In this document: piece by piece, positions 1 through 64,000 of the stretch | How positions within the stretch are numbered: the first letter of the stretch is position 1 | Layout of the letters: each line of letters begins with the position of its first letter | From: Alteromonas sp. CI.11.F.A3 | Lineage (GTDB): Bacteria > Pseudomonadota > Gammaproteobacteria > Enterobacterales > Alteromonadaceae | Reading direction: 5' to 3' | NCBI RefSeq assembly: GCF_032925565.1 | Contig: NZ_CP136708.1 | Location: 1,860,001 to 1,924,000, forward strand | Length of the DNA stretch: 64,000 nt | Made by a program: the position numbers and the translations under genes | The notes under the pieces: model-generated | What the model saw: only the letters and a program-made list of their open reading frames with translations | What the model was told of the DNA's origin: nothing | Database searches by the model: none

Positions 1-203
1 TGCGTAATGCTTGCCATGGCAGCAGCGGCAGTACCTACACCAGGTAAAAAGACTTTGTCAGCGCGGGTGATCACATCTTTGTCGTCAGATACTTCAACGG
101 TTACACCTAAACGCTCTAGCGCAAAGCGAACCGATGAAATATTTGCGCAGCCTGTGTTCACAATGACAATTTTCTGTCTTTGCGATTTTTGTATGTCAGG
201 CAT
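1..203 (-). CDS. hisH: Imidazole glycerol phosphate synthase glutaminase subunit HisH (N-terminal part)
   Basis: Only the first ~67 codons are inside the window; the gene runs off the left edge. HisH is the class I glutamine amidotransferase that feeds ammonia to HisF in histidine synthesis. The N terminus reads [20 protein letters not shown], then NISSVRFALERLG and later FLPGVGTA, matching the family's VIxxTGxxNxxSV strand and PGVG loop. The catalytic Cys-His-Glu lie outside. The ATG overlaps the hisB stop by one base (TAATG), which indicates translational coupling and fixes the start. Position after hisB is the usual gammaproteobacterial his order. Confidence 0.9.
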   Translation of the reverse strand, partial: MPDIQKSQRQKIVIVNTGCANISSVRFALERLGVTVEVSDDKDVITRADKVFLPGVGTAAAAMASIT

Positions 204-1273
204 TAAAGCGCTCCTTTACTGCTAGGTAATGCATCGCCTTGTCGCGTAATGGCTTGACGTAACGCACGGCCAAATACTTTGAATAAACTTTCTACCTGGT
301 GGTGAGCATTCCCTTCGCTGGTGGAAAGATGAAGCGACAGCCCCATGCTTTGCGCCAATGAGTAGAAAAAATGCGGCACCATTTCAGTGGCCATTTCGCC
401 CACTTGGTCGCGACTAAAATCGGCCTCGAATTTAAGGTGAGGGCGGTTTGAGATATCCATGATACATTCAGCGCGGCACTCATCCATAGGCAGAGCAAAG
501 CCAAAACGGCCAATACCACGTTTATCACCTAGGGCTTTCTTAAGGGCTTCACCTAATGCCAGTGCGGTGTCTTCCACACTGTGGTGGTCATCTATGTGCA
601 AATCGCCATCTACGGTCACGTTTAATTCAAAACCACCGTGGGTCGCAATTTGGTCTAGCATGTGATCGAAGAAACCTAAGCCAGTGTGAATGTGTGACTT
701 TTCGGTAGAGTCTAAATCTACGCGCACTTTAATATCGGTTTCCGAGGTAGTGCGGATAACTTCAGCAATACGTGAAGACGACAATAAGATTTTTTGAATG
801 TGGTCCCAGTTCAAGGTTTCAGGGTTATATTGCAACCCTTTAATACCCATGTTCTCGGCAAGTTGCATGTCAGTCATGCGATCGCCAATAACGTATGAGC
901 GAGTGAAATCCACTTTACCTTGTTGAAGGTAGTCTTTTACTAGCCCTAATTTAGGCTTACGGCACGTGCAGTTATCTTCTTCAAAATGCGGGCAAATAAG
1001 CACGTCGTCAAACGTAATGCCTTGGCTTTTGAATATGGCCATCATAGCATTGTGAGGCGCATCAAAATCTGCCTGAGGAAAGCTATCTGTGCCTAAACCG
1101 TCTTGGTTGGTGACCATCACAAACTTAAAGCCTGCTGCTTTTAGTTTTAATAGCACAGGAATAACATTTGGCTCGAAAACCAGCTTCTCTAAACTGTCTA
1201 GCTGTTTATCTACTGGCGGCTCTTCTACTAACGTGCCGTCGCGGTCGATAAATAAAATGGCTTGCTGACTCAT
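203..1273 (-). CDS. hisB: Bifunctional histidinol-phosphatase / imidazoleglycerol-phosphate dehydratase
   Basis: A 356-residue fusion carrying steps 6 and 8 of histidine synthesis, the same size as E. coli HisB (355). Residues 1-165 are the HAD phosphatase: the DRDGT nucleophile motif has D10 and D12, and a zinc loop shows C94, H96, C102 and C104. Residues ~167-356 are the dehydratase, with [11 protein letters not shown] and [17 protein letters not shown] supplying the His/Glu ligands of the Mn centres. The fusion is typical of enteric and related gammaproteobacteria. The start overlaps the hisC stop by 4 nt (ATGA), and its own stop overlaps the hisH start, so the block is tightly coupled. 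Confidence 0.97.
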
Positions 1274-2346
1274 GCCGCTAGCTCCTTTTTAAATTCGTTG
1301 ATCAGTTGCAATAAACGCTGGTTTTGTTCTTCAGTACCAATGCTTACTCGCAAGCAATTTGTAAGGTTAAGCTGTTTAGATTGGTCGCGTATTAATAACC
1401 CTTTGCTCACTAAATATTGCATTAGCTCGCTGGCTTTCTCGTAGCGAAATAGCACAAAGTTAGCTTTTCTATCGCCTACTAATTCAAAGCCGTCGATATC
1501 AGCAAGGGCCGCTGCCAATAGGTCTTTCTCTCTATTGATGGTATCTACCTGCAACTGAATTAATGTCAGTGAATCAGTAGATAACGCTTGTGCAGCAATT
1601 TGTGCAACAGGCTCTGCAATAGGATAGGGTGCAATCACTTTTAGTAGGGCTTGAATAACTGGCGCTTGGGCTAACGTGAACCCGCAGCGAAGTCCCGCTA
1701 GCGCAAAGGCTTTTGAAAGTGTACGCAATACTACTAGGTTAGGGTAATCCGCTATTTCATTTGCCCACGTATTATCAGCGTCAAACTCAATATAGGCTTC
1801 GTCTACCACCACTAAAGCTTTGTCGGTAAAGTGTGTGAGGACCTTACGAATGTCTTCTCTGGCAACCTGTGTACCCGTTGGGTTGTTCGGTGCACAAATA
1901 AAGATAACATTAGCGTTATCAATTGCGCATACTCCATCAACGTCTAGGCTAAAATCGCTGTTAAGTGGCACCGTTGTAATACCGACATCACAGGTTTCTG
2001 CGCTAATTGCGTACATGCCGTAGGTAGGCGGGCAAATCACTATATTATCTTTGCCTGGGGTGCAGAAAGTACGAATTAGTAATTCAATACCTTCGTCTGC
2101 ACCACGGGTAACAATCAATTGTGAAGTATCGATGCCTGCGTAAGCTGCATAGCTTTCTACTACCGATGAAGGCTGACATGACGGGTAACGATTAAAGTTA
2201 CTTGCATCTATTTCATACTCATTGGCATAGGGTGATTCGTTTGCATTTAGCCAATCTTGGCCGCCTGAATATAAACGCCTTGCCGACTCGTAGGGCTTCA
2301 ATGGCACCAAGTTATCGTTAATGAGATTATTGATAAGAGTAGACAT
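1270..2346 (-). CDS. hisC: Histidinol-phosphate aminotransferase
   Basis: A 358-residue PLP-dependent class II aminotransferase that converts imidazole acetol phosphate to L-histidinol phosphate. The N terminus carries [17 protein letters not shown], typical of HisC. APNNPTG (about 152-158) and VVDEAYIEF (about 181-188) contact the cofactor. The internal-aldimine lysine is K212 in [15 protein letters not shown]. Length equals the E. coli enzyme within a few residues. The ATG overlaps the hisD stop by one base and its stop overlaps hisB by four, so it depends on the his promoter upstream of hisG. Confidence 0.97.
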
Positions 2347-3677
2347 TATGAATCTCCCTTATCGCTAACGTTTGCTTGTTTTTGCATACCTAATTTTTGC
2401 ATACGCAGTGCTACGGCTTGTTCGTGTGCATCTAGGCCTTCAGCGCTGGCTAAGGCCATAATAGCGGGGCCTAAATTGCGCATGCCATCGGCTGATAATT
2501 CTTGAATGGTGTAACGGCGCATAAAGTCGAGCAAACCCAAGCTAGAATAGTTCTTCGCATAACCGTAAGTAGGTAATACGTGGTTTGTACCCGAGGCATA
2601 ATCACCGGCTGATTCGGGTGACCAAGGGCCTAAGAATATTGAACCTGCGTATTTGATTTTCGGCAGTAAGCTGCGAGCATCTTCAATTTGTACAATTAAG
2701 TGTTCAGGCGCATAGGCATTGCTTACTAAAATGGCGTCGTCTACTGAGTCAGCCAAAATATAGCGGGCATTCTCCATTGCAGGGCGAGCAATATCAGCAC
2801 GTGAAAGCGTAGACAATTGACGTTCAACCGCTGCTTTTGCTGCCTCAATTAACGTTTCGCTGTTAGACACTAAAATGGCTTGAGAATCTGGGCCATGCTC
2901 TGCTTGAGAAAGTAAGTCTGAGGCAACAAATTCAGCATCGGCAAATTCATCTGCTAATACCAATACTTCAGATGGGCCTGCTGGCATATCAATTGCCGCA
3001 CCATCAGCACGTAAACTTACCTGCTGTTTGGCTTCAGTCACAAAACTATTACCTGGGCCAAATATTTTATCGACTTGCGGTATAGAGTCTGTACCTAGTG
3101 CCATGGCTGCAATGGCCTGTGCACCGCCACAAAGATATATGGCTTCAATGCCGCATTTTCTTGCGGCATACGCAATTTCAGGGGCAATTAAGCCTTGCTT
3201 GTTTGGTGGCGTACAAAGCAGTTTGTTTTCACAACCTGCTACTAGTGCAGGCACACCTAACATCAATACCGTAGAAGGCAAAGGAGCACTGCCACCTGGA
3301 ATATACAAACCTACTGCATCTAGCGGCGTGAAGCGCAATTCGCAGTTCACACCAGGTGTAGTAGTTAGGGCAATATCACTTGGCAACTGCGCATCGTGAA
3401 ACGCTTTAATATTGTTAAATGCAATATCAATAGCGCCAGCCACTTCTGCGGTAACCGAGCTTGCTAACGTGTCGATGTTTTCTTGCGATAACACCAGCGA
3501 TTGCAAATCAGGGCAATCAAACTTACGAGTGAAGTTGATAACGGCTGCATCGCCTTCACTTTCTACGCTAGCGATAATCTCGCCCACGGTTTGTTTTAAC
3601 TGTTGGCTATTGGCCATAGCCGGGCGCGAAAGCGCTGTTTTTTTCTCAAGCTTTGATAGAGATGACCAGATAATCAT
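2346..3677 (-). CDS. hisD: Histidinol dehydrogenase
   Basis: A 443-residue zinc-dependent NAD enzyme that oxidises L-histidinol to L-histidine in two steps, the last two reactions of the pathway. Visible family signatures are the GLYIPGG nucleotide-binding segment, FGPGNSFVTEAKQQV, the DMPAGPSEVLVLAD stretch, the zinc-site SQAEHGPDSQA, the catalytic YAPEHL (Glu-His pair), and the C-terminal SGTNHVLPTYGYA. Length is normal for the family (434-445). It starts 13 nt after hisG and overlaps hisC by one base. No defect is visible. Confidence 0.97.
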   Translation of the reverse strand: MIIWSSLSKLEKKTALSRPAMANSQQLKQTVGEIIASVESEGDAAVINFTRKFDCPDLQSLVLSQENIDTLASSVTAEVAGAIDIAFNNIKAFHDAQLPSDIALTTTPGVNCELRFTPLDAVGLYIPGGSAPLPSTVLMLGVPALVAGCENKLLCTPPNKQGLIAPEIAYAARKCGIEAIYLCGGAQAIAAMALGTDSIPQVDKIFGPGNSFVTEAKQQVSLRADGAAIDMPAGPSEVLVLADEFADAEFVASDLLSQAEHGPDSQAILVSNSETLIEAAKAAVERQLSTLSRADIARPAMENARYILADSVDDAILVSNAYAPEHLIVQIEDARSLLPKIKYAGSIFLGPWSPESAGDYASGTNHVLPTYGYAKNYSSLGLLDFMRRYTIQELSADGMRNLGPAIMALASAEGLDAHEQAVALRMQKLGMQKQANVSDKGDS

Positions 3678-3690
3678 AATCTTTTGCCTT

Positions 3691-4593
3691 TTAGCCCATC
3701 ATTTTTTCGATAGGCATTACTAATATTGAAGAGCAGCCTAATGCTTTTAGTTTTTCCATCGTTTCCCAAAATAGGGTCTCAGTAGAAACAACATGAATAG
3801 CCACATGCTCTTCATTGCCAGACAAAGGCAATACGGTTGGGTTTTCCGCGCCCGGTAACAAGCTTTTCACTTGTTCTAGGTAAGCTTTTGGTGCGTGAAG
3901 CATGATGTACTTGCTTTCTTTCGCTAGCAATACACCGTCTACACGAGGCATTAGTCGGTTGATAAGGGTTTGCTTTTCATCGCTCATGTTGCCGTCGGCG
4001 CGTTGAATTAACACTGCTTTAGAGCGGAAGATGACATCTTCTTCAACCAAGCCGTTAGCTTCAAGGGTTGCGCCTGTGGATACCAAATCACAAATTGCAT
4101 CGGCAACACCTGCACGAGGTGCAACTTCAACCGAACCGGTAAGCATGACTGCTTTGGCGTTAATTTTTTGCTCTGCAAAATAACGCTCTAAAAGGAATGG
4201 GTAAGTGGTAGCCACTTTCTTGCCTTCCAAAGACTGAATGTTGGTGTAATCCATTTCAGTAGGAACGGCGATAGACAAGCGACAACCGCCGTAGTCTAAA
4301 CGACGCAATACTTCATAATCAGAAGGCTTGTTAGCCGCTTTGCGTTCTAACATTTTTTCTTCAAGCTCGTTTTCGCCAATGAAGCCAAGGTCGGCTACGC
4401 CGTCCATCACTAATCCTGGAATGTCGTCATCGCGAACACGTAACAAATCGATAGGCTCGTTGGTAGAATGCGCAATCAGCAGGCGATCACGAATGTTCAA
4501 TTTTATGCCAATAGCCTTAAGTAGTGCGATGCTGTCATCGCTTAAACGGCCTGATTTCTGTATGGCAATTCGAAGTCTTTTGCTGTTACTCAT
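3691..4593 (-). CDS. hisG: ATP phosphoribosyltransferase (long form)
   Basis: A 300-residue HisG, which couples ATP and PRPP in the first committed step of histidine synthesis. It is the long type: a phosphoribosyltransferase core (residues ~1-220, with [11 protein letters not shown] at the start, the [14 protein letters not shown] segment, and a PRPP loop in [14 protein letters not shown]), then a C-terminal ~75-residue regulatory domain that binds histidine. No HisZ is needed for this form. It is the first structural gene of the operon and lies ~60 nt downstream of the attenuator hairpin, so it is expected to respond both to feedback by histidine and to attenuation. Confidence 0.97.
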
Positions 4594-4652
4594 TGAAACG
4601 TTCCTTACACGTTGTACTACTTTTTACTGTCTTAACGATTACGCCTAAAACG

Positions 4653-4681
4653 AAAAACCCCCGGAAGTTTCCTTCCGGGGG
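4653..4681 (-). terminator. his operon attenuator
   Basis: On the minus strand there is a perfect 10-bp stem (CCCCCGGAAG with CTTCCGGGGG), a 4-nt loop, and then five T. It lies between the His-rich leader peptide and hisG, so it is the transcription attenuator rather than an operon end. A GGAAG on the minus strand near 4726-4730 could compete for the CTTCC arm as part of an antiterminator; that pairing is inferred, not shown. Confidence 0.9.
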
Positions 4682-4746
4682 TCGAGAATTTTTTCTATCT
4701 GCGCCACTGAAAGGAATAATAGACCTTCCAGCACGAACCTGAAAGG

Positions 4747-4791
4747 CTATGCTTTATGATGGTGGTGATGTTTTACAGCGCAGTTAATCAT
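4747..4791 (-). CDS. hisL: his operon leader peptide
   Basis: A 14-residue ORF, MINCAVKHHHHHKA, read on the minus strand about 150 nt ahead of hisG. It carries five consecutive histidine codons (CAT CAC CAC CAT CAT) immediately before the attenuator. Known his leaders (Salmonella, E. coli) use seven His codons to sense charged tRNA-His: stalling there prevents the terminator from forming. The shorter run of five should do the same with lower sensitivity; that last point is inference. It is too short for ordinary gene finders. Confidence 0.9.
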   Translation of the reverse strand: MINCAVKHHHHHKA

Positions 4792-4825
4792 TTAATTTAT
4801 TTAAACCTATTTTTGAACGGCTGAA

Positions 4826-4854
4826 ACATTAACGGTTTGCCCCCAGATTTGCAA
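4826..4854 (-). promoter_or_regulatory. Putative his operon promoter
   Basis: On the minus strand TTGCAA, a 17-bp spacer and TAATGT form a plausible sigma-70 promoter. Transcription would start around 4818, some 27 nt before the leader-peptide ATG. Found by eye; no alternative as good was seen upstream of hisL. Confidence 0.55.
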
Positions 4855-5002
4855 GGCGAAAGTGAACTCTTTTTGCAGTTTGAGTCTAAATAAATATGTA
4901 TATAGTAAAACTTTTTGATCTGAGCCAATGTGATCGTTTTCCCTATTAGTTAATGTACGGGATGAAATATCACAGAATTGACCCTAACGGGTTGGGGTAG
5001 CC

Positions 5003-5428
5003 ATGAGTAATGACCTAATTTTTTCCATTTTACCGCGCAACACCAAAGTGCCCATCGAAACTGATAACCGGGTAAAAAAAGTGGCGCGCAGCGAAAAGTC
5101 AGAAGCGCTCAATCACGATGAAAAAGAGCAGCACGATGAAGTGCATATCGTTGATGAAATGGAACAGCGTGAACGGCACGAGCAAAACAACGAAAAGAAT
5201 GAACACCCGAGCGAACAAGAGAGTCGCCAACAAGGGGATCGTCAACAAGAGAGTCTTCAACAAGAAGACAGTCAAGCTAATACACAAGAACTCAAGCAAA
5301 AAAACAAGCAAGACGACAAATCAATAGGGCAGCAATTGGGCGAAACTGAAAGCCGCGAATTAAATACCGCAGATGCAACGGGCACTAAATTACCGCGGGG
5401 CATTAAGCATGTGGATATTACTATTTAA
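5003..5428 (+). CDS. Hydrophilic low-complexity protein, unknown function
   Basis: A 141-residue protein, not recognised. The first ~30 residues look ordered (MSNDLIFSILPRNTKVPIET). From residue ~35 to ~125 the protein is almost only E, Q, K, D, N, H and R, with loose repeats of the type QQE/QQG (EQESRQQGDRQQESLQQED). The last residues, LPRGIKHVDITI, look ordered again. No signal peptide, membrane segment or cysteine is present. This suggests a short conserved head and tail joined by a disordered or coiled linker. It stands alone, divergent from the his leader. The GGTTGGGG before ATG is only a loose ribosome site. Confidence 0.6.
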   Translation: MSNDLIFSILPRNTKVPIETDNRVKKVARSEKSEALNHDEKEQHDEVHIVDEMEQRERHEQNNEKNEHPSEQESRQQGDRQQESLQQEDSQANTQELKQKNKQDDKSIGQQLGETESRELNTADATGTKLPRGIKHVDITI

Positions 5429-5521
5429 CTGTGCAAGTGGCTTTCGGGTTCCTTCCCGTTACTTCTTATATGTTGCCTCAAAGTAACTCTGCAGAACAAA
5501 ATTACATTCAGTAAACTTATA

Positions 5522-5653
5522 TTATTTTCTGCCGCTGCTTTTAATTGCGCGCTTTAGTTCAGTTGGCAGTAAAAACGCATAACTGATAAACATAAGCGCA
5601 ATACCCGTAACGATAAATAAATCATCTGCACTTAAAGAAAGTAGCGTTGTCAT
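5522..5653 (-). CDS. Small single-pass membrane protein (43 aa)
   Basis: A 43-codon ORF not recognised as a known family. It starts MTTLLSLSADDLFIVTGIAL, continues with MFISYAFLLP, and ends in a basic tail, TELKRAIKSSGRK. This gives a short outside/cytosolic head, a hydrophobic span at about residues 12-30, and a positively charged end. The charge distribution and lack of stop codons argue that it is real. An AGG lies about 9 nt before the ATG. It is the only coding potential seen in the gap between 5429 and 5782. Confidence 0.45.
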   Translation of the reverse strand: MTTLLSLSADDLFIVTGIALMFISYAFLLPTELKRAIKSSGRK

Positions 5654-5782
5654 AGTAATACCTATAAGCGGTTGAGAAGGAATGTCATAATTCACAACCA
5701 AATATTATCATTTCGGTGGCTACAAAATAGGGGCTGGGCACTCAACTTTAGTTTAAAAATCAAGCGTTTTTAGACTAATTGA

Positions 5783-6076
5783 TTAATCGCAGGTTATTGG
5801 TGGTAAGCGAGGTGGTTGAGGTGGTAATTTAACGTCGTCACTAAGCAGTAAATCTAGAGCAAGGTTAACTTTCCCATTAGAACCCTTATATCGATCTGGA
5901 TCGTCGGTCTCTAAAAATAAGTCGTTCTCATACACTTGCTCATCAACAACCTGTTGACGCATTTCAAAGACTCGCGCTGAGCAATCATCCATGTCATTAA
6001 TTGAATGACAGCCGCTAGATAGCAGGCTGAACCCGGCAAGCACAAACAAATGAGAGCTTTTTGAACGCTTCTTCAT
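5783..6076 (-). CDS. Small putative lipoprotein, unknown function
   Basis: A 97-residue protein with a basic start (MKKRSKSSH), a hydrophobic stretch, and a lipobox LSSGC that would make C23 the acylated residue. The mature part is short and acidic (MDDCSARVFEMRQQ; VYENDLFLETDDPDRY) and ends in a proline-rich tail, PPQPPRLPPITCD. It has one further Cys near each end of the mature part. No family recognised. It stands alone, with ~90 bp to the GNAT gene behind it. Confidence 0.6.
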   Translation of the reverse strand: MKKRSKSSHLFVLAGFSLLSSGCHSINDMDDCSARVFEMRQQVVDEQVYENDLFLETDDPDRYKGSNGKVNLALDLLLSDDVKLPPQPPRLPPITCD

Positions 6077-6173
6077 AAAATACCATTCCCTTTTTTATGT
6101 AACCTTTAACTTCTAGGTTTGTACACAATTTACTTAATAGCGAACTTGAACATTAAGAAAGCTTCTTAAATCC

Positions 6174-6668
6174 CTAATTGTGAAGGCTCAACTGCCAATA
6201 CCCAACATCTAACCATTCACCAAATTTAAACCCGACCTTAGGGAAATGTGCCACTTTTTTCATACCTAATTTTTCGTGTAAACCAACGCTGGCTGAGTTA
6301 GGTAACGTTATACCACCGATTACACTGTTGATACCCAGAAGTTTGAGTTTATCTAAAAGTACTTCATATAGTTCAGTGCCTAACCCTTTTCCTTGGGCTT
6401 CGTTAGAAAGGTAAATCGTAGACTCTACAGAAAAACGATAAGCCGTCCTTTCTTTCCATTTAGTCGCATATGCATACCCTATAACTGCTTCGTCTTCGAC
6501 TGCAACTATCCATGGTAAGGTAGATTCTGACACTTTCCTCAATCTCTTAGACATTTCTTCGCTTGAAACTTCAGTTTCTTCGAAAGTTATACAGGTATTA
6601 GCAACATAGAAATTATAGATTTCAGCTATTTTGGGCGAGTCTTCTAAAACCGCATCTCTAATAATCAT
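6174..6668 (-). CDS. GNAT N-acetyltransferase (phosphinothricin acetyltransferase-like)
   Basis: A 164-residue acetyl-CoA-dependent N-acetyltransferase. It begins MIIRDAVLEDSPKIAEIYNFYV and contains the TCITFEETEVS segment and a Y-A-(Y/T) strand that are typical of the Pat/Bar subgroup. The acetyl-CoA loop is STIYLSNEAQGKGLGTELYEVLL, i.e. the Q/R-x-x-G-x-G/A form. Natural substrates of this subgroup vary (methionine sulfone, glutamate analogues), so the substrate is not assigned. An upstream in-frame start would add 8 residues, but a GGAG lies 6 nt before the ATG chosen here. Confidence 0.85.
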   Translation of the reverse strand: MIIRDAVLEDSPKIAEIYNFYVANTCITFEETEVSSEEMSKRLRKVSESTLPWIVAVEDEAVIGYAYATKWKERTAYRFSVESTIYLSNEAQGKGLGTELYEVLLDKLKLLGINSVIGGITLPNSASVGLHEKLGMKKVAHFPKVGFKFGEWLDVGYWQLSLHN

Positions 6669-6723
6669 GAAGTCTCCAAGCAGTAAAAGCACATTAAAAG
6701 AACAACAATAGGGCGTATTTCAC

Positions 6724-7323
6724 TTAATCTTCGCGAGCAACATTCATCAGACAGAAGGCTAGAAGCAAGGTTGCGAGTACACCAAACCCACCAGCAACCG
6801 CCGAAGGTAAGAAGGCGTTACGGCCAAATACAATTAATATCCCATTGGCGAGCATAGCAACAATACCCACTAGCGCAGTAACTCCACCTAAAGGCTTAGC
6901 ACCATCTTGCATTTTTGCGATGCCAAAAATAAGTGCCGCAAAACCTAGCAAGAGCTTTGCTGCGTAATAGATCATGAAAGACAAGGCCACTACTGCACCC
7001 GCTAATGGCCCTAGGCTTTCGTTTTGCGTTGCAGCTTCGCGAAATGGTGTAAACAGAGTAAGACCGACACTCACTTGTACCAAGTTAAGCGCTGCACTAA
7101 ATGCAATGGCAGACCATCCTACGTGGTAATGTTTTGCGCGCACCATCGCGGCGCCAGCAAATGCCATAAGGAAGGTAAAAAGAATACTTTCCGTTCCCCA
7201 GAATAGCTGGCGTGGAAAATCGATGTCGGCCACGCGAAGTAGGGTGTAAATCGCCTGCGTAGCGGCCAGTAAAAAGAGTAAATACGACGTAACCCTAACC
7301 GTGTGTTTATTTGTAAAATCCAT
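6724..7323 (-). CDS. Integral membrane protein, unknown function
   Basis: A 199-residue, strongly hydrophobic protein with about six predicted membrane spans (near residues 10-28, 42-60, 70-90, 105-130, 140-160 and 172-193). After the start MDFTNKHTVRVTSYLLFLL there are few charged residues except in short loops; GRNAF precedes the last span. No catalytic or transport motif was recognised. It is preceded on its strand by a ~340-bp gap and followed after ~50 bp by the GNAT gene; there is no clear operon partner. Confidence 0.6.
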   Translation of the reverse strand: MDFTNKHTVRVTSYLLFLLAATQAIYTLLRVADIDFPRQLFWGTESILFTFLMAFAGAAMVRAKHYHVGWSAIAFSAALNLVQVSVGLTLFTPFREAATQNESLGPLAGAVVALSFMIYYAAKLLLGFAALIFGIAKMQDGAKPLGGVTALVGIVAMLANGILIVFGRNAFLPSAVAGGFGVLATLLLAFCLMNVARED

Positions 7324-7596
7324 GGTTTCCCTTTGTGTGTTTGTCTAAGACTGCTCAAGGTCAATTATTGATGTTTTAAAAGACGTTAACCTAGTTCAAC
7401 GCTTCAAATAAGGTGTCGCGTGCGTGTTGATCTATAATCGCTGAATGGTGATGCGAAGGCAGAGCCTGAAATTTTCTCAGTACTAATATGTTGTATTTTG
7501 GTAATGAAATCAACGTTCGAGATTGGTAGCAGAGTATAAGCGTAATATTGCGATATGAAGCTTGCTACATACAGGTAGGTTGGGGGGGCGATTTTT

Positions 7597-7642
7597 AAAA
7601 ACTGGCGCTGAACTTTTAAAAATTTAAAAGGGTCAGCACCAG
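7597..7642 (-). terminator. Hairpin and T-tract after the SYLF lipoprotein gene
   Basis: Read on the minus strand, CTGGTGCTGA (7642-7633) pairs with TCAGCGCCAG (7611-7602) with one G-U. An inner AT-rich stem (TTTTAAA with TTTAAAA) and then TTTTT follow. It lies 26 nt after the SYLF gene stop, so it can serve as its terminator. The GGTGCTGACC-type arm also resembles degenerate REP-like hairpins. The remainder of the gap 7324-7596 shows no gene; a run of seven G lies near 7582. Confidence 0.55.
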
Positions 7643-7667
7643 GTTATTATTGTTAACTCAGTTTCAA

Positions 7668-8240
7668 TTAGTTAAGTTCTTTATCTACCCAAAACTTGGT
7701 ACCTTTCACGGTAGCTTGTAGGGCTAAACCACTTTCAGTCATGGTGTACACAGTAACATTGCCTAAATAGCCTTCGCCTTCTGCTGACATGCCTTTGTTA
7801 CCCGCTTTAGCCGCAGCATCAGCGTTGCCACCTACTGTCCAACCATTTTCGATAAAGTAGTTCATGGCTTTTTGCGTGTGGAAAACCATCACAACGCGGT
7901 AGTCTTTCGCACCTAGTCCAAGACCAACACCGCCTTCGGCCATATTCATGTAAGTTTTCGTGCCAGTAACTTGGTTGTTCACTACACCGTAACCCGTACC
8001 GGCCGCAAAGAAAATGACGTTAATATTTGCATTCGTGAATACCGCGTAGCCTGCTGCATCTCGCACTTGAGAGCGGGTATCTGGCTTTTCAGTGTATAGC
8101 CTTGCTAAGGCGTTTTGCTGCATATCTAATATAGCTTGTCGCTTTTCCGCAACACTACCGTCACCCATTGAGGCGCAGCCAGTTACAGCCAGTAAAACTA
8201 AACCTACCAACGAAAATGAAGTTAAGCTTTTGAAATTCAT
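7668..8240 (-). CDS. SYLF (Ysc84-like) domain lipoprotein
   Basis: A 190-residue exported lipoprotein. The signal peptide ends in AVTGC, so C22 is the likely lipidation site. The mature part (about 40-188) matches the SYLF/Ysc84 lipid-binding domain: DAAGYAVFTN, GTGYGVVNN, GGVGLGLGAKDYRVVMVF and a C-terminal GLALQATVKGTKFW. In eukaryotes the domain binds phosphoinositides; the role of bacterial members is not well defined. The gene stands alone, with a hairpin terminator behind it. The length is normal for bacterial homologues. Confidence 0.85.
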   Translation of the reverse strand: MNFKSLTSFSLVGLVLLAVTGCASMGDGSVAEKRQAILDMQQNALARLYTEKPDTRSQVRDAAGYAVFTNANINVIFFAAGTGYGVVNNQVTGTKTYMNMAEGGVGLGLGAKDYRVVMVFHTQKAMNYFIENGWTVGGNADAAAKAGNKGMSAEGEGYLGNVTVYTMTESGLALQATVKGTKFWVDKELN

Positions 8241-8400
8241 ATTTTTTCCTTTGATTCAATTTTAAAACGTACTATCTAAACTTTGGGCTCAGGTATTAAA
8301 GAAACCTAAGCGGGTCGGTTTAATCGTTTATTGCGTGTCATTACAATCCTAGTACGCAAAAAATGTGCTCAAAGGTTAGTTTTGAATGTAAATGTAATTG

Positions 8401-9285
8401 CTATTGCACCTTCTCAACGCTGAAACCTTGCTGTTCTAGCATGTTCAATACACCCAATTCACCTGGCAAATGCAATGCGCCTACTAGCACAAATTCAGTG
8501 GACTTAGTTGCCAACGCTTCTACTAAAAATTGCATCCAGGATTTGTTTCTAGATGATAAAAGTGTATCGAATATATCAGGGTATTCGGACTTGAAATCGG
8601 CCATGCTTTCTTCGTACATTTTATCGATGTCGCCTGCTTTCCAACTCGATTTCATTTTTGGTAAAACCTGTGGGAGTGTTTCAATGTCTTCAAGGGTGTA
8701 TTGAATAAACGCATCTTCATCGCCATTACCCATTTTCTGAATAAACGAAAGTTGCTGTTCGGGGCTTTCTAACCAAAGAATGGTTTTATTGTCATTTTTG
8801 CCACGATTAAAGAAATGTTTATCTACGCCTTCACTGGTTAGCCCCATGATTTGAAGTTCAATCATGCTTAAGGTAATACTCAAAAATGCAGGCTTATACA
8901 TCATAAAGTTAGACAGTGATAAACCACGCGCTTCCATGTGTGCTGATAAATTGGCTATGGTTTTTTCTGAAAGATCATCAGCAAGGCTGTTACCTTGGGT
9001 ATAAGTTAGCTTTTTCATCATAGACTGCGCAAATTCTTGTGTTTCTAAGGCGTCTAAGTCTGTTTCAAACACTAACGTTTCTGAATGTTGGTAAGCCGTG
9101 TCGTAGGCATTTGGAAGAGGGTAATCACTTTCGCTAAGTAGGTGAAGTGTACCGCCAATATAGAGAGTGTTTTCGCCGTTACTCACCTTGAAAACCGAAG
9201 CTGAAAAGGCAGGCGTGGTGAGCCCTACTACACAAGTTGTAAGTAAAAGCGCTAAGCTAAAAGCACGGGGGCTGAACTTCATCAT
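8401..9285 (-). CDS. TraB/GumN family protein (exported)
   Basis: A 294-residue protein with a signal peptide ending near residue 29 (TTPAFSA). The mature start has the family's VSNGENTLYIGGTLHLL motif, containing the conserved GT-x-H. Near the C terminus is FVLVGALHLPGELGVLNML, the second conserved GxxHLxG box. These two His-containing boxes form the putative metal-binding active site of the TraB/Tiki fold; Tiki proteins are metalloproteases, but most bacterial GumN-like proteins are uncharacterised. The gene stands alone, with an AGGACA-type ribosome site before MMKF. Confidence 0.85.
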   Translation of the reverse strand: MMKFSPRAFSLALLLTTCVVGLTTPAFSASVFKVSNGENTLYIGGTLHLLSESDYPLPNAYDTAYQHSETLVFETDLDALETQEFAQSMMKKLTYTQGNSLADDLSEKTIANLSAHMEARGLSLSNFMMYKPAFLSITLSMIELQIMGLTSEGVDKHFFNRGKNDNKTILWLESPEQQLSFIQKMGNGDEDAFIQYTLEDIETLPQVLPKMKSSWKAGDIDKMYEESMADFKSEYPDIFDTLLSSRNKSWMQFLVEALATKSTEFVLVGALHLPGELGVLNMLEQQGFSVEKVQ

Positions 9286-9422
9286 ATTGTCCTGTTAGAT
9301 GATAATCAGCCACTTTACCGAGTAAGTTACATCTATTCAACTGGGACTATTTACCCAGTACAGCTCACAACAAAGCCGTTGATCGATGGACAGTTAAATA
9401 GAGAGCTATTAAAAAGAGCTAA

Positions 9423-9674
9423 CTATCGATGCCAATCAATTTCGAGTTCCAACGCATCTGGAATCTGTGACTGACCTACCATTTCCTCGTAAGGGGTGGA
9501 TTGACGCAGCCATACATGTTCAAACTCCTCAGAATTAAAGTGGTCTTTAATCTCATTTAGACAATGAAAAGTTTTTGGCCGAGACGTTTTGTCTCTTACT
9601 AACGTGCGAGATGCACCTAGTCCTGTTGCCGCTAAATAACTACCGCCTTCAATTGACTCTATGTACAGATTCAT
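9423..9674 (-). CDS. DUF6482 family protein
   Basis: An 83-residue soluble protein. The N-terminal MNLYIESIEGGSYLA and the middle VWLRQSTPYEEMVGQ recall the small DUF6482 proteins of Pseudomonas and Alteromonas, which begin with a similar 'ISLEGGxYL' strand. Function unknown. An in-frame upstream start adds 7 residues, but GGAG precedes this ATG at a good distance. No operon partner. Confidence 0.6.
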   Translation of the reverse strand: MNLYIESIEGGSYLAATGLGASRTLVRDKTSRPKTFHCLNEIKDHFNSEEFEHVWLRQSTPYEEMVGQSQIPDALELEIDWHR

Positions 9675-9833
9675 AGTTGTTCTCCGATATAACACGAGTA
9701 GACATTACTATTTGTAGTTCATAGGCAGAAAAACGGATATTAAATTTAATTTAAACTTTGCTTCAATTCACTAAAGCTAGCGCTAAACGAAAGCAGCACG
9801 CACAAGCTAGACTGCAAAAAGTAAGAACCAAGG

Positions 9834-10328
9834 CTACGTTTTCCACCAATGATTACGGCATACCATGATGCCTTCGTTATCGAGTGTTTCTTTCAGTAAT
9901 GCGCGATCTTCAAGATTAAGGAACGCTCCCAAGACAATACGTTGTTCATCATCCACCAAGGTGACGATGGGAAGGTGCCAATCGTTTTCAGATTCGGTAA
10001 ATACAATATGCGCTGACGGACGAGTGAAAGAGAGTGTGCGGTGGCGGGTACAAAAGTGAATCTTGTGGGGCTCAATATCAAGGGTTTCCCACCGGTACGT
10101 ACTGCGGGAAACCTGGTACATGATAAAAATAAGCAATACGACTTCTATGCCAGCAAAGGGTAAAATCACCCACACTCCCACCACCGCCCAACCAATAGCG
10201 ATAGTGAATACAGCAACGGCAAATATCAACATCAGCCATTTAGTATCTTGCCAGCTGGCTGAACGGTTAGGCGTAAGCCTTAACCTCCTCTTACCTTGGA
10301 GTGAAATGGTTTCTAACATAAAGTTCAA
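9834..10328 (-). CDS. DUF2244 membrane protein
   Basis: A 164-residue protein with two closely spaced membrane spans (about residues 32-52 and 54-72) followed by a cytosolic domain. The motif pattern is that of DUF2244: RLTPNRSASWQDTKW before the spans, and YRWETLDIEPHKIHF with a later FTESENDWHLP...VTLVDDEQRIVLGAFLN. Members are often found near cytochrome oxidase genes in alphaproteobacteria; no such neighbour is here, and the role is unknown. The second Met (residue 4) is an equally possible start. Confidence 0.75.
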   Translation of the reverse strand: MNFMLETISLQGKRRLRLTPNRSASWQDTKWLMLIFAVAVFTIAIGWAVVGVWVILPFAGIEVVLLIFIMYQVSRSTYRWETLDIEPHKIHFCTRHRTLSFTRPSAHIVFTESENDWHLPIVTLVDDEQRIVLGAFLNLEDRALLKETLDNEGIMVCRNHWWKT

Positions 10329-10432
10329 AGGATAAAACGGTGACTACCTAGTAATATTAGTAGGCATTGGGCATTTTGCCGTCGTGATTTGTTTAAATAA
10401 AAGCACTAGCCGTACACGAGAGTTTCATCTCT

Positions 10433-11365
10433 ATGCGCCATTTGAGGGGGAATGTGTTGAATCGCTTATTGCAGTGGGTAATAAAAAGCCCATTTAAAAT
10501 TCTTTTGCTTGTACTGTGGATAGTGGTGATTTTTTCTCAGTCCACGCCGCTAGTGCTCATCGCCGAGAATAGCCTTTTTAGTTTGCTTGGCATCATTGGC
10601 GCTATTTTCGCAAACGCTACCGGTGCGGGTGGGGGCGTGGTGTTTGTTCCTTTCTTTAACCACTTACAGTTTTCATCTCAAAGCGTGGTGGCTACCAGTT
10701 TCGCTATTCAATGCTGCGGCATGACCGCGGGCGCTATTACGTGGTGGCGTTACAAATGCCGTCATCATCAAACCGATAGTCAATGGTGCGCGTTACCTAC
10801 AAGCTTATTGCTAAGCGTACCAGCGTCACTGTGCGGCGTCTGGCTTGCGCAGTTTGGGCCAGATACGTTTACTGCTCTTTCACCTTTTAAAGGGGGAATA
10901 GAACAAATTCACTTGGGGTTTGGCGCGTTTTCTATATTGCTTGCCGTGGCTATTTTTGCCTCTATTCCTTTTTTAAAACGGGTTGCCTTAAAACAAGACG
11001 CTAATCAATTTGATATTGTGGCGCTGCCATTGGTATCTTTTTTTGGTGGAATTGTTACCGCTTGGCTTTCGGTGGGGGTGGGTGAGCTGGTGGCTGTCTA
11101 TCTCATTATCAGAGGGTTCAATGTCACTATGGCCATCGCCGCTGCTGTCATCTTATCAGCCTTCACCGTATGGGGCGCTGTGATTTATCACGTGTTAGTA
11201 ACCCATGCCGTAGTTTGGGACGTAGTGATATTTGCAGGCGCAGGCGCAATAATTGGTGGCATGCTAGCCAAGTTTGTTGTGTTGGCTTTTTCACCCCAAA
11301 AACTTAAGCTTTTCTTTGGCACTTGGGTGCTCTTGCTCGGCGTATCTGGTTTGCCTATTTTCTAA
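10433..11365 (+). CDS. TauE/SafE family anion exporter
   Basis: A 310-residue polytopic membrane protein. Its first conserved half has FANATGAGGGVVFVPFF and QSVVATSFAIQCCGMTAGAITWWRY; the second has LVSFFGGIVTAWLSVGVGELVAVYLI. These inverted GxGGG-type halves define the TauE/SafE (DUF81) family, which moves sulfite, sulfoacetate or related anions. Roughly eight spans are expected. An N-terminal extension of about 35 residues precedes the first core span. Substrate unknown. It is followed by an odd 15-bp tandem repeat, then a GH13 gene. Confidence 0.85.
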   Translation: MRHLRGNVLNRLLQWVIKSPFKILLLVLWIVVIFSQSTPLVLIAENSLFSLLGIIGAIFANATGAGGGVVFVPFFNHLQFSSQSVVATSFAIQCCGMTAGAITWWRYKCRHHQTDSQWCALPTSLLLSVPASLCGVWLAQFGPDTFTALSPFKGGIEQIHLGFGAFSILLAVAIFASIPFLKRVALKQDANQFDIVALPLVSFFGGIVTAWLSVGVGELVAVYLIIRGFNVTMAIAAAVILSAFTVWGAVIYHVLVTHAVVWDVVIFAGAGAIIGGMLAKFVVLAFSPQKLKLFFGTWVLLLGVSGLPIF

Positions 11366-11370
11366 CTGCT

Positions 11371-11445
11371 CAGTTTAAAGAGTCCGTTTTTAAAGATCTC
11401 AGTTTTAAAGAGCTAACTTTTTGAATGCATAGTTTTAAACAGGAA
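11371..11445 (+). repeat. Degenerate 15-bp tandem repeat before the GH13 gene
   Basis: Five units of 15 bp: CAGTTTAAAGAGTCC, GTTTTTAAAGATCTC, AGTTTTAAAGAGCTA, a decayed unit, and AGTTTTAAACAGGAA. Read in the GH13 frame they would encode (S/V)FK(E/D/Q)x repeats, but a TGA at 11422 breaks the frame. Only the last unit lies after the upstream ATG at 11425. Confidence 0.6.
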
Positions 11446-11469
11446 TCGTTTGTCAAAAAGGAAGTATGG

Positions 11470-12810
11470 ATGACATATCAGACAACCCCTAAGAAAATTT
11501 ATCGTGTAACGCAGCCTGAATGGTCGAAACATGCCGTTATATACCAGGTAAATACTCGCCAGTTTTCTGTATCTGGTACATTCAAAGAAGTGACAAATAG
11601 CTTAAGTCACATTTGTGATTTAGGTGCCGATATTCTCTGGCTTATGCCTATCCATCCTATTGGTGAAAAAAATCGCAAAGGTGAGCTTGGTAGCCCCTAT
11701 GCGGTGAAAGACTACTTAGGCATAAACCCTGAATTTGGTAATGCAGACGACTTTAAAGAGTTGGTAAAAGAGGCGCACAAACGGAATTTGAAAGTTATTT
11801 TAGACTGGGTGCCTAATCATAGTGCTTGGGACAACCCTTTAGTCGACACGCATCCGCATTGGTATGCAAGAGATCATCACGGTGAATTTCGCCCGTCTCC
11901 TTGGTGGGATTGGTCAGATATTATCGAGTTTGATTACGACGAGCCTGCGCTACGTGAGTATATGATTAACGCCATGCGCTATTGGGTAGAACGCTTTGAT
12001 ATTGACGGTTTTCGATGTGATGTCGCGGGTTATGTTCCAAACGACTTTTGGCATCAAGCGCGTGTTGCCTTGGATGCGATAAAGCCGGTATTTATGTTAG
12101 CCGAGTGGGAAAATCGCGATTTACACGAAACTGCTTTTAACATGACCTATGCATGGAGCTGGAATGAAACCATGCACGAGCTCGCCCATGGACGATGTTC
12201 TCTCGACAGGTTAAGAAAATACTATTCATGGAATGAGCGAGCGTGGCCGCACAGTGCTTATCGAATGACCTTTGTAAGCAACCACGATAAAAATGCGTGG
12301 GATGGTACCCAACGTGAACAGTTTGGTAATGCCCTAGAAGGCGCTATCGTGTTATCTGTTTTAGGTGAAGGTATGCCACTAATTCATAATGGCCAAGAGG
12401 CAGGGGAAACAAAGCGTTTAGCGTTTTTTGAACGTGACCCTATTGAATGGCAACCTCACTGTATCGGTGATTTGTACAAAGCCTTAATTAAGATAAAAAA
12501 ATCCATCCCTGCTTTAGGCAATGGCGAATTTGGTGCCCGTATGATTCAGGTACCTAGTAACTGTATGTCACAGGTATTTAGCTTTGTGAGAATGGATGAA
12601 CACAATAAAGTATTAGTTATCATCAATTTTTCCAGCTCCCAATGCAACGTTACTTTTAACGACCCCATACTGAATGGCACTTATTCTAAGTGTACGCTTG
12701 ATTCAAATACCTCCCATCACGAGCCAATAAGCGAACCAGAACACTTACATATCGAGAAGCCTGTGCAAATTGGCTCGTGGGGTTATCAGGTATGGATTAG
12801 TGCTCGTTAA
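11470..12810 (+). CDS. GH13 alpha-amylase family glycosidase
   Basis: A 446-residue cytosolic enzyme without signal peptide, acting on alpha-glucans or small alpha-glucosides. The (beta/alpha)8 barrel shows all four GH13 regions: DWVPNH (region I), GFRCDVA with nucleophile D184, LAEWEN with acid/base E212, and FVSNHDKN with D273 as transition-state stabiliser. A C-terminal beta domain follows (about 365-446). Small single-domain enzymes like this include maltodextrin glucosidase-like and trehalose-synthase-like forms; the exact substrate is open. The ATG was chosen because AAGGAAG lies 5 nt ahead; an in-frame ATG at 11425 lacks a ribosome site and sits in a repeat. Confidence 0.9.
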   Translation: MTYQTTPKKIYRVTQPEWSKHAVIYQVNTRQFSVSGTFKEVTNSLSHICDLGADILWLMPIHPIGEKNRKGELGSPYAVKDYLGINPEFGNADDFKELVKEAHKRNLKVILDWVPNHSAWDNPLVDTHPHWYARDHHGEFRPSPWWDWSDIIEFDYDEPALREYMINAMRYWVERFDIDGFRCDVAGYVPNDFWHQARVALDAIKPVFMLAEWENRDLHETAFNMTYAWSWNETMHELAHGRCSLDRLRKYYSWNERAWPHSAYRMTFVSNHDKNAWDGTQREQFGNALEGAIVLSVLGEGMPLIHNGQEAGETKRLAFFERDPIEWQPHCIGDLYKALIKIKKSIPALGNGEFGARMIQVPSNCMSQVFSFVRMDEHNKVLVIINFSSSQCNVTFNDPILNGTYSKCTLDSNTSHHEPISEPEHLHIEKPVQIGSWGYQVWISAR

Positions 12811-13023
12811 TCGGTATGAGTATGGCTAACACGCTATTACTTCTTGATGGATGTGACAATAAGTATGAATTGCGAGTGTTTGAACCGTCGGCTTCAGAGG
12901 GGCATTAAATCTGTCATTCGGTATGGAATTTTCGCGAATACTAACCATTTTTCGAAAAACTTTGGCATAATGCACCGCTTTGTGGCCTAGCGGCCAAATC
13001 TTCACTTTTACGTTAAGTACACT

Positions 13024-14943
13024 ATGCCAACTATCGATGACATCTTTTCTTCCACGGGTTTACTTGCTAAAACCATCAATGGCTTTGTTCCCCGAGAAGC
13101 GCAGACTGAAATGGCGCAAGCGGTAAAAGAAGCCATTGATGAAACCGGCAGCCTAGTGGTGGAAGCCGGTACAGGTACAGGGAAAACCTTCGCTTATCTT
13201 GCCCCAGCGCTGTTAGCGGAAGGCAAAGCGATAGTGTCGACGGGAACCAAAAACCTGCAAGAGCAGCTATTTCATCGCGATTTACCTTTGGTGAAAAAAG
13301 CCCTTAGCAGTAGGCGTAAAACGGCGTTGTTGAAAGGCCGTGCTAATTACCTTTGCCTACACCGGCTAGAACAACATGGCGGTAACTCCACGTTAGTGGA
13401 AAAAGAGGTGTTAGGGCAACTCTCAGAAGTGAAGCTGTGGTCTACCACCACAAAAACTGGCGACATGGGCGAGTTAAAAAGTTTGCCTGAGGATGCGCGA
13501 GTGTTGCCATTGGTTACATCTACGGTAGATAACTGCCTTGGGCGCGACTGCCCCGATTATGAAGAGTGTTATTTGGTTAAGGCACGGCGTAAAGCGTTGG
13601 ATGCCGATATTATCGTGGTAAATCACCACTTGTTTTTCGCTGACATGGCACTAAAAGATACCGGGTTCGGTGAGCTTATCCCAGAAGCTGACGCCATTAT
13701 ATTCGATGAAGCCCATCAAATTCCCGATATTGCCGCAGACTACTTTGGTGAATCGCTTTCTACTCGCCAAATTCAAGATTTAGCCAAAGATATTACCCTC
13801 ATTTTTAGAACCGTTTTAAAAGACGCGGCACAATTAGACAAAGCAGCAGATAAATGCCGCATGATTGCTGCCGATTTACGCTTGTTGTTCCCCGATACTA
13901 CCCAACGAGGAAACTGGGCTGAAGCCTTGATGCGTGACGAAGTGCGCTTAGAAGTAGGTAAACTAGCAGAGGCGCTAGGGGTACTGCATGAAGTGTGTAA
14001 GCTGCATATTGGTCGCGATAAAGATTTAGATAATCTGTACGAGAGAATTGTGTCGGTGAGGGAACAACTCGACTCGTTAAGTGATGAGAAGCAAGAAAAT
14101 GTGAGCTTGTGGTATGAAACCACCACTCGCCACTTAATTATGCATTTAACGCCGTTATCGATTGCTGCTAAGTTCCGCCGTTTTGTGGCATCGCCTCCTC
14201 GCGGTTGGGTTTTTACCTCTGCAACACTAATGGTTAACGGTGGCTTTGAGCATTTTCAGCGCCGAATGGGATTAGAAGACTCAAGAACATTAGGCTTAGA
14301 TAGCCCTTTTAACTACCCCGAACAAGCCATGTTGTGTGTACCTCGTTATTTGCCCGAGCCGAACAGTTTTTCTATGCGGGAAACCTTGTTGAATACGGCC
14401 AAAAGATTGATTAAAGCCAGTAAAGGCCGGTGCTTTTTGTTGTTTACCAGCCACGCCATGCTGCGTGAAATTGCTGGTAAGCTGGAAGATGAAATCGACA
14501 ACCCATTATTAGTACAAGGCACGACCACCAAGCAGGCACTATTAGATGCCTACTTGGCTGACGAAAAAGCGGTATTAATGGGCACGGGCGCTTTTTGGGA
14601 AGGGGTGGATGTGCGAGGGAATGACTTGGTGTGCGTCATGATAGATAAACTGCCATTCGCATCACCAGATGATCCGCTATTACAAGCCCGAATGGACGAC
14701 GTTAAAAAGCGCGGCGCAAACCCCTTTGGCGTTATTCAAATACCCCAAGCCGTCATTGCTTTAAAGCAAGGTGCTGGGCGCTTAATTCGCGACCCTACCG
14801 ATAAAGGAGTATTGGTTATTTGCGATAATCGTTTAGTGACCAAACCCTATGCGAAAACTTTTATAGGTAGCTTGCCGAATATGCGCAGAACCCGCAGTTT
14901 AGACGAAGTAGAGTCTTTCCTTGCAAAAATTGATGAAGAGTAA
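13024..14943 (+). CDS. yoaA: DinG-family iron-sulfur helicase YoaA
   Basis: A 639-residue XPD/DinG-type superfamily 2 DNA helicase (E. coli YoaA is 636). Walker A is EAGTGTGKT (about 43-51). The Fe-S cluster cysteines are in NYLCLHRL and NCLGRDCPDYEEC. The DEAH box is IFDEAHQ. C-terminal motifs are FWEGVDVRG and KQGAGRLIRD. In E. coli YoaA works with HolC in repair and tolerance to chain terminators. It is followed after 3 nt by tsaB, the same order as in E. coli. The 213 bp upstream contain an extended -10-like TGGCATAAT near 12963 and a TGGCC/GGCCA inverted repeat at 12983-12996. Confidence 0.95.
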   Translation: MPTIDDIFSSTGLLAKTINGFVPREAQTEMAQAVKEAIDETGSLVVEAGTGTGKTFAYLAPALLAEGKAIVSTGTKNLQEQLFHRDLPLVKKALSSRRKTALLKGRANYLCLHRLEQHGGNSTLVEKEVLGQLSEVKLWSTTTKTGDMGELKSLPEDARVLPLVTSTVDNCLGRDCPDYEECYLVKARRKALDADIIVVNHHLFFADMALKDTGFGELIPEADAIIFDEAHQIPDIAADYFGESLSTRQIQDLAKDITLIFRTVLKDAAQLDKAADKCRMIAADLRLLFPDTTQRGNWAEALMRDEVRLEVGKLAEALGVLHEVCKLHIGRDKDLDNLYERIVSVREQLDSLSDEKQENVSLWYETTTRHLIMHLTPLSIAAKFRRFVASPPRGWVFTSATLMVNGGFEHFQRRMGLEDSRTLGLDSPFNYPEQAMLCVPRYLPEPNSFSMRETLLNTAKRLIKASKGRCFLLFTSHAMLREIAGKLEDEIDNPLLVQGTTTKQALLDAYLADEKAVLMGTGAFWEGVDVRGNDLVCVMIDKLPFASPDDPLLQARMDDVKKRGANPFGVIQIPQAVIALKQGAGRLIRDPTDKGVLVICDNRLVTKPYAKTFIGSLPNMRRTRSLDEVESFLAKIDEE

Positions 14944-14946
14944 AGA

Positions 14947-15690
14947 ATGAAAATTTTAGCCATAGACACGGCAACAGAGGCCTGTTCAGTAGCACTTAAT
15001 ACAGGCAACGGTATTGTATCTCGTTTTGAAATTTGCCCACAGCAACATAGTCAGCGTTTACTGCCTATGTTGGATGAAGTGTTAAAAGACGCAGAGCTTG
15101 TACTGGCCGATTTAGACTTACTGGCATTTGGTCGAGGCCCAGGCAGCTTTACCGGCGTGCGTATTGCCACTGGTATGATTCAAGGTTTAGCCCTTGGCAG
15201 TGGTTTAAAGGTAGCTGGCGTAAGCACCTTAGCCGCCATGGCGCAACAAGCGCTAACAGCTAAGCCGACGAAAACTAGGCAAACGGAAACCAAGCAAGCT
15301 TCATGGGTTGTGTGTGCTACCGATGCTCGCATGGGCGAGGTTTATTTTGCCATCTACAAATCTGAAAATGGCTCATTGGGGGAAGTGGTTGCTGAGCAAG
15401 TGTGCCCTCCTGAAATAGCCGTAGCGCATATCAATGACACAATAGTTTCTAATGAAGGTGAGGCTACGGGTGAATTTGAGCCTGTTGGTACAGGCTGGCT
15501 GGCTTATCCGGCACTTGAGGCATTGCTGCCTGAAGATCATGAGGTGTCTATTCAATTTCCTGACGCGGTTTATATGTTGCCTCTTGCTGAGCAACGAGCG
15601 CAGGAAGGCGATGTACAAGTGGCTAGTGATGTAAAACCTGTTTATTTGCGTGACAAAGTGACGTGGAAAAAGTTACCTGGCCGCGAATAA
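14947..15690 (+). CDS. tsaB: tRNA threonylcarbamoyladenosine biosynthesis protein TsaB
   Basis: A 247-residue ASKHA-fold protein that, with TsaD, TsaE and TsaC, makes t6A37 in ANN-reading tRNAs. It acts as a partner of TsaD and has no catalytic metal site itself. Signatures: ILAIDTATEACSVAL at the N terminus, QQHSQRLLPMLDEVL, and FGRGPGSFTGVRIATGMIQGLA. Slightly longer than E. coli TsaB (231) because of a loop rich in T/K/Q at residues ~100-118. It lies 3 nt after yoaA, so the two genes are likely cotranscribed. The 283 bp behind it show no gene. Confidence 0.95.
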   Translation: MKILAIDTATEACSVALNTGNGIVSRFEICPQQHSQRLLPMLDEVLKDAELVLADLDLLAFGRGPGSFTGVRIATGMIQGLALGSGLKVAGVSTLAAMAQQALTAKPTKTRQTETKQASWVVCATDARMGEVYFAIYKSENGSLGEVVAEQVCPPEIAVAHINDTIVSNEGEATGEFEPVGTGWLAYPALEALLPEDHEVSIQFPDAVYMLPLAEQRAQEGDVQVASDVKPVYLRDKVTWKKLPGRE

Positions 15691-15973
15691 GAGTATAAAC
15701 CTCAGGCCTGAACACCTTTTTAAGCGCCTGCTGCGCCATTAACTGCAGAATATAGTGTGACATGTAAATCAAGATTTAGAGCTAGGCTCTCGAGTGAGCA
15801 GGTAAGCGTTGCAGTATCTGGGCGCGATTCTTGCAATATTCTTTAAATATAGAATGCAATTTAGCGCTTTGTATCGTTAAGGAGATGGCGCTTACAACAT
15901 AAACATTCGTTGTAGTCATCTCATTACGTATTTACCTATTTGGTTTCATTTAAAAGACTGACACGTTTTTGGT

Positions 15974-16276
15974 ATGCATATAACTAACAATTTTTCGATA
16001 CCTTCATCGCATCAATCAGAGCCCTCACAAGGGCGCGTTGCTAAAGTTAATAAAGATGCGCAGCAGCAAAGCAATGGTGAAGGTAAGCAACAGAATAATC
16101 ATATTGTGGTGGCCCCAGACGCACAGGGCACCGACAATGCACAGGCTTATCAACGTTTCGTACGTGAAGATAGTGCGGGCTATTCTCAGCAAGCTATTGC
16201 CTCGTATACCAGTTTTGAAAAACAGCAAGAACGTGAGTCGGTACAAAGCATGTTTGGTGTAGATATTTACGCTTAA
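15974..16276 (+). CDS. Small hydrophilic protein, unknown function
   Basis: A 100-residue protein, not recognised. The N-terminal ~45 residues are Ser/Gln/Asn-rich and look disordered; the second half (DNAQAYQRFVREDSAGYSQ, then AIASYTSFEKQQERESVQSM, ending FGVDIYA) looks helical and ordered. No signal peptide or membrane span. It interrupts the E. coli-like order between tsaB and the slp lipoprotein gene. No strong ribosome site precedes its ATG, so the start is less sure than the frame. Confidence 0.55.
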   Translation: MHITNNFSIPSSHQSEPSQGRVAKVNKDAQQQSNGEGKQQNNHIVVAPDAQGTDNAQAYQRFVREDSAGYSQQAIASYTSFEKQQERESVQSMFGVDIYA

Positions 16277-16680
16277 TGCTTAAACTAATATAGCGTGTTG
16301 TTAGTGTTATCTTTGCGTTGTATTCGCCTGTTATAAGCAGTGAAATCTGTACCACAATGCGTTAATTACGCGCCTTCCAATCACGTGTTATCAATCTCAA
16401 CTAAACTTTTTGCCTAAAATCCCGTCTAAAGATTAACAATCGTTTAAATCAATGTTCTTTATGGTATTTATTAATTATCAGTGCTAACTTTTAGGGCAAA
16501 GTATCCCACTAGTAATGTCACTTTTAATGATTATCTCTGGTGAATGTGCGGGTTAACAGTGTTACACCGTTACTCAGCGCAATATGGTTTGATTCATTAC
16601 TATTTGTAGTACTATATATTTTCTCGGCGCTTAGTATCAGCTCCAAGTTAAAAGTGCTTAGGCGGCCAAAAGGAGGCTTC
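16277..16680. other. Intergenic stretch before the slp gene
   Basis: About 400 bp, AT-rich. An in-frame extension of the slp ORF back to 16540 exists but is unlikely: it would put a long hydrophobic run before a normal lipoprotein signal. AAAGGAGG at 16669-16676 marks the true start at 16681. No RNA gene or repeat was seen. Confidence 0.5.
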
Positions 16681-17331
16681 ATGCTGGTTAGAATGTTAGT
16701 GATAGTAAGTGTGGTACTTTTCGCAGGTTGCGCGATTGTGCCAGAAAGCGTAGAAGTGCCTAAAGGTACTGAGCTAGTTTCTTATTCTAAAGCCGTTACT
16801 TCGGGTGCCAATGCACAAGGTAAAATGGCTCGGTGGGGCGGCGTTATTGTTGGGGTTGAAAATAAGCCAAACAAAACGTTCATCGAACTTGTTCATTTTC
16901 CACTAAATAATTACGGCAAGCCTAATAGTGGTGGCGAAACCATCGGGCGCTTTAAAGTGCAAATAGACGGTTTTGTTGATCCTATTGTTTTTGAAGAAGG
17001 TCGTTCTGCCACGTTTGTGGGTAAATTAGTTCCACCTACATCGGGCATGGTTGGCGAACAACCCTATATGTATCCTACGATATTGGCTGACGACTACCAC
17101 ATGTGGCGTAAACAAGAGGTTTACGACGTGAACATGTACTATTTTGATTATGGTACAGGTTGGTATTCACCGTTTATGCGACACAGACCTTGGGGCTACC
17201 CAAGCTACAGAAGAGTGCGGGTAACACGCTACGATAATTCTCCGTCTAGTCCTAAACCTTCAAAAAATAGGTCGAACGTTAATACCATTTCAAGTCCGAA
17301 TGAAAAAATGCGCAAGGATAAAGCGAAATAA
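16681..17331 (+). CDS. yeaY: Slp/YeaY family outer membrane lipoprotein
   Basis: A 216-residue lipoprotein. The signal peptide ends in LFAGC, making C17 the lipidated residue. The body matches Slp family: VPKGTELVSYSKA, ARWGGVIVGVENKPNKTFIELVHFPLN, GRFKVQIDGFVDP and VGKLV near the middle. Slp-type lipoproteins are outer membrane, often induced by starvation or stress; their biochemical role is unclear. E. coli has the paralogue yeaY between tsaB and fadD, and this gene holds the same place. The tail (after ~175) is basic and disordered. Start chosen by an excellent AAAGGAGG 4 nt ahead. A strong terminator follows. Confidence 0.85.
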   Translation: MLVRMLVIVSVVLFAGCAIVPESVEVPKGTELVSYSKAVTSGANAQGKMARWGGVIVGVENKPNKTFIELVHFPLNNYGKPNSGGETIGRFKVQIDGFVDPIVFEEGRSATFVGKLVPPTSGMVGEQPYMYPTILADDYHMWRKQEVYDVNMYYFDYGTGWYSPFMRHRPWGYPSYRRVRVTRYDNSPSSPKPSKNRSNVNTISSPNEKMRKDKAK

Positions 17332-17393
17332 GTACGCTAACAGATGAAAATGTTCGTAAAGATAATCGTATTTGAATAAAAATATGTATTTAC

Positions 17394-17426
17394 TAGGGAG
17401 GCAAGATTTTGCCTCCCTATTTTTTT
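17394..17426 (+). terminator. Rho-independent terminator after slp/yeaY
   Basis: An 11-bp perfect stem (TAGGGAGGCAA / TTGCCTCCCTA) with loop GATT, followed by seven T. It ends the slp transcript 62 nt after its stop codon. Confidence 0.92.
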
Positions 17427-17488
17427 ATCAGGCAGTATTTAGTTCTTTATGGGCAAATAATTGCCGCCGTATTGTGTGAGGGAGCGAC

Positions 17489-18328
17489 ATGATAGAAACT
17501 GAATTTACAGCAGGAAATTTACACTTAGCCGCGCTAGAAAACCAGGGCGCTGGTACTGTAGTGATAGGGCTACATGGGTATTTAGATAACGCAGAAAGCT
17601 TACGGTTACTGGCTCCATACCTGCAATCTCAACGCTTTATTGCTCTTGATCTTGCCGGCCATGGTCGTTCATCCCATCGACCGATAGGCATGCACTATAA
17701 TCAAGCTGATTATTTACAAGACTTGCATGCGTTGATAGAAGATCAAGAGTGGGAACAGGTTATACTGCTCGGGCATTCTATGGGCGGTATTTTAGCGTCA
17801 TTGTATGCTGGGTTATTCCCTGAAAAAGTGAAGGGGGTTATTAGCCTTGATGCATGCGGCCCGTTAACGTTAGAGGCGAACACCAGCCAAGCGCAGATGC
17901 GGGAAGCCATTCTTAGCAGGAAGAAAAAACAGCGTAATAAGTTAACCTTGGTTAATTTAGATGATGCGGTGAAAGCCCGCTGTAAGGTCTCTGATATTCC
18001 AGCTGATCATGCGCGCGCAATTCTAGAAAGGAATCTTACGCAAGATGCCGGTGGCCATTGCTTTTGGTCGAGCGACCCGCGTCTTCGCACCAAGTCTGTC
18101 CTTCGATTAACCGAAGAACAGGCAGAAAACATTATGAGTGCGATAGTTTGTCCTATACTTTTTGTAGGCGCGTCAAGCAGCTTTAAAACCTTGGACAGTG
18201 TTTATGACAAAAGGCGATCTTGGTTTAAAAACGCTCGGTTTGAGCAATTAACAGGCGGCCATCATATTCACATGGAAAAAACTGATGAAGTTGGCATGTT
18301 AATCCGTCAGTTTGTTGAGCAAATGTAA
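17489..18328 (+). CDS. Alpha/beta hydrolase
   Basis: A 279-residue cytosolic alpha/beta-fold hydrolase. The oxyanion HG dipeptide is in IGLHGYLDNAES, the strand-5 DLAGHGRS is typical, and the nucleophile elbow is LLGHSMGG with S97. A late GGHHIHME supplies the likely catalytic His near residue 260. The usual acid in VGASSSF is not obvious, so the third catalytic residue is unassigned. Substrate unknown; many such enzymes are esterases or C-C hydrolases. GAGGGAG precedes the ATG. It sits between slp and fadD, where E. coli has nothing comparable. Confidence 0.82.
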   Translation: MIETEFTAGNLHLAALENQGAGTVVIGLHGYLDNAESLRLLAPYLQSQRFIALDLAGHGRSSHRPIGMHYNQADYLQDLHALIEDQEWEQVILLGHSMGGILASLYAGLFPEKVKGVISLDACGPLTLEANTSQAQMREAILSRKKKQRNKLTLVNLDDAVKARCKVSDIPADHARAILERNLTQDAGGHCFWSSDPRLRTKSVLRLTEEQAENIMSAIVCPILFVGASSSFKTLDSVYDKRRSWFKNARFEQLTGGHHIHMEKTDEVGMLIRQFVEQM

Positions 18329-18358
18329 ACTGTATAGTTTATTTTTTTTTACACTTCC

Positions 18359-18387
18359 TATACTATTCGCAAGTTATTAGACCAGTT
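18359..18387. promoter_or_regulatory. fadD promoter region with probable FadR operator
   Basis: A -10-like TATACT (18359-18364) is followed 6 nt later by AAGTTATTAGACCAGTT (18371-18387). On the minus strand this reads AACTGGTCTAATAACTT, whose first eight bases equal the FadR half-site AACTGGTC. A repressor bound there would sit over the start of transcription. FadR represses fadD in E. coli, and fadR is in this window. One half is degenerate. Confidence 0.6.
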
Positions 18388-18447
18388 GCTCAAACGCGCG
18401 TGATACCTCATGCGCCTTTGTGTTAAAAATAAGTGAAGGAGGTTTTG

Positions 18448-20100
18448 GTGGAAAAAACCTGGCTCAAGTTTTACGACCCTCGTGTATCTGCAGAAATTGA
18501 TGCAGATCGTTACGCATCCGTTGTCGATATATTCGAACAATCAGTAAAAAAGTTTAAAGACAAAGTTGCGTTTATCAACATGGGTCAGTCGATGACCTTT
18601 GGCGAACTCGACAAATTATCTGCACAATACGCTGCTTACCTACAAAATAGTGGGTTGAAGCGCGGCGATGCCGTGGCAATCATGATGCCGAACTTGCTTC
18701 AGTACCCTGTAGCCATGTTTGGTGTACTTCGTGCTGGTATGGTTGTGGTTAATGTTAACCCGCTGTACACAGCAAGAGAGTTGAAGCACCAGTTAAACGA
18801 TGCGAATGCTAAGGCAATTGTTATTGTTGAAAACTTTGCGTGCACCCTTGAAGAAGTGATCAGTGAAACAAACATTCAAGAAGTGTTTCTTACTTCGCTA
18901 GGCGACATGCTGCCTGTACCAAAACGTTGGGTAGTGAATGCGGTAGTTAAGTATGTGAAGAAAATGGTGCCGGCTTTTAATTTGCCAGCGACCACGTCTT
19001 TCACCAGCGCAATAAAGCAAGGGCAATCGTTAACCTATACACGTCCAGATTTAACCAACGATGAACTGGCCTTCTTGCAGTACACCGGTGGTACCACGGG
19101 TGTATCTAAAGGCGCTATGCTGACACATCGCAATATGATTGCGAATCTTGAGCAAGTTTCTGGCATTCTGGAAACCGTAATAGATGAAGGCGAAGACTTT
19201 GTGGTAACTGCGTTGCCGCTTTATCATATATTCGCCTTGCTTGCGAACTGCCTGATGTTCCTTAAATACGGTTGCCAAAACTTACTGATTACTAACCCGC
19301 GTGATATGCCAGGGTTTGTAAACGAATTGAGCAAATACCCTTTCACTATTCTTCCAGGTGTAAATACCTTGTTTAACGGCTTGTTAAACACACCAGGGTT
19401 TAGTGAGCTTGATTTTAAAAACTTCAAGTTTGGCTTAGGCGGCGGCATGGCCGTTCAACGACCTGTGGCTGAAAAGTGGGAAAAGGTTACCGGTACTGTA
19501 CTGCTTGAAGGTTATGGCCTTACGGAATGCTCGCCTGTTGTAACAGTAAACCCACCACAAATTGACGCGTACAAAGGCGCCATTGGTATGCCAGTGCCTT
19601 CTACCGACATCAAGCTTCTTGATGATGACGGTAACGAGGTAGAAAAAGGTGAACCAGGTGAGCTTTGGGTGAAAGGCCCGCAAGTGATGAAAGGGTATTT
19701 AAATCGCCCAGAAGCCACTGACGAAATTCTTAAAGATGGTTGGCTTGCCACCGGAGACATCGCCACGGTAGACGATGAAGGTTATTTCTATATTGTTGAC
19801 CGTAAAAAGGATATGATCCTCGTCTCTGGATTCAATGTGTTTCCAAACGAAATTGAAGAAGTGGCTGCTATGCATGACAACATTGTTGAATCAGCAGCAG
19901 TTGGTGTACCAAATGAAGCCAGTGGTGAAGTGGTGAAGTTATTTGTTGTTCGCAACAACGACTCGCTAACTGCTGAAGCGGTCATTGCACACTGTAGAGA
20001 ACACTTAACGGGCTATAAAGTGCCCAAGCAGGTAGTCTTCAAAGAAGATCTACCTAAAACCAATGTAGGTAAAATTCTGCGTCGGGAACTACGAGATTAA
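18448..20100 (+). CDS. fadD: Long-chain fatty acid-CoA ligase FadD
   Basis: A 550-residue adenylate-forming enzyme that activates imported long-chain fatty acids to acyl-CoA at the inner membrane for beta-oxidation. Motifs: the P-loop [26 protein letters not shown], the fatty-acyl signature around [17 protein letters not shown], the hinge DRKKDMI and the C-terminal lysine region [11 protein letters not shown]. Length compares with E. coli FadD (561). AAGGAGG at 18436-18442 lies inside the longest frame, so the start is taken as GTG at 18448, giving [11 protein letters not shown], similar to known N termini. A terminator follows directly and abuts rnd. Confidence 0.97.
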
Positions 20101-20128
20101 TTCGGAAAGTGAATTAGGAAAACTGTAG

Positions 20129-20150
20129 AGCCGGCGTAAGCCGGCTTTTT
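20129..20150 (+). terminator. Hairpin and U-rich tract between fadD and rnd
   Basis: AGCCGGC, GTAA, GCCGGCT form a strong stem-loop followed by TTTTTATTATT, then the rnd ATG at 20157. In E. coli rnd is likewise preceded by a rho-independent-type hairpin and a U-rich tract, and the U-rich tract is needed for translation of rnd. No ribosome site other than this tract is visible here. Confidence 0.88.
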
Positions 20151-20156
20151 ATTATT

Positions 20157-21314
20157 ATGCAATATGAATTAGTAACCACCTTTGAAAAACTCGATAGCGT
20201 GTGCACGCTTGCTCAACAACAAAAAGCGGTAGCGCTGGACACTGAATTTGTTCGTACCCGAACACTGTCACCGCATCTTGGTTTAATCCAGTTGTATGAC
20301 GGGCATCAGTTAGTACTTATCGATCCTCTTGCAATTGATGATCTCTCGCCATTTATTGCCTTAATGGAAAATACCAGTGTGGTAAAAGTGCTGCACTCAT
20401 GCTCAGAAGATCTTGAAACTTTCCTGACTGCATTTAATACCGTACCAACACCCGTATTCGATAGTCAATTTGCTGCCAGTATTCTAGGCTTAGGCGCATC
20501 GCTAGGCTACGCAAAGCTGGTTGAGTTATTGTGCGATGTAAGCCTAGATAAAGGCGAGTCTCGTACCGACTGGATAGCCCGTCCTTTAAGGGAAGCACAG
20601 CTTAGCTATGCGGCCAACGATGTACTGTATCTATTACCTTGCTATGAACATTTAGTCGAAAAAATAAATGATGTAGGCAAGTTAGATTGGGTATATCAAG
20701 AGATTGCCCAATTAGCCGATAAAAAGCGCAGTCAAATGCCGGAAGAATTTGCCTATATGCAGATTAAAAACAACTGGCGTTTATCAAAAGAGCAGCTTAC
20801 CGTGCTTCAAGCACTTGCCGCGTGGCGACTCGCTACCGCGCGTAAAAAAGACATGGCATTGAATTTTGTATTTAAAGAAATACATCTTTATGAAGCTGCG
20901 CGTCTTATGCCTTCAAGCAAATCGGGGTTGTCTCAATTTGAAGGAATGAATCCACAGTCGGTAAGGCGTTATGGTGACACCATTGTGACACTCATAAGCC
21001 AAGCACGAGAAAAGTACGCGGCGACTTCTGAGTCTCTTAGGTTGCCGAAAGTCAGTCGTTTGATTGACGTAGCAAGCTACAAACAAACATTAGCAGCGCT
21101 AAAAGCCGTGAGCGATAAAATTGCCAGCGAAAATGATGTATCGCCAGAAGTTATTGCATCTAAAAAGCAGTTGAACCAAGTGCTAAAATGGTACTGGTTC
21201 GACAGTGACGAAACCCGAGTGCTAGGCCTCAAACCAGATGTTTTATCTGGCTGGAGAGCGCCATTGTTTGAGCCCCATTTAGAAAAGTTACTAGGCAATA
21301 AACCTAGTCTCTAA
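20157..21314 (+). CDS. rnd: Ribonuclease D
   Basis: A 385-residue 3'-5' exoribonuclease that trims tRNA and other small RNA 3' ends. The DEDD nuclease domain fills residues ~1-200: exo I VALDTEFVRTRT with D28 and E30, exo II around HSCSEDLETF, exo III LSYAANDVLYL. An HRDC domain follows at about 210-290 (RLSKEQLTVLQALAAWR), with a second helical region to the end. Length close to E. coli (375). It starts 7 nt after the fadD terminator, without a Shine-Dalgarno sequence. ycgL follows after 18 nt. Confidence 0.96.
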   Translation: MQYELVTTFEKLDSVCTLAQQQKAVALDTEFVRTRTLSPHLGLIQLYDGHQLVLIDPLAIDDLSPFIALMENTSVVKVLHSCSEDLETFLTAFNTVPTPVFDSQFAASILGLGASLGYAKLVELLCDVSLDKGESRTDWIARPLREAQLSYAANDVLYLLPCYEHLVEKINDVGKLDWVYQEIAQLADKKRSQMPEEFAYMQIKNNWRLSKEQLTVLQALAAWRLATARKKDMALNFVFKEIHLYEAARLMPSSKSGLSQFEGMNPQSVRRYGDTIVTLISQAREKYAATSESLRLPKVSRLIDVASYKQTLAALKAVSDKIASENDVSPEVIASKKQLNQVLKWYWFDSDETRVLGLKPDVLSGWRAPLFEPHLEKLLGNKPSL

Positions 21315-21332
21315 CGTTAAAGAGTTTACAAA

Positions 21333-21632
21333 ATGATGTTGTGCGCGATTTATAAATCACGAAAACGCCCAGGTACGTATTTATATGTGCCTAACAAAGA
21401 CAAATTTGATGATGTGCCTGAGGTGCTAAAAGACATGTTTGGCAAGCCGGAGTTGGTCACTGTGCTATCGCTAGATAAGCATGAAAAGCTGGCAGGTGTG
21501 GACAAGCAAAAGCTTATTGCTGAGCTTGAAGAAAAAGGCTTTTACCTTCAAATGCCACCTAAAGAAGACGATTTATTGATGGCCCACCGTAAGTCTTTGG
21601 GGTTACAAGCCACGCCAGATAAAAAGTTTTAA
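21333..21632 (+). CDS. ycgL: YcgL domain protein
   Basis: A 99-residue cytosolic protein of the YcgL family. It starts [19 protein letters not shown], has [17 protein letters not shown] in the middle and ends [11 protein letters not shown]. In E. coli ycgL follows minC; here it follows rnd after 18 nt and precedes a lytic transglycosylase by 2 nt, so it is in the rnd-ycgN operon. The fold is known but the function is not. The second ATG (21336) is an equally possible start. Confidence 0.92.
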
Positions 21633-21634
21633 GC

Positions 21635-22624
21635 ATGGCTAAATGGTTAACAACATCGCTACTTGCAGTAGCGGGGTTTGTGGCAAGCATTGCTCTTGCC
21701 CAAGCCGAAGAAAAAACAGCACAAGGGTTTGCCGAATACGTAACAGCGTTAAAAGCCGAAGCCAAACAGAAAGGCTTTGATGAATCATTACTTAACGACG
21801 CCTTTAACGATATTAGTTTTCGCCCAACGGTTATCAAATCAGATAAAAACCAACCTGAAAAGAAAATTACACTCGATAGTTACTTAGCCAGTCGTGTGCC
21901 TGACTGGAAAGTGCAGCAAGCGGTTGAAATGTACAACAAGCACAAGTCATTGCTTGAAGAAATAGGCCAGAAGTTTAAGGTTCAACCTCGATTTATTGTT
22001 GCGCTATGGGGTAATGAATCAAATTTTGGACGCATTCAAGGTAATTACAGCGTGCTGTCTGCCTTGGCCTCACTTGCCTATGAAGGCCGCCGAGAAAAAC
22101 TGTTTAAAGATAACCTCTTTGCCGCGCTGACTATTCTTGATGAAGGCCATACTAGCGTTGATGCATTAAAGGGGTCTTGGGCTGGTGCCATGGGGCAAAG
22201 CCAATTTATGCCAATCTCGTTTTTAAATTACGCGGTAGATTATGATGGTGATGGCAGAAAAGATATTTGGCAAACCGAAGCCGATGTATTTGCCTCTATT
22301 GCAAACTACCTTTCATCAGAAGGGTGGGATAACAACGGCACCTGGGGTAGGCAAGTGTCTTTAACCCAGCCTATTAAAGCCTTCGGCCTTTCAAAAAGCC
22401 TTTATAAGCCCTTAGCCGAATGGCAGCAAGCAGGCGTTAGACGCTTCGACGGTAGCGATTTGCCTACCGCTGATATCCAAGCTTCTCTTATTATGCCTGA
22501 TGGCAGCGAAGGGCGGGTTTATCTTGTCTATAATAACTTTCATACCTTAATGAAATGGAACCGCTCCAGTTACTTTGGCGTGTCCGTAGGTTACCTTTCA
22601 GAACGCATCAAGCGAGGGTACTAA
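21635..22624 (+). CDS. Periplasmic lytic murein transglycosylase (MltB-like)
   Basis: A 329-residue exported enzyme that cleaves the MurNAc-GlcNAc bond of peptidoglycan to a 1,6-anhydro end. A signal peptide (about residues 1-24, ending ALAQA) lacks a lipobox, so it is soluble and periplasmic rather than lipid-anchored like E. coli MltB. The catalytic motif ALWGNESNFG places E128; SWAGAMGQSQFMP and WDNNGTWG follow, as in MltB. No C-terminal peptidoglycan-binding domain is present. It is tightly packed in the ycgL-ycgM-ycgN run (2 nt before, 1 nt after). Confidence 0.92.
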   Translation: MAKWLTTSLLAVAGFVASIALAQAEEKTAQGFAEYVTALKAEAKQKGFDESLLNDAFNDISFRPTVIKSDKNQPEKKITLDSYLASRVPDWKVQQAVEMYNKHKSLLEEIGQKFKVQPRFIVALWGNESNFGRIQGNYSVLSALASLAYEGRREKLFKDNLFAALTILDEGHTSVDALKGSWAGAMGQSQFMPISFLNYAVDYDGDGRKDIWQTEADVFASIANYLSSEGWDNNGTWGRQVSLTQPIKAFGLSKSLYKPLAEWQQAGVRRFDGSDLPTADIQASLIMPDGSEGRVYLVYNNFHTLMKWNRSSYFGVSVGYLSERIKRGY

Positions 22625-22625
22625 T

Positions 22626-23288
22626 ATGTATCAACATCAAGAATATCAAGGTGGGCCAATTTCACTGCCAGTAGGTAAAGTGGCATGTATTGGTCGCAAC
22701 TATCTTGATCATATCGAAGAAATGAAATCGGTTGTATCAGAGTCGCCCTTGTTGTTTTTAAAGCCTAAAGCGGCATTGTGCGATATGGCCACACCGCTTG
22801 TTATTCCTACCAATCAAGGTGAATGTCATAACGAGCTTGAAGTCGCTGTATTGCTTAAATACGCGTTATGCAAAGCCACAGAAGCTGAAGTGTTAGCGGC
22901 CATTTGGGGTATAGGGCTTGGTTTGGATTTAACCCTGCGTGATGTTCAGCGCGAGCTTAAGGCGCAAGGCCAACCTTGGGAGCGAGCTAAGTCCTTTGAC
23001 TTAAGTTGTCCAGTGTCAGGCTTTGTTCCAATAGATAGCACCACAGACTTACAAGATTTACATTTCACGCTGAGTATAAACGGTGAAATACGTCAGTCTG
23101 GGCATACTGCGATGATGCTGCACAAAATAGTGCCGTTAATTGCGCATATGTCTCAAACCTTTACCCTAGATGCGGGTGATGTGGTGTTAACGGGCACCCC
23201 TAAAGGGGTAGGGCCGTTACTTGCGGGTGACACCATTGAAGCCACCTTACATGATAAAATTACTGTTAATACAAAGGTTGTTCGCTAA
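22626..23288 (+). CDS. ycgM: Fumarylacetoacetate hydrolase family protein YcgM
   Basis: A 220-residue FAH-fold enzyme. KVACIGRNYLDHIEEM at the start, ECHNELEVAV carrying the metal-binding acidic residues, GIGLGLDLTLRDVQ, RAKSFDLSCPVSGF and the terminal VVLTGTPKGVGPL are all typical of the small hydrolase/decarboxylase group to which human FAHD1 (acylpyruvase, oxaloacetate decarboxylase) belongs. The natural substrate is not certain. It starts 1 nt after the transglycosylase stop and its TAA overlaps the next ATG. Confidence 0.92.
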   Translation: MYQHQEYQGGPISLPVGKVACIGRNYLDHIEEMKSVVSESPLLFLKPKAALCDMATPLVIPTNQGECHNELEVAVLLKYALCKATEAEVLAAIWGIGLGLDLTLRDVQRELKAQGQPWERAKSFDLSCPVSGFVPIDSTTDLQDLHFTLSINGEIRQSGHTAMMLHKIVPLIAHMSQTFTLDAGDVVLTGTPKGVGPLLAGDTIEATLHDKITVNTKVVR

Positions 23289-23782
23289 TGACTGCTCCTT
23301 TTTGGGAAACCAAAACCCTTGAAGAAATGACCCAAAAGGAATGGGAGTCATTATGCGATGGCTGTGCAAAGTGTTGCTTACATAAGTTTATTGATGATGA
23401 AAACGAAGAAGCGCAAGCGCCTACGGATTACATCAATGCCAATGAACAAATTCATTACACCAATATTGTCTGTTCGCTGCTTAATACGAAAAAATGTGAA
23501 TGTACCCAGTATGCAAAGCGAACTGAGCTTGTGCCAGATTGCGTTCAGCTAACAAAAGCCAACTTAAAAGACATTTTCTTTATGCCCACAAGCTGCGCTT
23601 ATCGCCGTCTTCATGAAGGACGAGGGTTACCGTCTTGGCATCCACTGCTAAATAAGGGCAAGAAACATGTGATGCACAAAAACGGCATGTCTGTACGCAA
23701 TAAAACGGTGTTTGAAACCGATGTGGATTTAGATGCTTTTGAAGACTATATTGCGATTTGGCCGTTGGAAGATTTAGATTAA
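23288..23782 (+). CDS. ycgN: YcgN family cysteine-cluster protein (UPF0260)
   Basis: A 164-residue cytosolic protein with the zinc/iron-chelating cysteine pattern of the YkgJ/YcgN family: C23, C26, C29 and C30 in SLCDGCAKCCLHKF, then CSLLNTKKCECTQY and a later PTSCAYRRLHEGRGLPSWHPL. Function unknown. It overlaps the ycgM stop by one base (TAATG), so it is translationally coupled, and it closes the rnd-ycgN operon. Its 3' end overlaps a convergent acetyltransferase gene by 4 bp. Confidence 0.92.
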   Translation: MTAPFWETKTLEEMTQKEWESLCDGCAKCCLHKFIDDENEEAQAPTDYINANEQIHYTNIVCSLLNTKKCECTQYAKRTELVPDCVQLTKANLKDIFFMPTSCAYRRLHEGRGLPSWHPLLNKGKKHVMHKNGMSVRNKTVFETDVDLDAFEDYIAIWPLEDLD

Positions 23783-24327
23783 GCGGTAATACTGTAAAGC
23801 AGCGCATCTCGTCCGAAAATACGCTTGCGGCAAAGCCCTTCCTTTTCAGCACCAATACGTTCGGCCACGCGCAAACTGGCTTTGTTGTTAGGCTCGATTA
23901 GGCATTCTAGTCGGTGTAGATTCATTTGCGTAAAGGCTAGCTTCTTTAGTGCTTCACAAATGGCAGTGGCAAGACCTTTTCCACATGAGTCTGAACGAAG
24001 CCAATAACCCAAATTCGCGGTTAAATGGGTGTGGTGGATATAATTGATAATTCCCATGCCCAAACAGCGCTCATCGTGCATTAGCAAGTAGGTTAACCCA
24101 TAACCTGACTCTCGTGCAGCCTCCATCGATTGAATACATTGTTTCGCCAATGCTGGCGTAACGGGGCACAGTGCGCTGCCTAGCCAAGGTTTAACATGAT
24201 GAATAGATTGCTGTGAAGCCTCACATAAGGCTTCAACATGCTTCAGGGCTATACGCTGTATTGACACAGGCCCTTGCTCTGTATGAATAGAAGGGAGCCT
24301 AGATGGCAAAATAGAAAGGTCTATCAA
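23779..24327 (-). CDS. GNAT N-acetyltransferase (RimJ/RimL-like)
   Basis: A 182-residue acetyltransferase of the RimJ/RimL group, which modify ribosomal protein N termini or small amines. It shows LGYWLRSDSCGKGLATAICEAL (acetyl-CoA loop) and LHRLECLIEPNNKASLRVAERIGAEKEGLCRK, the typical N-x-x-S/A...GF/A-x-x-E-G end. The substrate cannot be read from sequence. Its ATG overlaps the dsbB stop by 4 nt, so it is the last gene of a nhaB-dsbB-GNAT run, and its 3' end overlaps ycgN. Confidence 0.88.
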   Translation of the reverse strand: MIDLSILPSRLPSIHTEQGPVSIQRIALKHVEALCEASQQSIHHVKPWLGSALCPVTPALAKQCIQSMEAARESGYGLTYLLMHDERCLGMGIINYIHHTHLTANLGYWLRSDSCGKGLATAICEALKKLAFTQMNLHRLECLIEPNNKASLRVAERIGAEKEGLCRKRIFGRDALLYSITA

Positions 24328-24851
24328 AAGGGTTTCTTATCTAACAATCGACATGCAAATACTATTGCGAACACCACAAAATAAGCGGCAAAGATAATTT
24401 GCATCCAATGTGCCATTCCCATTGAAAGGAACTGCCAACTATCTGCTAAGCAATCGCCCTCGGCGGCAAATATAGCAGGTATCCACTCATGTAATTGAAG
24501 CCATGTTGGAAAGTTCGGTACTATTTCACAGCTAGCGAAAAAGGGGTTGGGTGCATTGATAATACCAAGGTGTTCTTTGGCAATTAAAAAGCCCCAGCCA
24601 GCAGATACTGCCCAGCCGGCAAAACCTACCATGCGAGTAAGGCCGTTATTTTTAATCAAAACAAGCAGTGCGGACAACACAATGCCGTACATGGCAGTAC
24701 GTTGGTAAATACACATAATGCAGGGTTTTAAGCCCATGCCATATTGAAAGTAAAGCGCGGCTAATTCTAGCCCTAATGACGTGGCGAAAAGCACAAGCCA
24801 TGAAGACTTGTGCTCTGCCCAGCGACTAATGCGATGTACTACTGAACGCAT
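24324..24851 (-). CDS. dsbB: Disulfide bond formation protein DsbB
   Basis: A 175-residue inner membrane quinone reductase that re-oxidises DsbA. Four spans are visible. The first periplasmic loop has CIMC (C44 and C47) after GLKP, and the second loop has C108 (ASCEIVP) and C134 (GDCLADSW), the full set of four essential cysteines. It follows nhaB after 9 nt; nhaB and dsbB are also adjacent in E. coli. Confidence 0.96.
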   Translation of the reverse strand: MRSVVHRISRWAEHKSSWLVLFATSLGLELAALYFQYGMGLKPCIMCIYQRTAMYGIVLSALLVLIKNNGLTRMVGFAGWAVSAGWGFLIAKEHLGIINAPNPFFASCEIVPNFPTWLQLHEWIPAIFAAEGDCLADSWQFLSMGMAHWMQIIFAAYFVVFAIVFACRLLDKKPF

Positions 24852-24860
24852 GTCTAATTC

Positions 24861-26444
24861 CTAGTGTGAAACAGCACCGCCAACAGCTTCTGTCGCGGTA
24901 TGATGTTCAATTAAATGCATGTCGTACAACCATTGGGTTGCATCGGCTAAGCCTACATAGGTAGCCACCAAACCCACAATAGTAAGTACGATGGTGTATG
25001 GCAGTGCCATCATTACCATGCGCCCGTACGACAAGCGTAGTAAAGGTGCAATCGCAGAGGTTAACATGAACAAGAATGCAGCTTGACCGTTAGGTGTCGC
25101 AACACTAGGCAAGTTAGTTCCTGTGTTAATTGCAACTGCTAGCATATCGTATTGGTCACGTGTGATTTGGCCGGCTTGCAGGGCTGCGGTAACTTCTGTG
25201 ATATACACAGAGCCTACAAACACGTTATCACTCACCATAGATAACACACCATTGGCGAGGTAAAACATCACCATCTGAGTTTCACCTTCAAAGCTTAGTA
25301 CCCAATGAATAACGGGTTGGAATAAGCCTTGGTCGATAATCACTGCCACAACACCAAAGAATACGCAAAGCAAAGCAGTAAAAGGCAGCGCTTCTTCAAA
25401 CGCTTTACCTAACGCATGCTCTTCAATAATGCCGCTCATCGATGTTGCCAATACAATAACAGAAAGGCCGATTAAGCCCACTGATGCCATGTGCGTGGCC
25501 AAGCCAACCACTAACCATACGCCAATTAGAGCTTGAACTACTAGCTTAGCCTTTTCACGTTTGCTGCGGCTTTTATCCATATGTTCGCTGTAGTCGGTAA
25601 GAATTTTTCTCACTGAATTTGGCAGTTTTGCACCATAGGTAAACCAACCTGTTTTCTCTAAAACCATGGTGGTTAATAAACCAAATACAAAAACTGGTAA
25701 GCTAACAGGCGCCATGCGGATAAAAAATTCAACGAAATCCCAGCCAGCTTTATCAGCAATAATTAGGTTTTGTGGTTCACCTACCATTGTCATTACGCCG
25801 CCCAGTGCAGTACCAACCGCAGAGTGCATCATTAGGTTACGAAGGAATGCACGGAAGTTTTCTAGGTCATTACTGCCTAGTGAATCTACGCCGTCATCAC
25901 TTGTGTGGTCATGATCTGAGTGAAACTCTTTACCCGAAGCTACTTTGTGGTAAATGGAATAGAAACCCAAACCTACACTGATGATTACTGCGACCACGGT
26001 CAGAGCATCAAGGAATGCCGACAAAAAGGCTGAGGCAAAGATAAACGACAATGACAAGACCATTTTGTTCTTAACCCCAATAACTAACTTGGTGAATAAA
26101 AACATAAGTAGGTCTTTCATAAAGTAGATACCGGCAACCATGAAGACCAGAAGTAATAGCACTTCAAGGTTAACCTCAATTTCGTGCATCATGTGTCCGG
26201 GCGTTGTCATCCCAATGAACATGGCCTCAATGAGTAGTAAGCCACCTGGCTGCAGCGGGTAGCACTTTAACGCCATTGCGAGAGTAAAAATAAATTGGAT
26301 CACTAATGTCCAACCCGCCAAGTAGGGGTCAACCATAAACAATACTGGGTTTATAATGAGGAAGGCGATGATGGTTTGCTTATACCAATTGGGTGCGTGT
26401 CCCAGAAAGTTACTAAAGACCGCCGAGATCATTGAGGTTTGCAT
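24861..26444 (-). CDS. nhaB: Na+/H+ antiporter NhaB
   Basis: A 527-residue inner membrane antiporter of the NhaB family (E. coli 513) that exports sodium in exchange for protons, useful in a marine cell. Typical segments are [10 protein letters not shown] at the start, MIGTTxG-like [48 protein letters not shown] and [21 protein letters not shown]. About 12 spans. It is divergent from fadR across a 441-bp gap that contains a perfect 10+1+10 palindrome. dsbB and a GNAT gene follow in the same direction. Confidence 0.97.
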
Positions 26445-26679
26445 GAGTTCCTATTCCTTTTACAACAAAGGCGCTAACGTTGCGTCTTTACGTTTTGAAT
26501 TTCTGGTTATTGCAAACATAAACTGACTTTCATCGAGGGCAAGTGATTGCAAGTTGTCGATAATCGGGCAGTTTTGTTGCTTTCATTATAATAGTCCGAA
26601 ATTAAGCGTACATGATATTACAACCTTGAGAAAGCAATTCACAGACCCCATAAAAGGAAAGTTAGCGGAATTACTCAAG

Positions 26680-26700
26680 TTAGGTTGATAATCAACCTAA
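26680..26700. promoter_or_regulatory. Perfect palindrome between nhaB and fadR
   Basis: TTAGGTTGAT and ATCAACCTAA are exact inverted copies around a single central A. The site lies ~236 bp before nhaB and ~186 bp before fadR. It has no T-tract, so it is more likely an operator than a terminator. The binding protein is unknown. The rest of the gap (26445-26885) is AT-rich, with no gene. Confidence 0.6.
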
Positions 26701-26836
26701 CAATGTAGTTTATTGCGTTGAGTAAGTCTGCTTTTGTGTGATAAAAAACCATTAATGCAAAGGTTTTGGGATTATTTTAATGAAATGTTAACAAATGTTG
26801 TTGGCAGGGGATTTTTCATTGTGATAATAAAAGCGC

Positions 26837-26853
26837 ATCTGGTACAATCAGTC
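26837..26853. promoter_or_regulatory. Probable FadR operator upstream of fadR
   Basis: ATCTGGTACAATCAGTC matches the E. coli fadBA operator ATCTGGTACGACCAGAT at 13 of 17 bases, including the whole first half. It ends 32 bp before the fadR ATG, which suggests autoregulation. Confidence 0.6.
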
Positions 26854-26885
26854 GCAGAATAACAATAACGTGCAGGCGATTAGTT

Positions 26886-27596
26886 ATGATTTATAAGGCG
26901 CAGAGTCCCGCTGGATTTGCCGAAGAATACATTGTTGAATCGATTTGGAGTGGACGCTTCCCGCCGGGTACAATTTTGCCTGCCGAAAGAGAGCTTTCAG
27001 AACTTATTGGTGTAACACGCACAACCTTGCGTGAAGTTTTGCAACGTTTGGCTCGTGACGGTTGGTTAACCATTCAACATGGTAAACCTACAAAAGTGAA
27101 TAACTTTTGGGAAAGCTGTGGCTTGAACATTCTAGAAACCTTAGCGCGTCTCGATCAAGAAGGCATTCCTGAGCTAGTGGACAACCTCTTAGCGGCCCGT
27201 ACTAATCTAAGTGCCGTGTTTATTCGAGGTGCAATTCGTAACAACCCCAAGGAATCCGCTGAGATTATTGCACGTTATAAAGACGTGGAAGAAGATGGCG
27301 CTGCTTTTGCGCAATTCGATTACCAAATGACCCATGATTTAGCATTGGCATCAAATAATAATGTGTTTGTGTTAATGATGAATGGCTTTAGGGGCATGTA
27401 CTCACGTATTGGTGGTTTCTACTTCGATCATCAGCAAGCGCGAGACGTGGCCAAAGCGTATTACGCTAAATTGCTCGATGCTGCAGAAAACGAAAGACAC
27501 GACAAAGTACCTGTAGTGGTAAGAGACTATGGTATTGAAAGTGGCAAAGTTTGGCAGCAAGTGCGAGACAGCATGCCTAAAGATATTGTCGATTAA
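26886..27596 (+). CDS. fadR: Fatty acid metabolism regulator FadR
   Basis: A 236-residue GntR-family regulator (E. coli 239) that represses fad genes and activates fabA/fabB until it binds long-chain acyl-CoA. The N-terminal winged helix has [19 protein letters not shown] then [20 protein letters not shown], and the motif [11 protein letters not shown] links to the all-helical ligand domain (about 80-230) with [11 protein letters not shown] and a late YDF-like HDLALASNN segment. Divergent from nhaB as in E. coli. A terminator follows. Two likely target sites are in this window. Confidence 0.96.
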
Positions 27597-27662
27597 TACA
27601 AAGGCGATTGGGAGAAGCGAATTCCCCCTCAAGCTAAATACGAAAGTTATTTCAGTATTATC

Positions 27663-27690
27663 AAAAACGTCCTATTCAGGGCGTTTTTTT
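27663..27690 (+). terminator. Terminator after fadR
   Basis: AAAAACGTCC, TATTCA, GGGCGTTTTTTT: a 7-bp stem with one G-U pair and a run of seven T. It lies ~65 nt after the fadR stop. Confidence 0.85.
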
Positions 27691-27827
27691 GTTTTTGACA
27701 CAGCTTGTAACTATTTAGTCCCAAATTCGATCTGGTTAGTGCTTTTTAGCCCTATATTAACGTTAGAAATTACCTATACTTTGGGGTTAAGTTTTATCAC
27801 TTATCATCTTCCGCAAAAGGACCTATC

Positions 27828-30014
27828 ATGAAATCTCTATGGATAGCATCGTGCATAACGTTAACGGCGAGTCTTTCGCTAGGCGCGTGCAGCGATAATA
27901 GCACTAGCATGGAACAAACCTCACAAGTAGAAAAACAACAAGGCGTTAAATTGATTACTGATATTCCAGCACCTGTTGCACAGAAAATTCCTTATGAGCT
28001 AGCGGCTCACGGTACCGTCCGCAATGATGACTATTACTGGATGCGAGATGATAGTCGTGAAGACGAGAAAGTGTTGGCGCACTTAGAAAAAGAAAATGCG
28101 TATTTAGAAACTGTTATGGCGCCATTGAAAGATAACAGAGAAACCTTGTACGAAGAATTGATTGCCCGAATAGAGAAAGATGACACGACGGTTCCTTATT
28201 TAAAAAATGATTATTGGTATTTCACCGAATACTCAGGGGAAAATGAATACCCAATTTATCTGCGCAAACCATCAATGGATGCAGAGGAAGAGGTTTTACT
28301 AAATATGAATGTGATGGCCGAAGGTCATGACTATTATAATATTGGTGACTACTCAGTAAGCAGTGATAATAATTTACTCGCGTATTCTGAAGATACGTTG
28401 AGCCGCCGCGTTTATACCATTTTTGTGAAAAATTTAGCCACGGGTGAGTTACTGTCAGATGAACTGACAGGAACCTCTGGCGCTGTAGAGTGGGCTAACG
28501 ACAATAAACACCTTTTCTATGTGAAAAAAGATCTGCAAACCTTGCTAGGATTTCAGGTTTATCGTCATGTGCTTGGTACACCTCAAGCAGACGATACGCT
28601 AGTGTTCGAGGAAACTGATCCAACGTTTTATACCTACATTAGTAAAAGCAAAGATGATGACATGATTTACATTCATCATAGTCACACAGACAAAAGCGCA
28701 GTGACCTTAATAGATGCGAACCAACCTACTAAGGCGCCAGTCCCATTCTTGCCGATTAGAGAAGATGAGGAATACAGCATTGAAAAGTCGGGTGATAGTT
28801 ATTTTGTTTTAACCAACAATAAAGCAACTAACTTTCGCGTCATGAAAGCGCCAGCTTCTGCAACCGATGACATGTCCAAATGGGAAGAGGTGATTGCCCA
28901 TAATCCTGACGTATTCATTCAAGATATAGAAGTGCTGGGCGACTTTTTGGTGGTAAAAGAGAAGCAAGAGGGTGTTTTACGTCTTGTTGCGCACAATCTT
29001 AAAGCTGATAAAGCCACAGTAATACCTACTGATGATCCTATTTACGGTGCTTACTTCACAGGTAACACTCAGCAAAATACCAATACCTTACGTATTTACT
29101 ATAGTTCGTTAACTACGCCCGCCAGCATTGTAGATATCGATTTAAACACCTTTGATAAAGCGGTTCTTAAACAAACTAAGGTCTCTGACTCGTTTTCATC
29201 AGCGGCGTATACCTCTGAACGTGTCATGATTAAAGCACAAGATGGAGCGAATATTCCTGTTTCGTTGGTGTATCGTAACGATATGTTTAATAAAGATGGC
29301 ACCAACCCACTGTATCAATATGCGTATGGTTCTTACGGTGCCACGATTGAGCCAACATTTAGAAGCAGCTGGTTATCGTTAGTCGATAGGGGCTTTGTCG
29401 TGGCGATTGCTCATATTCGTGGCGGCCAAATGTTAGGCCGACAGTGGTATGAAGACGGTAAAATGCACAGCAAAATTAATACATTTACCGACTTTATCGA
29501 CGTATCAAAAGGCTTAATTGAAAAGCAATATGCCGATCCTAACCGTGTGTTCGCCATGGGCGGCAGTGCGGGGGGGCTGTTGATGGGCGCAATTGCAAAT
29601 ATGGCTCCTGAGCTTTATTTGGGGATTTCTGCACATGTGCCCTTCGTAGATGTTGTTACTACAATGAGCGACGACACTATTCCTTTAACCACTGGGGAAT
29701 ATACAGAATGGGGTAACCCTGCGAATAAAGACGAATTCGACTATATTTTATCTTATTCACCTTACGATCAAGTGAGTGCCCAAGATTACCCTCACATGTT
29801 AGTGACCACAGGGCTTCACGACTCACAAGTACAATACTTTGAGCCGATGAAATGGGTAGCTAAGCTACGTGACTATAAAACGAATGATAATTTGTTGTTG
29901 TTTCAAACGGATATGGAAGCAGGCCACGGTGGTGCATCTGGTCGGTTCAAACGTTTTGAGTCTACAGCGCTAGAATATGCATTCGTGTTTTACCTGGCAG
30001 GTATAGAAATCTAG
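27828..30014 (+). CDS. S9 family oligopeptidase (oligopeptidase B-like), lipoprotein
   Basis: A 728-residue serine peptidase of the prolyl oligopeptidase family. Residues ~50-440 form the beta-propeller that excludes large proteins; residues ~440-728 are the hydrolase domain. Catalytic residues are S580 in MGGSAGGLLMG, D665 in GLHDSQVQY and H700 in GHGGASGR. The order of motifs and VPFVDVVTTM are those of oligopeptidase B, which cuts after Arg/Lys in short peptides. The N terminus has a lipoprotein signal (LSLGAC, C21), so it is membrane-anchored and exported, unlike cytosolic E. coli PtrB. It has its own strong terminator. Confidence 0.93.
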   Translation: MKSLWIASCITLTASLSLGACSDNSTSMEQTSQVEKQQGVKLITDIPAPVAQKIPYELAAHGTVRNDDYYWMRDDSREDEKVLAHLEKENAYLETVMAPLKDNRETLYEELIARIEKDDTTVPYLKNDYWYFTEYSGENEYPIYLRKPSMDAEEEVLLNMNVMAEGHDYYNIGDYSVSSDNNLLAYSEDTLSRRVYTIFVKNLATGELLSDELTGTSGAVEWANDNKHLFYVKKDLQTLLGFQVYRHVLGTPQADDTLVFEETDPTFYTYISKSKDDDMIYIHHSHTDKSAVTLIDANQPTKAPVPFLPIREDEEYSIEKSGDSYFVLTNNKATNFRVMKAPASATDDMSKWEEVIAHNPDVFIQDIEVLGDFLVVKEKQEGVLRLVAHNLKADKATVIPTDDPIYGAYFTGNTQQNTNTLRIYYSSLTTPASIVDIDLNTFDKAVLKQTKVSDSFSSAAYTSERVMIKAQDGANIPVSLVYRNDMFNKDGTNPLYQYAYGSYGATIEPTFRSSWLSLVDRGFVVAIAHIRGGQMLGRQWYEDGKMHSKINTFTDFIDVSKGLIEKQYADPNRVFAMGGSAGGLLMGAIANMAPELYLGISAHVPFVDVVTTMSDDTIPLTTGEYTEWGNPANKDEFDYILSYSPYDQVSAQDYPHMLVTTGLHDSQVQYFEPMKWVAKLRDYKTNDNLLLFQTDMEAGHGGASGRFKRFESTALEYAFVFYLAGIEI

Positions 30015-30059
30015 CTATCGAGATTTAAGCTAGCATCACTATGTTTTACTGACATAACG

Positions 30060-30093
30060 AACAGGCAAGTGCTTCAGCATTTGCCTGTTTTTT
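30060..30093 (+). terminator. Terminator after the S9 peptidase gene
   Basis: A 13-bp stem, AACAGGCAAGTGC with GCATTTGCCTGTT (one G-U pair), loop TTCA, then six T. Confidence 0.93.
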
Positions 30094-30130
30094 ACATTTA
30101 GCATTTGTTAACACTAAAAGGAAACATGCT

Positions 30131-30523
30131 ATGAACAGTAATCCCGTTGGTTGGTTTGAAATTTATGTTGAAGATATGCCACGCGCGCAGGCTTTCTACG
30201 AAAGCGTACTGAAGGTCTCTTTAGAAGCACTAGAAGACCCTTCTGCCGATAAATCACAAGGCGCGTTCAGTATGATGACGTTCCCTTCTGACATGGAGCA
30301 TTATGGCGCCAGTGGCGCACTAGTTCACATGGAGGGCGCACCAGTAGGTAAAAATAGCACCTTAGTCTATTTTGCATGTGAGGACTGCGACGTTGAAGCG
30401 GGTAGGGTAGTTGACGCAGGGGGCGTTCTTGAGAAAGAAAAAATGTCGATTGGTGAATATGGGTTTATTGCGTTAGCGATTGATACTGAAGGGAATATGA
30501 TTGGGTTTCATTCCCAAGCGTAA
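30131..30523 (+). CDS. VOC family (glyoxalase/dioxygenase fold) protein
   Basis: A 130-residue single vicinal-oxygen-chelate protein. GWFEIYVEDMPRAQAFYESVL is the typical first beta-alpha unit, and FIALAIDTEGNMIGFHS the typical last strands. Metal-ligand positions of true glyoxalase I (H/E, E) are only partly present: E9 and the late H are candidates. Activity is therefore unknown. AAAGGAAACATGCT precedes the ATG. It lies alone between a terminator and the phasin genes. Confidence 0.85.
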   Translation: MNSNPVGWFEIYVEDMPRAQAFYESVLKVSLEALEDPSADKSQGAFSMMTFPSDMEHYGASGALVHMEGAPVGKNSTLVYFACEDCDVEAGRVVDAGGVLEKEKMSIGEYGFIALAIDTEGNMIGFHSQA

Positions 30524-30613
30524 ACTTTTTGTGGTTTTGTTTTTTATTAGTATGCGGTTTCTAATTGTACTTTGTATAGTGATTCTGTAATCGAACATTC
30601 ACAGGAGCTGACG

Positions 30614-30973
30614 ATGACAACCACTGATACCATTAAAGGTAAAATTAACGAAGCAGAAGACATGGCTCGCAAAATTTGGCTAGCAGGGCTTGGCGCGTAC
30701 GGAAAAAGCGTAGAAGAAGCGCAAGGTCGTTACGAAAAGCTAAGTGAAGACGCGAACAAAATGTTTGATGACTTAGTCACCAAAGGTGAAACGCTAGAAG
30801 ACGATGCGCGTAGTAAGTTTAAGTCGACCACTAATGATGTTGAAAACCGTGTGGCAGATGTACGTAAAAAACTGGGCCTAGATACCGACCCCGCCGATCA
30901 TCGTATTGAAGAGCTTTCAGCAAAAATTGACGCGTTGACGGAAGCCGTAGCTAAGTTAGCGGCGAATAAATAG
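30614..30973 (+). CDS. Phasin family protein (PHA granule-associated, PhaI-like)
   Basis: A 119-residue alpha-helical protein. KARKIWLAGLGAYGKSVEEA-like sequence at residues ~18-36 (here ARKIWLAGLGAYGKS) is the hallmark of the PhaF/PhaI phasins that coat polyhydroxyalkanoate granules. It ends in a leucine-heptad coiled coil, RIEELSAKIDALTEAVAKLA, as these proteins do. A longer frame begins at 30572, but AGGAG lies 7 nt before this ATG. No PHA synthase is in the window; another granule type (for example wax ester or TAG made by the WS/DGAT enzyme at 37 kb) is possible. Confidence 0.82.
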   Translation: MTTTDTIKGKINEAEDMARKIWLAGLGAYGKSVEEAQGRYEKLSEDANKMFDDLVTKGETLEDDARSKFKSTTNDVENRVADVRKKLGLDTDPADHRIEELSAKIDALTEAVAKLAANK

Positions 30974-31122
30974 CACACGCGTTTTATTGTTGCTATTTTT
31001 CAGCAAGGTAGTTGTTGTCGTTTTTTGTAGTACGGTTACTGACAAAGGCGTTAGTGCAAATGCTAGCGCCGATGCGACTGTAAAACTACCTTGCCCTATT
31101 CGTTTTCGAAGCGGGAGGTTAC

Positions 31123-31878
31123 ATGCCTAATAATCACAAATCATCACCCTTATTTGGATGGCTTACAGCAGGTTCTGATTTAATATCAGCGCAACTTGAT
31201 AGTACAGCTACTACAGTAAGTAAAAAAATTGATGATACTCACTCCTCAATTGAGGCTATGCAGCGCAAGGGCGCTGAAGTCGAAGGTGAGTTGAAACGTC
31301 GACTGAACCCAGTTTCACTCGTTGATAGTGCGCAACAGTTGGTGAGGTCTACGCCTCTGTTTAGCTTAATTTCTGGTGGAAAAGCTCGGGTTAAGCGTGA
31401 GCAGCAGATAGAATTACTTTCCGCTAAAGTTGATTTATTGGTAGAGCAAGTAGCATTGCTTGCCGCGAAACGAGCAGCAGAGAAAGCCCAAACGCCAACA
31501 AAAGCCCCGGTAAAAGCGGCGCCAAAGTCGACAGCTAAGACTGCTTCAAAAACTGCACCTAAAACAGTCTCAAAATCCACGGTGAAAGCCACACCTAAAA
31601 CAGTTTCAAAACCCACGGCGAAAGCTACACCTAAAGCAGCCTCAAAACCTGCCACCAAAACAACCTCTACGGCTAGTAAAACCACTACGGCAAAAACTCC
31701 TGCCGCCGCGAAATCAACCACTACGACTTCCGCTGCATCGAAGCCAGCAGCGACTAAAACGACTGCCGCCAAGGCTTCAGAAACTAAGCCCCAGGCAACG
31801 AAGTCTTCAACATCAAGTAGCGGCACGTCAACTGCGACGAAAGCCAACGGTGACAGCAAGACCGATGGCGCCTCGTAA
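31123..31878 (+). CDS. PhaF-like protein with histone H1-like basic tail
   Basis: A 251-residue protein in two parts. Residues 1-125 are helical and end in a coiled coil, ELLSAKVDLLVEQVALLAAK, like the phasin just upstream. Residues ~126-251 are low complexity, nearly all K, T, A, S and P, with repeats of the type KTAPKTVSKSTVKATPK. Pseudomonas PhaF has the same design: a phasin head and a histone-like tail that binds DNA and helps share granules between daughter cells. The head here lacks the clear WLAGLGAY motif, so identity with PhaF is inferred from architecture and neighbour. Confidence 0.7.
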   Translation: MPNNHKSSPLFGWLTAGSDLISAQLDSTATTVSKKIDDTHSSIEAMQRKGAEVEGELKRRLNPVSLVDSAQQLVRSTPLFSLISGGKARVKREQQIELLSAKVDLLVEQVALLAAKRAAEKAQTPTKAPVKAAPKSTAKTASKTAPKTVSKSTVKATPKTVSKPTAKATPKAASKPATKTTSTASKTTTAKTPAAAKSTTTTSAASKPAATKTTAAKASETKPQATKSSTSSSGTSTATKANGDSKTDGAS

Positions 31879-31913
31879 GCCTGTAGCACCTTACGGGCTA
31901 AACCGTTAGGCGC

Positions 31914-31942
31914 AAAAAGAGAGTAGGGCACTCTCTTTTTTT
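31914..31942. terminator. Bidirectional terminator between convergent genes
   Basis: AAAAAGAGAGT, loop AGGGC, ACTCTCTTTTT: an 11-bp stem with A-run before and T-run after, able to act on both strands. It follows the PhaF-like gene and faces the minus-strand gene that ends at 32021. Confidence 0.88.
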
Positions 31943-32020
31943 ATAGTCGCGTTTGATAGCGTTGTTAATGCTTAGCCACGGGCGTTGCATCGCCTCAGGC
32001 GTTAAGACTTAGCTACAGGC

Positions 32021-33454
32021 CTAGTTTGTTTTGCTCCACAGATTTTGGTGCTTCTTAAAACTAAAATAGTCGTGAGGCTCCCAAAAGCTGGGGATTAAGT
32101 CATCTACTGCGTCTGGGGTGAAATTACTGGAAAGCTGGCTCATAATTTCTTTTAAGCGCGCTTTATCGACATTCATCAGCTTCTTTCTGCTAACAGGGAA
32201 ATAAAGATTTCTGCCTTTCTCAATAACTTCAATATGACCGCTACTGATATGCTTTTGATTGCGGGTGGTCACTTTGCAAATTGGCTCGCCAGGTTTGGTT
32301 GGATTTAATCCTATCACCACCGCACATTCATATTGGTCTTTTTCTTGGCCGTTTTCATTAACGGGAATGAAAGTAATGCCGAAGCCTTGCGGGAAGTAAC
32401 CGACCAAATCAATAAAGTCCTCCGCAAGCTTTTTATTTAACGCGCCTTTTTTAGATAGCTGCTCTATAAGCAAATAGCCTTTAGGTAGGTTTTTACGGCT
32501 ATAGTCATTTTTAGTGGAAAAAATAACAGACGCATAAATTTGCGGTATTTTAATTAGCTCACCTAAACCAGTTTTAGACACAAAGGCATCTTTTACCAAC
32601 TGGCTAACAAACTCATTGGCCTCATTGTGGGTCTGCACAAATCGGTCACGTTCTTCCTTCACGTTTCCCACATAGGCTGGAATGCCTAACCCTTCAGTAA
32701 GGTATTTCATGGTGAAGTGATAGTTAAGCTTCAACAAGTCTTTTCGCTGAGATTCTTCTAGTAATCGGAATTCATCTAATTTGTTGTCTGCACCGCGTAA
32801 TATCGTTAATGCGGCGGGGCTTTGTAAGCCTACATCTTGTAGCAAAGAGGCAGTAATTAATGGGCGGCCTAATTCTATACGCCACTTTTCACGCCAATAG
32901 CGGTTACCACGCATACGAGAGATCGCGTCACGATATTTTGAAAGGTACTTGTGCGCAATGGTGTCGTGATCGAGTAATTTATCAGTAAGTCTTAACACCA
33001 ACACGGCTTTGTAAAGCGGCTTAAAGCGCTGGTGAATGCGGGCAAACTTACCCTCGGGGCCTTGAGTGAGTAACATTAAGGTGCCAAGAAACTTTGCACT
33101 TAGCTGCTGAGTTTCTTGCCAGCTATCTCCTTCGCACAGCTTGATAAGCTTAATGCTCACCTCATCAATACGCGCAAGGCGCGCCAAGCGTTCCTCTTCA
33201 AGCTTTTGGCTAGAGTTTTTAATTTGCTTTTTGAGCTGATCTACAAGGACTTCTTTCTTAGTTGAAGCTTCCGCTTTTTTTAGCTGTACCTTCAACTCCT
33301 CAACATGCGCTTCTAGCTCAGGTGTTAAAGCAAAAAAATGTTTCGCATCTTCAAAGATTGAGCCATAGCCAACCTCTTGTGGGTACACCATGTTTATTAA
33401 TTGTTTAACTTGCTGCGTGTAGATGCTGTCTGGGCTTTGAATTTGTGCGCTCAC
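32021..33454 (-). CDS. Unknown protein with coiled coil and HD-GYP-like C-terminal part
   Basis: A 477-residue cytosolic protein, not firmly recognised. Residues ~45-100 form a charged coiled coil (ELEAHVEELKVQLKKAEAS). A helical middle follows, with LRLTDKLLDHDTIAHKYLSKYRDA. Residues ~345-440 contain FIDLVGYFPQGFGITFIPVNE, then CAVVIGLNPTKPGEPICKV; this resembles the segment behind the HD-GYP domain of c-di-GMP phosphodiesterases (VGIYPxGT...GxVVxxNPxxPxxPxV). The catalytic HD...HHE/GYP residues are not visible, so any enzymatic role is doubtful. It starts ~60 bp downstream of the patatin gene on the same strand, so they probably form an operon. Confidence 0.6.
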   Translation of the reverse strand: MSAQIQSPDSIYTQQVKQLINMVYPQEVGYGSIFEDAKHFFALTPELEAHVEELKVQLKKAEASTKKEVLVDQLKKQIKNSSQKLEEERLARLARIDEVSIKLIKLCEGDSWQETQQLSAKFLGTLMLLTQGPEGKFARIHQRFKPLYKAVLVLRLTDKLLDHDTIAHKYLSKYRDAISRMRGNRYWREKWRIELGRPLITASLLQDVGLQSPAALTILRGADNKLDEFRLLEESQRKDLLKLNYHFTMKYLTEGLGIPAYVGNVKEERDRFVQTHNEANEFVSQLVKDAFVSKTGLGELIKIPQIYASVIFSTKNDYSRKNLPKGYLLIEQLSKKGALNKKLAEDFIDLVGYFPQGFGITFIPVNENGQEKDQYECAVVIGLNPTKPGEPICKVTTRNQKHISSGHIEVIEKGRNLYFPVSRKKLMNVDKARLKEIMSQLSSNFTPDAVDDLIPSFWEPHDYFSFKKHQNLWSKTN

Positions 33455-33516
33455 CGATATCCTTCGTATATGTTTTCAACCCCAGTGTCAGTTAGATTTC
33501 TGCTTGGGGTGGGTTA

Positions 33517-35013
33517 TTAGGCACTGTGTCCTAATTCAACCGCTTCTCTTTGTTTCAATTTGCCAAGATAATACCGCAAACTTTCGCTAATTTTGGTATT
33601 TTTTTCAATAACATCGAGCTGTGGCCAAGTTGATTTTTCTCCACTCACAATGAGCGCATTTATACTTTCAAGACTTGGATTAGCAATAACTTGTGTCAAA
33701 TTACGAATTTGTTGTTTGGGGAGAATATTTATGTTCCCTACATATTGCTGATCGATAATAGACTTCACTTTATGAATAGCAAGTTTAGCGCCCTTATTGT
33801 CTATCATATTTTCAATAATATCGATGGCAAAAATACTGTTACTTTTTAATAGCTGCCCCACGTGTCTGCTCGATAGCCCCCACAGTGATTGAGGGTTAAT
33901 TCGCGCAGATTGAATAAAGGGCACGGCGAGTGGGTTGGTTTGGCTAACAATACTGTGGTTAACGCCGTACAACCTAGCAAGTCTATCGAAAGGTAAATCG
34001 GCCATTAGTGAGCCATCGGCGAAACGTCGGTTAGGAATATAGGGGACGATATCACCCGCTGGTGTTTTAGCGCGAAGTTGTACGGGGCTAAATACTACCG
34101 GTACGGCACATGACGCTCTTACCGCTTGGGTGATAATAGCATTTGGCGATGTTTTAGCGTTTAGTAGCCTAGAATGTTGGTGTAAATCTGCAGGCGATAC
34201 GGTTACGGTTACATGCCGCCGGGTTTTTTTATAGGCTTCTTCAAAGGTCGTTAAATCGAATAGGCTGATTAAAGCATTCTCTAACACCGTGCTATCAAAC
34301 AAACTATTTTTACCAAAGCCCGCCCAGCTTCGCCATTTTTTGAATGTTTCATAGATACTTTCAGCGCTTAATGCATCAAGCAGTTCGTCATGCGTACGTG
34401 TGCCTACCAAGGCAGCAATAATGGAACCGGCGCTTGCGCCTGACACAACAGAAGGCAACAGCTCTTTCTCATTTAGCGACTTTACAACCCCGCAATGAAA
34501 GAAGCCCAATCCAGCGCCGCCAGACAACATAAGGCAGCTGCGCCCGAATGCATGGGCAGTTTCTTCAAAAAATGACAGCTTCTCGTAAAAGTCTACGTCG
34601 TCTTCATTTGCTTGGTAAATCTGGTCAAGTGCCAGCTTGACCTCATCAATGAATTGCACGATGAGATACTTAGTGCCCATCTTGCATTTACGGCGCATAG
34701 CAGGGTTAGCAATATTGCCTAAATTCCCATGCAAGCCTTCATGAATAATTGACATAAGCGCATGCATATCACCATTGCCTCTGGCAATTTTTAAGCGCTG
34801 TACCCGTTTTTGAATAAGTATGTAGTCGTAATCATCTGATGCATCATCGGCTTTCCATGCTTCTGCACCGGAAATTTCATCATGCGCTAAGCAAGCTTCT
34901 TGGTACGCTTGATAGCTTGAAGCATGGGCAATGTCTTGGTCTAATTTTTTTAAACGTAAGTCAAATAAAGCCATATTATCAGTGTCACGAATGAGCATAC
35001 AAAAAGTGTACAA
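33517..35013 (-). CDS. DUF3336/patatin-like phospholipase
   Basis: A 498-residue lipid acyl hydrolase. The N-terminal ~155 residues are a helical DUF3336-type region. The patatin domain follows: oxyanion loop SGGAGLGFFHCGV, nucleophile S194 in SGASAGS (GxSxG), and the dyad D333 in FADGSLMADLP (DGS in place of the common DGG). DUF3336 with patatin is the architecture of yeast and algal TAG lipases (Tgl3/4, SDP1). A role in neutral lipid turnover fits the WS/DGAT gene nearby; that is inference. The start is uncertain: Met at 34974 (MALFDLRLKK) or 34998 are alternatives and no strong ribosome site decides. Confidence 0.87.
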   Translation of the reverse strand: MYTFCMLIRDTDNMALFDLRLKKLDQDIAHASSYQAYQEACLAHDEISGAEAWKADDASDDYDYILIQKRVQRLKIARGNGDMHALMSIIHEGLHGNLGNIANPAMRRKCKMGTKYLIVQFIDEVKLALDQIYQANEDDVDFYEKLSFFEETAHAFGRSCLMLSGGAGLGFFHCGVVKSLNEKELLPSVVSGASAGSIIAALVGTRTHDELLDALSAESIYETFKKWRSWAGFGKNSLFDSTVLENALISLFDLTTFEEAYKKTRRHVTVTVSPADLHQHSRLLNAKTSPNAIITQAVRASCAVPVVFSPVQLRAKTPAGDIVPYIPNRRFADGSLMADLPFDRLARLYGVNHSIVSQTNPLAVPFIQSARINPQSLWGLSSRHVGQLLKSNSIFAIDIIENMIDNKGAKLAIHKVKSIIDQQYVGNINILPKQQIRNLTQVIANPSLESINALIVSGEKSTWPQLDVIEKNTKISESLRYYLGKLKQREAVELGHSA

Positions 35014-35189
35014 AGGAAATTTAGAATGCGCTACCTAACAAAAAGTAGCCAAAATTAAGCGGGTTTTTTTTGATGTATTTTAATAAAACTTGGAAACCTT
35101 GATGCATTTACAGATAAAACATTGACCAATTCGTAAGCACTCAGTAGCCTGAAAGAGAAGAAAAATAATTCGAGCAAGTTATTCGCCAT

Positions 35190-36398
35190 ATGGAATGGAA
35201 TTTAGAAACACTGAGTTTGCTGTCAATTCCGCTGACAAGCGCTCTGGTTGGCTGGTTAACGAATTACCTCGCGGTAAAGATGATGTTTTATCCCATCGAG
35301 TTTGTCGGGATAAAGCCCATATTTGGATGGCAGGGGTTAATTCCAGCTAAACGCCGACAAATGGCGGAGATTGAGGTTGAGCTTGTTTTAGGCAAGTTGC
35401 TGAGTGTTGAAGAGCTCGCGCAACGCATCGACCCTAGCGATCTTACCAAAGCAATTGAACGTCGACTTGGGCAAGTTACCCGAAAAGTCGTTAACGACGT
35501 TATGTCTGAGTCTGCCCCTCAATTGTGGGCAGCGCTTCCCGTGCAAGGAAAAAACCTTGTCTATCAGCGTATTGAAAATGATATTCCCAATGTCGTCCAC
35601 AAGATGGTGGATGACTTTCAGCATAATGTGGCTGAAATTCTCGACATAAAAGAGCTTGTGGTTGAGCAGCTGGTAAATTCACCTTCGTTAATAAATGAAA
35701 TTTTTCTTAACGCTGGTAGCAAAGAGTTTCCTTTTATTGTGCGTTCAGGCTTTTATTTTGGTTTCCTGTTCGGGTTACCCACCATGATTTTGTGGTACTT
35801 CTTCCAAAATTGGTGGATTTTACCCCTCGGCGGACTTTTGGTGGGCTATGCAACAAATTGGATTGCGATAAAAATTATTTTTGAGCCTAAGCGACCCTTT
35901 AAGTTTGGGCCAGTCACCATACAAGGTATGTTTTTAAAACGGCAAAAAGAAGTGTCTGAGGTGTACGCTGAAATTATTGAGCAGAAGCTGGTCACGCCTA
36001 AAAATATTACCCACGTAATAATGCATGGCTCTGGTTCAGCTCAATTTTTGGAGCTAATTGAGCTACACGTTAACGATGCTATAGAGCGCTATGTCGCCAT
36101 TACTCAGCCATACTTTGCCCTAGGTGTGGGCTCAGAAAATTATCATAAAATGAAAGCGTTGGCGGTGAAGCAGATATTCGATAATTCCGATAAATACCTG
36201 TTGTATGCCTACGATTACGCAAACGATGCTATGCACGTAGGTCAAGATTTATGCGAACGAATGAAAGCCCTTAGCCCTGAAGAGTTTGAAGGGGTGTTGC
36301 GCCCGGCTTATCAACAGGACGAATGGAAGCTCATTGTTACAGGTGCCTTATTAGGCCTACTAGCTGGCTTTGCTCAGTTATATTTGGTGTTTCTATAA
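35190..36398 (+). CDS. DUF445 family membrane protein
   Basis: A 402-residue protein with an N-terminal span (LLSIPLTSALVGWLTNYLAVKMMFYP), a repeat of this motif in mid-protein (GGLLVGYATNWIAIKIIFEPKRP) preceded by another span, and a C-terminal span. The duplicated G-W-x-T-N-x-x-A-(V/I)-K-(M/I) pattern defines DUF445/YheB-like proteins. Function unknown. The TetR gene begins on the very next base after its stop codon, so both are cotranscribed with the acyltransferase gene that follows. Confidence 0.85.
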   Translation: MEWNLETLSLLSIPLTSALVGWLTNYLAVKMMFYPIEFVGIKPIFGWQGLIPAKRRQMAEIEVELVLGKLLSVEELAQRIDPSDLTKAIERRLGQVTRKVVNDVMSESAPQLWAALPVQGKNLVYQRIENDIPNVVHKMVDDFQHNVAEILDIKELVVEQLVNSPSLINEIFLNAGSKEFPFIVRSGFYFGFLFGLPTMILWYFFQNWWILPLGGLLVGYATNWIAIKIIFEPKRPFKFGPVTIQGMFLKRQKEVSEVYAEIIEQKLVTPKNITHVIMHGSGSAQFLELIELHVNDAIERYVAITQPYFALGVGSENYHKMKALAVKQIFDNSDKYLLYAYDYANDAMHVGQDLCERMKALSPEEFEGVLRPAYQQDEWKLIVTGALLGLLAGFAQLYLVFL

Positions 36399-37073
36399 AT
36401 GAAAACATCACAGCGAATTTTACTTACTGCGCTCACCCTGTTTAATCGCCATGGCGAGAACGGCGTTACCAGTGTGGACATTGCCATGGAGTTAGATATT
36501 AGCCCTGGCAATTTGTATTACCATTTCAAGGGTAAAGAAAGCATGGTGAGTGCGCTTATGCGTATGCATGAAAAGCAAATGCAGCGCGTATTGGTCCCCA
36601 ACGCGTTAGATTCTCTTACCGCAGAAGAGGTAATGTATTACTTATATCTGTTGGTAGACAGCTTGCACGTATTTCGGTTTATTTATCGAAGCCCCGCGGA
36701 TATTGTTGAAAAATATCCGTTAATTGAAAAGCCGCGGAAGAATATTCTTTCAAGTTTACATAAGCAACTTTCTCAATTACTGACTACGTTAAACAATAAG
36801 AATGTGTTGGTTGCATCGCGTTCAGATCTGACGTTGCTGGTTGATCTGCTTAGCCTCATCATTACTCAGTCTTGTCAATTTGATGAAACTAACAGCCATA
36901 TGGATGAAACATCTCAACGTTATCATGCGCTGTCGCTCATGATGGTTAGCTTACTTCCACGATTAGTACTCAGTGATGCTCAGCAAAACAGTATTGTAGA
37001 TGCGTTGCGTTCACATGCATTAGCCAATGTCACTGAGCATGTGCCACAGGATATGTTTAATACAAAGGAATAG
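36399..37073 (+). CDS. TetR/AcrR family regulator
   Basis: A 224-residue regulator. The helix-turn-helix is SVDIAMELDISPGNLYYHFKGKESMVSALM (about residues 25-54), typical of TetR proteins. The C-terminal ligand domain has no recognisable signature. It starts at the base following the DUF445 stop and ends 3 nt before the WS/DGAT gene, so the three genes form one unit. It probably regulates its own operon in response to a lipid signal, which is inferred only from position. Confidence 0.87.
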   Translation: MKTSQRILLTALTLFNRHGENGVTSVDIAMELDISPGNLYYHFKGKESMVSALMRMHEKQMQRVLVPNALDSLTAEEVMYYLYLLVDSLHVFRFIYRSPADIVEKYPLIEKPRKNILSSLHKQLSQLLTTLNNKNVLVASRSDLTLLVDLLSLIITQSCQFDETNSHMDETSQRYHALSLMMVSLLPRLVLSDAQQNSIVDALRSHALANVTEHVPQDMFNTKE

Positions 37074-37076
37074 TCG

Positions 37077-38516
37077 ATGAGTAAAACACTAAGTTTTCTT
37101 GATAAGTCCTTTTGGATAACGGAATCTGATGACAACCCAAAGCATGTTGGATGCCTTCAATTACTAGAGATGCCAGAAGGGGCGCAAAGCCCTGAATATG
37201 TGCCTGCTATTTATAATGAAATCAAAGGTTTTGCAAAAGGGACTTCACCGTTTAATTGCGTTGTAAAAACCGTGCTAGGCTATCCGGTCGGTCTTTCGCC
37301 AGTAAAACATTTGAATATGGATTACCATGTTCAATTGCATCATATTGACGATGTGAGTGACCGACAGAATCTAGATGATTTTGTAGCCCAGCTGCACGCC
37401 GCACGATTAGACCCTGATAAACCGCTGTGGCAGTACCATTTCATCTTCGATAGCAATAGTAATACTTATGCTATTTACGCCAAGGTACATCATATGTATG
37501 GCGATGGCGCGACCTTAGTGAGGTGGTTTCAATCTTGCTATGTTTCTGCTTCCAATAATGCTGAATTCACGCCTATCTGGGCGGTAAAACGACTACGACA
37601 CAAACGCAACGACTCACCGAGTTTTTACAAACGCTTAGTGAGTGTGGGAAGCGCCATAAAAACGGGCTTCGATTTGCTGGTTATCTTGATTCGCATTTTT
37701 TTAAAACTGTTGAGAGTGAACCCCCATTACATGCCTGTGCCTTTTTCGGGCACTAAAACCGTGTTGACGGGGCAAGTTGAAGCGGGAAGGGTGGTCACTA
37801 CCACAGATATCGATTTTAAACGGGTAAAAGCCTTGGCTCGACGTACCCGTGCATCAGCCAATGAGATACTTCTGTGTGCCTTTGATATTGGGGTTCATCG
37901 GTTACTGCAAGATCATGGTCAGGTTTTCAAAAAAGCATTGTTTACCAATATGCCTATTAATCTTAGAAAGCCTGGAGAGAAAACCACAGGAAATAAAATT
38001 GCTATTGTGCCGGTACAGTTGGCGCATGGCGATCAGGACCCTTACCTTCGTTTACGCCAAATAATCATTAACCACAGAATTGTAAAACATGCTGCTATGC
38101 GAGCCCGACCAGCTTCCTTTAGCGGCTACACCATTGTGATCCAATCTCTTGCCTTGGTTTTTGAATGGCTTAAAATTTCCAATGTGGTTAAACCTATCGC
38201 TAATATTCTGGTATCGAACATACCTGGTCCACGAGATACGCGATATTTAAAAGACAGTAAGCTACTTGCCTGTTACCCCATCTCCACCATGACACCAGGT
38301 GGCGGAATAAATATCACCTTGATGACCTACGCAGGTGTGGCCAATGTAGGTATTGTTTGTTGCAATAAAAATATAAGTACATTGAAGCCATTAGCAGGTT
38401 ATGTGCAAGAAGCGTTCGAGATGTTAGAGGCTTGCATCGATAACCCTCGGCTGCGCATTACTGATATTGGGGAGCATGAAGAGTCGGTGCCTGTGTCGAT
38501 TGTAAGCGAACACTAA
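37077..38516 (+). CDS. Wax ester synthase / diacylglycerol acyltransferase (WS/DGAT)
   Basis: A 479-residue O-acyltransferase of the Acinetobacter AtfA family, which esterifies acyl-CoA with long-chain alcohols or diacylglycerol for storage lipid. The catalytic HHxxxDG is H138-H139-M-Y-G-D143-G144. Later family blocks are NEILLCAFDIGVHRLL, LFTNMPINLRKP, NKIAIVPVQL and the C-terminal LVSNIPGPRDTRYLK with PISTMTPGGGINITLMTYAG. Length is normal (450-490). It lies last in the DUF445-TetR-WS/DGAT unit and overlaps a convergent gene by 4 bp. Product class (wax or TAG) cannot be read from sequence. Confidence 0.92.
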   Translation: MSKTLSFLDKSFWITESDDNPKHVGCLQLLEMPEGAQSPEYVPAIYNEIKGFAKGTSPFNCVVKTVLGYPVGLSPVKHLNMDYHVQLHHIDDVSDRQNLDDFVAQLHAARLDPDKPLWQYHFIFDSNSNTYAIYAKVHHMYGDGATLVRWFQSCYVSASNNAEFTPIWAVKRLRHKRNDSPSFYKRLVSVGSAIKTGFDLLVILIRIFLKLLRVNPHYMPVPFSGTKTVLTGQVEAGRVVTTTDIDFKRVKALARRTRASANEILLCAFDIGVHRLLQDHGQVFKKALFTNMPINLRKPGEKTTGNKIAIVPVQLAHGDQDPYLRLRQIIINHRIVKHAAMRARPASFSGYTIVIQSLALVFEWLKISNVVKPIANILVSNIPGPRDTRYLKDSKLLACYPISTMTPGGGINITLMTYAGVANVGIVCCNKNISTLKPLAGYVQEAFEMLEACIDNPRLRITDIGEHEESVPVSIVSEH

Positions 38517-39226
38517 AAATAGAACCGAAGAGAGTCTTGTTCAACTCTAACGCTTTTACCATAGCGAGCAAAAAGCACTTCCCGCCATTGGTCTTCGCGC
38601 ATGATATGGTGAAGAGGGAGTGTGGCCATTTTATCCAATATGGCTTTTTCAATTTGTGGCTTATGGAAATCAAGCACGGCCTGTTTCGAGCCACTTAAAT
38701 AGAGCTTTAAATATTCTACTGCTTGGTCGGACGTGCCGACGGTTACCAGTGAAAATATGCTTTTAAGCGAGCGCCCAAACAAGGCATCCAAATTACCGGG
38801 TACAAAGCGGGAAAGCAAAAATTGGGTGTCCTTTAACAAGGCGTAGTCATCGTTCACCATAGTAATATTGTCTACCTGCTTATCGATAAAATAAAGGGTA
38901 GATTCATTTACGTTGTAATCCGGTGAGGCACTTAGTGTAATAATTAAGTGAGCCCGATAAATGGTCGTGTCGGCAACGTTAATGGTGATTGACGCTAATA
39001 ATTGAATGCATAAGCGGTTGTCGGGGGCATTCAAGGTTAGTTTGCCACTGGTTACCACTACATTGGCTTGGCCTGCCGGTATGGCTAAGGGGAACGATTG
39101 AGGCAGATTTTCAGACAACAAAGTATTGAGTTCATCAGCTGAAAACTGATCGTAGCGAAGCCTTCCTAGCTTGATTAAAAGTTGGGAAATAAGAAGCATA
39201 CCTCTATCGCGTAAACCTAGTTTCAT
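38513..39226 (-). CDS. Unknown protein, possibly DUF1439/YceB-like
   Basis: A 237-residue protein. Residues ~24-130 alternate beta-strand-like hydrophobic residues (FSADELNTLLSENLPQSFPL, VVVTSGKLTLNAPDNRLC, IYRAHLIITLSASPDY) in a way that recalls DUF1439 lipid-binding-like lipoproteins such as E. coli YceB. It lacks their lipobox; the N terminus has only a weak amphipathic helix. The C-terminal part (ILDKMATLPLHHIMRED, ending RVEQDSLRFYF) resembles the ends of those proteins. Assignment is tentative. It is convergent with WS/DGAT (4-bp overlap). Confidence 0.55.
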   Translation of the reverse strand: MKLGLRDRGMLLISQLLIKLGRLRYDQFSADELNTLLSENLPQSFPLAIPAGQANVVVTSGKLTLNAPDNRLCIQLLASITINVADTTIYRAHLIITLSASPDYNVNESTLYFIDKQVDNITMVNDDYALLKDTQFLLSRFVPGNLDALFGRSLKSIFSLVTVGTSDQAVEYLKLYLSGSKQAVLDFHKPQIEKAILDKMATLPLHHIMREDQWREVLFARYGKSVRVEQDSLRFYF

Positions 39227-39519
39227 TTTTTCATGCTATACGTTTAGTAGCTGGAACATGCTGCAATCGACTTAACTCGTTATACATAAAACAGTTTTTA
39301 AAATATATAACATATCACTTTTAGATGGGCTGATTATTTTGATAGTCTGGTCTTACCACAATGCTGCATATCATTTTATTTTTGATAATAAGTGACTAAT
39401 ACTAAGCATCTAATAATAAGAGTCGGCACAGCTCAGTCATGCGTCTACAATTCGTAATTGCATAGTAATACAGGCATTAACTGAGTATTTCACCGCGTAA
39501 AAGTGTTTTGGAGCAATGC

Positions 39520-41166
39520 ATGAATGAGATTCAGGGTAAGTATGACTATATCATCGTAGGCGGGGGGTCTGCAGGTGCGGTATTAGCGGCGCGATTATCT
39601 GAAAACCCAGCCCTGAAAATACTGATGCTTGAAGCCGGTACTAAAGACACCAATCCGCTTATTCATATTCCTTTTGGTTTATCGCTATTAAGCCGTTTTG
39701 AAGGCATAGGGTGGGGGTATCATACCGCACCACAAAAAGAACTGTACGATCGTGAGCTATTTTGGCCTAGAGGAAAAACACTAGGCGGCAGCAGTTCGGT
39801 TAATGCTATGTGTTATATTCGTGGCCAAAAAGAAGACTACGATTATTGGGTAGAGCAGGGCGCAGTTGGCTGGGGTTTTGAGGACGTGCTGCCCTACTTC
39901 AAACGCTCTGAAAACTTCTTCAGAGGTGAAGATGAATTCCATGGAGAAGGTGGGCCGCTGCATGTTTCTCAACTTAAGCACACCAGCGTGCTTTCTGAGG
40001 CTTTCGTTGAAGCCGCAAGCCACGCAAATTTTAATGTTGTAGATGATTTTAACCGCGATATACGTGAAGGCATTGGCTATTATCATGTTACACAAGTTAA
40101 CGGACAGCGTTGCTCAACCGCAAAAGGCTATTTAAGCCAAGCACTTCACCGTAATAATCTTACCGTGCTAACCGGTGTGGCTGCGGAGAAAGTATTATTT
40201 GACGACACCAGAGCCATTGGCGTGCAAGTGCGTGAAAAAGGCAAAATTGCGCGGTATTTTATTAATAGGGACGCGGCTAATAGTGAAGTAATACTCTGCG
40301 GTGGGGCTATTAATTCTCCGCAACTACTTATGCTTTCAGGTATAGGGCCAAGAAGCGAGTTGGAAGATAAAGGCATTTATGTCATGAATGACCTTCCAGG
40401 GGTGGGGCAAAACTTACAAGACCACCTAGACGCCATTGTTCAATTTACCTGTAAAGCACGAGAAGGTTATGCGATTGCTGCTGGTGCATTACCTTCGTAC
40501 ATAAAGGCCTCATACGATTACCTTTTTCACCGTAAGGGAATTTATTCTTCTAATGTGGCTGAAGCGGGCGGTTTTGTAAGTTCAAGCCTTGCTACCCGAG
40601 GGCCAGACATTCAATTTCATTTCTTGCCCGCGATATTAGATGATCACGGGCGAAAGTTTGCCTTTGGTTACGGATACGGCGTGCATGTATGTTGTTTGTA
40701 TCCTAAAAGCAGGGGCAGTATTACACTGCAAAGCAGCCATCCTGCCGATCACCCCCTTATCGACCCTGGTTACCTTACGGAACCTGAAGATAGGCAAGTG
40801 ATGATTGAAGGCATACGAATGGCAAGAAAGCTTTTATCCGCTCCTGTATTTGATAAATTTGAAGGCAGTGAACTGCATCCAGGCACTGATGCTGAGTCTG
40901 ATGAAGCGCTTCTTGAGTTCCTAAGGGAGCGAGCTGAAACCATTTATCACCCTATTGGCACCTGTAAAATGGGTAGCGATGATGATCCTATGGCAGTGGT
41001 CGATAACCAGCTTAGAGTCAGGGGCGTTAAGGGCCTACGTGTGGTAGATGCTTCTGTCATGCCAAGCCTTATTGGCGGAAATACCAATGCGCCCACAATC
41101 ATGATTGCAGAGCGAGCGGTAGATTTTATCAAAGCCGAGCATGAAGGGCTTGCTGCACCCATTTAA
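39520..41166 (+). CDS. GMC family FAD-dependent alcohol/choline dehydrogenase
   Basis: A 548-residue flavoprotein. The ADP-binding motif is DYIIVGGGSAGAVLAARLSE (about 11-30); PRGKTLGGSSSVNAMCYIRG is the first GMC signature and GGAINSPQLLMLSGIGP the second. The C-terminal catalytic His is in HPIGTCKMG, and NTNAPTIMIAERAVDFI closes the FAD domain. Such enzymes oxidise choline or medium/long-chain alcohols (AlkJ-like) and pass electrons to quinones. Next to fatty acid genes the alcohol type is more likely; this is inference. GGAG lies 6 nt before ATG at 39520; an upstream TTG would overlap that site. Confidence 0.92.
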   Translation: MNEIQGKYDYIIVGGGSAGAVLAARLSENPALKILMLEAGTKDTNPLIHIPFGLSLLSRFEGIGWGYHTAPQKELYDRELFWPRGKTLGGSSSVNAMCYIRGQKEDYDYWVEQGAVGWGFEDVLPYFKRSENFFRGEDEFHGEGGPLHVSQLKHTSVLSEAFVEAASHANFNVVDDFNRDIREGIGYYHVTQVNGQRCSTAKGYLSQALHRNNLTVLTGVAAEKVLFDDTRAIGVQVREKGKIARYFINRDAANSEVILCGGAINSPQLLMLSGIGPRSELEDKGIYVMNDLPGVGQNLQDHLDAIVQFTCKAREGYAIAAGALPSYIKASYDYLFHRKGIYSSNVAEAGGFVSSSLATRGPDIQFHFLPAILDDHGRKFAFGYGYGVHVCCLYPKSRGSITLQSSHPADHPLIDPGYLTEPEDRQVMIEGIRMARKLLSAPVFDKFEGSELHPGTDAESDEALLEFLRERAETIYHPIGTCKMGSDDDPMAVVDNQLRVRGVKGLRVVDASVMPSLIGGNTNAPTIMIAERAVDFIKAEHEGLAAPI

Positions 41167-41174
41167 CCGATAGG

Positions 41175-41783
41175 CTAGTTTTTCGGCACTTGCATAAACA
41201 AATCGGCGGCGCAGTCACACATTTCATCGATGTGGCTGCGATCCGCATAAATTCCATCAATCAATAGCCGTGCAATGCCATGCAAGGTGCCCCACGTCAC
41301 TTGCGCCATGCGAAGCGCATCTTGCCCGGCTGGAAGTAGGCCTGTTTGCTGCCAGTATTTCGTCATATCTACTTGAAACTGGAAGCAGGGGTAAGCCACT
41401 TCTTTTAGCCCCTGTGTAGCGCCATTGTCGTGCCAGATAGTACGGCCGAACATAAGCTCATACATTTGCGGGTTATCCGCCGCGTACCCTATATATTCAT
41501 GAATAAACTGGCGAAAGCGCGACTGTGGTGCCACATCATGTTGATCGAAAATTCGCTTAGCGTTGGTATGCCACTGGCTAAAACCTTTTGCTGCAATAGC
41601 GCTTAACAAGGCGCTTTTGTCTTTGAAGTGGTGATAGGGTGCGGTTCGCGACACGCCAGCATCTTCCGCAAGCTTTCTCAGTGACAAGCTGTCTATACCG
41701 AATTCTGCCACCCGTTTGGTTGCCGCTTCTAATAAAGCGGTGCGCAAATCGCCATGATGATAAGTTTGTGCTGCGTTTGTCAT
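41175..41783 (-). CDS. TetR/AcrR family regulator of the dienoyl-CoA genes (probable)
   Basis: A 202-residue TetR protein. The sequence YHHGDLRTALLEAATKRVAE leads into the helix-turn-helix LRKLAEDAGVSRTAPYHHFKDKSALLSAIA. The C-terminal domain has the TetR_C_33-like pattern (MYELMFGRTIW; VTWGTLHGIARLLIDG). It is divergent from the isomerase-fadH genes, with duplicated TTGAC-type dyads between, so it is expected to repress both itself and them. The start is the ATG at 41783; the longer frame starts at a TTG only. It is convergent with the GMC gene, 8 bp apart. Confidence 0.88.
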   Translation of the reverse strand: MTNAAQTYHHGDLRTALLEAATKRVAEFGIDSLSLRKLAEDAGVSRTAPYHHFKDKSALLSAIAAKGFSQWHTNAKRIFDQHDVAPQSRFRQFIHEYIGYAADNPQMYELMFGRTIWHDNGATQGLKEVAYPCFQFQVDMTKYWQQTGLLPAGQDALRMAQVTWGTLHGIARLLIDGIYADRSHIDEMCDCAADLFMQVPKN

Positions 41784-41838
41784 ACTGGTGTAAACCAAAC
41801 CCTATTTTATGGTTGAGACGAATAGATAACGTTTTATC

Positions 41839-41878
41839 TTGACAGTGTCAACATTGCATTTTATCTTGACGCCGTCTA
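41839..41878 (+). promoter_or_regulatory. Promoter with two TetR-type operators before the dienoyl-CoA genes
   Basis: TTGACA (41839-41844), 17 bp, TATCTT (41862-41867) form a sigma-70 promoter. TTGACAGTGTCAA (41839-41851) is a perfect dyad covering the -35 box. TTGACGCCGTCTA (41866-41878), 27 bp on, is a weaker copy next to the -10 box. Each copy is preceded by TTTTATC. Binding by the divergent TetR protein is inferred. Confidence 0.65.
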
Positions 41879-41907
41879 GTTTGCAAAAATGTTAACAGGA
41901 GAATGAA

Positions 41908-42774
41908 GTGGAAGCCGAGTCAATGTCGCAAGAAAACCCGTATTCAACCCTTGAAGTAATACACGAGGGATATATTGCAAAGGTCGTGCTAAACAGGCCA
42001 GAAGCTATGAACAGTATGAACCCAGCCTTTTGGACAGAATTCCCTGCTGCCATTCGCGCGATAGACGATGAGGGCACTGCTCGCGTTATTATCATTTCTT
42101 CTACCGGAAAGCATTTTTCTGCCGGCATGGACTTGTCGGTATTTTTGAACATGGCAAAAGACTTTAAAGGCGACCCATCACGTCGCGCTGAACGCATGCG
42201 TCGCATGGTGATGCTATTGCAAGACAGCTTTACGGCCATAGAGCAAGCCCGCATGCCGGTAATTGGAGCAGTACAGGGCGGTGCCATTGGCGGCGCAGTA
42301 GATTTACTTAGCGCATGCGACATGCGTTACTGCACTAGTGATGCCTTCTTTACCATAAAAGAAACGCAGTTAGGCATGACCGCCGATGTGGGTACACTGC
42401 AGCGTTTACCTAAGCTTATTCCTATTGGTGTGGTGAAAGAGTTGGCGTATACCGGCCGTAATTTTGGCGCTCAAGAAGCCCAGCAGTTAGGCTTTGTGAA
42501 TAAGGTATTTGATGATCAAGATATCATGCTTAGCGAAGTGACTAAGTTAGCGCAGTCTATCGCGATGAATTCTCCCGTTGCGGTAGCAGGCACGAAAACC
42601 ATGATTAATTACGCTACAGAGCACACTATTGCTGAGAGCTTAACTTACATGGCCACCTGGCAAGCAGGCATGTTCCAAATGGAAGATGTGATGAAAGCCA
42701 TGGAAGCACAGAAAACCCAATCGCTTCCTGATTTTGAGCCACTTCATGGCGCAGTAAATAAAATGAAAGACTAG
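41908..42774 (+). CDS. Delta(3,5)-Delta(2,4)-dienoyl-CoA isomerase (crotonase family)
   Basis: A 288-residue crotonase-fold enzyme close to ECH1. Oxyanion segments are HFSAGMDLSVF and VQGGAIGGAVDLLSACDMRYC. The block MTADVGTLQRLPKLI is nearly identical to mammalian ECH1, and the three catalytic acids of ECH1 (D176, E196, D204 in the rat enzyme) correspond to D132, E152 and D160 here with the same spacing. The reaction moves the two double bonds of 3,5-dienoyl-CoA to 2,4, giving the substrate of FadH, which is the next gene. The start is GTG, 6 nt after AGGAG; an in-frame ATG at 41923 has no ribosome site. Confidence 0.9.
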   Translation: MEAESMSQENPYSTLEVIHEGYIAKVVLNRPEAMNSMNPAFWTEFPAAIRAIDDEGTARVIIISSTGKHFSAGMDLSVFLNMAKDFKGDPSRRAERMRRMVMLLQDSFTAIEQARMPVIGAVQGGAIGGAVDLLSACDMRYCTSDAFFTIKETQLGMTADVGTLQRLPKLIPIGVVKELAYTGRNFGAQEAQQLGFVNKVFDDQDIMLSEVTKLAQSIAMNSPVAVAGTKTMINYATEHTIAESLTYMATWQAGMFQMEDVMKAMEAQKTQSLPDFEPLHGAVNKMKD

Positions 42775-42854
42775 CGTGCAGGCGACCGAATAGCCTACGT
42801 GAAACACAAAGTAAAAACAGAATACAAAAGCATTAAGAAACAGGCACTAGTTAA

Positions 42855-44906
<2,052 letters not shown>

Positions 44907-44991
44907 GTTGATGTTGTGTGCATTACAGTGGGGTTAGGAAGGTACGTTAATATTTACTGACTCTGATAGACGCCAACATTCATAATCTTCT

Positions 44992-45026
44992 AAAAGGCCT
45001 ATCCCAGCGAGGATAGGCCTTTTTTA
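44992..45026 (+). terminator. Terminator after fadH
   Basis: AAAAGGCCTATCC and GGATAGGCCTTTT make a perfect 13-bp stem around a 6-nt loop, and a run of six T ends it. It marks the end of the native lipid block. Beyond it, 45027-45442 hold no gene, only the hairpin at 45171 and repeat R1. Confidence 0.95.
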
Positions 45027-45170
45027 TTTGCTGCGTTATTTTTTTATAGATAGCTAAGCGCCAGTAAGAGCCTTTCGGGGCTATTTTGGTATGCGGCAGC
45101 TTTGTACGTTTTGCGGTCCTTAGGAGCTCAACAATTCACTTCACTTATAAAAGGAATATTGTGATTTGGA

Positions 45171-45215
45171 TGCCGTTTACGATTATTCGACTTTATCGAA
45201 TTATCGTAAACGGCA
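45171..45215. repeat. Long near-perfect inverted repeat
   Basis: TGCCGTTTACGAT (45171-45183) and ATCGTAAACGGCA (45203-45215) are exact inverted copies. After one T-T mismatch, ATTCGA pairs with TCGAAT, leaving a CTTTA loop. The 19-bp stem has no T-tract on either side, so it is not a normal terminator. It may be a protein site, an excision scar, or a structured RNA. Confidence 0.7.
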
Positions 45216-45267
45216 CTTAATTCAATTTATGTAGTACCAAACTGTGAAAGCAAGTTAGATTGCCGAA

Positions 45268-45340
45268 GGTCAGCTCATTGTCTCAAGGAGCCTCTGGCGC
45301 TATTAGGCTGCTTCGTACGTGAAGCGGACGTCTAATATCC
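45268..45340 (+). repeat. Dispersed repeat R1
   Basis: First copy of a ~60-bp intergenic repeat (45268-45327), ending in CTTCGTACGTGAAGCGG, with a short tail. By hand count it is identical to R3 at 48 of 60 positions without gaps. The strongest blocks are TTGTCTCAAG and CGTACGTGAAGCGG. It lies upstream of the protease gene. Confidence 0.7.
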
Positions 45341-45442
45341 TTTCCATGAATAAATGTTAGATGTTTTTTTAGGCAAAACGGGTGTTAGTATGAAGTCTTT
45401 GTAGGCGGCTTTTAGTTAGCCCTTAATATACATGGATGTAAT

Positions 45443-46234
45443 ATGAGAGTTTTGGTTTTCTTTTTCGCTGTTTTCGTTGCAACTAGTAGTAATGCTGTAG
45501 TGAAACGGCACGATATCCCCTCCCGAAATTATGTCTTAGAAAACGCACCCAAATACTTAATTGATCTACCTCATGAGGGGCATGGGGTATTGATAAAACC
45601 TCAATGGATTGTGACAGTCGCTCATACCATTTTTTATAATTACATAGGTAAAAAATTACGCGTTGGCGATAAAGTCTTTGAAATAGAAGAGGTTCACATA
45701 CATCCACTTTATATTGAACCAGATGAGGTTCTCTTCAAAGGTGATGCAGCTCCCTTAATGAAGTTTCTAGAATCTAGAAGTGACATTGCTTTAATAAAGC
45801 TATCTTCCCCTGTTACAACGAGAGAACCAATTGATATCTACCCAAACATTGATCAAGTGGGCAAAGAGATCACAGTATTTGGTCGTGGAGCAACAGGTGA
45901 CGGAGAAATTGGTGAAAACCTCGAAACAAAATCATTGCGAGAATTAAACCATTTTAGAAACATTATTGAATCTTCAAAAGGAAACTGGCTCTCATATAAA
46001 TTTAATAAGCCACCTGATGCATTGCCCCTTGAAGGAATGCACGGTGCTGGTGATAGTGGCGGAGCTTCAGTGATAATTGAAAACGGTAAGGCTTATTTGG
46101 TTGGTTTATCGAGTTGGCAAGTTTGGCGTGGAGATCTTGCTAATTTTAAAGGCGGTTTATATGGTACTACCGCTTATCAAGTTAGGGTGTCAAATTACCG
46201 AGACTGGATTGAAAGTGTATTGGGCAACTCGTGA
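45443..46234 (+). CDS. Exported trypsin-like serine protease (S1 fold)
   Basis: A 263-residue protein with a signal peptide (MRVLVFFFAVFVATSSNA). The catalytic triad is visible: His in IVTVAHTIF, Asp in RSDIALIKLSSPV, Ser in GAGDSGGASVI. The usual Cys pairs of animal trypsins are missing, as in many bacterial S1 proteases, and no zymogen activation site is obvious. It lies between two copies of the dispersed repeat, and its AT-rich base composition differs from the fadH block before it, which suggests transfer. Possible roles are nutrition or defence against competitors; nothing nearby tells which. Confidence 0.88.
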   Translation: MRVLVFFFAVFVATSSNAVVKRHDIPSRNYVLENAPKYLIDLPHEGHGVLIKPQWIVTVAHTIFYNYIGKKLRVGDKVFEIEEVHIHPLYIEPDEVLFKGDAAPLMKFLESRSDIALIKLSSPVTTREPIDIYPNIDQVGKEITVFGRGATGDGEIGENLETKSLRELNHFRNIIESSKGNWLSYKFNKPPDALPLEGMHGAGDSGGASVIIENGKAYLVGLSSWQVWRGDLANFKGGLYGTTAYQVRVSNYRDWIESVLGNS

Positions 46235-46323
46235 GTCAGCCTAAAGAATACTTATTGTTTAGTTTCTTCTCCTTTTTGCCTAGTTTAATCAAGCATTCAT
46301 ATGCCCATAGGTAAAGGGAAAAC

Positions 46324-46390
46324 GGCGGCGCCTTGTCTCAAGGACTTAAGGGCTGAAACGCACGAAAACGGAGCTTCGAGCTTTCGGCTC
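46324..46390 (+). repeat. Dispersed repeat R2 (most diverged copy)
   Basis: Shares CCTTGTCTCAAGGA and GGGCTGAAACG with R4 and keeps the order of blocks, but is shorter between them. It lies between the protease gene and the DUF3703 membrane gene. An AGCTTCGAGCT palindrome follows at 46372-46382. Confidence 0.5.
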
Positions 46391-46432
46391 TGTCTATTGC
46401 CTTCATTCATCTCATGGCTTAGCAAATGCACA

Positions 46433-46981
46433 TTATTTCTTGGCATTTATTTTTGCTAAAACGATTTGGTTCTGTTCCGATATTGGCATTGATTTAAATG
46501 CGCTGATATTGCTGCCGCCAGTATTACCATGAGGTAAAAGTCCTACTACCGTTTTAGTTATAGCTCCCAATAAGCGCACAGATTGTCCAATGACTTCGTT
46601 GAGAATCCTATAACGAACGCCAAATACCAACATCTGCCAATGAACTAGCGTATGCAGATACGTTGAACGTTGGCCGATGACATGAGCATCCTCAAGATGT
46701 TTAAACTCAGCTTTAACATCGCCTGTTTCGCGAGCTGTGTTTGCTTGATTTAGTTTTGTTTGTACAAATGGCTTTGCTCTTTCACAGTAGCCTTTTTGGT
46801 GCTTAGAACCAGAATTTCCAACGTTACGCTCACGATAACTAAAAGCTATCAATGAGAGGCTGGCTAGAAGCACAATAGGGTGTAAAACTAAGCTATGAAC
46901 TACGCTTTGCCCTGTGAAAAAACCATGCACTAAACATATACAAATGGAAATTACACCAATCCATACTCCAACTGATTTCAT
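46433..46981 (-). CDS. DUF3703 protein with N-terminal membrane anchor
   Basis: A 182-residue protein. Residues ~1-48 form two hydrophobic spans (VGVWIGVISICICLVHG and VLHPIVLLASLSLIAFSY); after a short linker, residues ~65-182 are a DUF3703 domain. It has LEDAHVIGQRSTYLHTLVHW and LLPHGNTGGSNISAFKSMPI, aligning closely with the stand-alone DUF3703 protein at 48.9 kb. DUF3703 proteins recur in heavy-metal resistance clusters but lack a known function. A MerR-type promoter and a divergent CadR/PbrR-like regulator upstream support a metal-induced role. Confidence 0.8.
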   Translation of the reverse strand: MKSVGVWIGVISICICLVHGFFTGQSVVHSLVLHPIVLLASLSLIAFSYRERNVGNSGSKHQKGYCERAKPFVQTKLNQANTARETGDVKAEFKHLEDAHVIGQRSTYLHTLVHWQMLVFGVRYRILNEVIGQSVRLLGAITKTVVGLLPHGNTGGSNISAFKSMPISEQNQIVLAKINAKK

Positions 46982-47023
46982 TTCGAACTCCTCGCTCGCT
47001 TTTGCTTGCCGTTTAAAAACAAA

Positions 47024-47054
47024 ACTATAATGTCTATACTCGGTATAGGGTCAA
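47024..47054 (-). promoter_or_regulatory. MerR-type promoter/operator of the membrane DUF3703 gene
   Basis: On the minus strand TTGACC, a 19-bp spacer, then TATAGT. The spacer holds the exact dyad CTATAC-CGA-GTATAG. The overlong spacer with a central dyad is the signature of promoters switched on by MerR-family DNA distortion. It is very similar to the promoter at 48185. Confidence 0.85.
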
Positions 47055-47070
47055 ATAAGAATTGAAAGTT

Positions 47071-47463
47071 ATGCAAATAGGCGAACTGGCTAGAAAAACA
47101 AGCTGCACTGTTCAAACGATTCGACTCTATGAGCGAAGCGGATTGTTAAAACTGCCTTCGCGCAGTGCAGGAAACTATAGAGTTTATGATAGCGAAGCGT
47201 TAGAAAGGCTGGTCTTTATTCGACAATGCCGCGCACTGGGAATATCAATTAAAGAGATTGCGACATTGTTACACCGGAAGGAGGCGCCCGACGAAAGCTG
47301 TAATGAGGTAAATCAGCTTATCGCAAAGCATCTTTTAAAAGTTCAGGAAAAGATACGTGAACTGCAAGGACTGCAAATTACATTAGAGCAACTATCAAAC
47401 GAATGCTCAGGTACGAGTACAATTCAAACTTGCGGTATTTTCAGTAAGCTCGAATCCACTTAA
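47071..47463 (+). CDS. MerR-family regulator, Cd(II)/Pb(II) type
   Basis: A 130-residue activator. The winged helix-turn-helix is MQIGELARKTSCTVQTIRLY followed by ERSGLL. A dimerisation helix ends in QLSNECSG. Cysteines C77 (DESC), C112 and C121 (TCGIF) have the same spacing as the lead-binding C78, C113 and C122 of PbrR691, placing it in the CadR/PbrR group. It is divergent from the membrane DUF3703 gene across a 19-bp-spacer promoter. The ATG at 47071 is preferred over an in-frame TTG 9 nt earlier. Confidence 0.87.
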   Translation: MQIGELARKTSCTVQTIRLYERSGLLKLPSRSAGNYRVYDSEALERLVFIRQCRALGISIKEIATLLHRKEAPDESCNEVNQLIAKHLLKVQEKIRELQGLQITLEQLSNECSGTSTIQTCGIFSKLEST

Positions 47464-47513
47464 ACCTTGACCAGTTGATAGATGAGATAGTTACTCTCTT
47501 TAGAGACTGGTAA

Positions 47514-47644
47514 GGTCCGCTCTTTGTCTCAAGATGCCATTGATACTGTTTGGCTGCTCCGTACGTGAAGCGGTCATTGGCACATTGACAATAGAGCAGC
47601 GACAAAGAGCGATCACCAGACGTTCGACCTACCTCAGTCGAACG
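47514..47644 (+). repeat. Dispersed repeat R3 with two flanking hairpins
   Basis: The 60-bp core (47514-47573) matches R1 (48/60) and R4 (45/60). In this copy CGCTCTTTGTC (47518-47528) is repeated inverted as GACAAAGAGCG (47601-47611), and CGTTCGAC (47621-47628) pairs with GTCGAACG (47637-47644). Thus the longest form is a structured element of ~130 bp. It fills most of the 313-bp gap between the tails of the two MerR genes; the rest shows nothing. Confidence 0.7.
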
Positions 47645-47776
47645 ACTGCTTAGCCCAAAAATGCGGACATAGCTATTTATTGTGTATTGGTTACTTTATC
47701 TAATATCAATTAGCGAACCATGTACAATTATGAAACCTTAGGCAAACGTAAACTACAAGACTTGTAGATATAAGTA

Positions 47777-48166
47777 TCACTCTTCAAGCAACTGCAATAC
47801 CCCACATTCTTTAACTTTTCTATCATCTGTGCATGCCGAGGCCATCTCAGATAGAGTAAGTTTTAGCTCCTCAAGCTCTGCAATGCGATGCGTGACGTCA
47901 ACCATATGTTGATGGATCAAATTGTTCACACTAGAACAACTTTTATCGGGATTATTTTTTGTATCCAACAGCTGTTTAATTTCTATTATGGTCAAATCTA
48001 ATGAGCGACATTGTTTAATGAATCGCAGTGCTCTCAACGATGAGGCGTCGTAAATTCTGTAGTTACCTTCACTGCGATTGCAAGCCTCAAACAACCCCTG
48101 TTTTTCATAAAAACGGATCGTTTGAATAGAACACCCACTTTTTTTTGATAGCTCACCTATTTTCAT
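47777..48166 (-). CDS. MerR-family regulator, Cd(II)/Pb(II) type (second copy)
   Basis: A 129-residue paralogue of the regulator at 47.1 kb, with the same layout: MKIGELSKKSGCSIQTIRFY, C77 (DKSC), C112 (SACTD) and C121 (KECGV). Cysteine positions are identical in both proteins. It is divergent from the CDF-DUF3703-CDF-czc genes, with a 19-bp-spacer promoter between, so it should activate the efflux genes when Cd, Pb or Zn binds. The two regulators point away from the shared repeat R3, i.e. their 3' ends face each other. Confidence 0.9.
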   Translation of the reverse strand: MKIGELSKKSGCSIQTIRFYEKQGLFEACNRSEGNYRIYDASSLRALRFIKQCRSLDLTIIEIKQLLDTKNNPDKSCSSVNNLIHQHMVDVTHRIAELEELKLTLSEMASACTDDRKVKECGVLQLLEE

Positions 48167-48184
48167 AAACGTGCCTTTGTGCTG

Positions 48185-48215
48185 TTGACTCTATACTAGC
48201 TATAGACTTTACACT
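48185..48215 (+). promoter_or_regulatory. MerR-type promoter/operator of the efflux genes
   Basis: TTGACT, a 19-bp spacer, TACACT. The spacer contains CTATA-ctagc-TATAG. Layout and sequence closely follow the promoter at 47024-47054, so the two paralogous regulators could act on both. Confidence 0.85.
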
Positions 48216-48247
48216 GTACCTACAGTATTTGGAATAAGAGTTAAATA

Positions 48248-48883
48248 ATGAGTGGTTGCGGCTGTGAAGTGGAAATCAAAGATGCCTCACAAAAACGGGT
48301 TCTGTATTGGCTGCTCGGCATCAATGCGGTGATGTTTTTCGTTGAGATGACTGTGGGTATTTTGGCTGACTCTACTGCTTTGATAGCAGACTCTATGGAC
48401 ATGCTAGCGGATGCGGTTGTATACGGCATAGGTATTTATGCTGTGGGTAAATCTATACTTCACAAAGCCAAAGCTGCACAAATCAGTGGTTACTTTCAGC
48501 TATTGTTGGGCGTAATTATTCTCATTGATATTACCAGAAGGTTATTCTTGGGCAGTGAGCCTATCTCATCACTAATGATAGGGATGGGGTTCATTGCACT
48601 AATTGCAAACGTCGCATGCTTGGTGATTATTCGTAATCATAAAAACGACGAAGTACATATGCGAGCCAGCTGGATTTTTTCGGCCAACGATGTCATCGCC
48701 AACATGGGTGTCATCATCGCCGGAGTATTAGTGGTATGGCTTGATAGCAGAGTACCGGATCTGGTTATCGGCTGTATAGTGTCGATTGTCGTGCTGCGCG
48801 GAGCGTGGATGATCCTAAAAGACGCCAAGCAGGAAGTACTCAATAACGAAGTACAGAAAGGTAAAGCGGGTGATCTACTATGA
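48248..48883 (+). CDS. Short CDF-type cation efflux protein
   Basis: A 211-residue membrane protein of the cation diffusion facilitator superfamily. It has ADSTALIADSMDMLADAVVYG in span 2 and ASWIFSANDVIANMGVII in span 5; the acidic residues in these spans form the transport metal site. The N terminus carries a CGC motif (MSGCGCEVE), a possible extra metal ligand. It lacks the usual C-terminal cytosolic domain, ending soon after span 6. It is the first gene behind the MerR promoter, and its TGA overlaps the DUF3703 start (ATGA). Confidence 0.85.
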   Translation: MSGCGCEVEIKDASQKRVLYWLLGINAVMFFVEMTVGILADSTALIADSMDMLADAVVYGIGIYAVGKSILHKAKAAQISGYFQLLLGVIILIDITRRLFLGSEPISSLMIGMGFIALIANVACLVIIRNHKNDEVHMRASWIFSANDVIANMGVIIAGVLVVWLDSRVPDLVIGCIVSIVVLRGAWMILKDAKQEVLNNEVQKGKAGDLL

Positions 48884-49239
48884 CATACAATAAAGCCGTT
48901 AAGCCGCATATCGATTCCAAATTAACAGATTACTCAGATGCAATGTCTAACAACAATGAGAGGCAGGCATTTGCAGCGCTGGAGGATGCGCATGTAATTG
49001 GTCAGCACTCTACTTTTTATCATTGTTTAATTCATTGTAAAATGCTGCGACATGGTCTTCTAAAAAAAGATTGGAGAGTCGTTTTTGGACAAGTAATAAG
49101 AATAGTTGGTGCTGCAACCAAAACAGCTATCGGCCTTGTACCTAAAGGAAACACAGGCGGCACTGACATCAGCCCCTTTAAGCGACTACCAATCAGTGCT
49201 GAAAATCAAGCGATATTGGATAAAATCAACCATGCATAA
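48880..49239 (+). CDS. DUF3703 family protein
   Basis: A 119-residue soluble protein: ALEDAHVIGQHSTFYHCLIH, then VRVVGAATKTAIGLVPKGNTG-like sequence and ISPFKRLPISAENQAIL. It has no membrane anchor, unlike its paralogue at 46.4 kb. The conserved H, C and H in HVIGQHSTFYHCLIHCKM could bind metal, which is inference. It overlaps the CDF genes on both sides (4 nt before, 8 nt after), so it is translated with them and probably assists efflux. Confidence 0.85.
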   Translation: MTYNKAVKPHIDSKLTDYSDAMSNNNERQAFAALEDAHVIGQHSTFYHCLIHCKMLRHGLLKKDWRVVFGQVIRIVGAATKTAIGLVPKGNTGGTDISPFKRLPISAENQAILDKINHA

Positions 49240-50116
49240 TCATAACCACAGTCACAGTGATAACAGCGCATCAAAACGCATTGGCTGGGCATTTTTCTTG
49301 AATGTCGTATTCACTATCATTGAATTTATCGGTGGATGGCTGACAAACAGCACAGCTATTATGGCCGACGCAGTGCATGATTTGGGCGATAGTTTATCCA
49401 TTGGCACCGCGTGGGGCTTAAATAAACTCAGTGATAAAGAAGCAACCAATACATTTTCCTATGGCTATAAACGCTTTTCTCTTCTTGGTGCATTGATCAA
49501 CGGGTTAGTGTTAACGACTGGCTCAATATGGATCTTATTCGAAGCTATCCCAAGGCTTTCAGCACCCGAAATGCCGCAAGTCGAAGGCATGTTACTCCTG
49601 TCAATTTTTGGCATCGCCGTTAATGGATTTGCTGCTTATAAACTTAGCGAAGGGAATTCCTTAAACGAGCGTATATTAAACTGGCATTTGCTTGAAGATG
49701 TATTGGGTTGGGTGGCAGTGCTGATCGTATCGATTGTGCTGATGTTTAAGCCATGGCCAATTTTAGATCCAATTTTATCTATTGGCTTCACATTATTCAT
49801 TTTATTCAATGTTGTTAGAAATCTAAAAGAAACCTTATTGTTATTCTTGCAAGCCACGCCCGATGCTAAGCAGATGGAGGAAGTGCGTAAAGTACTCATG
49901 TCATTTGATGATGTGGCGGATATACATCATTTTCATATCTGGTCTTTGGACGGTGAACATAGCGTCATGACGGCACATGTGGAGTTGAAACAAGATGTTT
50001 CGGTTTCTCAATTGAGAACACTTAAAGACGAACTTCGCCAAGGTCTTGATGAGTTTGATTTTGTGCACACTACCATTGAAATTGAATTTGCCAATGAAGA
50101 TTGTCGTGATGAGTAA
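49232..50116 (+). CDS. CDF family cation transporter (CzcD/ZitB-like)
   Basis: A 294-residue Zn/Cd/Co exporter. A His-rich N terminus (MHNHNHSHSD) precedes six spans; TAIMADAVHDLGDSLSIG in span 2 has the HDxxD transport site and LLEDVLGWVAVL in span 5 its partner. The cytosolic C-terminal domain has VADIHHFHIWSLDGEHSVMTAHVEL, as in CzcD. The ATG at 49232 is inside the end of DUF3703; a longer frame back to 49106 would only repeat out-of-frame DUF3703 sequence and is rejected. Confidence 0.92.
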   Translation: MHNHNHSHSDNSASKRIGWAFFLNVVFTIIEFIGGWLTNSTAIMADAVHDLGDSLSIGTAWGLNKLSDKEATNTFSYGYKRFSLLGALINGLVLTTGSIWILFEAIPRLSAPEMPQVEGMLLLSIFGIAVNGFAAYKLSEGNSLNERILNWHLLEDVLGWVAVLIVSIVLMFKPWPILDPILSIGFTLFILFNVVRNLKETLLLFLQATPDAKQMEEVRKVLMSFDDVADIHHFHIWSLDGEHSVMTAHVELKQDVSVSQLRTLKDELRQGLDEFDFVHTTIEIEFANEDCRDE

Positions 50117-50203
50117 TGTAATGATTGAAATACTTTGTTTAGGTTGGTCGATTGGTCTTAGTTCGATTACCTGTTAATATGAAAAAGATGAGAGTAGATA
50201 GAT

Positions 50204-50599
50204 ATGTTTAGTGTAAGGGTGACAAGTTACCTGCTGATTTCGCTGATTTTGTTTCAGTCGTTTTCTGCTGTCGCCAATACATTGGATTCTCATACTGTCG
50301 ACTCACAACATCTAAATGAAATACACGAACATCAATTGGGCGATAACATCGCTACTGAACATGCGCAGGTTCAACTAAAATCTAGCGAACAACCTGATGC
50401 TGATAACGTCCCCGTAGATAAATCTCACAATCCTGCTGATTGCCACCACTGTGGCCATTGTCACGGAACCCATGCCCAATGGATTGTAAGCACCAATGGT
50501 ATCGAACTCGATTCTGTTGCCACCCATCACAATTTCTATTACTTATCAAAAGTAATAGATGCACCGATCACGCAATTACTACGCCCACCTAAAGCATAA
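50204..50599 (+). CDS. Small exported metal-binding protein (CzcI-like)
   Basis: A 131-residue protein with a signal peptide ending near residue 24 (FSAVAN). The mature protein is rich in H, D and E, with a dense cluster CHHCGHCHGTHAQW near residues ~85-98. Position directly before czcC and size suggest a CzcI-like or similar periplasmic metal-binding accessory of the Czc pump. Family membership is inferred from context, since sequence identity to CzcI is not obvious by eye. A short hairpin separates it from czcC. Confidence 0.65.
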   Translation: MFSVRVTSYLLISLILFQSFSAVANTLDSHTVDSQHLNEIHEHQLGDNIATEHAQVQLKSSEQPDADNVPVDKSHNPADCHHCGHCHGTHAQWIVSTNGIELDSVATHHNFYYLSKVIDAPITQLLRPPKA

Positions 50600-50621
50600 C
50601 CCTGAACTAATCAAACACCGT

Positions 50622-50639
50622 TCGCCAACAGTTTGGCGA
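50622..50639 (+). terminator. Short intercistronic hairpin before czcC
   Basis: TCGCCAA-CAGT-TTGGCGA, then an AT-rich TATATATATTTTTG. A 7-bp stem is weak; it may be a partial terminator or RNA processing site that lowers czcCBA relative to the CDF genes. Confidence 0.4.
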
Positions 50640-50672
50640 TATATATATTTTTGATAATTTAGGAATAAAACA

Positions 50673-51995
50673 ATGATGCATTTTTCATTGAGTCGCCCTG
50701 TGCGTGTGCACGCTTGGGTGATTTCCACGATGCTTGTCCTTTTGACAACACACACCGTGGTAGTAGCACAAACAAACAGTATCACCAATCGAGAAATGAC
50801 CTTGCAAAGCGCCATACAGCGAACATTAGCGAATTCACCCGAGTTGCATGAGTTCACATATAGGCAACAAGCGATTGAGGGAGAAATTAAAACTGCTTCT
50901 CTCAAACCAGCCCTCAACGTAGGCATTGAAATGGAAAACTTCTTAGGAACAGGCGAGGTCTCTGGCATTAAGGACACCGAGTTGACTCTCACATTGTCGT
51001 CGGTCATTGAATTGGGCAATAAACTCAACTCACGTAAGGCGTTTGCTAAGGCGCAATCCACCTTAGTCGAAGCGCAAAAACAAGTGCACACCTTGGATGT
51101 ACTGGCTGAAGTGACACGTCGCTACATCGATGTATTGGCGCAACAAGCGTTAATTGACGCGCAAAAAGATGCAGAAACACTTGCTCGATATACCTATCAA
51201 GCAGTCACAAAACGCGTGGATGCAGGTGCTTCCCCTGCATTTGAACAGAAACGCGCTGAAGCAGCTTTAGCAAGAGCTAGATTGGATGTGGTGACGGCAC
51301 AGCAAACTAAGCAAGCCATGATAAATAGTCTGGCTATTATGTGGGGGGAGAAAGACCCCACTTTTACCTATGTTGAGGGTGACTTATTTGCGCTGCAATC
51401 GTCTCCTTCGTTAACCGCGCTTTTTACCACATTATTGGACAGTCCCAATCTTGAGGTCTATGCACAAGAATCGAGATTGCAGGCTTCTCAAGTCCGCCTT
51501 ACTCAAGCAGCTAATCAATCGGATTTAAGCTGGACGGCCGGTATCAGGCGCATGAATGGCATAGATGAAACAGCCTTTGTAGCAGGCGTGAGTATGCCTC
51601 TGTTTGCCGGTGACCGAAATCTTGGCGAGTACCAAAAGCAGCGGGCAATTCAGGCACAGCTGGAACAACAAAAAGAGTCAGCGACGCAAAACCTATACCA
51701 TCAGCTAAATATGGCCTTGATGGTCAGAAACAATGCGTTGCTCAATGTACAGACACTGCAAAACTCTATTATCCCACCCTTAGTTCAAGCGCTGGAATTA
51801 GTAGAACAAGCCTATATCAACGGTCGATTCAGCTACCTTGAATGGGTGAGTACACGTCAAGAACTACTCAATGCCAAACAAGCCTTAATTCAATCAGCGA
51901 AGCAAGCTCATCAGCGCGGTGCAGATATCGAATCACTGACTGCACAGCCACTTGTGGATACGATCAACACCTCTTTTTCGAGAAAAACAAAATGA
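50673..51995 (+). CDS. czcC: TolC-family outer membrane factor CzcC
   Basis: A 440-residue outer membrane channel subunit of the CzcCBA efflux pump. A signal peptide ends near VVVAQTN (about residue 33). Two TolC-like repeats follow (about 45-235 and 240-425), with the typical long coiled-coil helices rich in A, Q and E (LARYTYQAVTKRVDAGAS; LVEQAYINGRFSYLEWVSTRQELL). The last sequence, including RFSYLEWVSTRQ, is common to CzcC-type factors. Its stop overlaps the czcB start (ATGA). AGGAATAAAACA precedes the ATG. Confidence 0.92.
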   Translation: MMHFSLSRPVRVHAWVISTMLVLLTTHTVVVAQTNSITNREMTLQSAIQRTLANSPELHEFTYRQQAIEGEIKTASLKPALNVGIEMENFLGTGEVSGIKDTELTLTLSSVIELGNKLNSRKAFAKAQSTLVEAQKQVHTLDVLAEVTRRYIDVLAQQALIDAQKDAETLARYTYQAVTKRVDAGASPAFEQKRAEAALARARLDVVTAQQTKQAMINSLAIMWGEKDPTFTYVEGDLFALQSSPSLTALFTTLLDSPNLEVYAQESRLQASQVRLTQAANQSDLSWTAGIRRMNGIDETAFVAGVSMPLFAGDRNLGEYQKQRAIQAQLEQQKESATQNLYHQLNMALMVRNNALLNVQTLQNSIIPPLVQALELVEQAYINGRFSYLEWVSTRQELLNAKQALIQSAKQAHQRGADIESLTAQPLVDTINTSFSRKTK

Positions 51996-52930
51996 ACAAA
52001 AATATATTAAATAAGAAGCAAAACGCTCTGTTAGTTTTCATTGTTTGCAGTGCGTTGGGATTTTTATCAAGCACCACAATACAAGCATCAGAAGGCGAGC
52101 ATGGTAAAGAGGAAGCCCATAAGGATGAACGCGTACTCATGCCTGACAGCATGGCGCAAAAAATGGGCGTGGTGACACAAAGTGTTAATGCCGGTCAACT
52201 TAATATCACCACCACAGTATATGGTAATATAGTGACCGACCCTGCTTCACTGAGTCATGTGCGTGCACGATTCGACGGTATGGTGACCAAGGTCAATGCA
52301 AATTTAGGTAAAAAAGTTAAAAAAGGCGACACACTGGCGGTAGTTGAATCCAACGAAAGCCTGAAAAGTTATCCCGTTGCCGCGCCGTTTTCAGGCACCG
52401 TGATTGCCAGACATGCCAATGAAGGCGAGTTATCTAATGGCCAAGTGTTATTTTCAATCGCAAACTATGATGACGTGTGGGCACAGCTTAAAGTCTTCCC
52501 ACAACAGCTCTCTGATATTGCAGAGCAGCAAAGTGTTCAACTTAGTGTGGCAGGCTCATCGTTAGAAACCACTATCCAGCATATCTTACCCTCGCCAGAT
52601 GAAAAACCGTATGTATTGGCGTATGCCAAAATAGCTAATACCTCAGGTCAGTGGCCGGTTGGCGCGGCTATCAAAGGGCTTGTCACAATCAACAAACTTG
52701 ATGTCGCCATGATGGTGCCTAAAGCTTCGATTCAAGAGTTTGAAGGGGCTTCTGTCGTGTTTGTCAAAGAAGGTGATGAATACCGTCCCGTGCCCGTTAC
52801 CTTAGGTCAACAAGATAACTACAATATTGAAGTGTTATCAGGTCTGCACATTGCAGATGTGATTGTCAGCCAGAACAGCTACCTGTTTAAAGCCGATTTA
52901 GAAAAGTCGGAGGCCGGTCATGACCACTAA
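51992..52930 (+). CDS. czcB: RND efflux periplasmic adaptor CzcB
   Basis: A 312-residue membrane fusion protein that links CzcA to CzcC. A signal peptide or anchor lies at residues ~10-33 and is followed by an acidic/His stretch, EGEHGKEEAHKDE. The barrel-sandwich (lipoyl-like) domain has VRARFDGMVTKVNANLGKKVKKGDTL and SYPVAAPFSGTVIARHANEGE with almost no alpha hairpin between, typical of short metal-efflux adaptors. The beta-barrel and membrane-proximal domains follow. The start is the ATG overlapping czcC; the longer frame to 51842 lies inside czcC and is rejected. Confidence 0.92.
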   Translation: MNKNILNKKQNALLVFIVCSALGFLSSTTIQASEGEHGKEEAHKDERVLMPDSMAQKMGVVTQSVNAGQLNITTTVYGNIVTDPASLSHVRARFDGMVTKVNANLGKKVKKGDTLAVVESNESLKSYPVAAPFSGTVIARHANEGELSNGQVLFSIANYDDVWAQLKVFPQQLSDIAEQQSVQLSVAGSSLETTIQHILPSPDEKPYVLAYAKIANTSGQWPVGAAIKGLVTINKLDVAMMVPKASIQEFEGASVVFVKEGDEYRPVPVTLGQQDNYNIEVLSGLHIADVIVSQNSYLFKADLEKSEAGHDH

Positions 52931-52983
52931 TAACTCAATGCTATTTACTTGGTCATGCGTCTCAGTTATTGGGGGACGAACAC

Positions 52984-55900
52984 ATGATTGAATCCATATT
53001 ACGTTTATCCATAGAGCGACGAGGGATAATGCTGATGTTGATCTTCCTTGTGCTGGGCATGGGGATATTCAGTTATCAAAAATTACCTATCGATGCGGTA
53101 CCCGATATCACTAACGTGCAAGTGCAAATCAATACACAAGCACCGGGCTATTCGCCTTTGGAAACCGAGCAGCGGATCACATTCGTAGTAGAAACAGCAC
53201 TGGCGGGATTACCTGACCTGTCCTACACCCGCTCTTTATCACGCTACGGCCTGTCTCAGGTAACAGCGGTATTTGATGAAGGCACTGATCTGTATTTTGC
53301 GCGTAATCTCATCAATACGCGATTAGGCGCAATCAAAAGTCAGCTACCAGAAGGGTTAGAGCCTGAAATGGGACCTATCGCTACTGGGTTGGGCGAAATC
53401 TACATGTATACCTTGCGAGCCAAGCAAAATGCCATGCAAAAAAACGGTGAGCCGTACAATGCAATGGCGCTTCGCGAGATACACGACTGGATCGTAAAAC
53501 CGCAGCTCGCACTGGTTAAAGGGATCACTGAAGTCAACGCCATTGGTGGGTATGTAAAACAATATCATGTGAATCCTGAACCACAGAAAATGCTGAATTT
53601 TGATATTGGTCTAAGTGATATCCATCGTGCGCTGGAGCGAAACAACACCAATCAGGGAGCGGGGTTTGTTGAGCGAAATGGGCAACAAATACTGGTGCGC
53701 TCACAAGGTCAACTACAGACACTTAGCGATATAGAAAATGTGGTAATAAAACGCATTAATACTGTCCCTGTTGCGGTGAAAGACATTGGCAGTGTAGCTA
53801 TTGGTAAGGAGCTGAGAACTGGTGCGGCAACGCAGGAGGGTGAAGAGACCGTTTTAGGTACGGCAATGATGCTAGTCGGCGAAAACTCACGAGCCGTTGC
53901 TCAATCCGTTGCCAAAAAGGTGAAGGACATTCAATCCAGCTTACCTGATGGTATTGTCATTGAGCCAGTCTATGACCGTACCCTATTGGTCGATAAAGCT
54001 ATCGAAACGGTTCAGAAGAATTTAGTAGAAGGTGCGTTATTAGTCATAGTGATCTTGTTCATATTGCTTGGCAATATTCGCGCCGCGCTCATCACTGCGG
54101 CAGTTATACCGCTGGCGATGTTGGCGACCATTACAGGGATGGTTAATACCGGTGTGTCTGCCAACCTAATGAGCCTTGGCGCATTGGACTTTGGATTAAT
54201 TGTCGATGGTGCGGTGATCATCGTAGAGAACTGTATCAGGCGGTTATCCGAGTCTCAGAAACGCACAGGCGGAGTCTTGCCACTTAAAGAGCGGCTAGAA
54301 CTGGTTTTTCAAGCGACCAATGAAGTCATTCGTCCTAGCTTGTTTGGTGTATTGATTATTACTGTGGTGTATATCCCGCTGTTCTCATTGACAGGGGTTG
54401 AGGGCAAGATGTTTCAGCCAATGGCGGCAACGGTCATCATGGCGCTGATAGCAGCGATGCTGTTCTCCATTACTATTGTACCAGCGGCAGTCGCGATGTT
54501 TATGGGCGGTAAAGTCAGTGAAAAAGAAAGCTTCATTATTGTTGCAGCCAAGTCAGCCTATCGCCCCATCATTCACCTTGCACTGAAATTACGCTGGATA
54601 GTGCTTGTCGGCTCAGTCGTGCTGGTAGTGGGCAGCTTTTGGTTGGCAACGCGATTAGGCTCTGAGTTTGTTCCCCAGCTTGACGAAGGAGACATCGCAC
54701 TGCACGCCATGCGAATACCGGGCACAGGTATTGAACAAGCCGTCGCAATGCAAAAAACACTTGAATCTACCTTGATGGAATACGAACAGGTACTCACAGT
54801 GTTTGCAAAAACCGGTACCGCAGAAGTAGCTACCGATGCGATGCCGCCCAACGTAACCGATACCTTTGTGATGCTAAAACCACGAGCGCAGTGGCCTGAT
54901 CCTAACCTATCAAAAGCTGATTTCGTGGAAACCCTTGAGCGAGATTTACAAGCGGTGACAGGCAATAACTATGAGTTTACCCAACCTATCCAAATGCGCT
55001 TTAACGAGTTGATTAGTGGGGTAAGGGCTGACCTTGGTATAAAAGTCTTCGGAGATGATTTAACCACGCTTGTTGCCTCTGCAAACGACATCTTAACGGT
55101 TTTGCAATCAATTGACGGCGTGGCGGATGCACGACTTGAGCAGGTCGATGATATCCCTATCTTCACTATCAACCCTAAGCTAGTCGAGTTGGCACGTTAT
55201 GGATTGGACATGGCCGATTTGCAGGAGTGGTTGGCGTCAGCTATCGGTGGTAATACTGCTGGCTTAATTTTTGAGGGAGATAGACGCTTTGAGTTGCTTG
55301 TGCGATTTGATGAAGGTATCCGCACAGATTTAGATGCCATTGGCAGCACTCCTATCATTACATCGGATGGGGAATTTGTGCCGTTATCAGAAGTCGCTAC
55401 GCTGGCTTACTCGTCTGTTCCCAATCAAATCAGTAGAGAAAACGGTAAGCGCAGAGTCGTGGTTACCGCCAATGTCAGAGAACGCGACTTAGGGAGCTTT
55501 GTTGACGAAGCAAAAATCAAAATAACCGAACAGGTTTCACTCCCAGCAGGCTACTGGCTGGATTATGGCGGCACGTTTGAGCAGCTTGAAAGTGCAAGTC
55601 AGCGACTGGCTATCGTGGTGCCTGCCACGCTTTTTCTGATACTTGTGTTACTCGTGGTGGTGTTTGGCTCATTTCGTGATGCCTTGATCATCTTCACTGG
55701 CGTGCCTTTAGCCTTAACAGGTGGTGTTTTTGCGCTTTGGATGCGTGACATGCCATTGTCTATATCTGCCGGAGTCGGATTTATTGCGCTCTCTGGTATT
55801 GCGGTACTAAACGGCCTAGTGATGTTGTCATTTATTAAACAGCGAGTACTAGAAACAGGTGACTTAATTAACTCAATCGTTGACGGAGCTATCACAAGAT

Positions 55901-56097
55901 TGCGTCCGGTTTTGATGACAGCACTGGTAGCAAGCTTAGGCTTTATTCCCATGGCACTTAATGTCGGGACTGGCGCTGAAGTGCAAAGACCGCTTGCAAC
56001 GGTGGTGATTGGCGGGATCATCTCGTCCACCATTCTAACATTGGTGGTTTTGCCTATTTTGTATCGGATGATGCACTCCAAATTAACCAGAGTGTGA
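52984..56097 (+). CDS. czcA: Heavy-metal RND transporter CzcA
   Basis: A 1037-residue inner membrane proton-driven pump of the HME-RND family. Two periplasmic loops and 12 spans are evident. Span 4 holds the family motif LDFGLIVDGAVIIVEN (D402 to N416) with the acidic residues for proton transfer; this DFGxxVDG(A/S) form is that of the Zn/Co/Cd (HME1) pumps rather than the Cu/Ag pumps. RLGSEFVPQLDEGDI is in the second loop, as in CzcA. The ATG follows a GGGGGAC site; the upstream TTG frame is not used. It is the last gene of the operon. Confidence 0.95.
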   Translation: MIESILRLSIERRGIMLMLIFLVLGMGIFSYQKLPIDAVPDITNVQVQINTQAPGYSPLETEQRITFVVETALAGLPDLSYTRSLSRYGLSQVTAVFDEGTDLYFARNLINTRLGAIKSQLPEGLEPEMGPIATGLGEIYMYTLRAKQNAMQKNGEPYNAMALREIHDWIVKPQLALVKGITEVNAIGGYVKQYHVNPEPQKMLNFDIGLSDIHRALERNNTNQGAGFVERNGQQILVRSQGQLQTLSDIENVVIKRINTVPVAVKDIGSVAIGKELRTGAATQEGEETVLGTAMMLVGENSRAVAQSVAKKVKDIQSSLPDGIVIEPVYDRTLLVDKAIETVQKNLVEGALLVIVILFILLGNIRAALITAAVIPLAMLATITGMVNTGVSANLMSLGALDFGLIVDGAVIIVENCIRRLSESQKRTGGVLPLKERLELVFQATNEVIRPSLFGVLIITVVYIPLFSLTGVEGKMFQPMAATVIMALIAAMLFSITIVPAAVAMFMGGKVSEKESFIIVAAKSAYRPIIHLALKLRWIVLVGSVVLVVGSFWLATRLGSEFVPQLDEGDIALHAMRIPGTGIEQAVAMQKTLESTLMEYEQVLTVFAKTGTAEVATDAMPPNVTDTFVMLKPRAQWPDPNLSKADFVETLERDLQAVTGNNYEFTQPIQMRFNELISGVRADLGIKVFGDDLTTLVASANDILTVLQSIDGVADARLEQVDDIPIFTINPKLVELARYGLDMADLQEWLASAIGGNTAGLIFEGDRRFELLVRFDEGIRTDLDAIGSTPIITSDGEFVPLSEVATLAYSSVPNQISRENGKRRVVVTANVRERDLGSFVDEAKIKITEQVSLPAGYWLDYGGTFEQLESASQRLAIVVPATLFLILVLLVVVFGSFRDALIIFTGVPLALTGGVFALWMRDMPLSISAGVGFIALSGIAVLNGLVMLSFIKQRVLETGDLINSIVDGAITRLRPVLMTALVASLGFIPMALNVGTGAEVQRPLATVVIGGIISSTILTLVVLPILYRMMHSKLTRV

Positions 56098-56104
56098 TTG
56101 TTGG

Positions 56105-56130
56105 GCACCGTATTGCAGAAAATACGGTGC
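56105..56130 (+). terminator. Stem-loop after czcA
   Basis: GCACCGTATT and AATACGGTGC form a perfect 10-bp stem with a 6-nt loop, 7 nt after the czcA stop. The tail TCTTCGTCTGG is only moderately T-rich, so termination may be partial. Between here and 56411 only repeat R4 was found. Confidence 0.65.
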
Positions 56131-56293
56131 TCTTCGTCTGGAAATTCAAAACAACTGAAAATGATTACTGAATTGCGTATTCACCAATAAGAAGCTGATT
56201 GTACGGAATACTACAATTACCACCAATTCAATCAAGGTCGAATGATGATCTGCACATTGGCACATACCGGAATCAAGAACCGCGTGGCCTGAA

Positions 56294-56360
56294 CGTCCGC
56301 TCCTTGTCTCAAGATGCCCCTTACGCTGCGGGGCTGAAACGTAAGTAAAGCGGCCCCTCG
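56294..56360 (+). repeat. Dispersed repeat R4
   Basis: CGTCCGCTCCTTGTCTCAAG opens this copy and AAGCGG closes the 60-bp core (56294-56353). By hand count it agrees with R3 at 45 of 60 positions without gaps. It lies between the end of the czc operon and the TauE gene, i.e. at the right border of the metal block. Confidence 0.7.
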
Positions 56361-56411
56361 CTGTAAAAGAGAGACTGCTTTTAAAATACGTTATTTGTCA
56401 GAGCGGCTGAC

Positions 56412-57212
56412 TTACATAACAGCCCATGCCATTTTTACTCCTAATACGACTAAAAGTAGTGCGAAAAGCTTCTTAAGTATTTTGACGGGAAGCTTATGTG
56501 AGATTTTCGCACCAATGGGCGCAGTGACAACACTTGCGAGTGAAATTACTCCCACTGCTGGAAGATAAATATATCCATAAGTATTGGCAACGCCTGTGGT
56601 TTGTCCTGCACCATTAAGTAAATAACCTGCGGAACCCGCAACTGCTATAGGCAAACCTATCGCTGCTGATGTTCCTACTGCTTCGGACAATTTCATTCCT
56701 TGCCGATTAAGATAAGGCACTAACAGTGAGCCTCCACCAATAGAAACTAACGCGGAGATTCCACCGATACAAATAGACAATATACCCGCTGTGGTCTTTG
56801 TATCTTTTTTTGTCACTGATATTTGGCTGCCCTTGAATAGTATTTTGTGGGCTGTATAGAACATGAATACCGCAAAAAAAAGTGCAAGATAGATTGCACT
56901 TGTTTGTGCAGCAAAAAAAGTCGCGGCAAAAGTGCCAATAATACAGCCTGCGCCCATTACCCACACAATGGGCCAATTAACAGCTTTTAGTTTGTGATGC
57001 GCGCGTGCACTTGAAAACGAGGTTACAATAATACAAGCCATAGATGTCCCTAACGCTACATGCAAAACTTGGTGTTCGGGGATACCTTGGTAAACCAACA
57101 TACTTGTTAATATAGGTACGAGAATCCCTCCACCACCAACACCCAATAAACCTGCAATGAAACCCACTACACTACCCAACAGTGCAAAAGCTAGCACCCA
57201 TTCAAATGTCAT
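56412..57212 (-). CDS. TauE/SafE family anion exporter (second)
   Basis: A 266-residue polytopic membrane protein with the duplicated family motif: VVGFIAGLLGVGGGGILVPIL near the start and ISALVSIGGGSLLVPYLNRQG near the middle. It is of the more common, GVGGGxxxVP type, unlike the diverged paralogue at 10.4 kb. Likely exports sulfite, sulfonates or another organic anion. It is divergent from an AraC-family gene, with a dyad in the 86-bp space, so the regulator probably controls it. Confidence 0.88.
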   Translation of the reverse strand: MTFEWVLAFALLGSVVGFIAGLLGVGGGGILVPILTSMLVYQGIPEHQVLHVALGTSMACIIVTSFSSARAHHKLKAVNWPIVWVMGAGCIIGTFAATFFAAQTSAIYLALFFAVFMFYTAHKILFKGSQISVTKKDTKTTAGILSICIGGISALVSIGGGSLLVPYLNRQGMKLSEAVGTSAAIGLPIAVAGSAGYLLNGAGQTTGVANTYGYIYLPAVGVISLASVVTAPIGAKISHKLPVKILKKLFALLLVVLGVKMAWAVM

Positions 57213-57269
57213 CGATGAACCCCAGTTATCAAAACAATTATGATATTGCGGATAAAAACGGGTAGCATA

Positions 57270-57294
57270 TCGACAACTAGATAACTAGTGTCGA
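57270..57294. promoter_or_regulatory. Imperfect dyad between TauE and araC-type genes
   Basis: CGACA-ACTAG-ATAA-CTAGT-GTCG: ACTAG/CTAGT and CGAC/GTCG are inverted, with one bulged A. It ends 5 nt before the regulator ATG, a place suited to autoregulation and control of the divergent exporter gene. Confidence 0.45.
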
Positions 57295-57298
57295 GAAT

Positions 57299-58090
57299 AT
57301 GACAAAAAACATTTTGCTTCCGCCATCAGAAGCAAGCCAGGAACCTCTAAATGTGCCTGTCAAAGTCGTACAACGAGACATTCCAAAGCAATTTGAAATT
57401 GAAATGCATAGCCATGAGTGGGGGCAATTTGTTTATGCGAGTAAAGGGGTTATGCTGGTTGAAACACCAGAACATTGCTATATAGTGCCGCCTGAGCAAG
57501 GTGTTTGGTTGCTGCCTCATGTTAACCATAAAGTGCGTGCGCTGACGCATGTTTTTCTCACGAGCTTCTATATTGCAACTGAGATGCTGATTCACATGCC
57601 ACAGGAAAGTGGAGTTCTCGAAGTTAGCCCTTTTTTACAAGTGTTAATTGATGAAGCGAAATACTTTTCCGGCGACTACACTTGGGAAGATACGCAAGGC
57701 TTGCATCTTCGTCTGATACTCCACACAATAAATAAGGCTCCTTCCGCAATATTTCAGTTGCCCTTTCCATCCGACAAGCGTCTGGTTGCAATTCTTTATG
57801 CAATTCGCGAAACACCTTCAAATAACTATAGCCTAGAGCAGTGGGGTAACACTGTAGGTGCATCCAGCCGCACATTGTCTCGATTGTTTAAAAAGGAGAC
57901 TGGGCTCCATTACTCGGAATGGCGGCAACGCCTCATTATCCAAATTGCTATTGGAAAACTGAATGAAGGAGGCATTATTGCTAATGTTGCCCATGATCTC
58001 GGGTATGAGTCCCCTTCAGCTTTTACTTATATGTTTAGAGAGAAAACAGGCATGACTCCGAGTGCGTTTAAGCGAAGTACTTTCGGTTAG
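57299..58090 (+). CDS. AraC-family regulator with cupin sensor domain
   Basis: A 263-residue regulator. The N-terminal half is a cupin-like pocket (HSHEWGQFVYASKGVMLVET, then EQGVWLLPHVNHKVRAL). The C-terminal AraC domain (about 165-263) has the two helix-turn-helix units: WGNTVGASSRTLSRLFKKET and ANVAHDLGYESPSAFTYMFR. This cupin-AraC type often controls an adjacent exporter. It is divergent from TauE. The 311-bp gap behind it is AT-rich and empty of genes. Confidence 0.9.
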   Translation: MTKNILLPPSEASQEPLNVPVKVVQRDIPKQFEIEMHSHEWGQFVYASKGVMLVETPEHCYIVPPEQGVWLLPHVNHKVRALTHVFLTSFYIATEMLIHMPQESGVLEVSPFLQVLIDEAKYFSGDYTWEDTQGLHLRLILHTINKAPSAIFQLPFPSDKRLVAILYAIRETPSNNYSLEQWGNTVGASSRTLSRLFKKETGLHYSEWRQRLIIQIAIGKLNEGGIIANVAHDLGYESPSAFTYMFREKTGMTPSAFKRSTFG

Positions 58091-58401
58091 TCTATTGGAT
58101 TTCTACACTGACTGTATGCTTCTGAATGATGCTTAACTTGTCTTTAACAGACTTCTTTAGTTGATACAGCCAGTATCCGCTCTTCATTTAATGGCTCCGA
58201 CTTTTTTAGCACATATATTAGTAAGTATAAAAACATCTTATCTGCGCTAACACTTTCATCTATTTGAAATAAACTAATCATCAATAAAGCATATAATGAA
58301 ACAGTAAAACCCCAGACATCTTTAAATAAAACAGGTTATTAATAAGCGCTGTTTTTTCAATTTAAGCTATCAAATTATAACGAACAAGAGACTCATTTAT
58401 T
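58091..58401. other. AT-rich intergenic stretch, no gene seen
   Basis: About 310 bp between the AraC-type gene and the EamA transporter gene. No ORF of note, no strong hairpin and no copy of the R repeat were seen. It should hold the promoter of the transporter gene, but no box is convincing. Confidence 0.5.
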
Positions 58402-59271
58402 ATGTGGATTGTTTATGCGTTGCTCGCAACATTTTTCTTTGGGTTGCGGGGGATCTTGTATCAATGGACATCGCAAAAAAACTTAAATCGAGACCTGCTA
58501 CTATTTGGTGTTTTCTGCATAGGCTTTATCATCAGCGTAGTAGGTGTAGTGTTGTTAGACCAGCGTTGGTATGGCTGGGCTGATGTCGCTGTTGGTTTGG
58601 GGCTAGGCTTTGGATCTTTTGCCGCTAATGCTGTTTTACACAAAGGGTTTTCAGTAGGGAAAGCATCACTCATCAGCGTTCTGGCAGGGTTAACGCCTTT
58701 GTTCGTCCTCATCTTTGCATTTTTAATTTGGAAAGAGACGTTAACATCCATTCAATTAATTGGGTTTGTTATTATCTTTTGTGGCCTTTGTATTATTAGA
58801 TATTCTTCGGATATCTCTATTAATAATTTAAAAGGGGCGCAATGGGGGCTACTTGCTGCATTGTGCTTTACGTTTACTGATTTAATGGGTAAACAATCAA
58901 CACTCTTAGAGGCAGATGTTTTTGCAACGTTAACTTCTATGTTCGGCTTTGGAAGTTTCCTTTTTGCCATGAGATGGTTAGCAAAGCGTAAGAAATTTAT
59001 AGCTTCTCAATATTCAGATAAAACTCATTGGTCAGAGATAAAAACCTTCTCTTGCGGACTGATAGTCGGGGTTGCAAATGTAAGTGGAATGGTTGCAATA
59101 ATATCCGCTTTTTCTATTGGCAATACTGGGTTGGTTTCCGCAATTTCAGGAATGAATATTTTACTTATTCTCCTTTATTCTCATGTTATTTTAAAAGAAA
59201 CATTTAGCCGCCAAGAAGTGCTAGGGTTAACCGCCGCTTTTGTCGGCGTTATCGTGCTTAGATTGAATTAA
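58402..59271 (+). CDS. EamA/DMT superfamily transporter
   Basis: A 289-residue inner membrane protein with ten hydrophobic spans in two EamA repeats. The first ends WKETLTSIQLIGFVIIFCGL and the second ends VILKETFSRQEVLGLTAAFVG, the typical 'K/R-E-x...Q-x-x-G' repeat end. Substrates of this superfamily are diverse metabolites (amino acids, nucleotide sugars and others); none can be assigned. It stands alone, with a low-GC start. It closes the accessory region before the desaturase operon. Confidence 0.85.
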   Translation: MWIVYALLATFFFGLRGILYQWTSQKNLNRDLLLFGVFCIGFIISVVGVVLLDQRWYGWADVAVGLGLGFGSFAANAVLHKGFSVGKASLISVLAGLTPLFVLIFAFLIWKETLTSIQLIGFVIIFCGLCIIRYSSDISINNLKGAQWGLLAALCFTFTDLMGKQSTLLEADVFATLTSMFGFGSFLFAMRWLAKRKKFIASQYSDKTHWSEIKTFSCGLIVGVANVSGMVAIISAFSIGNTGLVSAISGMNILLILLYSHVILKETFSRQEVLGLTAAFVGVIVLRLN

Positions 59272-59382
59272 ACCTTTTTTTACCAGTACCTTTTTCTATA
59301 AGTACCTTTGCGTGCAAAAATACCAGCGAAAGCGCTATGGCCGGCGGGTAGGTTTTGCGCTTCAGGAAAGTTTAAGGAAGGT

Positions 59383-60531
59383 TTAAGGAAAAGAGTAGCG
59401 AACAATGCGTTTTAGTACGCTAGCGTACTGCTTCCAAAAACTGCCAGTGTTGTAGTGCATACCGTGCTGTTTAAATACGGCTTGTACTTTAGGGGCCATT
59501 TCTCGGTATCGTCTGGCGGGAATGTCAGGAAATAAATGGTGTTCTACCTGAAAGCTTAAATGCCCAGTAAGTACGTGAAATAAATTTCCGCCCTCAATAT
59601 TTGATGAGCCTAAGGCCTGACGATAGTACCACTGGCCGCGTGTCTCGTTTTTGCAATCCTCTGCGTTAAAGGTTTCTACATCACCGGTAAAGTGTCCGCA
59701 AAAGATGATGGTAGATGTCCATAAATTACGTAGCAAATTGGCTATAAGGTTGCCTGACAATACCCATAAGAATAACGGGCCAGCCAGCAAAGGGAATATC
59801 GCATAATCTTTAACCAACTGACGTGCGCCTTTACTGAAAAAGCGTTTTTTAAGCTCGCTATGGGTTACTTGGTTTTTGCGGTTTTTTTTCTTCTTGCCGA
59901 AGAATACGCGTTCTGCGGCCATCTCGTGATATGACACACCCCACTGAAACATTACACTGAGCAAAATATAGGTAGCGAACTGCCAGAGGTTTTTTATCCG
60001 CCATCTAAAGTCATTCGATAAGCGGAGTAGGCCATAGCCAAAGTCTCTATCCTTACCAATAATATTGGTATAGGTGTGATGTTCGTAGTTGTGCACTCGG
60101 TTCCAACTTGCCCCATCGCAGGCAATATCCCACTCATACCGCTTTGAATTAATATGAGTGTCGTTCATCCAATCATACTGACCGTGCATTACGTTATGGC
60201 CAATTTCCATGTTATCTAGTATTTTTGCTGCGGCTAAACTTAGTACGCCAGCTACCCAAAGTAGAGGCTGCAAGAAACCAAGCATTAATAATATGCGGCC
60301 ACTCCATTCACAAATACGCTGGATAAGAATAATACGTCGAATATAGGCTGCATCTTCAGCGCCTATTTTATCTTTTACTTCCGATTTTATTGCATCAAGC
60401 TGAGCTTCCAACATAGCGTAATCAGGCTTACTTGCACTATGCGGTAATGTGGTAGCTTGTTGTAATTGCGCGTCAATTTGACTAGGCGCTTCTTGCAGAA
60501 CCTCGATGTTAAATGAGACGCGAGTGTTCAT
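59383..60531 (-). CDS. desB: Fatty acyl-CoA desaturase (DesB-like)
   Basis: A 382-residue membrane di-iron desaturase that introduces a cis double bond into acyl chains. All His boxes are present: H112-x3-H116 (GHNVMH), H147-x3-H151-H152 (HNYEHHTYTN) and QVEHH (H331, H332), with extra H280. Two pairs of spans lie at about 75-105 and 185-275. In Pseudomonas aeruginosa DesB is the acyl-CoA delta-9 desaturase encoded after its reductase DesC; the same pair order is found here. The ATG at 60531 overlaps the reductase stop by 4 nt; a longer frame adds 13 residues inside the reductase gene. Confidence 0.88.
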   Translation of the reverse strand: MNTRVSFNIEVLQEAPSQIDAQLQQATTLPHSASKPDYAMLEAQLDAIKSEVKDKIGAEDAAYIRRIILIQRICEWSGRILLMLGFLQPLLWVAGVLSLAAAKILDNMEIGHNVMHGQYDWMNDTHINSKRYEWDIACDGASWNRVHNYEHHTYTNIIGKDRDFGYGLLRLSNDFRWRIKNLWQFATYILLSVMFQWGVSYHEMAAERVFFGKKKKNRKNQVTHSELKKRFFSKGARQLVKDYAIFPLLAGPLFLWVLSGNLIANLLRNLWTSTIIFCGHFTGDVETFNAEDCKNETRGQWYYRQALGSSNIEGGNLFHVLTGHLSFQVEHHLFPDIPARRYREMAPKVQAVFKQHGMHYNTGSFWKQYASVLKRIVRYSFP

Positions 60532-61598
60532 AGTTGAATCTCCAAATCGGTTACGGCTTGCGATACACACAGCTGAATAAGTTGCTCGGCACTATCGGAC
60601 AGCTCGCCAGTGCGGGTATCTCGCACTACGCCCCGCTTTTTTACACATTGGCATTGATGGCAAATACCCATACCGCAGCCATACGTCACAGGCTGCTTCG
60701 CTTCTTGTAGCTGCGAAAGCAGCGATTTCTGATTGTTCACCGCTAAGTGCTGACCGTTGTGCACCAAAGAAAAGGTTTCTTTTTCGCTCAAACTGCCAAT
60801 GTTCACAATGGGCAATGCGGCAAAATGTTCACTGTCTAATGTTGCCCCCGCCAGTTTTGCTACTGTCTGAACCTGTTCGTAAATAGTATTAGGGCCACAT
60901 ACCAACCAATGGGCATCGGCGAAGTGGGATAGATGAGCCTCGACATCACCGTCTTTTTGTCGAGTTAACAAGGCAAAAGTAAAGTTGTTGGTGCGTTTTC
61001 GAAGTGCGAGTAGTTCGCTTTGCAACACGTGCTCGTTGGGTTTGGCAAAGTAAAGCAGATGAACAGGCGCGCGGTGTATAAGGTTATTTTCAATGGCGTC
61101 TTCAAGCATAGCGATAAAGGGCGTTATGCCGGAACCGCCCGCAACCATAAGTACGGGTTTATCGGTATTAGGTAATGTGAAATTACCCTTAGGCGCCGAA
61201 ATATTCACCCATGTGCTAGGTGTTACCGAGGAAAGGAACGGAGTAAGTGCACCTTCGTTATTGACCTTAGTGATAAGCCGAATGTTTTTCGTTTCGCGGT
61301 GAAAGCTAGCCCCGCAAGCGACGGTAAATACGCGGGTAGTAAGCCTTCCATTCACTTCAATGGTTAGCGCAATATGTTGCCCTGCAATATGACTAGGCCA
61401 AGCTTTCTCAGGCTTTAGGATAACTTCCAGCATGTCAGATTTTAGGTTTCTGACAGCTTCAACTTGCGCTCTGTAATAGCCATCTCGCCACGCAGGCTTA
61501 AATTGCTGCATAAGCACTTCCCAATATCCTCTCCATGAACCGTGATGGAGAAAGCGATGGGCTAGATTATCGAGTAATAGTTTCAACGTAGAGATCAC
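60528..61598 (-). CDS. desC: Ferredoxin reductase for the desaturase (DesC-like)
   Basis: A 356-residue electron-transfer protein. Residues ~40-140 bind FAD (LTTRVFTVACG), residues ~145-255 bind NAD(P)H (VLMVAGGSGITPFIAML; WLVCGPNTIYEQV), and the C-terminal ~85 residues are a plant-type [2Fe-2S] ferredoxin with YGCGMGICHQCQC and, later, LCVSQA. It feeds electrons to the desaturase whose gene overlaps its 3' end by 4 nt, matching the P. aeruginosa desCB operon. A perfect FabR/DesT-like palindrome is in the leader. Confidence 0.9.
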   Translation of the reverse strand: MISTLKLLLDNLAHRFLHHGSWRGYWEVLMQQFKPAWRDGYYRAQVEAVRNLKSDMLEVILKPEKAWPSHIAGQHIALTIEVNGRLTTRVFTVACGASFHRETKNIRLITKVNNEGALTPFLSSVTPSTWVNISAPKGNFTLPNTDKPVLMVAGGSGITPFIAMLEDAIENNLIHRAPVHLLYFAKPNEHVLQSELLALRKRTNNFTFALLTRQKDGDVEAHLSHFADAHWLVCGPNTIYEQVQTVAKLAGATLDSEHFAALPIVNIGSLSEKETFSLVHNGQHLAVNNQKSLLSQLQEAKQPVTYGCGMGICHQCQCVKKRGVVRDTRTGELSDSAEQLIQLCVSQAVTDLEIQL

Positions 61599-61647
61599 AC
61601 CTATTCATTTTTCGAAACAGACTTTGCTAAAGAGTAAAAATAATTTA

Positions 61648-61665
61648 AGCGTACAGATGTACGCT
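61648..61665. promoter_or_regulatory. FabR/DesT-like operator of the desaturase operon
   Basis: AGCGTACA-GA-TGTACGCT is a perfect 8+2+8 inverted repeat, 49 bp before the reductase ATG. It resembles the operators of FabR and DesT, TetR repressors that sense the ratio of unsaturated to saturated acyl chains. A fabR or desT gene is not in the window. Confidence 0.7.
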
Positions 61666-61678
61666 CACTCGGCGAACA

Positions 61679-61706
61679 AGTGTAAGCTTAAATTTTTTCG
61701 CGTCAA
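61679..61706 (-). promoter_or_regulatory. Putative promoter of the desaturase operon
   Basis: On the minus strand TTGACG, 16 bp, TACACT. The palindrome at 61648-61665 would lie just after the start of transcription, a good place for repression. The remainder of the gap to 61908 shows no gene. Confidence 0.45.
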
Positions 61707-61908
61707 GTGAATAGTTCTAAAATACGTACTTGCGTAGGTAGGTTTTGGTGAGGCTTTTAACGTGTAGATAACGGGTGTCAGCAGATAATTTCGCGAAGAA
61801 AGCTAGCGTTTTAGAACCCAAGCCGACGTTGAGTTGGTTAACACACAGTATTAAGCTAAATATGAATGAGCGCTATATGGAACAAGCACTAGATGAAATA
61901 TATTCGGT

Positions 61909-63081
61909 TTAATTCGGGGCTTTATTTTGTTCTCGTACTTTTAACGCTAATTCACTGTCTTGTGGGCTAATTGAAAAGTCGAATTTACCTAAAATATTCA
62001 TGCCCAATAATCCATCGGCGCTAGGCAATGCATCGACAGGCAGTACGAGCGCTGAAACATCATCAAAACGAAAGCCTGCAAAATAAAAAGTAGGGATGTG
62101 TACCAAGGGCGCACTAATAGTGCCAGAGGCAGTGTTTACATCAAAATTACCAATAAAGGTAAGGCGACGTAGCCCACCCAATCGGCTGAATAAATCTGTG
62201 GTGATGGCGGTTGTGGTGGCGCCGGTATCTAGCACCATGTCAGCCTGTAGATTAAGGGCTTTTACGCCAACACGGTACTGATCGCCGTCTCGCAAAAGTG
62301 CCACTCGGGTAACATCGTTCCCTAGAAGTTCGTTGCTAGCAATACGTTCGCCAGTGCCACTTTGGTCATCACGGTTGCTTTCACTGTACGCGATATTTCG
62401 TATCGCATTAGCTTGGTTGTCGTTATAAGAAAGGCTGGCCAGAACATCTTCCATCAGCGTCACTTTTTGCTGCCTAGCATAGGCTTCGGCAAGTTGAAGA
62501 GTATACTGCCTGCTATCAGGCACCCGTTGGAATAGGGGCTCATTTAAGTTAGCCAATAAATCCCATTGTCCGTTAGCCGATAACTCATCTTGTGCTGTGT
62601 TGTAAAGGTTGGCAATTCGCTTATCAACCTTGGCTTTGCTAGTTGGCGATAGGGACAACTCTGCTAAATCATGAAAGTGTATGAGCGCATCTGATAGCGG
62701 CTTTGTTCTTACTATTAACTCAGCCTCAAGCAACAACAAGTTTTCATCGGTGGGAAACTGTTGTAATGCGCTATTTAATTGTTGCTTAAGTAAAGCGTAA
62801 TTACCGCTGTTTAACAGTAGGGTGAGTTCATGAATGTAATTTTCGGTGACTTGAAGTTCTCTTTTTGACCCTTCGTACACATTACTGTTAGTTTCCGCAT
62901 TACGTTCATCTGTCGCGGGCACGTTATTATTGCTATTTAGGTTGGCTGAAGATTGAATAAGCGACGCTTTGTTCGTCGCCGCTATTTCTACCGCCTGGTT
63001 CAACGAAAGAAACAGGTAGCCGTTTAACAGCAAAGATGCAGCAAGCACCACAAATAAACACGCTAATAACCCCTTGTTCAT
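61909..63081 (-). CDS. Membrane-anchored retropepsin-like aspartic protease with helical repeats
   Basis: A 390-residue protein. A single N-terminal span (about 5-27) anchors it, with the rest probably in the periplasm. Residues ~75-225 are helical, TPR-like (LLNSGNYALLKQQLNSALQQ; TLQLAEAYARQQ). Residues ~260-390 are the retropepsin-like domain: catalytic D285-T-G in MVLDTGATTTAI and the hydrophobic-GLLG motif ADGLLGMNILGKFDF. One Asp per chain means that it works as a dimer. The substrate is unknown. A thioesterase gene lies 27 bp upstream on the same strand. Confidence 0.88.
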   Translation of the reverse strand: MNKGLLACLFVVLAASLLLNGYLFLSLNQAVEIAATNKASLIQSSANLNSNNNVPATDERNAETNSNVYEGSKRELQVTENYIHELTLLLNSGNYALLKQQLNSALQQFPTDENLLLLEAELIVRTKPLSDALIHFHDLAELSLSPTSKAKVDKRIANLYNTAQDELSANGQWDLLANLNEPLFQRVPDSRQYTLQLAEAYARQQKVTLMEDVLASLSYNDNQANAIRNIAYSESNRDDQSGTGERIASNELLGNDVTRVALLRDGDQYRVGVKALNLQADMVLDTGATTTAITTDLFSRLGGLRRLTFIGNFDVNTASGTISAPLVHIPTFYFAGFRFDDVSALVLPVDALPSADGLLGMNILGKFDFSISPQDSELALKVREQNKAPN

Positions 63082-63108
63082 CGCTAAAATTCCCCCTGCG
63101 CTTTACAG

Positions 63109-63564
63109 TTAAAGGCTGGCTTCAATGCATGCATTACCATAAATTTCCTTAAACGGTTCGGGCAAGCGCTTGGGGGCGCCAGTATCTAAACTTACACAAA
63201 CAAAGGTGGTTAGTGCTTCAAACACGGTTTTCTTTCTACGCTCGCAGATAAATTGAAACTGCCTTTTTAGCGTTAGCTTGTTATCACAACTCACAATCCA
63301 AGTTGCACATTGCAGGCTGTCACCTTCGTGAGAAGGAAGATGATAATCAAGTTCGTGGCGTTTAATTACCATGGCTCGGTTGAGCGACTGATAGTCAGCA
63401 AACTGCAATCCAAGTGAATTGGAATGAGACCACGCCAACGCTTCAACTTGGCTTAAGTAAGCCACATTATTAACGTGGTTGTAGTGATCTAAATGACTGG
63501 CGTCTATTTGCCATAATTTAGTAAAAGGCGACGGGTATCGCCACGGTAGTGAAGGGACTGCCAT
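63109..63564 (-). CDS. Hotdog-fold acyl-CoA thioesterase (4HBT type)
   Basis: A 151-residue thioesterase. The 4-hydroxybenzoyl-CoA thioesterase type motif is DASHLDHYNHVNNVAYLSQVE with the conserved aspartate, followed by EALAWSHSNSLGL. The central strand RHELDYHLPSHEGDSLQCATWI also fits the family. It releases free acids from acyl-CoA in the cytosol; chain-length preference cannot be read. It lies 27 bp ahead of the retropepsin gene and ~94 bp behind the FFLEELY gene. Confidence 0.88.
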   Translation of the reverse strand: MAVPSLPWRYPSPFTKLWQIDASHLDHYNHVNNVAYLSQVEALAWSHSNSLGLQFADYQSLNRAMVIKRHELDYHLPSHEGDSLQCATWIVSCDNKLTLKRQFQFICERRKKTVFEALTTFVCVSLDTGAPKRLPEPFKEIYGNACIEASL

Positions 63565-63657
63565 AGTCGTTAATCTCTATTGCTCATTTGAGGCAACTCA
63601 TTGGGAATATATTGCCACATCACGTGTTCAGTTATCACGTGCTTGGGCATCAAAGCT

Positions 63658-64000
63658 TTAAGCTGTTGGGACATGAGGTAAAGGGTTCTCTCCGGGTAAC
63701 GAGACTGATTCATCGAATAATGCACGCATCAGCGCTTCTTCTCGTTCCAGTACCGGGTGAATAAAGCTTTGCACATCACCAATGGCTTTAAATGAATGAA
63801 AACCATTTTCGAGTAATTCGTGCAGCGACAACAACCCAGCTAATTTGGCGGGGCGTCTAGATAAGCTTATCAACATGCCAATTCCCCTAATTTTTATCAC
63901 ATCACCGAGTTGCTCGCCAAGGTGCGCAATAATATCAAGCTGGCGCTGCCTATCTGTTTGCCGACCTGTGTTGCGATAGGCTAGGGCGTAACTATCTCGA
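63658..64000 (-). CDS. FFLEELY-motif protein, C-terminal part
   Basis: An open frame without stop to the right edge: 113 codons are inside, the N-terminal part is beyond the window. It reads YALAYRNTGRQTDRQRQLDI, LGEQLGDVIK, GMLISLSRRPAKLAGLLSLH and then ELLENGFHSFKAIG, matching the C-terminal half of FFLEELY-motif proteins (AYRxxGRxxxRxxQ...PAxxAGLxxLxxFLxxGFxAF). The name-giving FFLEELY lies in the missing part. The frame runs through the GTG at 63900, which should not be taken as the start. Function unknown. Confidence 0.75.
   Translation of the reverse strand, partial: RDSYALAYRNTGRQTDRQRQLDIIAHLGEQLGDVIKIRGIGMLISLSRRPAKLAGLLSLHELLENGFHSFKAIGDVQSFIHPVLEREEALMRALFDESVSLPGENPLPHVPTA

Follow-up and report, generated by a model that had tools for sequence, protein, structure and literature searches.

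The accessory genes between 45 and 58 kb of the window (the whole 64,000-nucleotide stretch of Alteromonas DNA analyzed here) are punctuated by copies of a short intergenic repeat, R, raising the question of whether these copies are the borders at which gene blocks move and, if so, what moves them. We propose that they are probably the recombination joints of a family of recombinase-encoding elements, of which R itself would be the gene-less form, and that they bracket accessory cassettes. The original prediction of four repeats in a single orientation was borne out: TTGTCTCAAG has four exact matches in the window, all on the plus strand, at 45278, 46333, 47524 and 56304, which fall in the joints R1 (45259..45336, with an R-type core), R2 (46314..46380), R3 (47510..47584, continued by a tail A to about 47640) and R4 (56287..56362). 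The similarities counted by hand were reproduced on ungapped 60-bp cores (48/60 for R1–R3 and 45/60 for R3–R4), with R1–R4 at 43/60, and they stand above background, as window places other than R copies reach at most 30/60 (29/60 on the plus and 30/60 on the minus strand for the R3 core). Likewise present are the inverted repeats reported at R3, one of 11 bp (47518-47528 / 47601-47611) and one of 8 bp (47621-47628 / 47637-47644).

Two further parts of the family flank these joints. R0 (45060..45130, plus strand) is a degenerate copy, with its right half GGCAGCTTTGTACG starting at 45095, which lies directly behind a conserved left anchor gene and forms the left border of the accessory block. 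A weak short form, discerned by eye, lies near 58138; this tentative R5 (58136..58152, plus strand; ACTTGTCTTTAACAGAC) is not reported by our R model and is placed just ahead of the point where homology with relatives resumes (58238). In the single-contig 4.66-Mb genome to which the window belongs, blastn with R3 as the query recovered R1′ (1.6e-12), R1 (8.2e-10), a partial R3′ (9.9e-9) and R4 (9.5e-6), and a strict pattern matched six copies in the forward and none in the reverse orientation, i.e., two beyond the four of the window; the reversed-pattern control gave no match in this genome. R2 is a shortened copy, whose duplicate at 1.445 Mb is 10 bp longer.

R1, R2, R3 and R4 each lie behind the 3′ end of a co-oriented ORF, respectively the anchor oxidoreductase (named by eye), a protease, a MerR regulator and an RND pump, and convergent ORFs flank R2, R3 and R4. 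R1 is followed on the plus strand by a tail B (45337..45420), comprising a hairpin region and the GGGTGTTAGTATGAAGTCTTTGTAG mini-ORF, and then by the protease leader; this tail is a diverged member among 16 distinct tails of its kind (17 rows, with one tail counted twice). The first cargo consists of a trypsin-like protease (45443..46234, plus strand; PF00089), with a second copy at 1.444 Mb, followed by a DUF3703 protein (46433..46981, minus strand) and MerR regulator 1 (47062..47463, plus strand), which are also duplicated. Behind R3, the cargo block at 47777..56097 codes for a second MerR, two cation efflux proteins, another DUF3703 protein and an outer membrane efflux protein (all from Pfam), together with an efflux adaptor named by eye and an RND pump recognized from DNA homology to a pump of genome G058. 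Behind R4 (56412..58090) lie a TauE-like exporter (minus strand) and an AraC-type regulator (plus strand), the DNA of the latter being matched at E<=1e-40 in one of the 59 genus genomes, namely its own. The right neighbor of the array we take to be EamA-like, and a gene at 1.44 Mb is presumably serine-hydrolase-like. No recombinase was seen among the cargo of the window.

The search of the whole genome and of related Alteromonas that had been suggested for these repeats uncovered copies across the genus, nearly always intergenic. A sequence-only R model built from 18 copies found matches in 49 of the 59 genus genomes at E<=0.1, weak ones included; with the threshold at E<=0.001, it matched 15 of the 196 genomes of the family (six Alteromonas and nine of other genera). 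Outside its own genome the strict pattern matched 21 distinct places, of which 14 were judged genuine from their letters; it had no match in viral contigs. R-bearing records include A. lipotrueae, Alteromonas sp. ASW11-130, Salinimonas chungwhensis and an Alteromonadaceae MAG, and R is also found on the plasmid pASTE61-200 of A. stellipolaris. A profile HMM of 64 aligned matches returned 131 matches in the fetched loci; of the 95 copies with a score of 25 or more, four fall within an ORF of at least 100 aa, while such ORFs make up 72% of these loci. The gene upstream of R is co-oriented with it in 75/90 cases and the downstream one in 57/84, and neighboring copies at most 10 kb apart share their orientation in 44 of 47 pairs and are opposed in three (the ORF caller used was a simple one, and copies from the same genome are not independent).

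Blocks between the joints occur in duplicate, are absent or have been swapped for others, and homology breaks off within the repeats, which supports the suggestion that these are borders of movable or recombining cassettes. The block R1–protease–R2–DUF3703–MerR–R3 is present twice in its own genome, 460 kb apart: a 2.3-kb unit (45261..47529, plus strand) is 98.2% identical to positions 1443965-1446243 (locus L020, 7966-10244). On the left, R1 and its counterpart R1′ are divergent at first and nearly identical from GTACGT onward; on the right, homology ends within R3 at TTGTCT (47529). In the same-species genome G047, window positions 45110-47635 are missing at the corresponding place, the left anchor and R0 running straight into the sequence that is 3′ of R3 in the window; window positions 47636-56253 match G047 at 90%, such that it is the R1–R3 block that is missing there. 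The anchor gene was found in 57 of the 59 genus genomes, and five close relatives lose their homology to the window within R0, four of them at 45108/45109 and one at 45121, the six genomes (these five and that of the window) showing six different continuations past R0. The R model recovered the right half of R0 in four of these five relatives (E 1e-4 to 4e-4); in six genomes at about 78% identity, the best R match within 1.5 kb behind the anchor was no better than E 0.5. A second chromosomal place, at 1.44 Mb ahead of a gene which we take to be DUF885-like, has its right flank kept in three genomes, while its left side varies up to TTGTCT or, in G047, up to five bases beyond it.

Among copy pairs with a common flank, 35 share it upstream only, 103 downstream only and four on both sides; many of these pairs stem from repeated attC or tail sequences, and we took the gene-level cases, rather than the raw pair counts, as the real evidence of block movement. 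From 23 junction estimates, we set aside three with wide support and four R0 rows that were mis-aligned owing to the degeneracy of R0, for which the junctions were taken instead from the alignments of the relatives and the R-model matches. The 16 usable junctions fall into two zones of R, ten within consensus positions 48-73 and six within 0-30, and are partly dependent, as one junction seen in two genomes gives two rows and some copies recur; one row compares two gene-bearing copies. A single fixed crossover base is not supported by this spread.

A candidate for the agent of these movements is a gene found near several R copies. It codes for a 203-aa protein, with Phage_integrase (PF00589; 2.7e-17) as its sole domain, in which a pattern search located LRGCDLV, HSLRR, LLGH and TVRYLG; we take these to be the R-H-R-Y catalytic positions of a tyrosine recombinase. 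In locus L085 this gene splits the R HMM, which had been built before the gene was known, into two halves on the same strand, each matching at E<=0.05 over 658 kb: the left half (model 2-39) ends 45 nt ahead of the start codon and the right half (model 47-77) begins 8 nt past the stop codon. Thus, R would be the gene-less form of the recombinase element; indeed, as expected of a miniature form, both ends at L085 are common to R and the gene-bearing element. L095, L096 and L192 likewise carry left half-sites, whose ends are 39-44 nt ahead of the recombinase start, and in L149, from another genus, a right half starts 18 nt past the last matched codon. By letters, the left arm and core start of R resemble the recombinase leader, and the sequence that immediately follows the stop codon is similar to GCTGT.GGGCTG..GTACGTAAAGCGG of R, a likeness that extends to tail A.

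Comparisons of flanks with R copies that are not beside the gene agree with this arrangement. Against 125 such copies, the left flank of L085 matched 27 at E<=0.01 (best 1e-7, the best matches including the attC that precedes R there) and its right flank, which adjoins an intact recombinase gene, 21 (best 3e-27; R3 of the window at 7e-4). R copies were also matched by the left ends of L096 (36) and L192 (14) and by the right ends of L126 (3) and L205 (5). For L096 and L192 the right-end matches are weak (0.39 each); on the left of L126, the only thing matched is a module that precedes R in other copies, and the left end of L205 is lost. When R-end queries were compared with the flanks of 11 recombinase loci against plain shuffles, p<0.05 was reached in 9/11 on the left and 8/11 on the right, versus 2/22 in the swapped controls. 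The motif GTCCGCT, with at most one mismatch, occurs within 130 nt upstream of 10/11 close homologs versus 70/519 background windows; it is absent upstream of eight more distant homologs. Terminal inverted repeats, AACGTCCGCT/AGCGGACGTT, are visible in the consensus and reach p<0.05 in one of 19 recombinase loci.

Close homologs of the recombinase, several of them broken, occur in seven of the 77 loci searched, a figure that is no estimate of abundance, since these loci were fetched mainly for holding R; this choice does not explain why the gene sits precisely within R. In L125 a 42%-identical homolog lies outside R, 446 nt from a copy. The recombinase gene is absent from the stretches of the window's own genome that we examined (the window itself, L020, L083, L084 and L180). 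The notion that it is simply array cargo was rejected, as 30 proteins of the arrays L088, L092 and L175/L177/L178 included none; the transposases among these 30 are unrelated to it and only of the DDE type (IS66, DDE_Tnp_1 and rve), and the remaining proteins have other functions.

Hence, we envisage R as the miniature version of an approximately 0.8-kb element with a single gene, whose 203-aa product would be a tyrosine recombinase reduced to its catalytic domain. The left end of the element (TTGAACGTCCGCTnnTTGTCT and the leader) would correspond to one half of R, and its right end (GCTGT.GGGCTG..GTACGTAAAGCGGACGTTGG, directly behind the stop codon) to the other. Direct copies, with or without the gene, follow the 3′ termini of accessory genes and flank them as array joints, and the blocks in between come and go, are duplicated or are replaced, their junctions falling within R. 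We infer that it is the recombinase itself that moves the blocks at these joints, presumably acting in trans on R sites from gene-bearing copies elsewhere in the cell or on plasmids. Several observations sit awkwardly with this reading: gene-bearing copies are few in the fetched loci, terminal inverted repeats alone are significant in one of 19 loci, the upstream motif is absent from the more distant homologs, flanks from outside Alteromonas gave no plus-strand blastn match to R (see below), IntI also acts in these arrays, no recombinase was seen in the cargo of the window, and the junctions keep to no fixed base, as would also be expected of homologous exchange. The main rival to recombinase-driven movement is RecA: the R copies could be inert remnants of a recombinase element, with RecA-dependent exchange occurring between scattered direct copies, either in the chromosome or after plasmid uptake. 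Such exchange would fit the spread of the 16 resolved junctions over two zones, the occurrence of R on Alteromonas plasmids and the great excess of gene-less over gene-bearing copies in the fetched loci, but the stretches in common are short and diverged (43-48/60 between window cores), and the homology of the five relatives stops in R0 at 45108/45109 (four) or 45121 (one) with differing continuations. We regard this rival as possible, if rather unlikely.

Recombinase-borne elements of this kind might extend well beyond Alteromonas. Small integrases of the same type are common: at least 7999 candidates, out of a capped set of 8000 that were scored, are at E<=1e-20, and 246 plasmid records hold a homolog at E<=1e-60, the 40 of them that were listed being annotated mostly as just site-specific integrase or tyrosine-type recombinase. 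A Pseudoalteromonas plasmid carries a 73% homolog of the window protease about 2.6 kb from a copy of the recombinase. On enterobacterial plasmids, with about 80% protein identity, motifs resembling the R arms are found some 60 nt ahead of the start codon and 35-40 nt past the stop codon; at p<0.05, the left-arm query was matched in 5/5 and the right-arm query in 3/5 of these loci, and at the one Pseudoalteromonas recombinase locus neither query was (0/1). Plain blastn with the 12 flanks of six non-Alteromonas loci gave no plus-strand match to an R copy at E<=0.01; four of the 12 matched R on the minus strand, with one or two copies each, and the right flank of L126 had a minus-strand match to seven R copies. 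A gene-less query assembled from the two Pantoea ends gave a one-piece, full-length match in two of 103 records (75-76% identity, E 3e-3). These gene-less copies on Pantoea plasmids are intergenic, behind a co-oriented gene and ahead of a convergent one, and they share the ends CGTCYGCTTTTCGCTCA and TGTGCCAGWAGCGGACGT with the gene-bearing element, their short core being different.

A second rival has R as an unusual attachment site of the host chromosomal integron, to which IntI joins cassettes. Integron integrases are indeed above cut-off in 56 of the 59 genus genomes, and in other genomes an attC lies flush upstream of R in 12 of the 103 copies with a left end, in an identical register in 10 of these 12, with the attC core falling on the GTTGAAC of R; moreover, nine of the 16 distinct B tails end in CTGTTA before differing gene starts, the way integron cassettes begin. 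The abutment of attC and R in a fixed register argues that IntI also acts in those arrays and, taken with the cassette-like B tails, that two cassette systems are interleaved there. Identity of R with the attC of the host integron was nonetheless rejected: the genome of the window carries its integron at 4.19 Mb, the attC sites of that array are classical and do not resemble R, and the 40 kb around it contain no R. The comparison with integron attC models proposed for R3 by the original prediction came out negative, as a model of 18 attC rows, 13 of them from the host's own integron, had no match at E<=10 in the window or L020. R has, in addition, no conserved fold, and most junctions other than those with attC lie inside R, away from the GTTGAAC core, which leaves this rival improbable. 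The presence of intI in eight of the nine R carriers from other genera is not informative as a correlation, given 154/196 overall; one R carrier, G246, is absent among the listed intI holders.

A cis-regulatory or structured-RNA role (promoter, leader or terminator) is the least credible of all. In its favor, tail B places a conserved hairpin and mini-ORF ahead of genes, three of the four copies in the window have convergent neighbors, a usual position for terminators, and R1′ (1.444 Mb) as single-stranded DNA folds better than 198 of 200 shuffles. Against it, the structured-RNA or REP-like alternative of the original prediction found neither an Rfam match at the R copies nor a consensus fold (RNAalifold gave four pairs over 18 short copies and none over 19 long ones), the folds of R1, R3 and R4 are matched by many shuffles (26, 78 and 72 of 200 being as good), a promoter is at odds with those same convergent genes and with a downstream gene co-oriented in only 57/84 cases, and none of these roles gives a reason for homology ending inside R.

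The recombinase-element joints that we favor recall several known systems while differing from each. As in integron arrays, the sites form a direct array, each behind a gene (75/90 co-oriented; 44 pairs in the same versus 3 in opposite orientation), cassettes are gained and lost at them, and a tyrosine recombinase is part of the system; unlike them, R neither resembles the attC of the genus nor has a conserved fold, and the enzyme is a catalytic-domain-only protein distinct from IntI, encoded inside its site rather than beside an attI. As in MITE-like elements, the gene-less copies are short, have both termini in common with a gene-bearing element and are the more numerous form among the fetched loci, but here the enzyme is a tyrosine recombinase rather than a DDE transposase, and the copies are joints of gene blocks. 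XerC/XerD-type and Fim-type recombinases, encountered as NCBIfam and PDB matches, have the catalytic domain in common with the 203-aa protein, although the scores are far below curated cut-offs and the R sites are dispersed joints rather than one invertible switch or dif. The weak matches include the NCBIfam model of short DNA invertases.

The additive flexible genomic islands of Alteromonas (PMC4119200, PMC5217437) are also comparable in varying by cassette addition and loss and in their metal-resistance cargo, but the means named in the parts of these papers covered here are a tRNA target, an integron and plasmids or conjugative elements, and no R-like repeat is described in those parts. Within the same portions, the former reports an Alteromonas integron, an Alteromonas attC of 55-87 bp and attC sites at further places of the genome, and the latter additive islands and plasmid exchange in Alteromonas. 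A search of literature in which few subscription journals were represented found nothing on R or on the sites of its recombinase. More tentatively, and as a plausible rather than a probable extension, R and its relatives could constitute a second, integron-like cassette system, in which the recombinase gene sits inside its own site, gene-less sites serve as array joints and as insertion points on chromosomes and plasmids, and integron cassettes are joined at the shared core, in a family reaching from Alteromonas to Pantoea and perhaps wider. On the main reading, an unnamed recombinase family acquires likely and testable target sites. If R is indeed the site of these widespread small integrases, accessory genes of marine bacteria and of enterobacterial plasmids would have another way to be exchanged as cassettes besides integrons, and gene-less sites could mark cassette borders with no integrase nearby. 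As a side observation, the short form TTGTCT-AAAGCGGAC may be the clean empty site of the element.

Among the conserved sequences that directly follow the cores of the ~60-bp repeat R, tail B combines a hairpin with the consensus GGAAACGGGTGTTACTATGAAGTCTCAGTAATAAGCTGTTA, which carries a four-codon ORF (16 distinct tails compared); examples are seen at loci L095 (435-512) and L092 and in the region of position 5023 of L177. The tail B query matched 12 plasmid records, all 12 from Alteromonas, and in 11 of these the match spans the tail. Tail B is perhaps an attI-like point at which integron cassettes insert. A third conserved sequence 3' of R, tail C (CATTTCATGTATTCGCTTTTATTTTCACTCACCAGTTTTGCGAACGC), is found at L090, L098, L107, L111, L117 and L118.

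At the other end of the repeat, the R left arm forms the end of a serine-hydrolase-like cassette (named by eye; L020:6423-7835, at ~1.44 Mb in the window's own genome, and L189-L193) in five genomes, beyond which four different continuations are observed, one of them common to genomes G047 and G049. In the metal-resistance block of the window, two DUF3703 genes (46433-46981 and 48880-49239) are encoded with R3 between them. The integron region of the same genome at 4.19 Mb (contig C1) bears a ~420-bp cassette in three tandem copies (L083:16484-17623), which adjoin the integron integrase, the two later copies being 92% and 65% like the first.

Homologues of the tyrosine recombinase, the gene for which lies inside some R copies, are also borne by plasmids: that of the A. 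macleodii plasmid pKD02 (L205) adjoins Pycsar genes and is interrupted by an early stop, and that of a Shewanella baltica plasmid (L210), 53% identical and without the site motif, adjoins restriction-modification and Abi genes. Elsewhere in the window, a Histidine operon leader (RF00514) was detected at 4653-4771 on the minus strand (67.4 bits).
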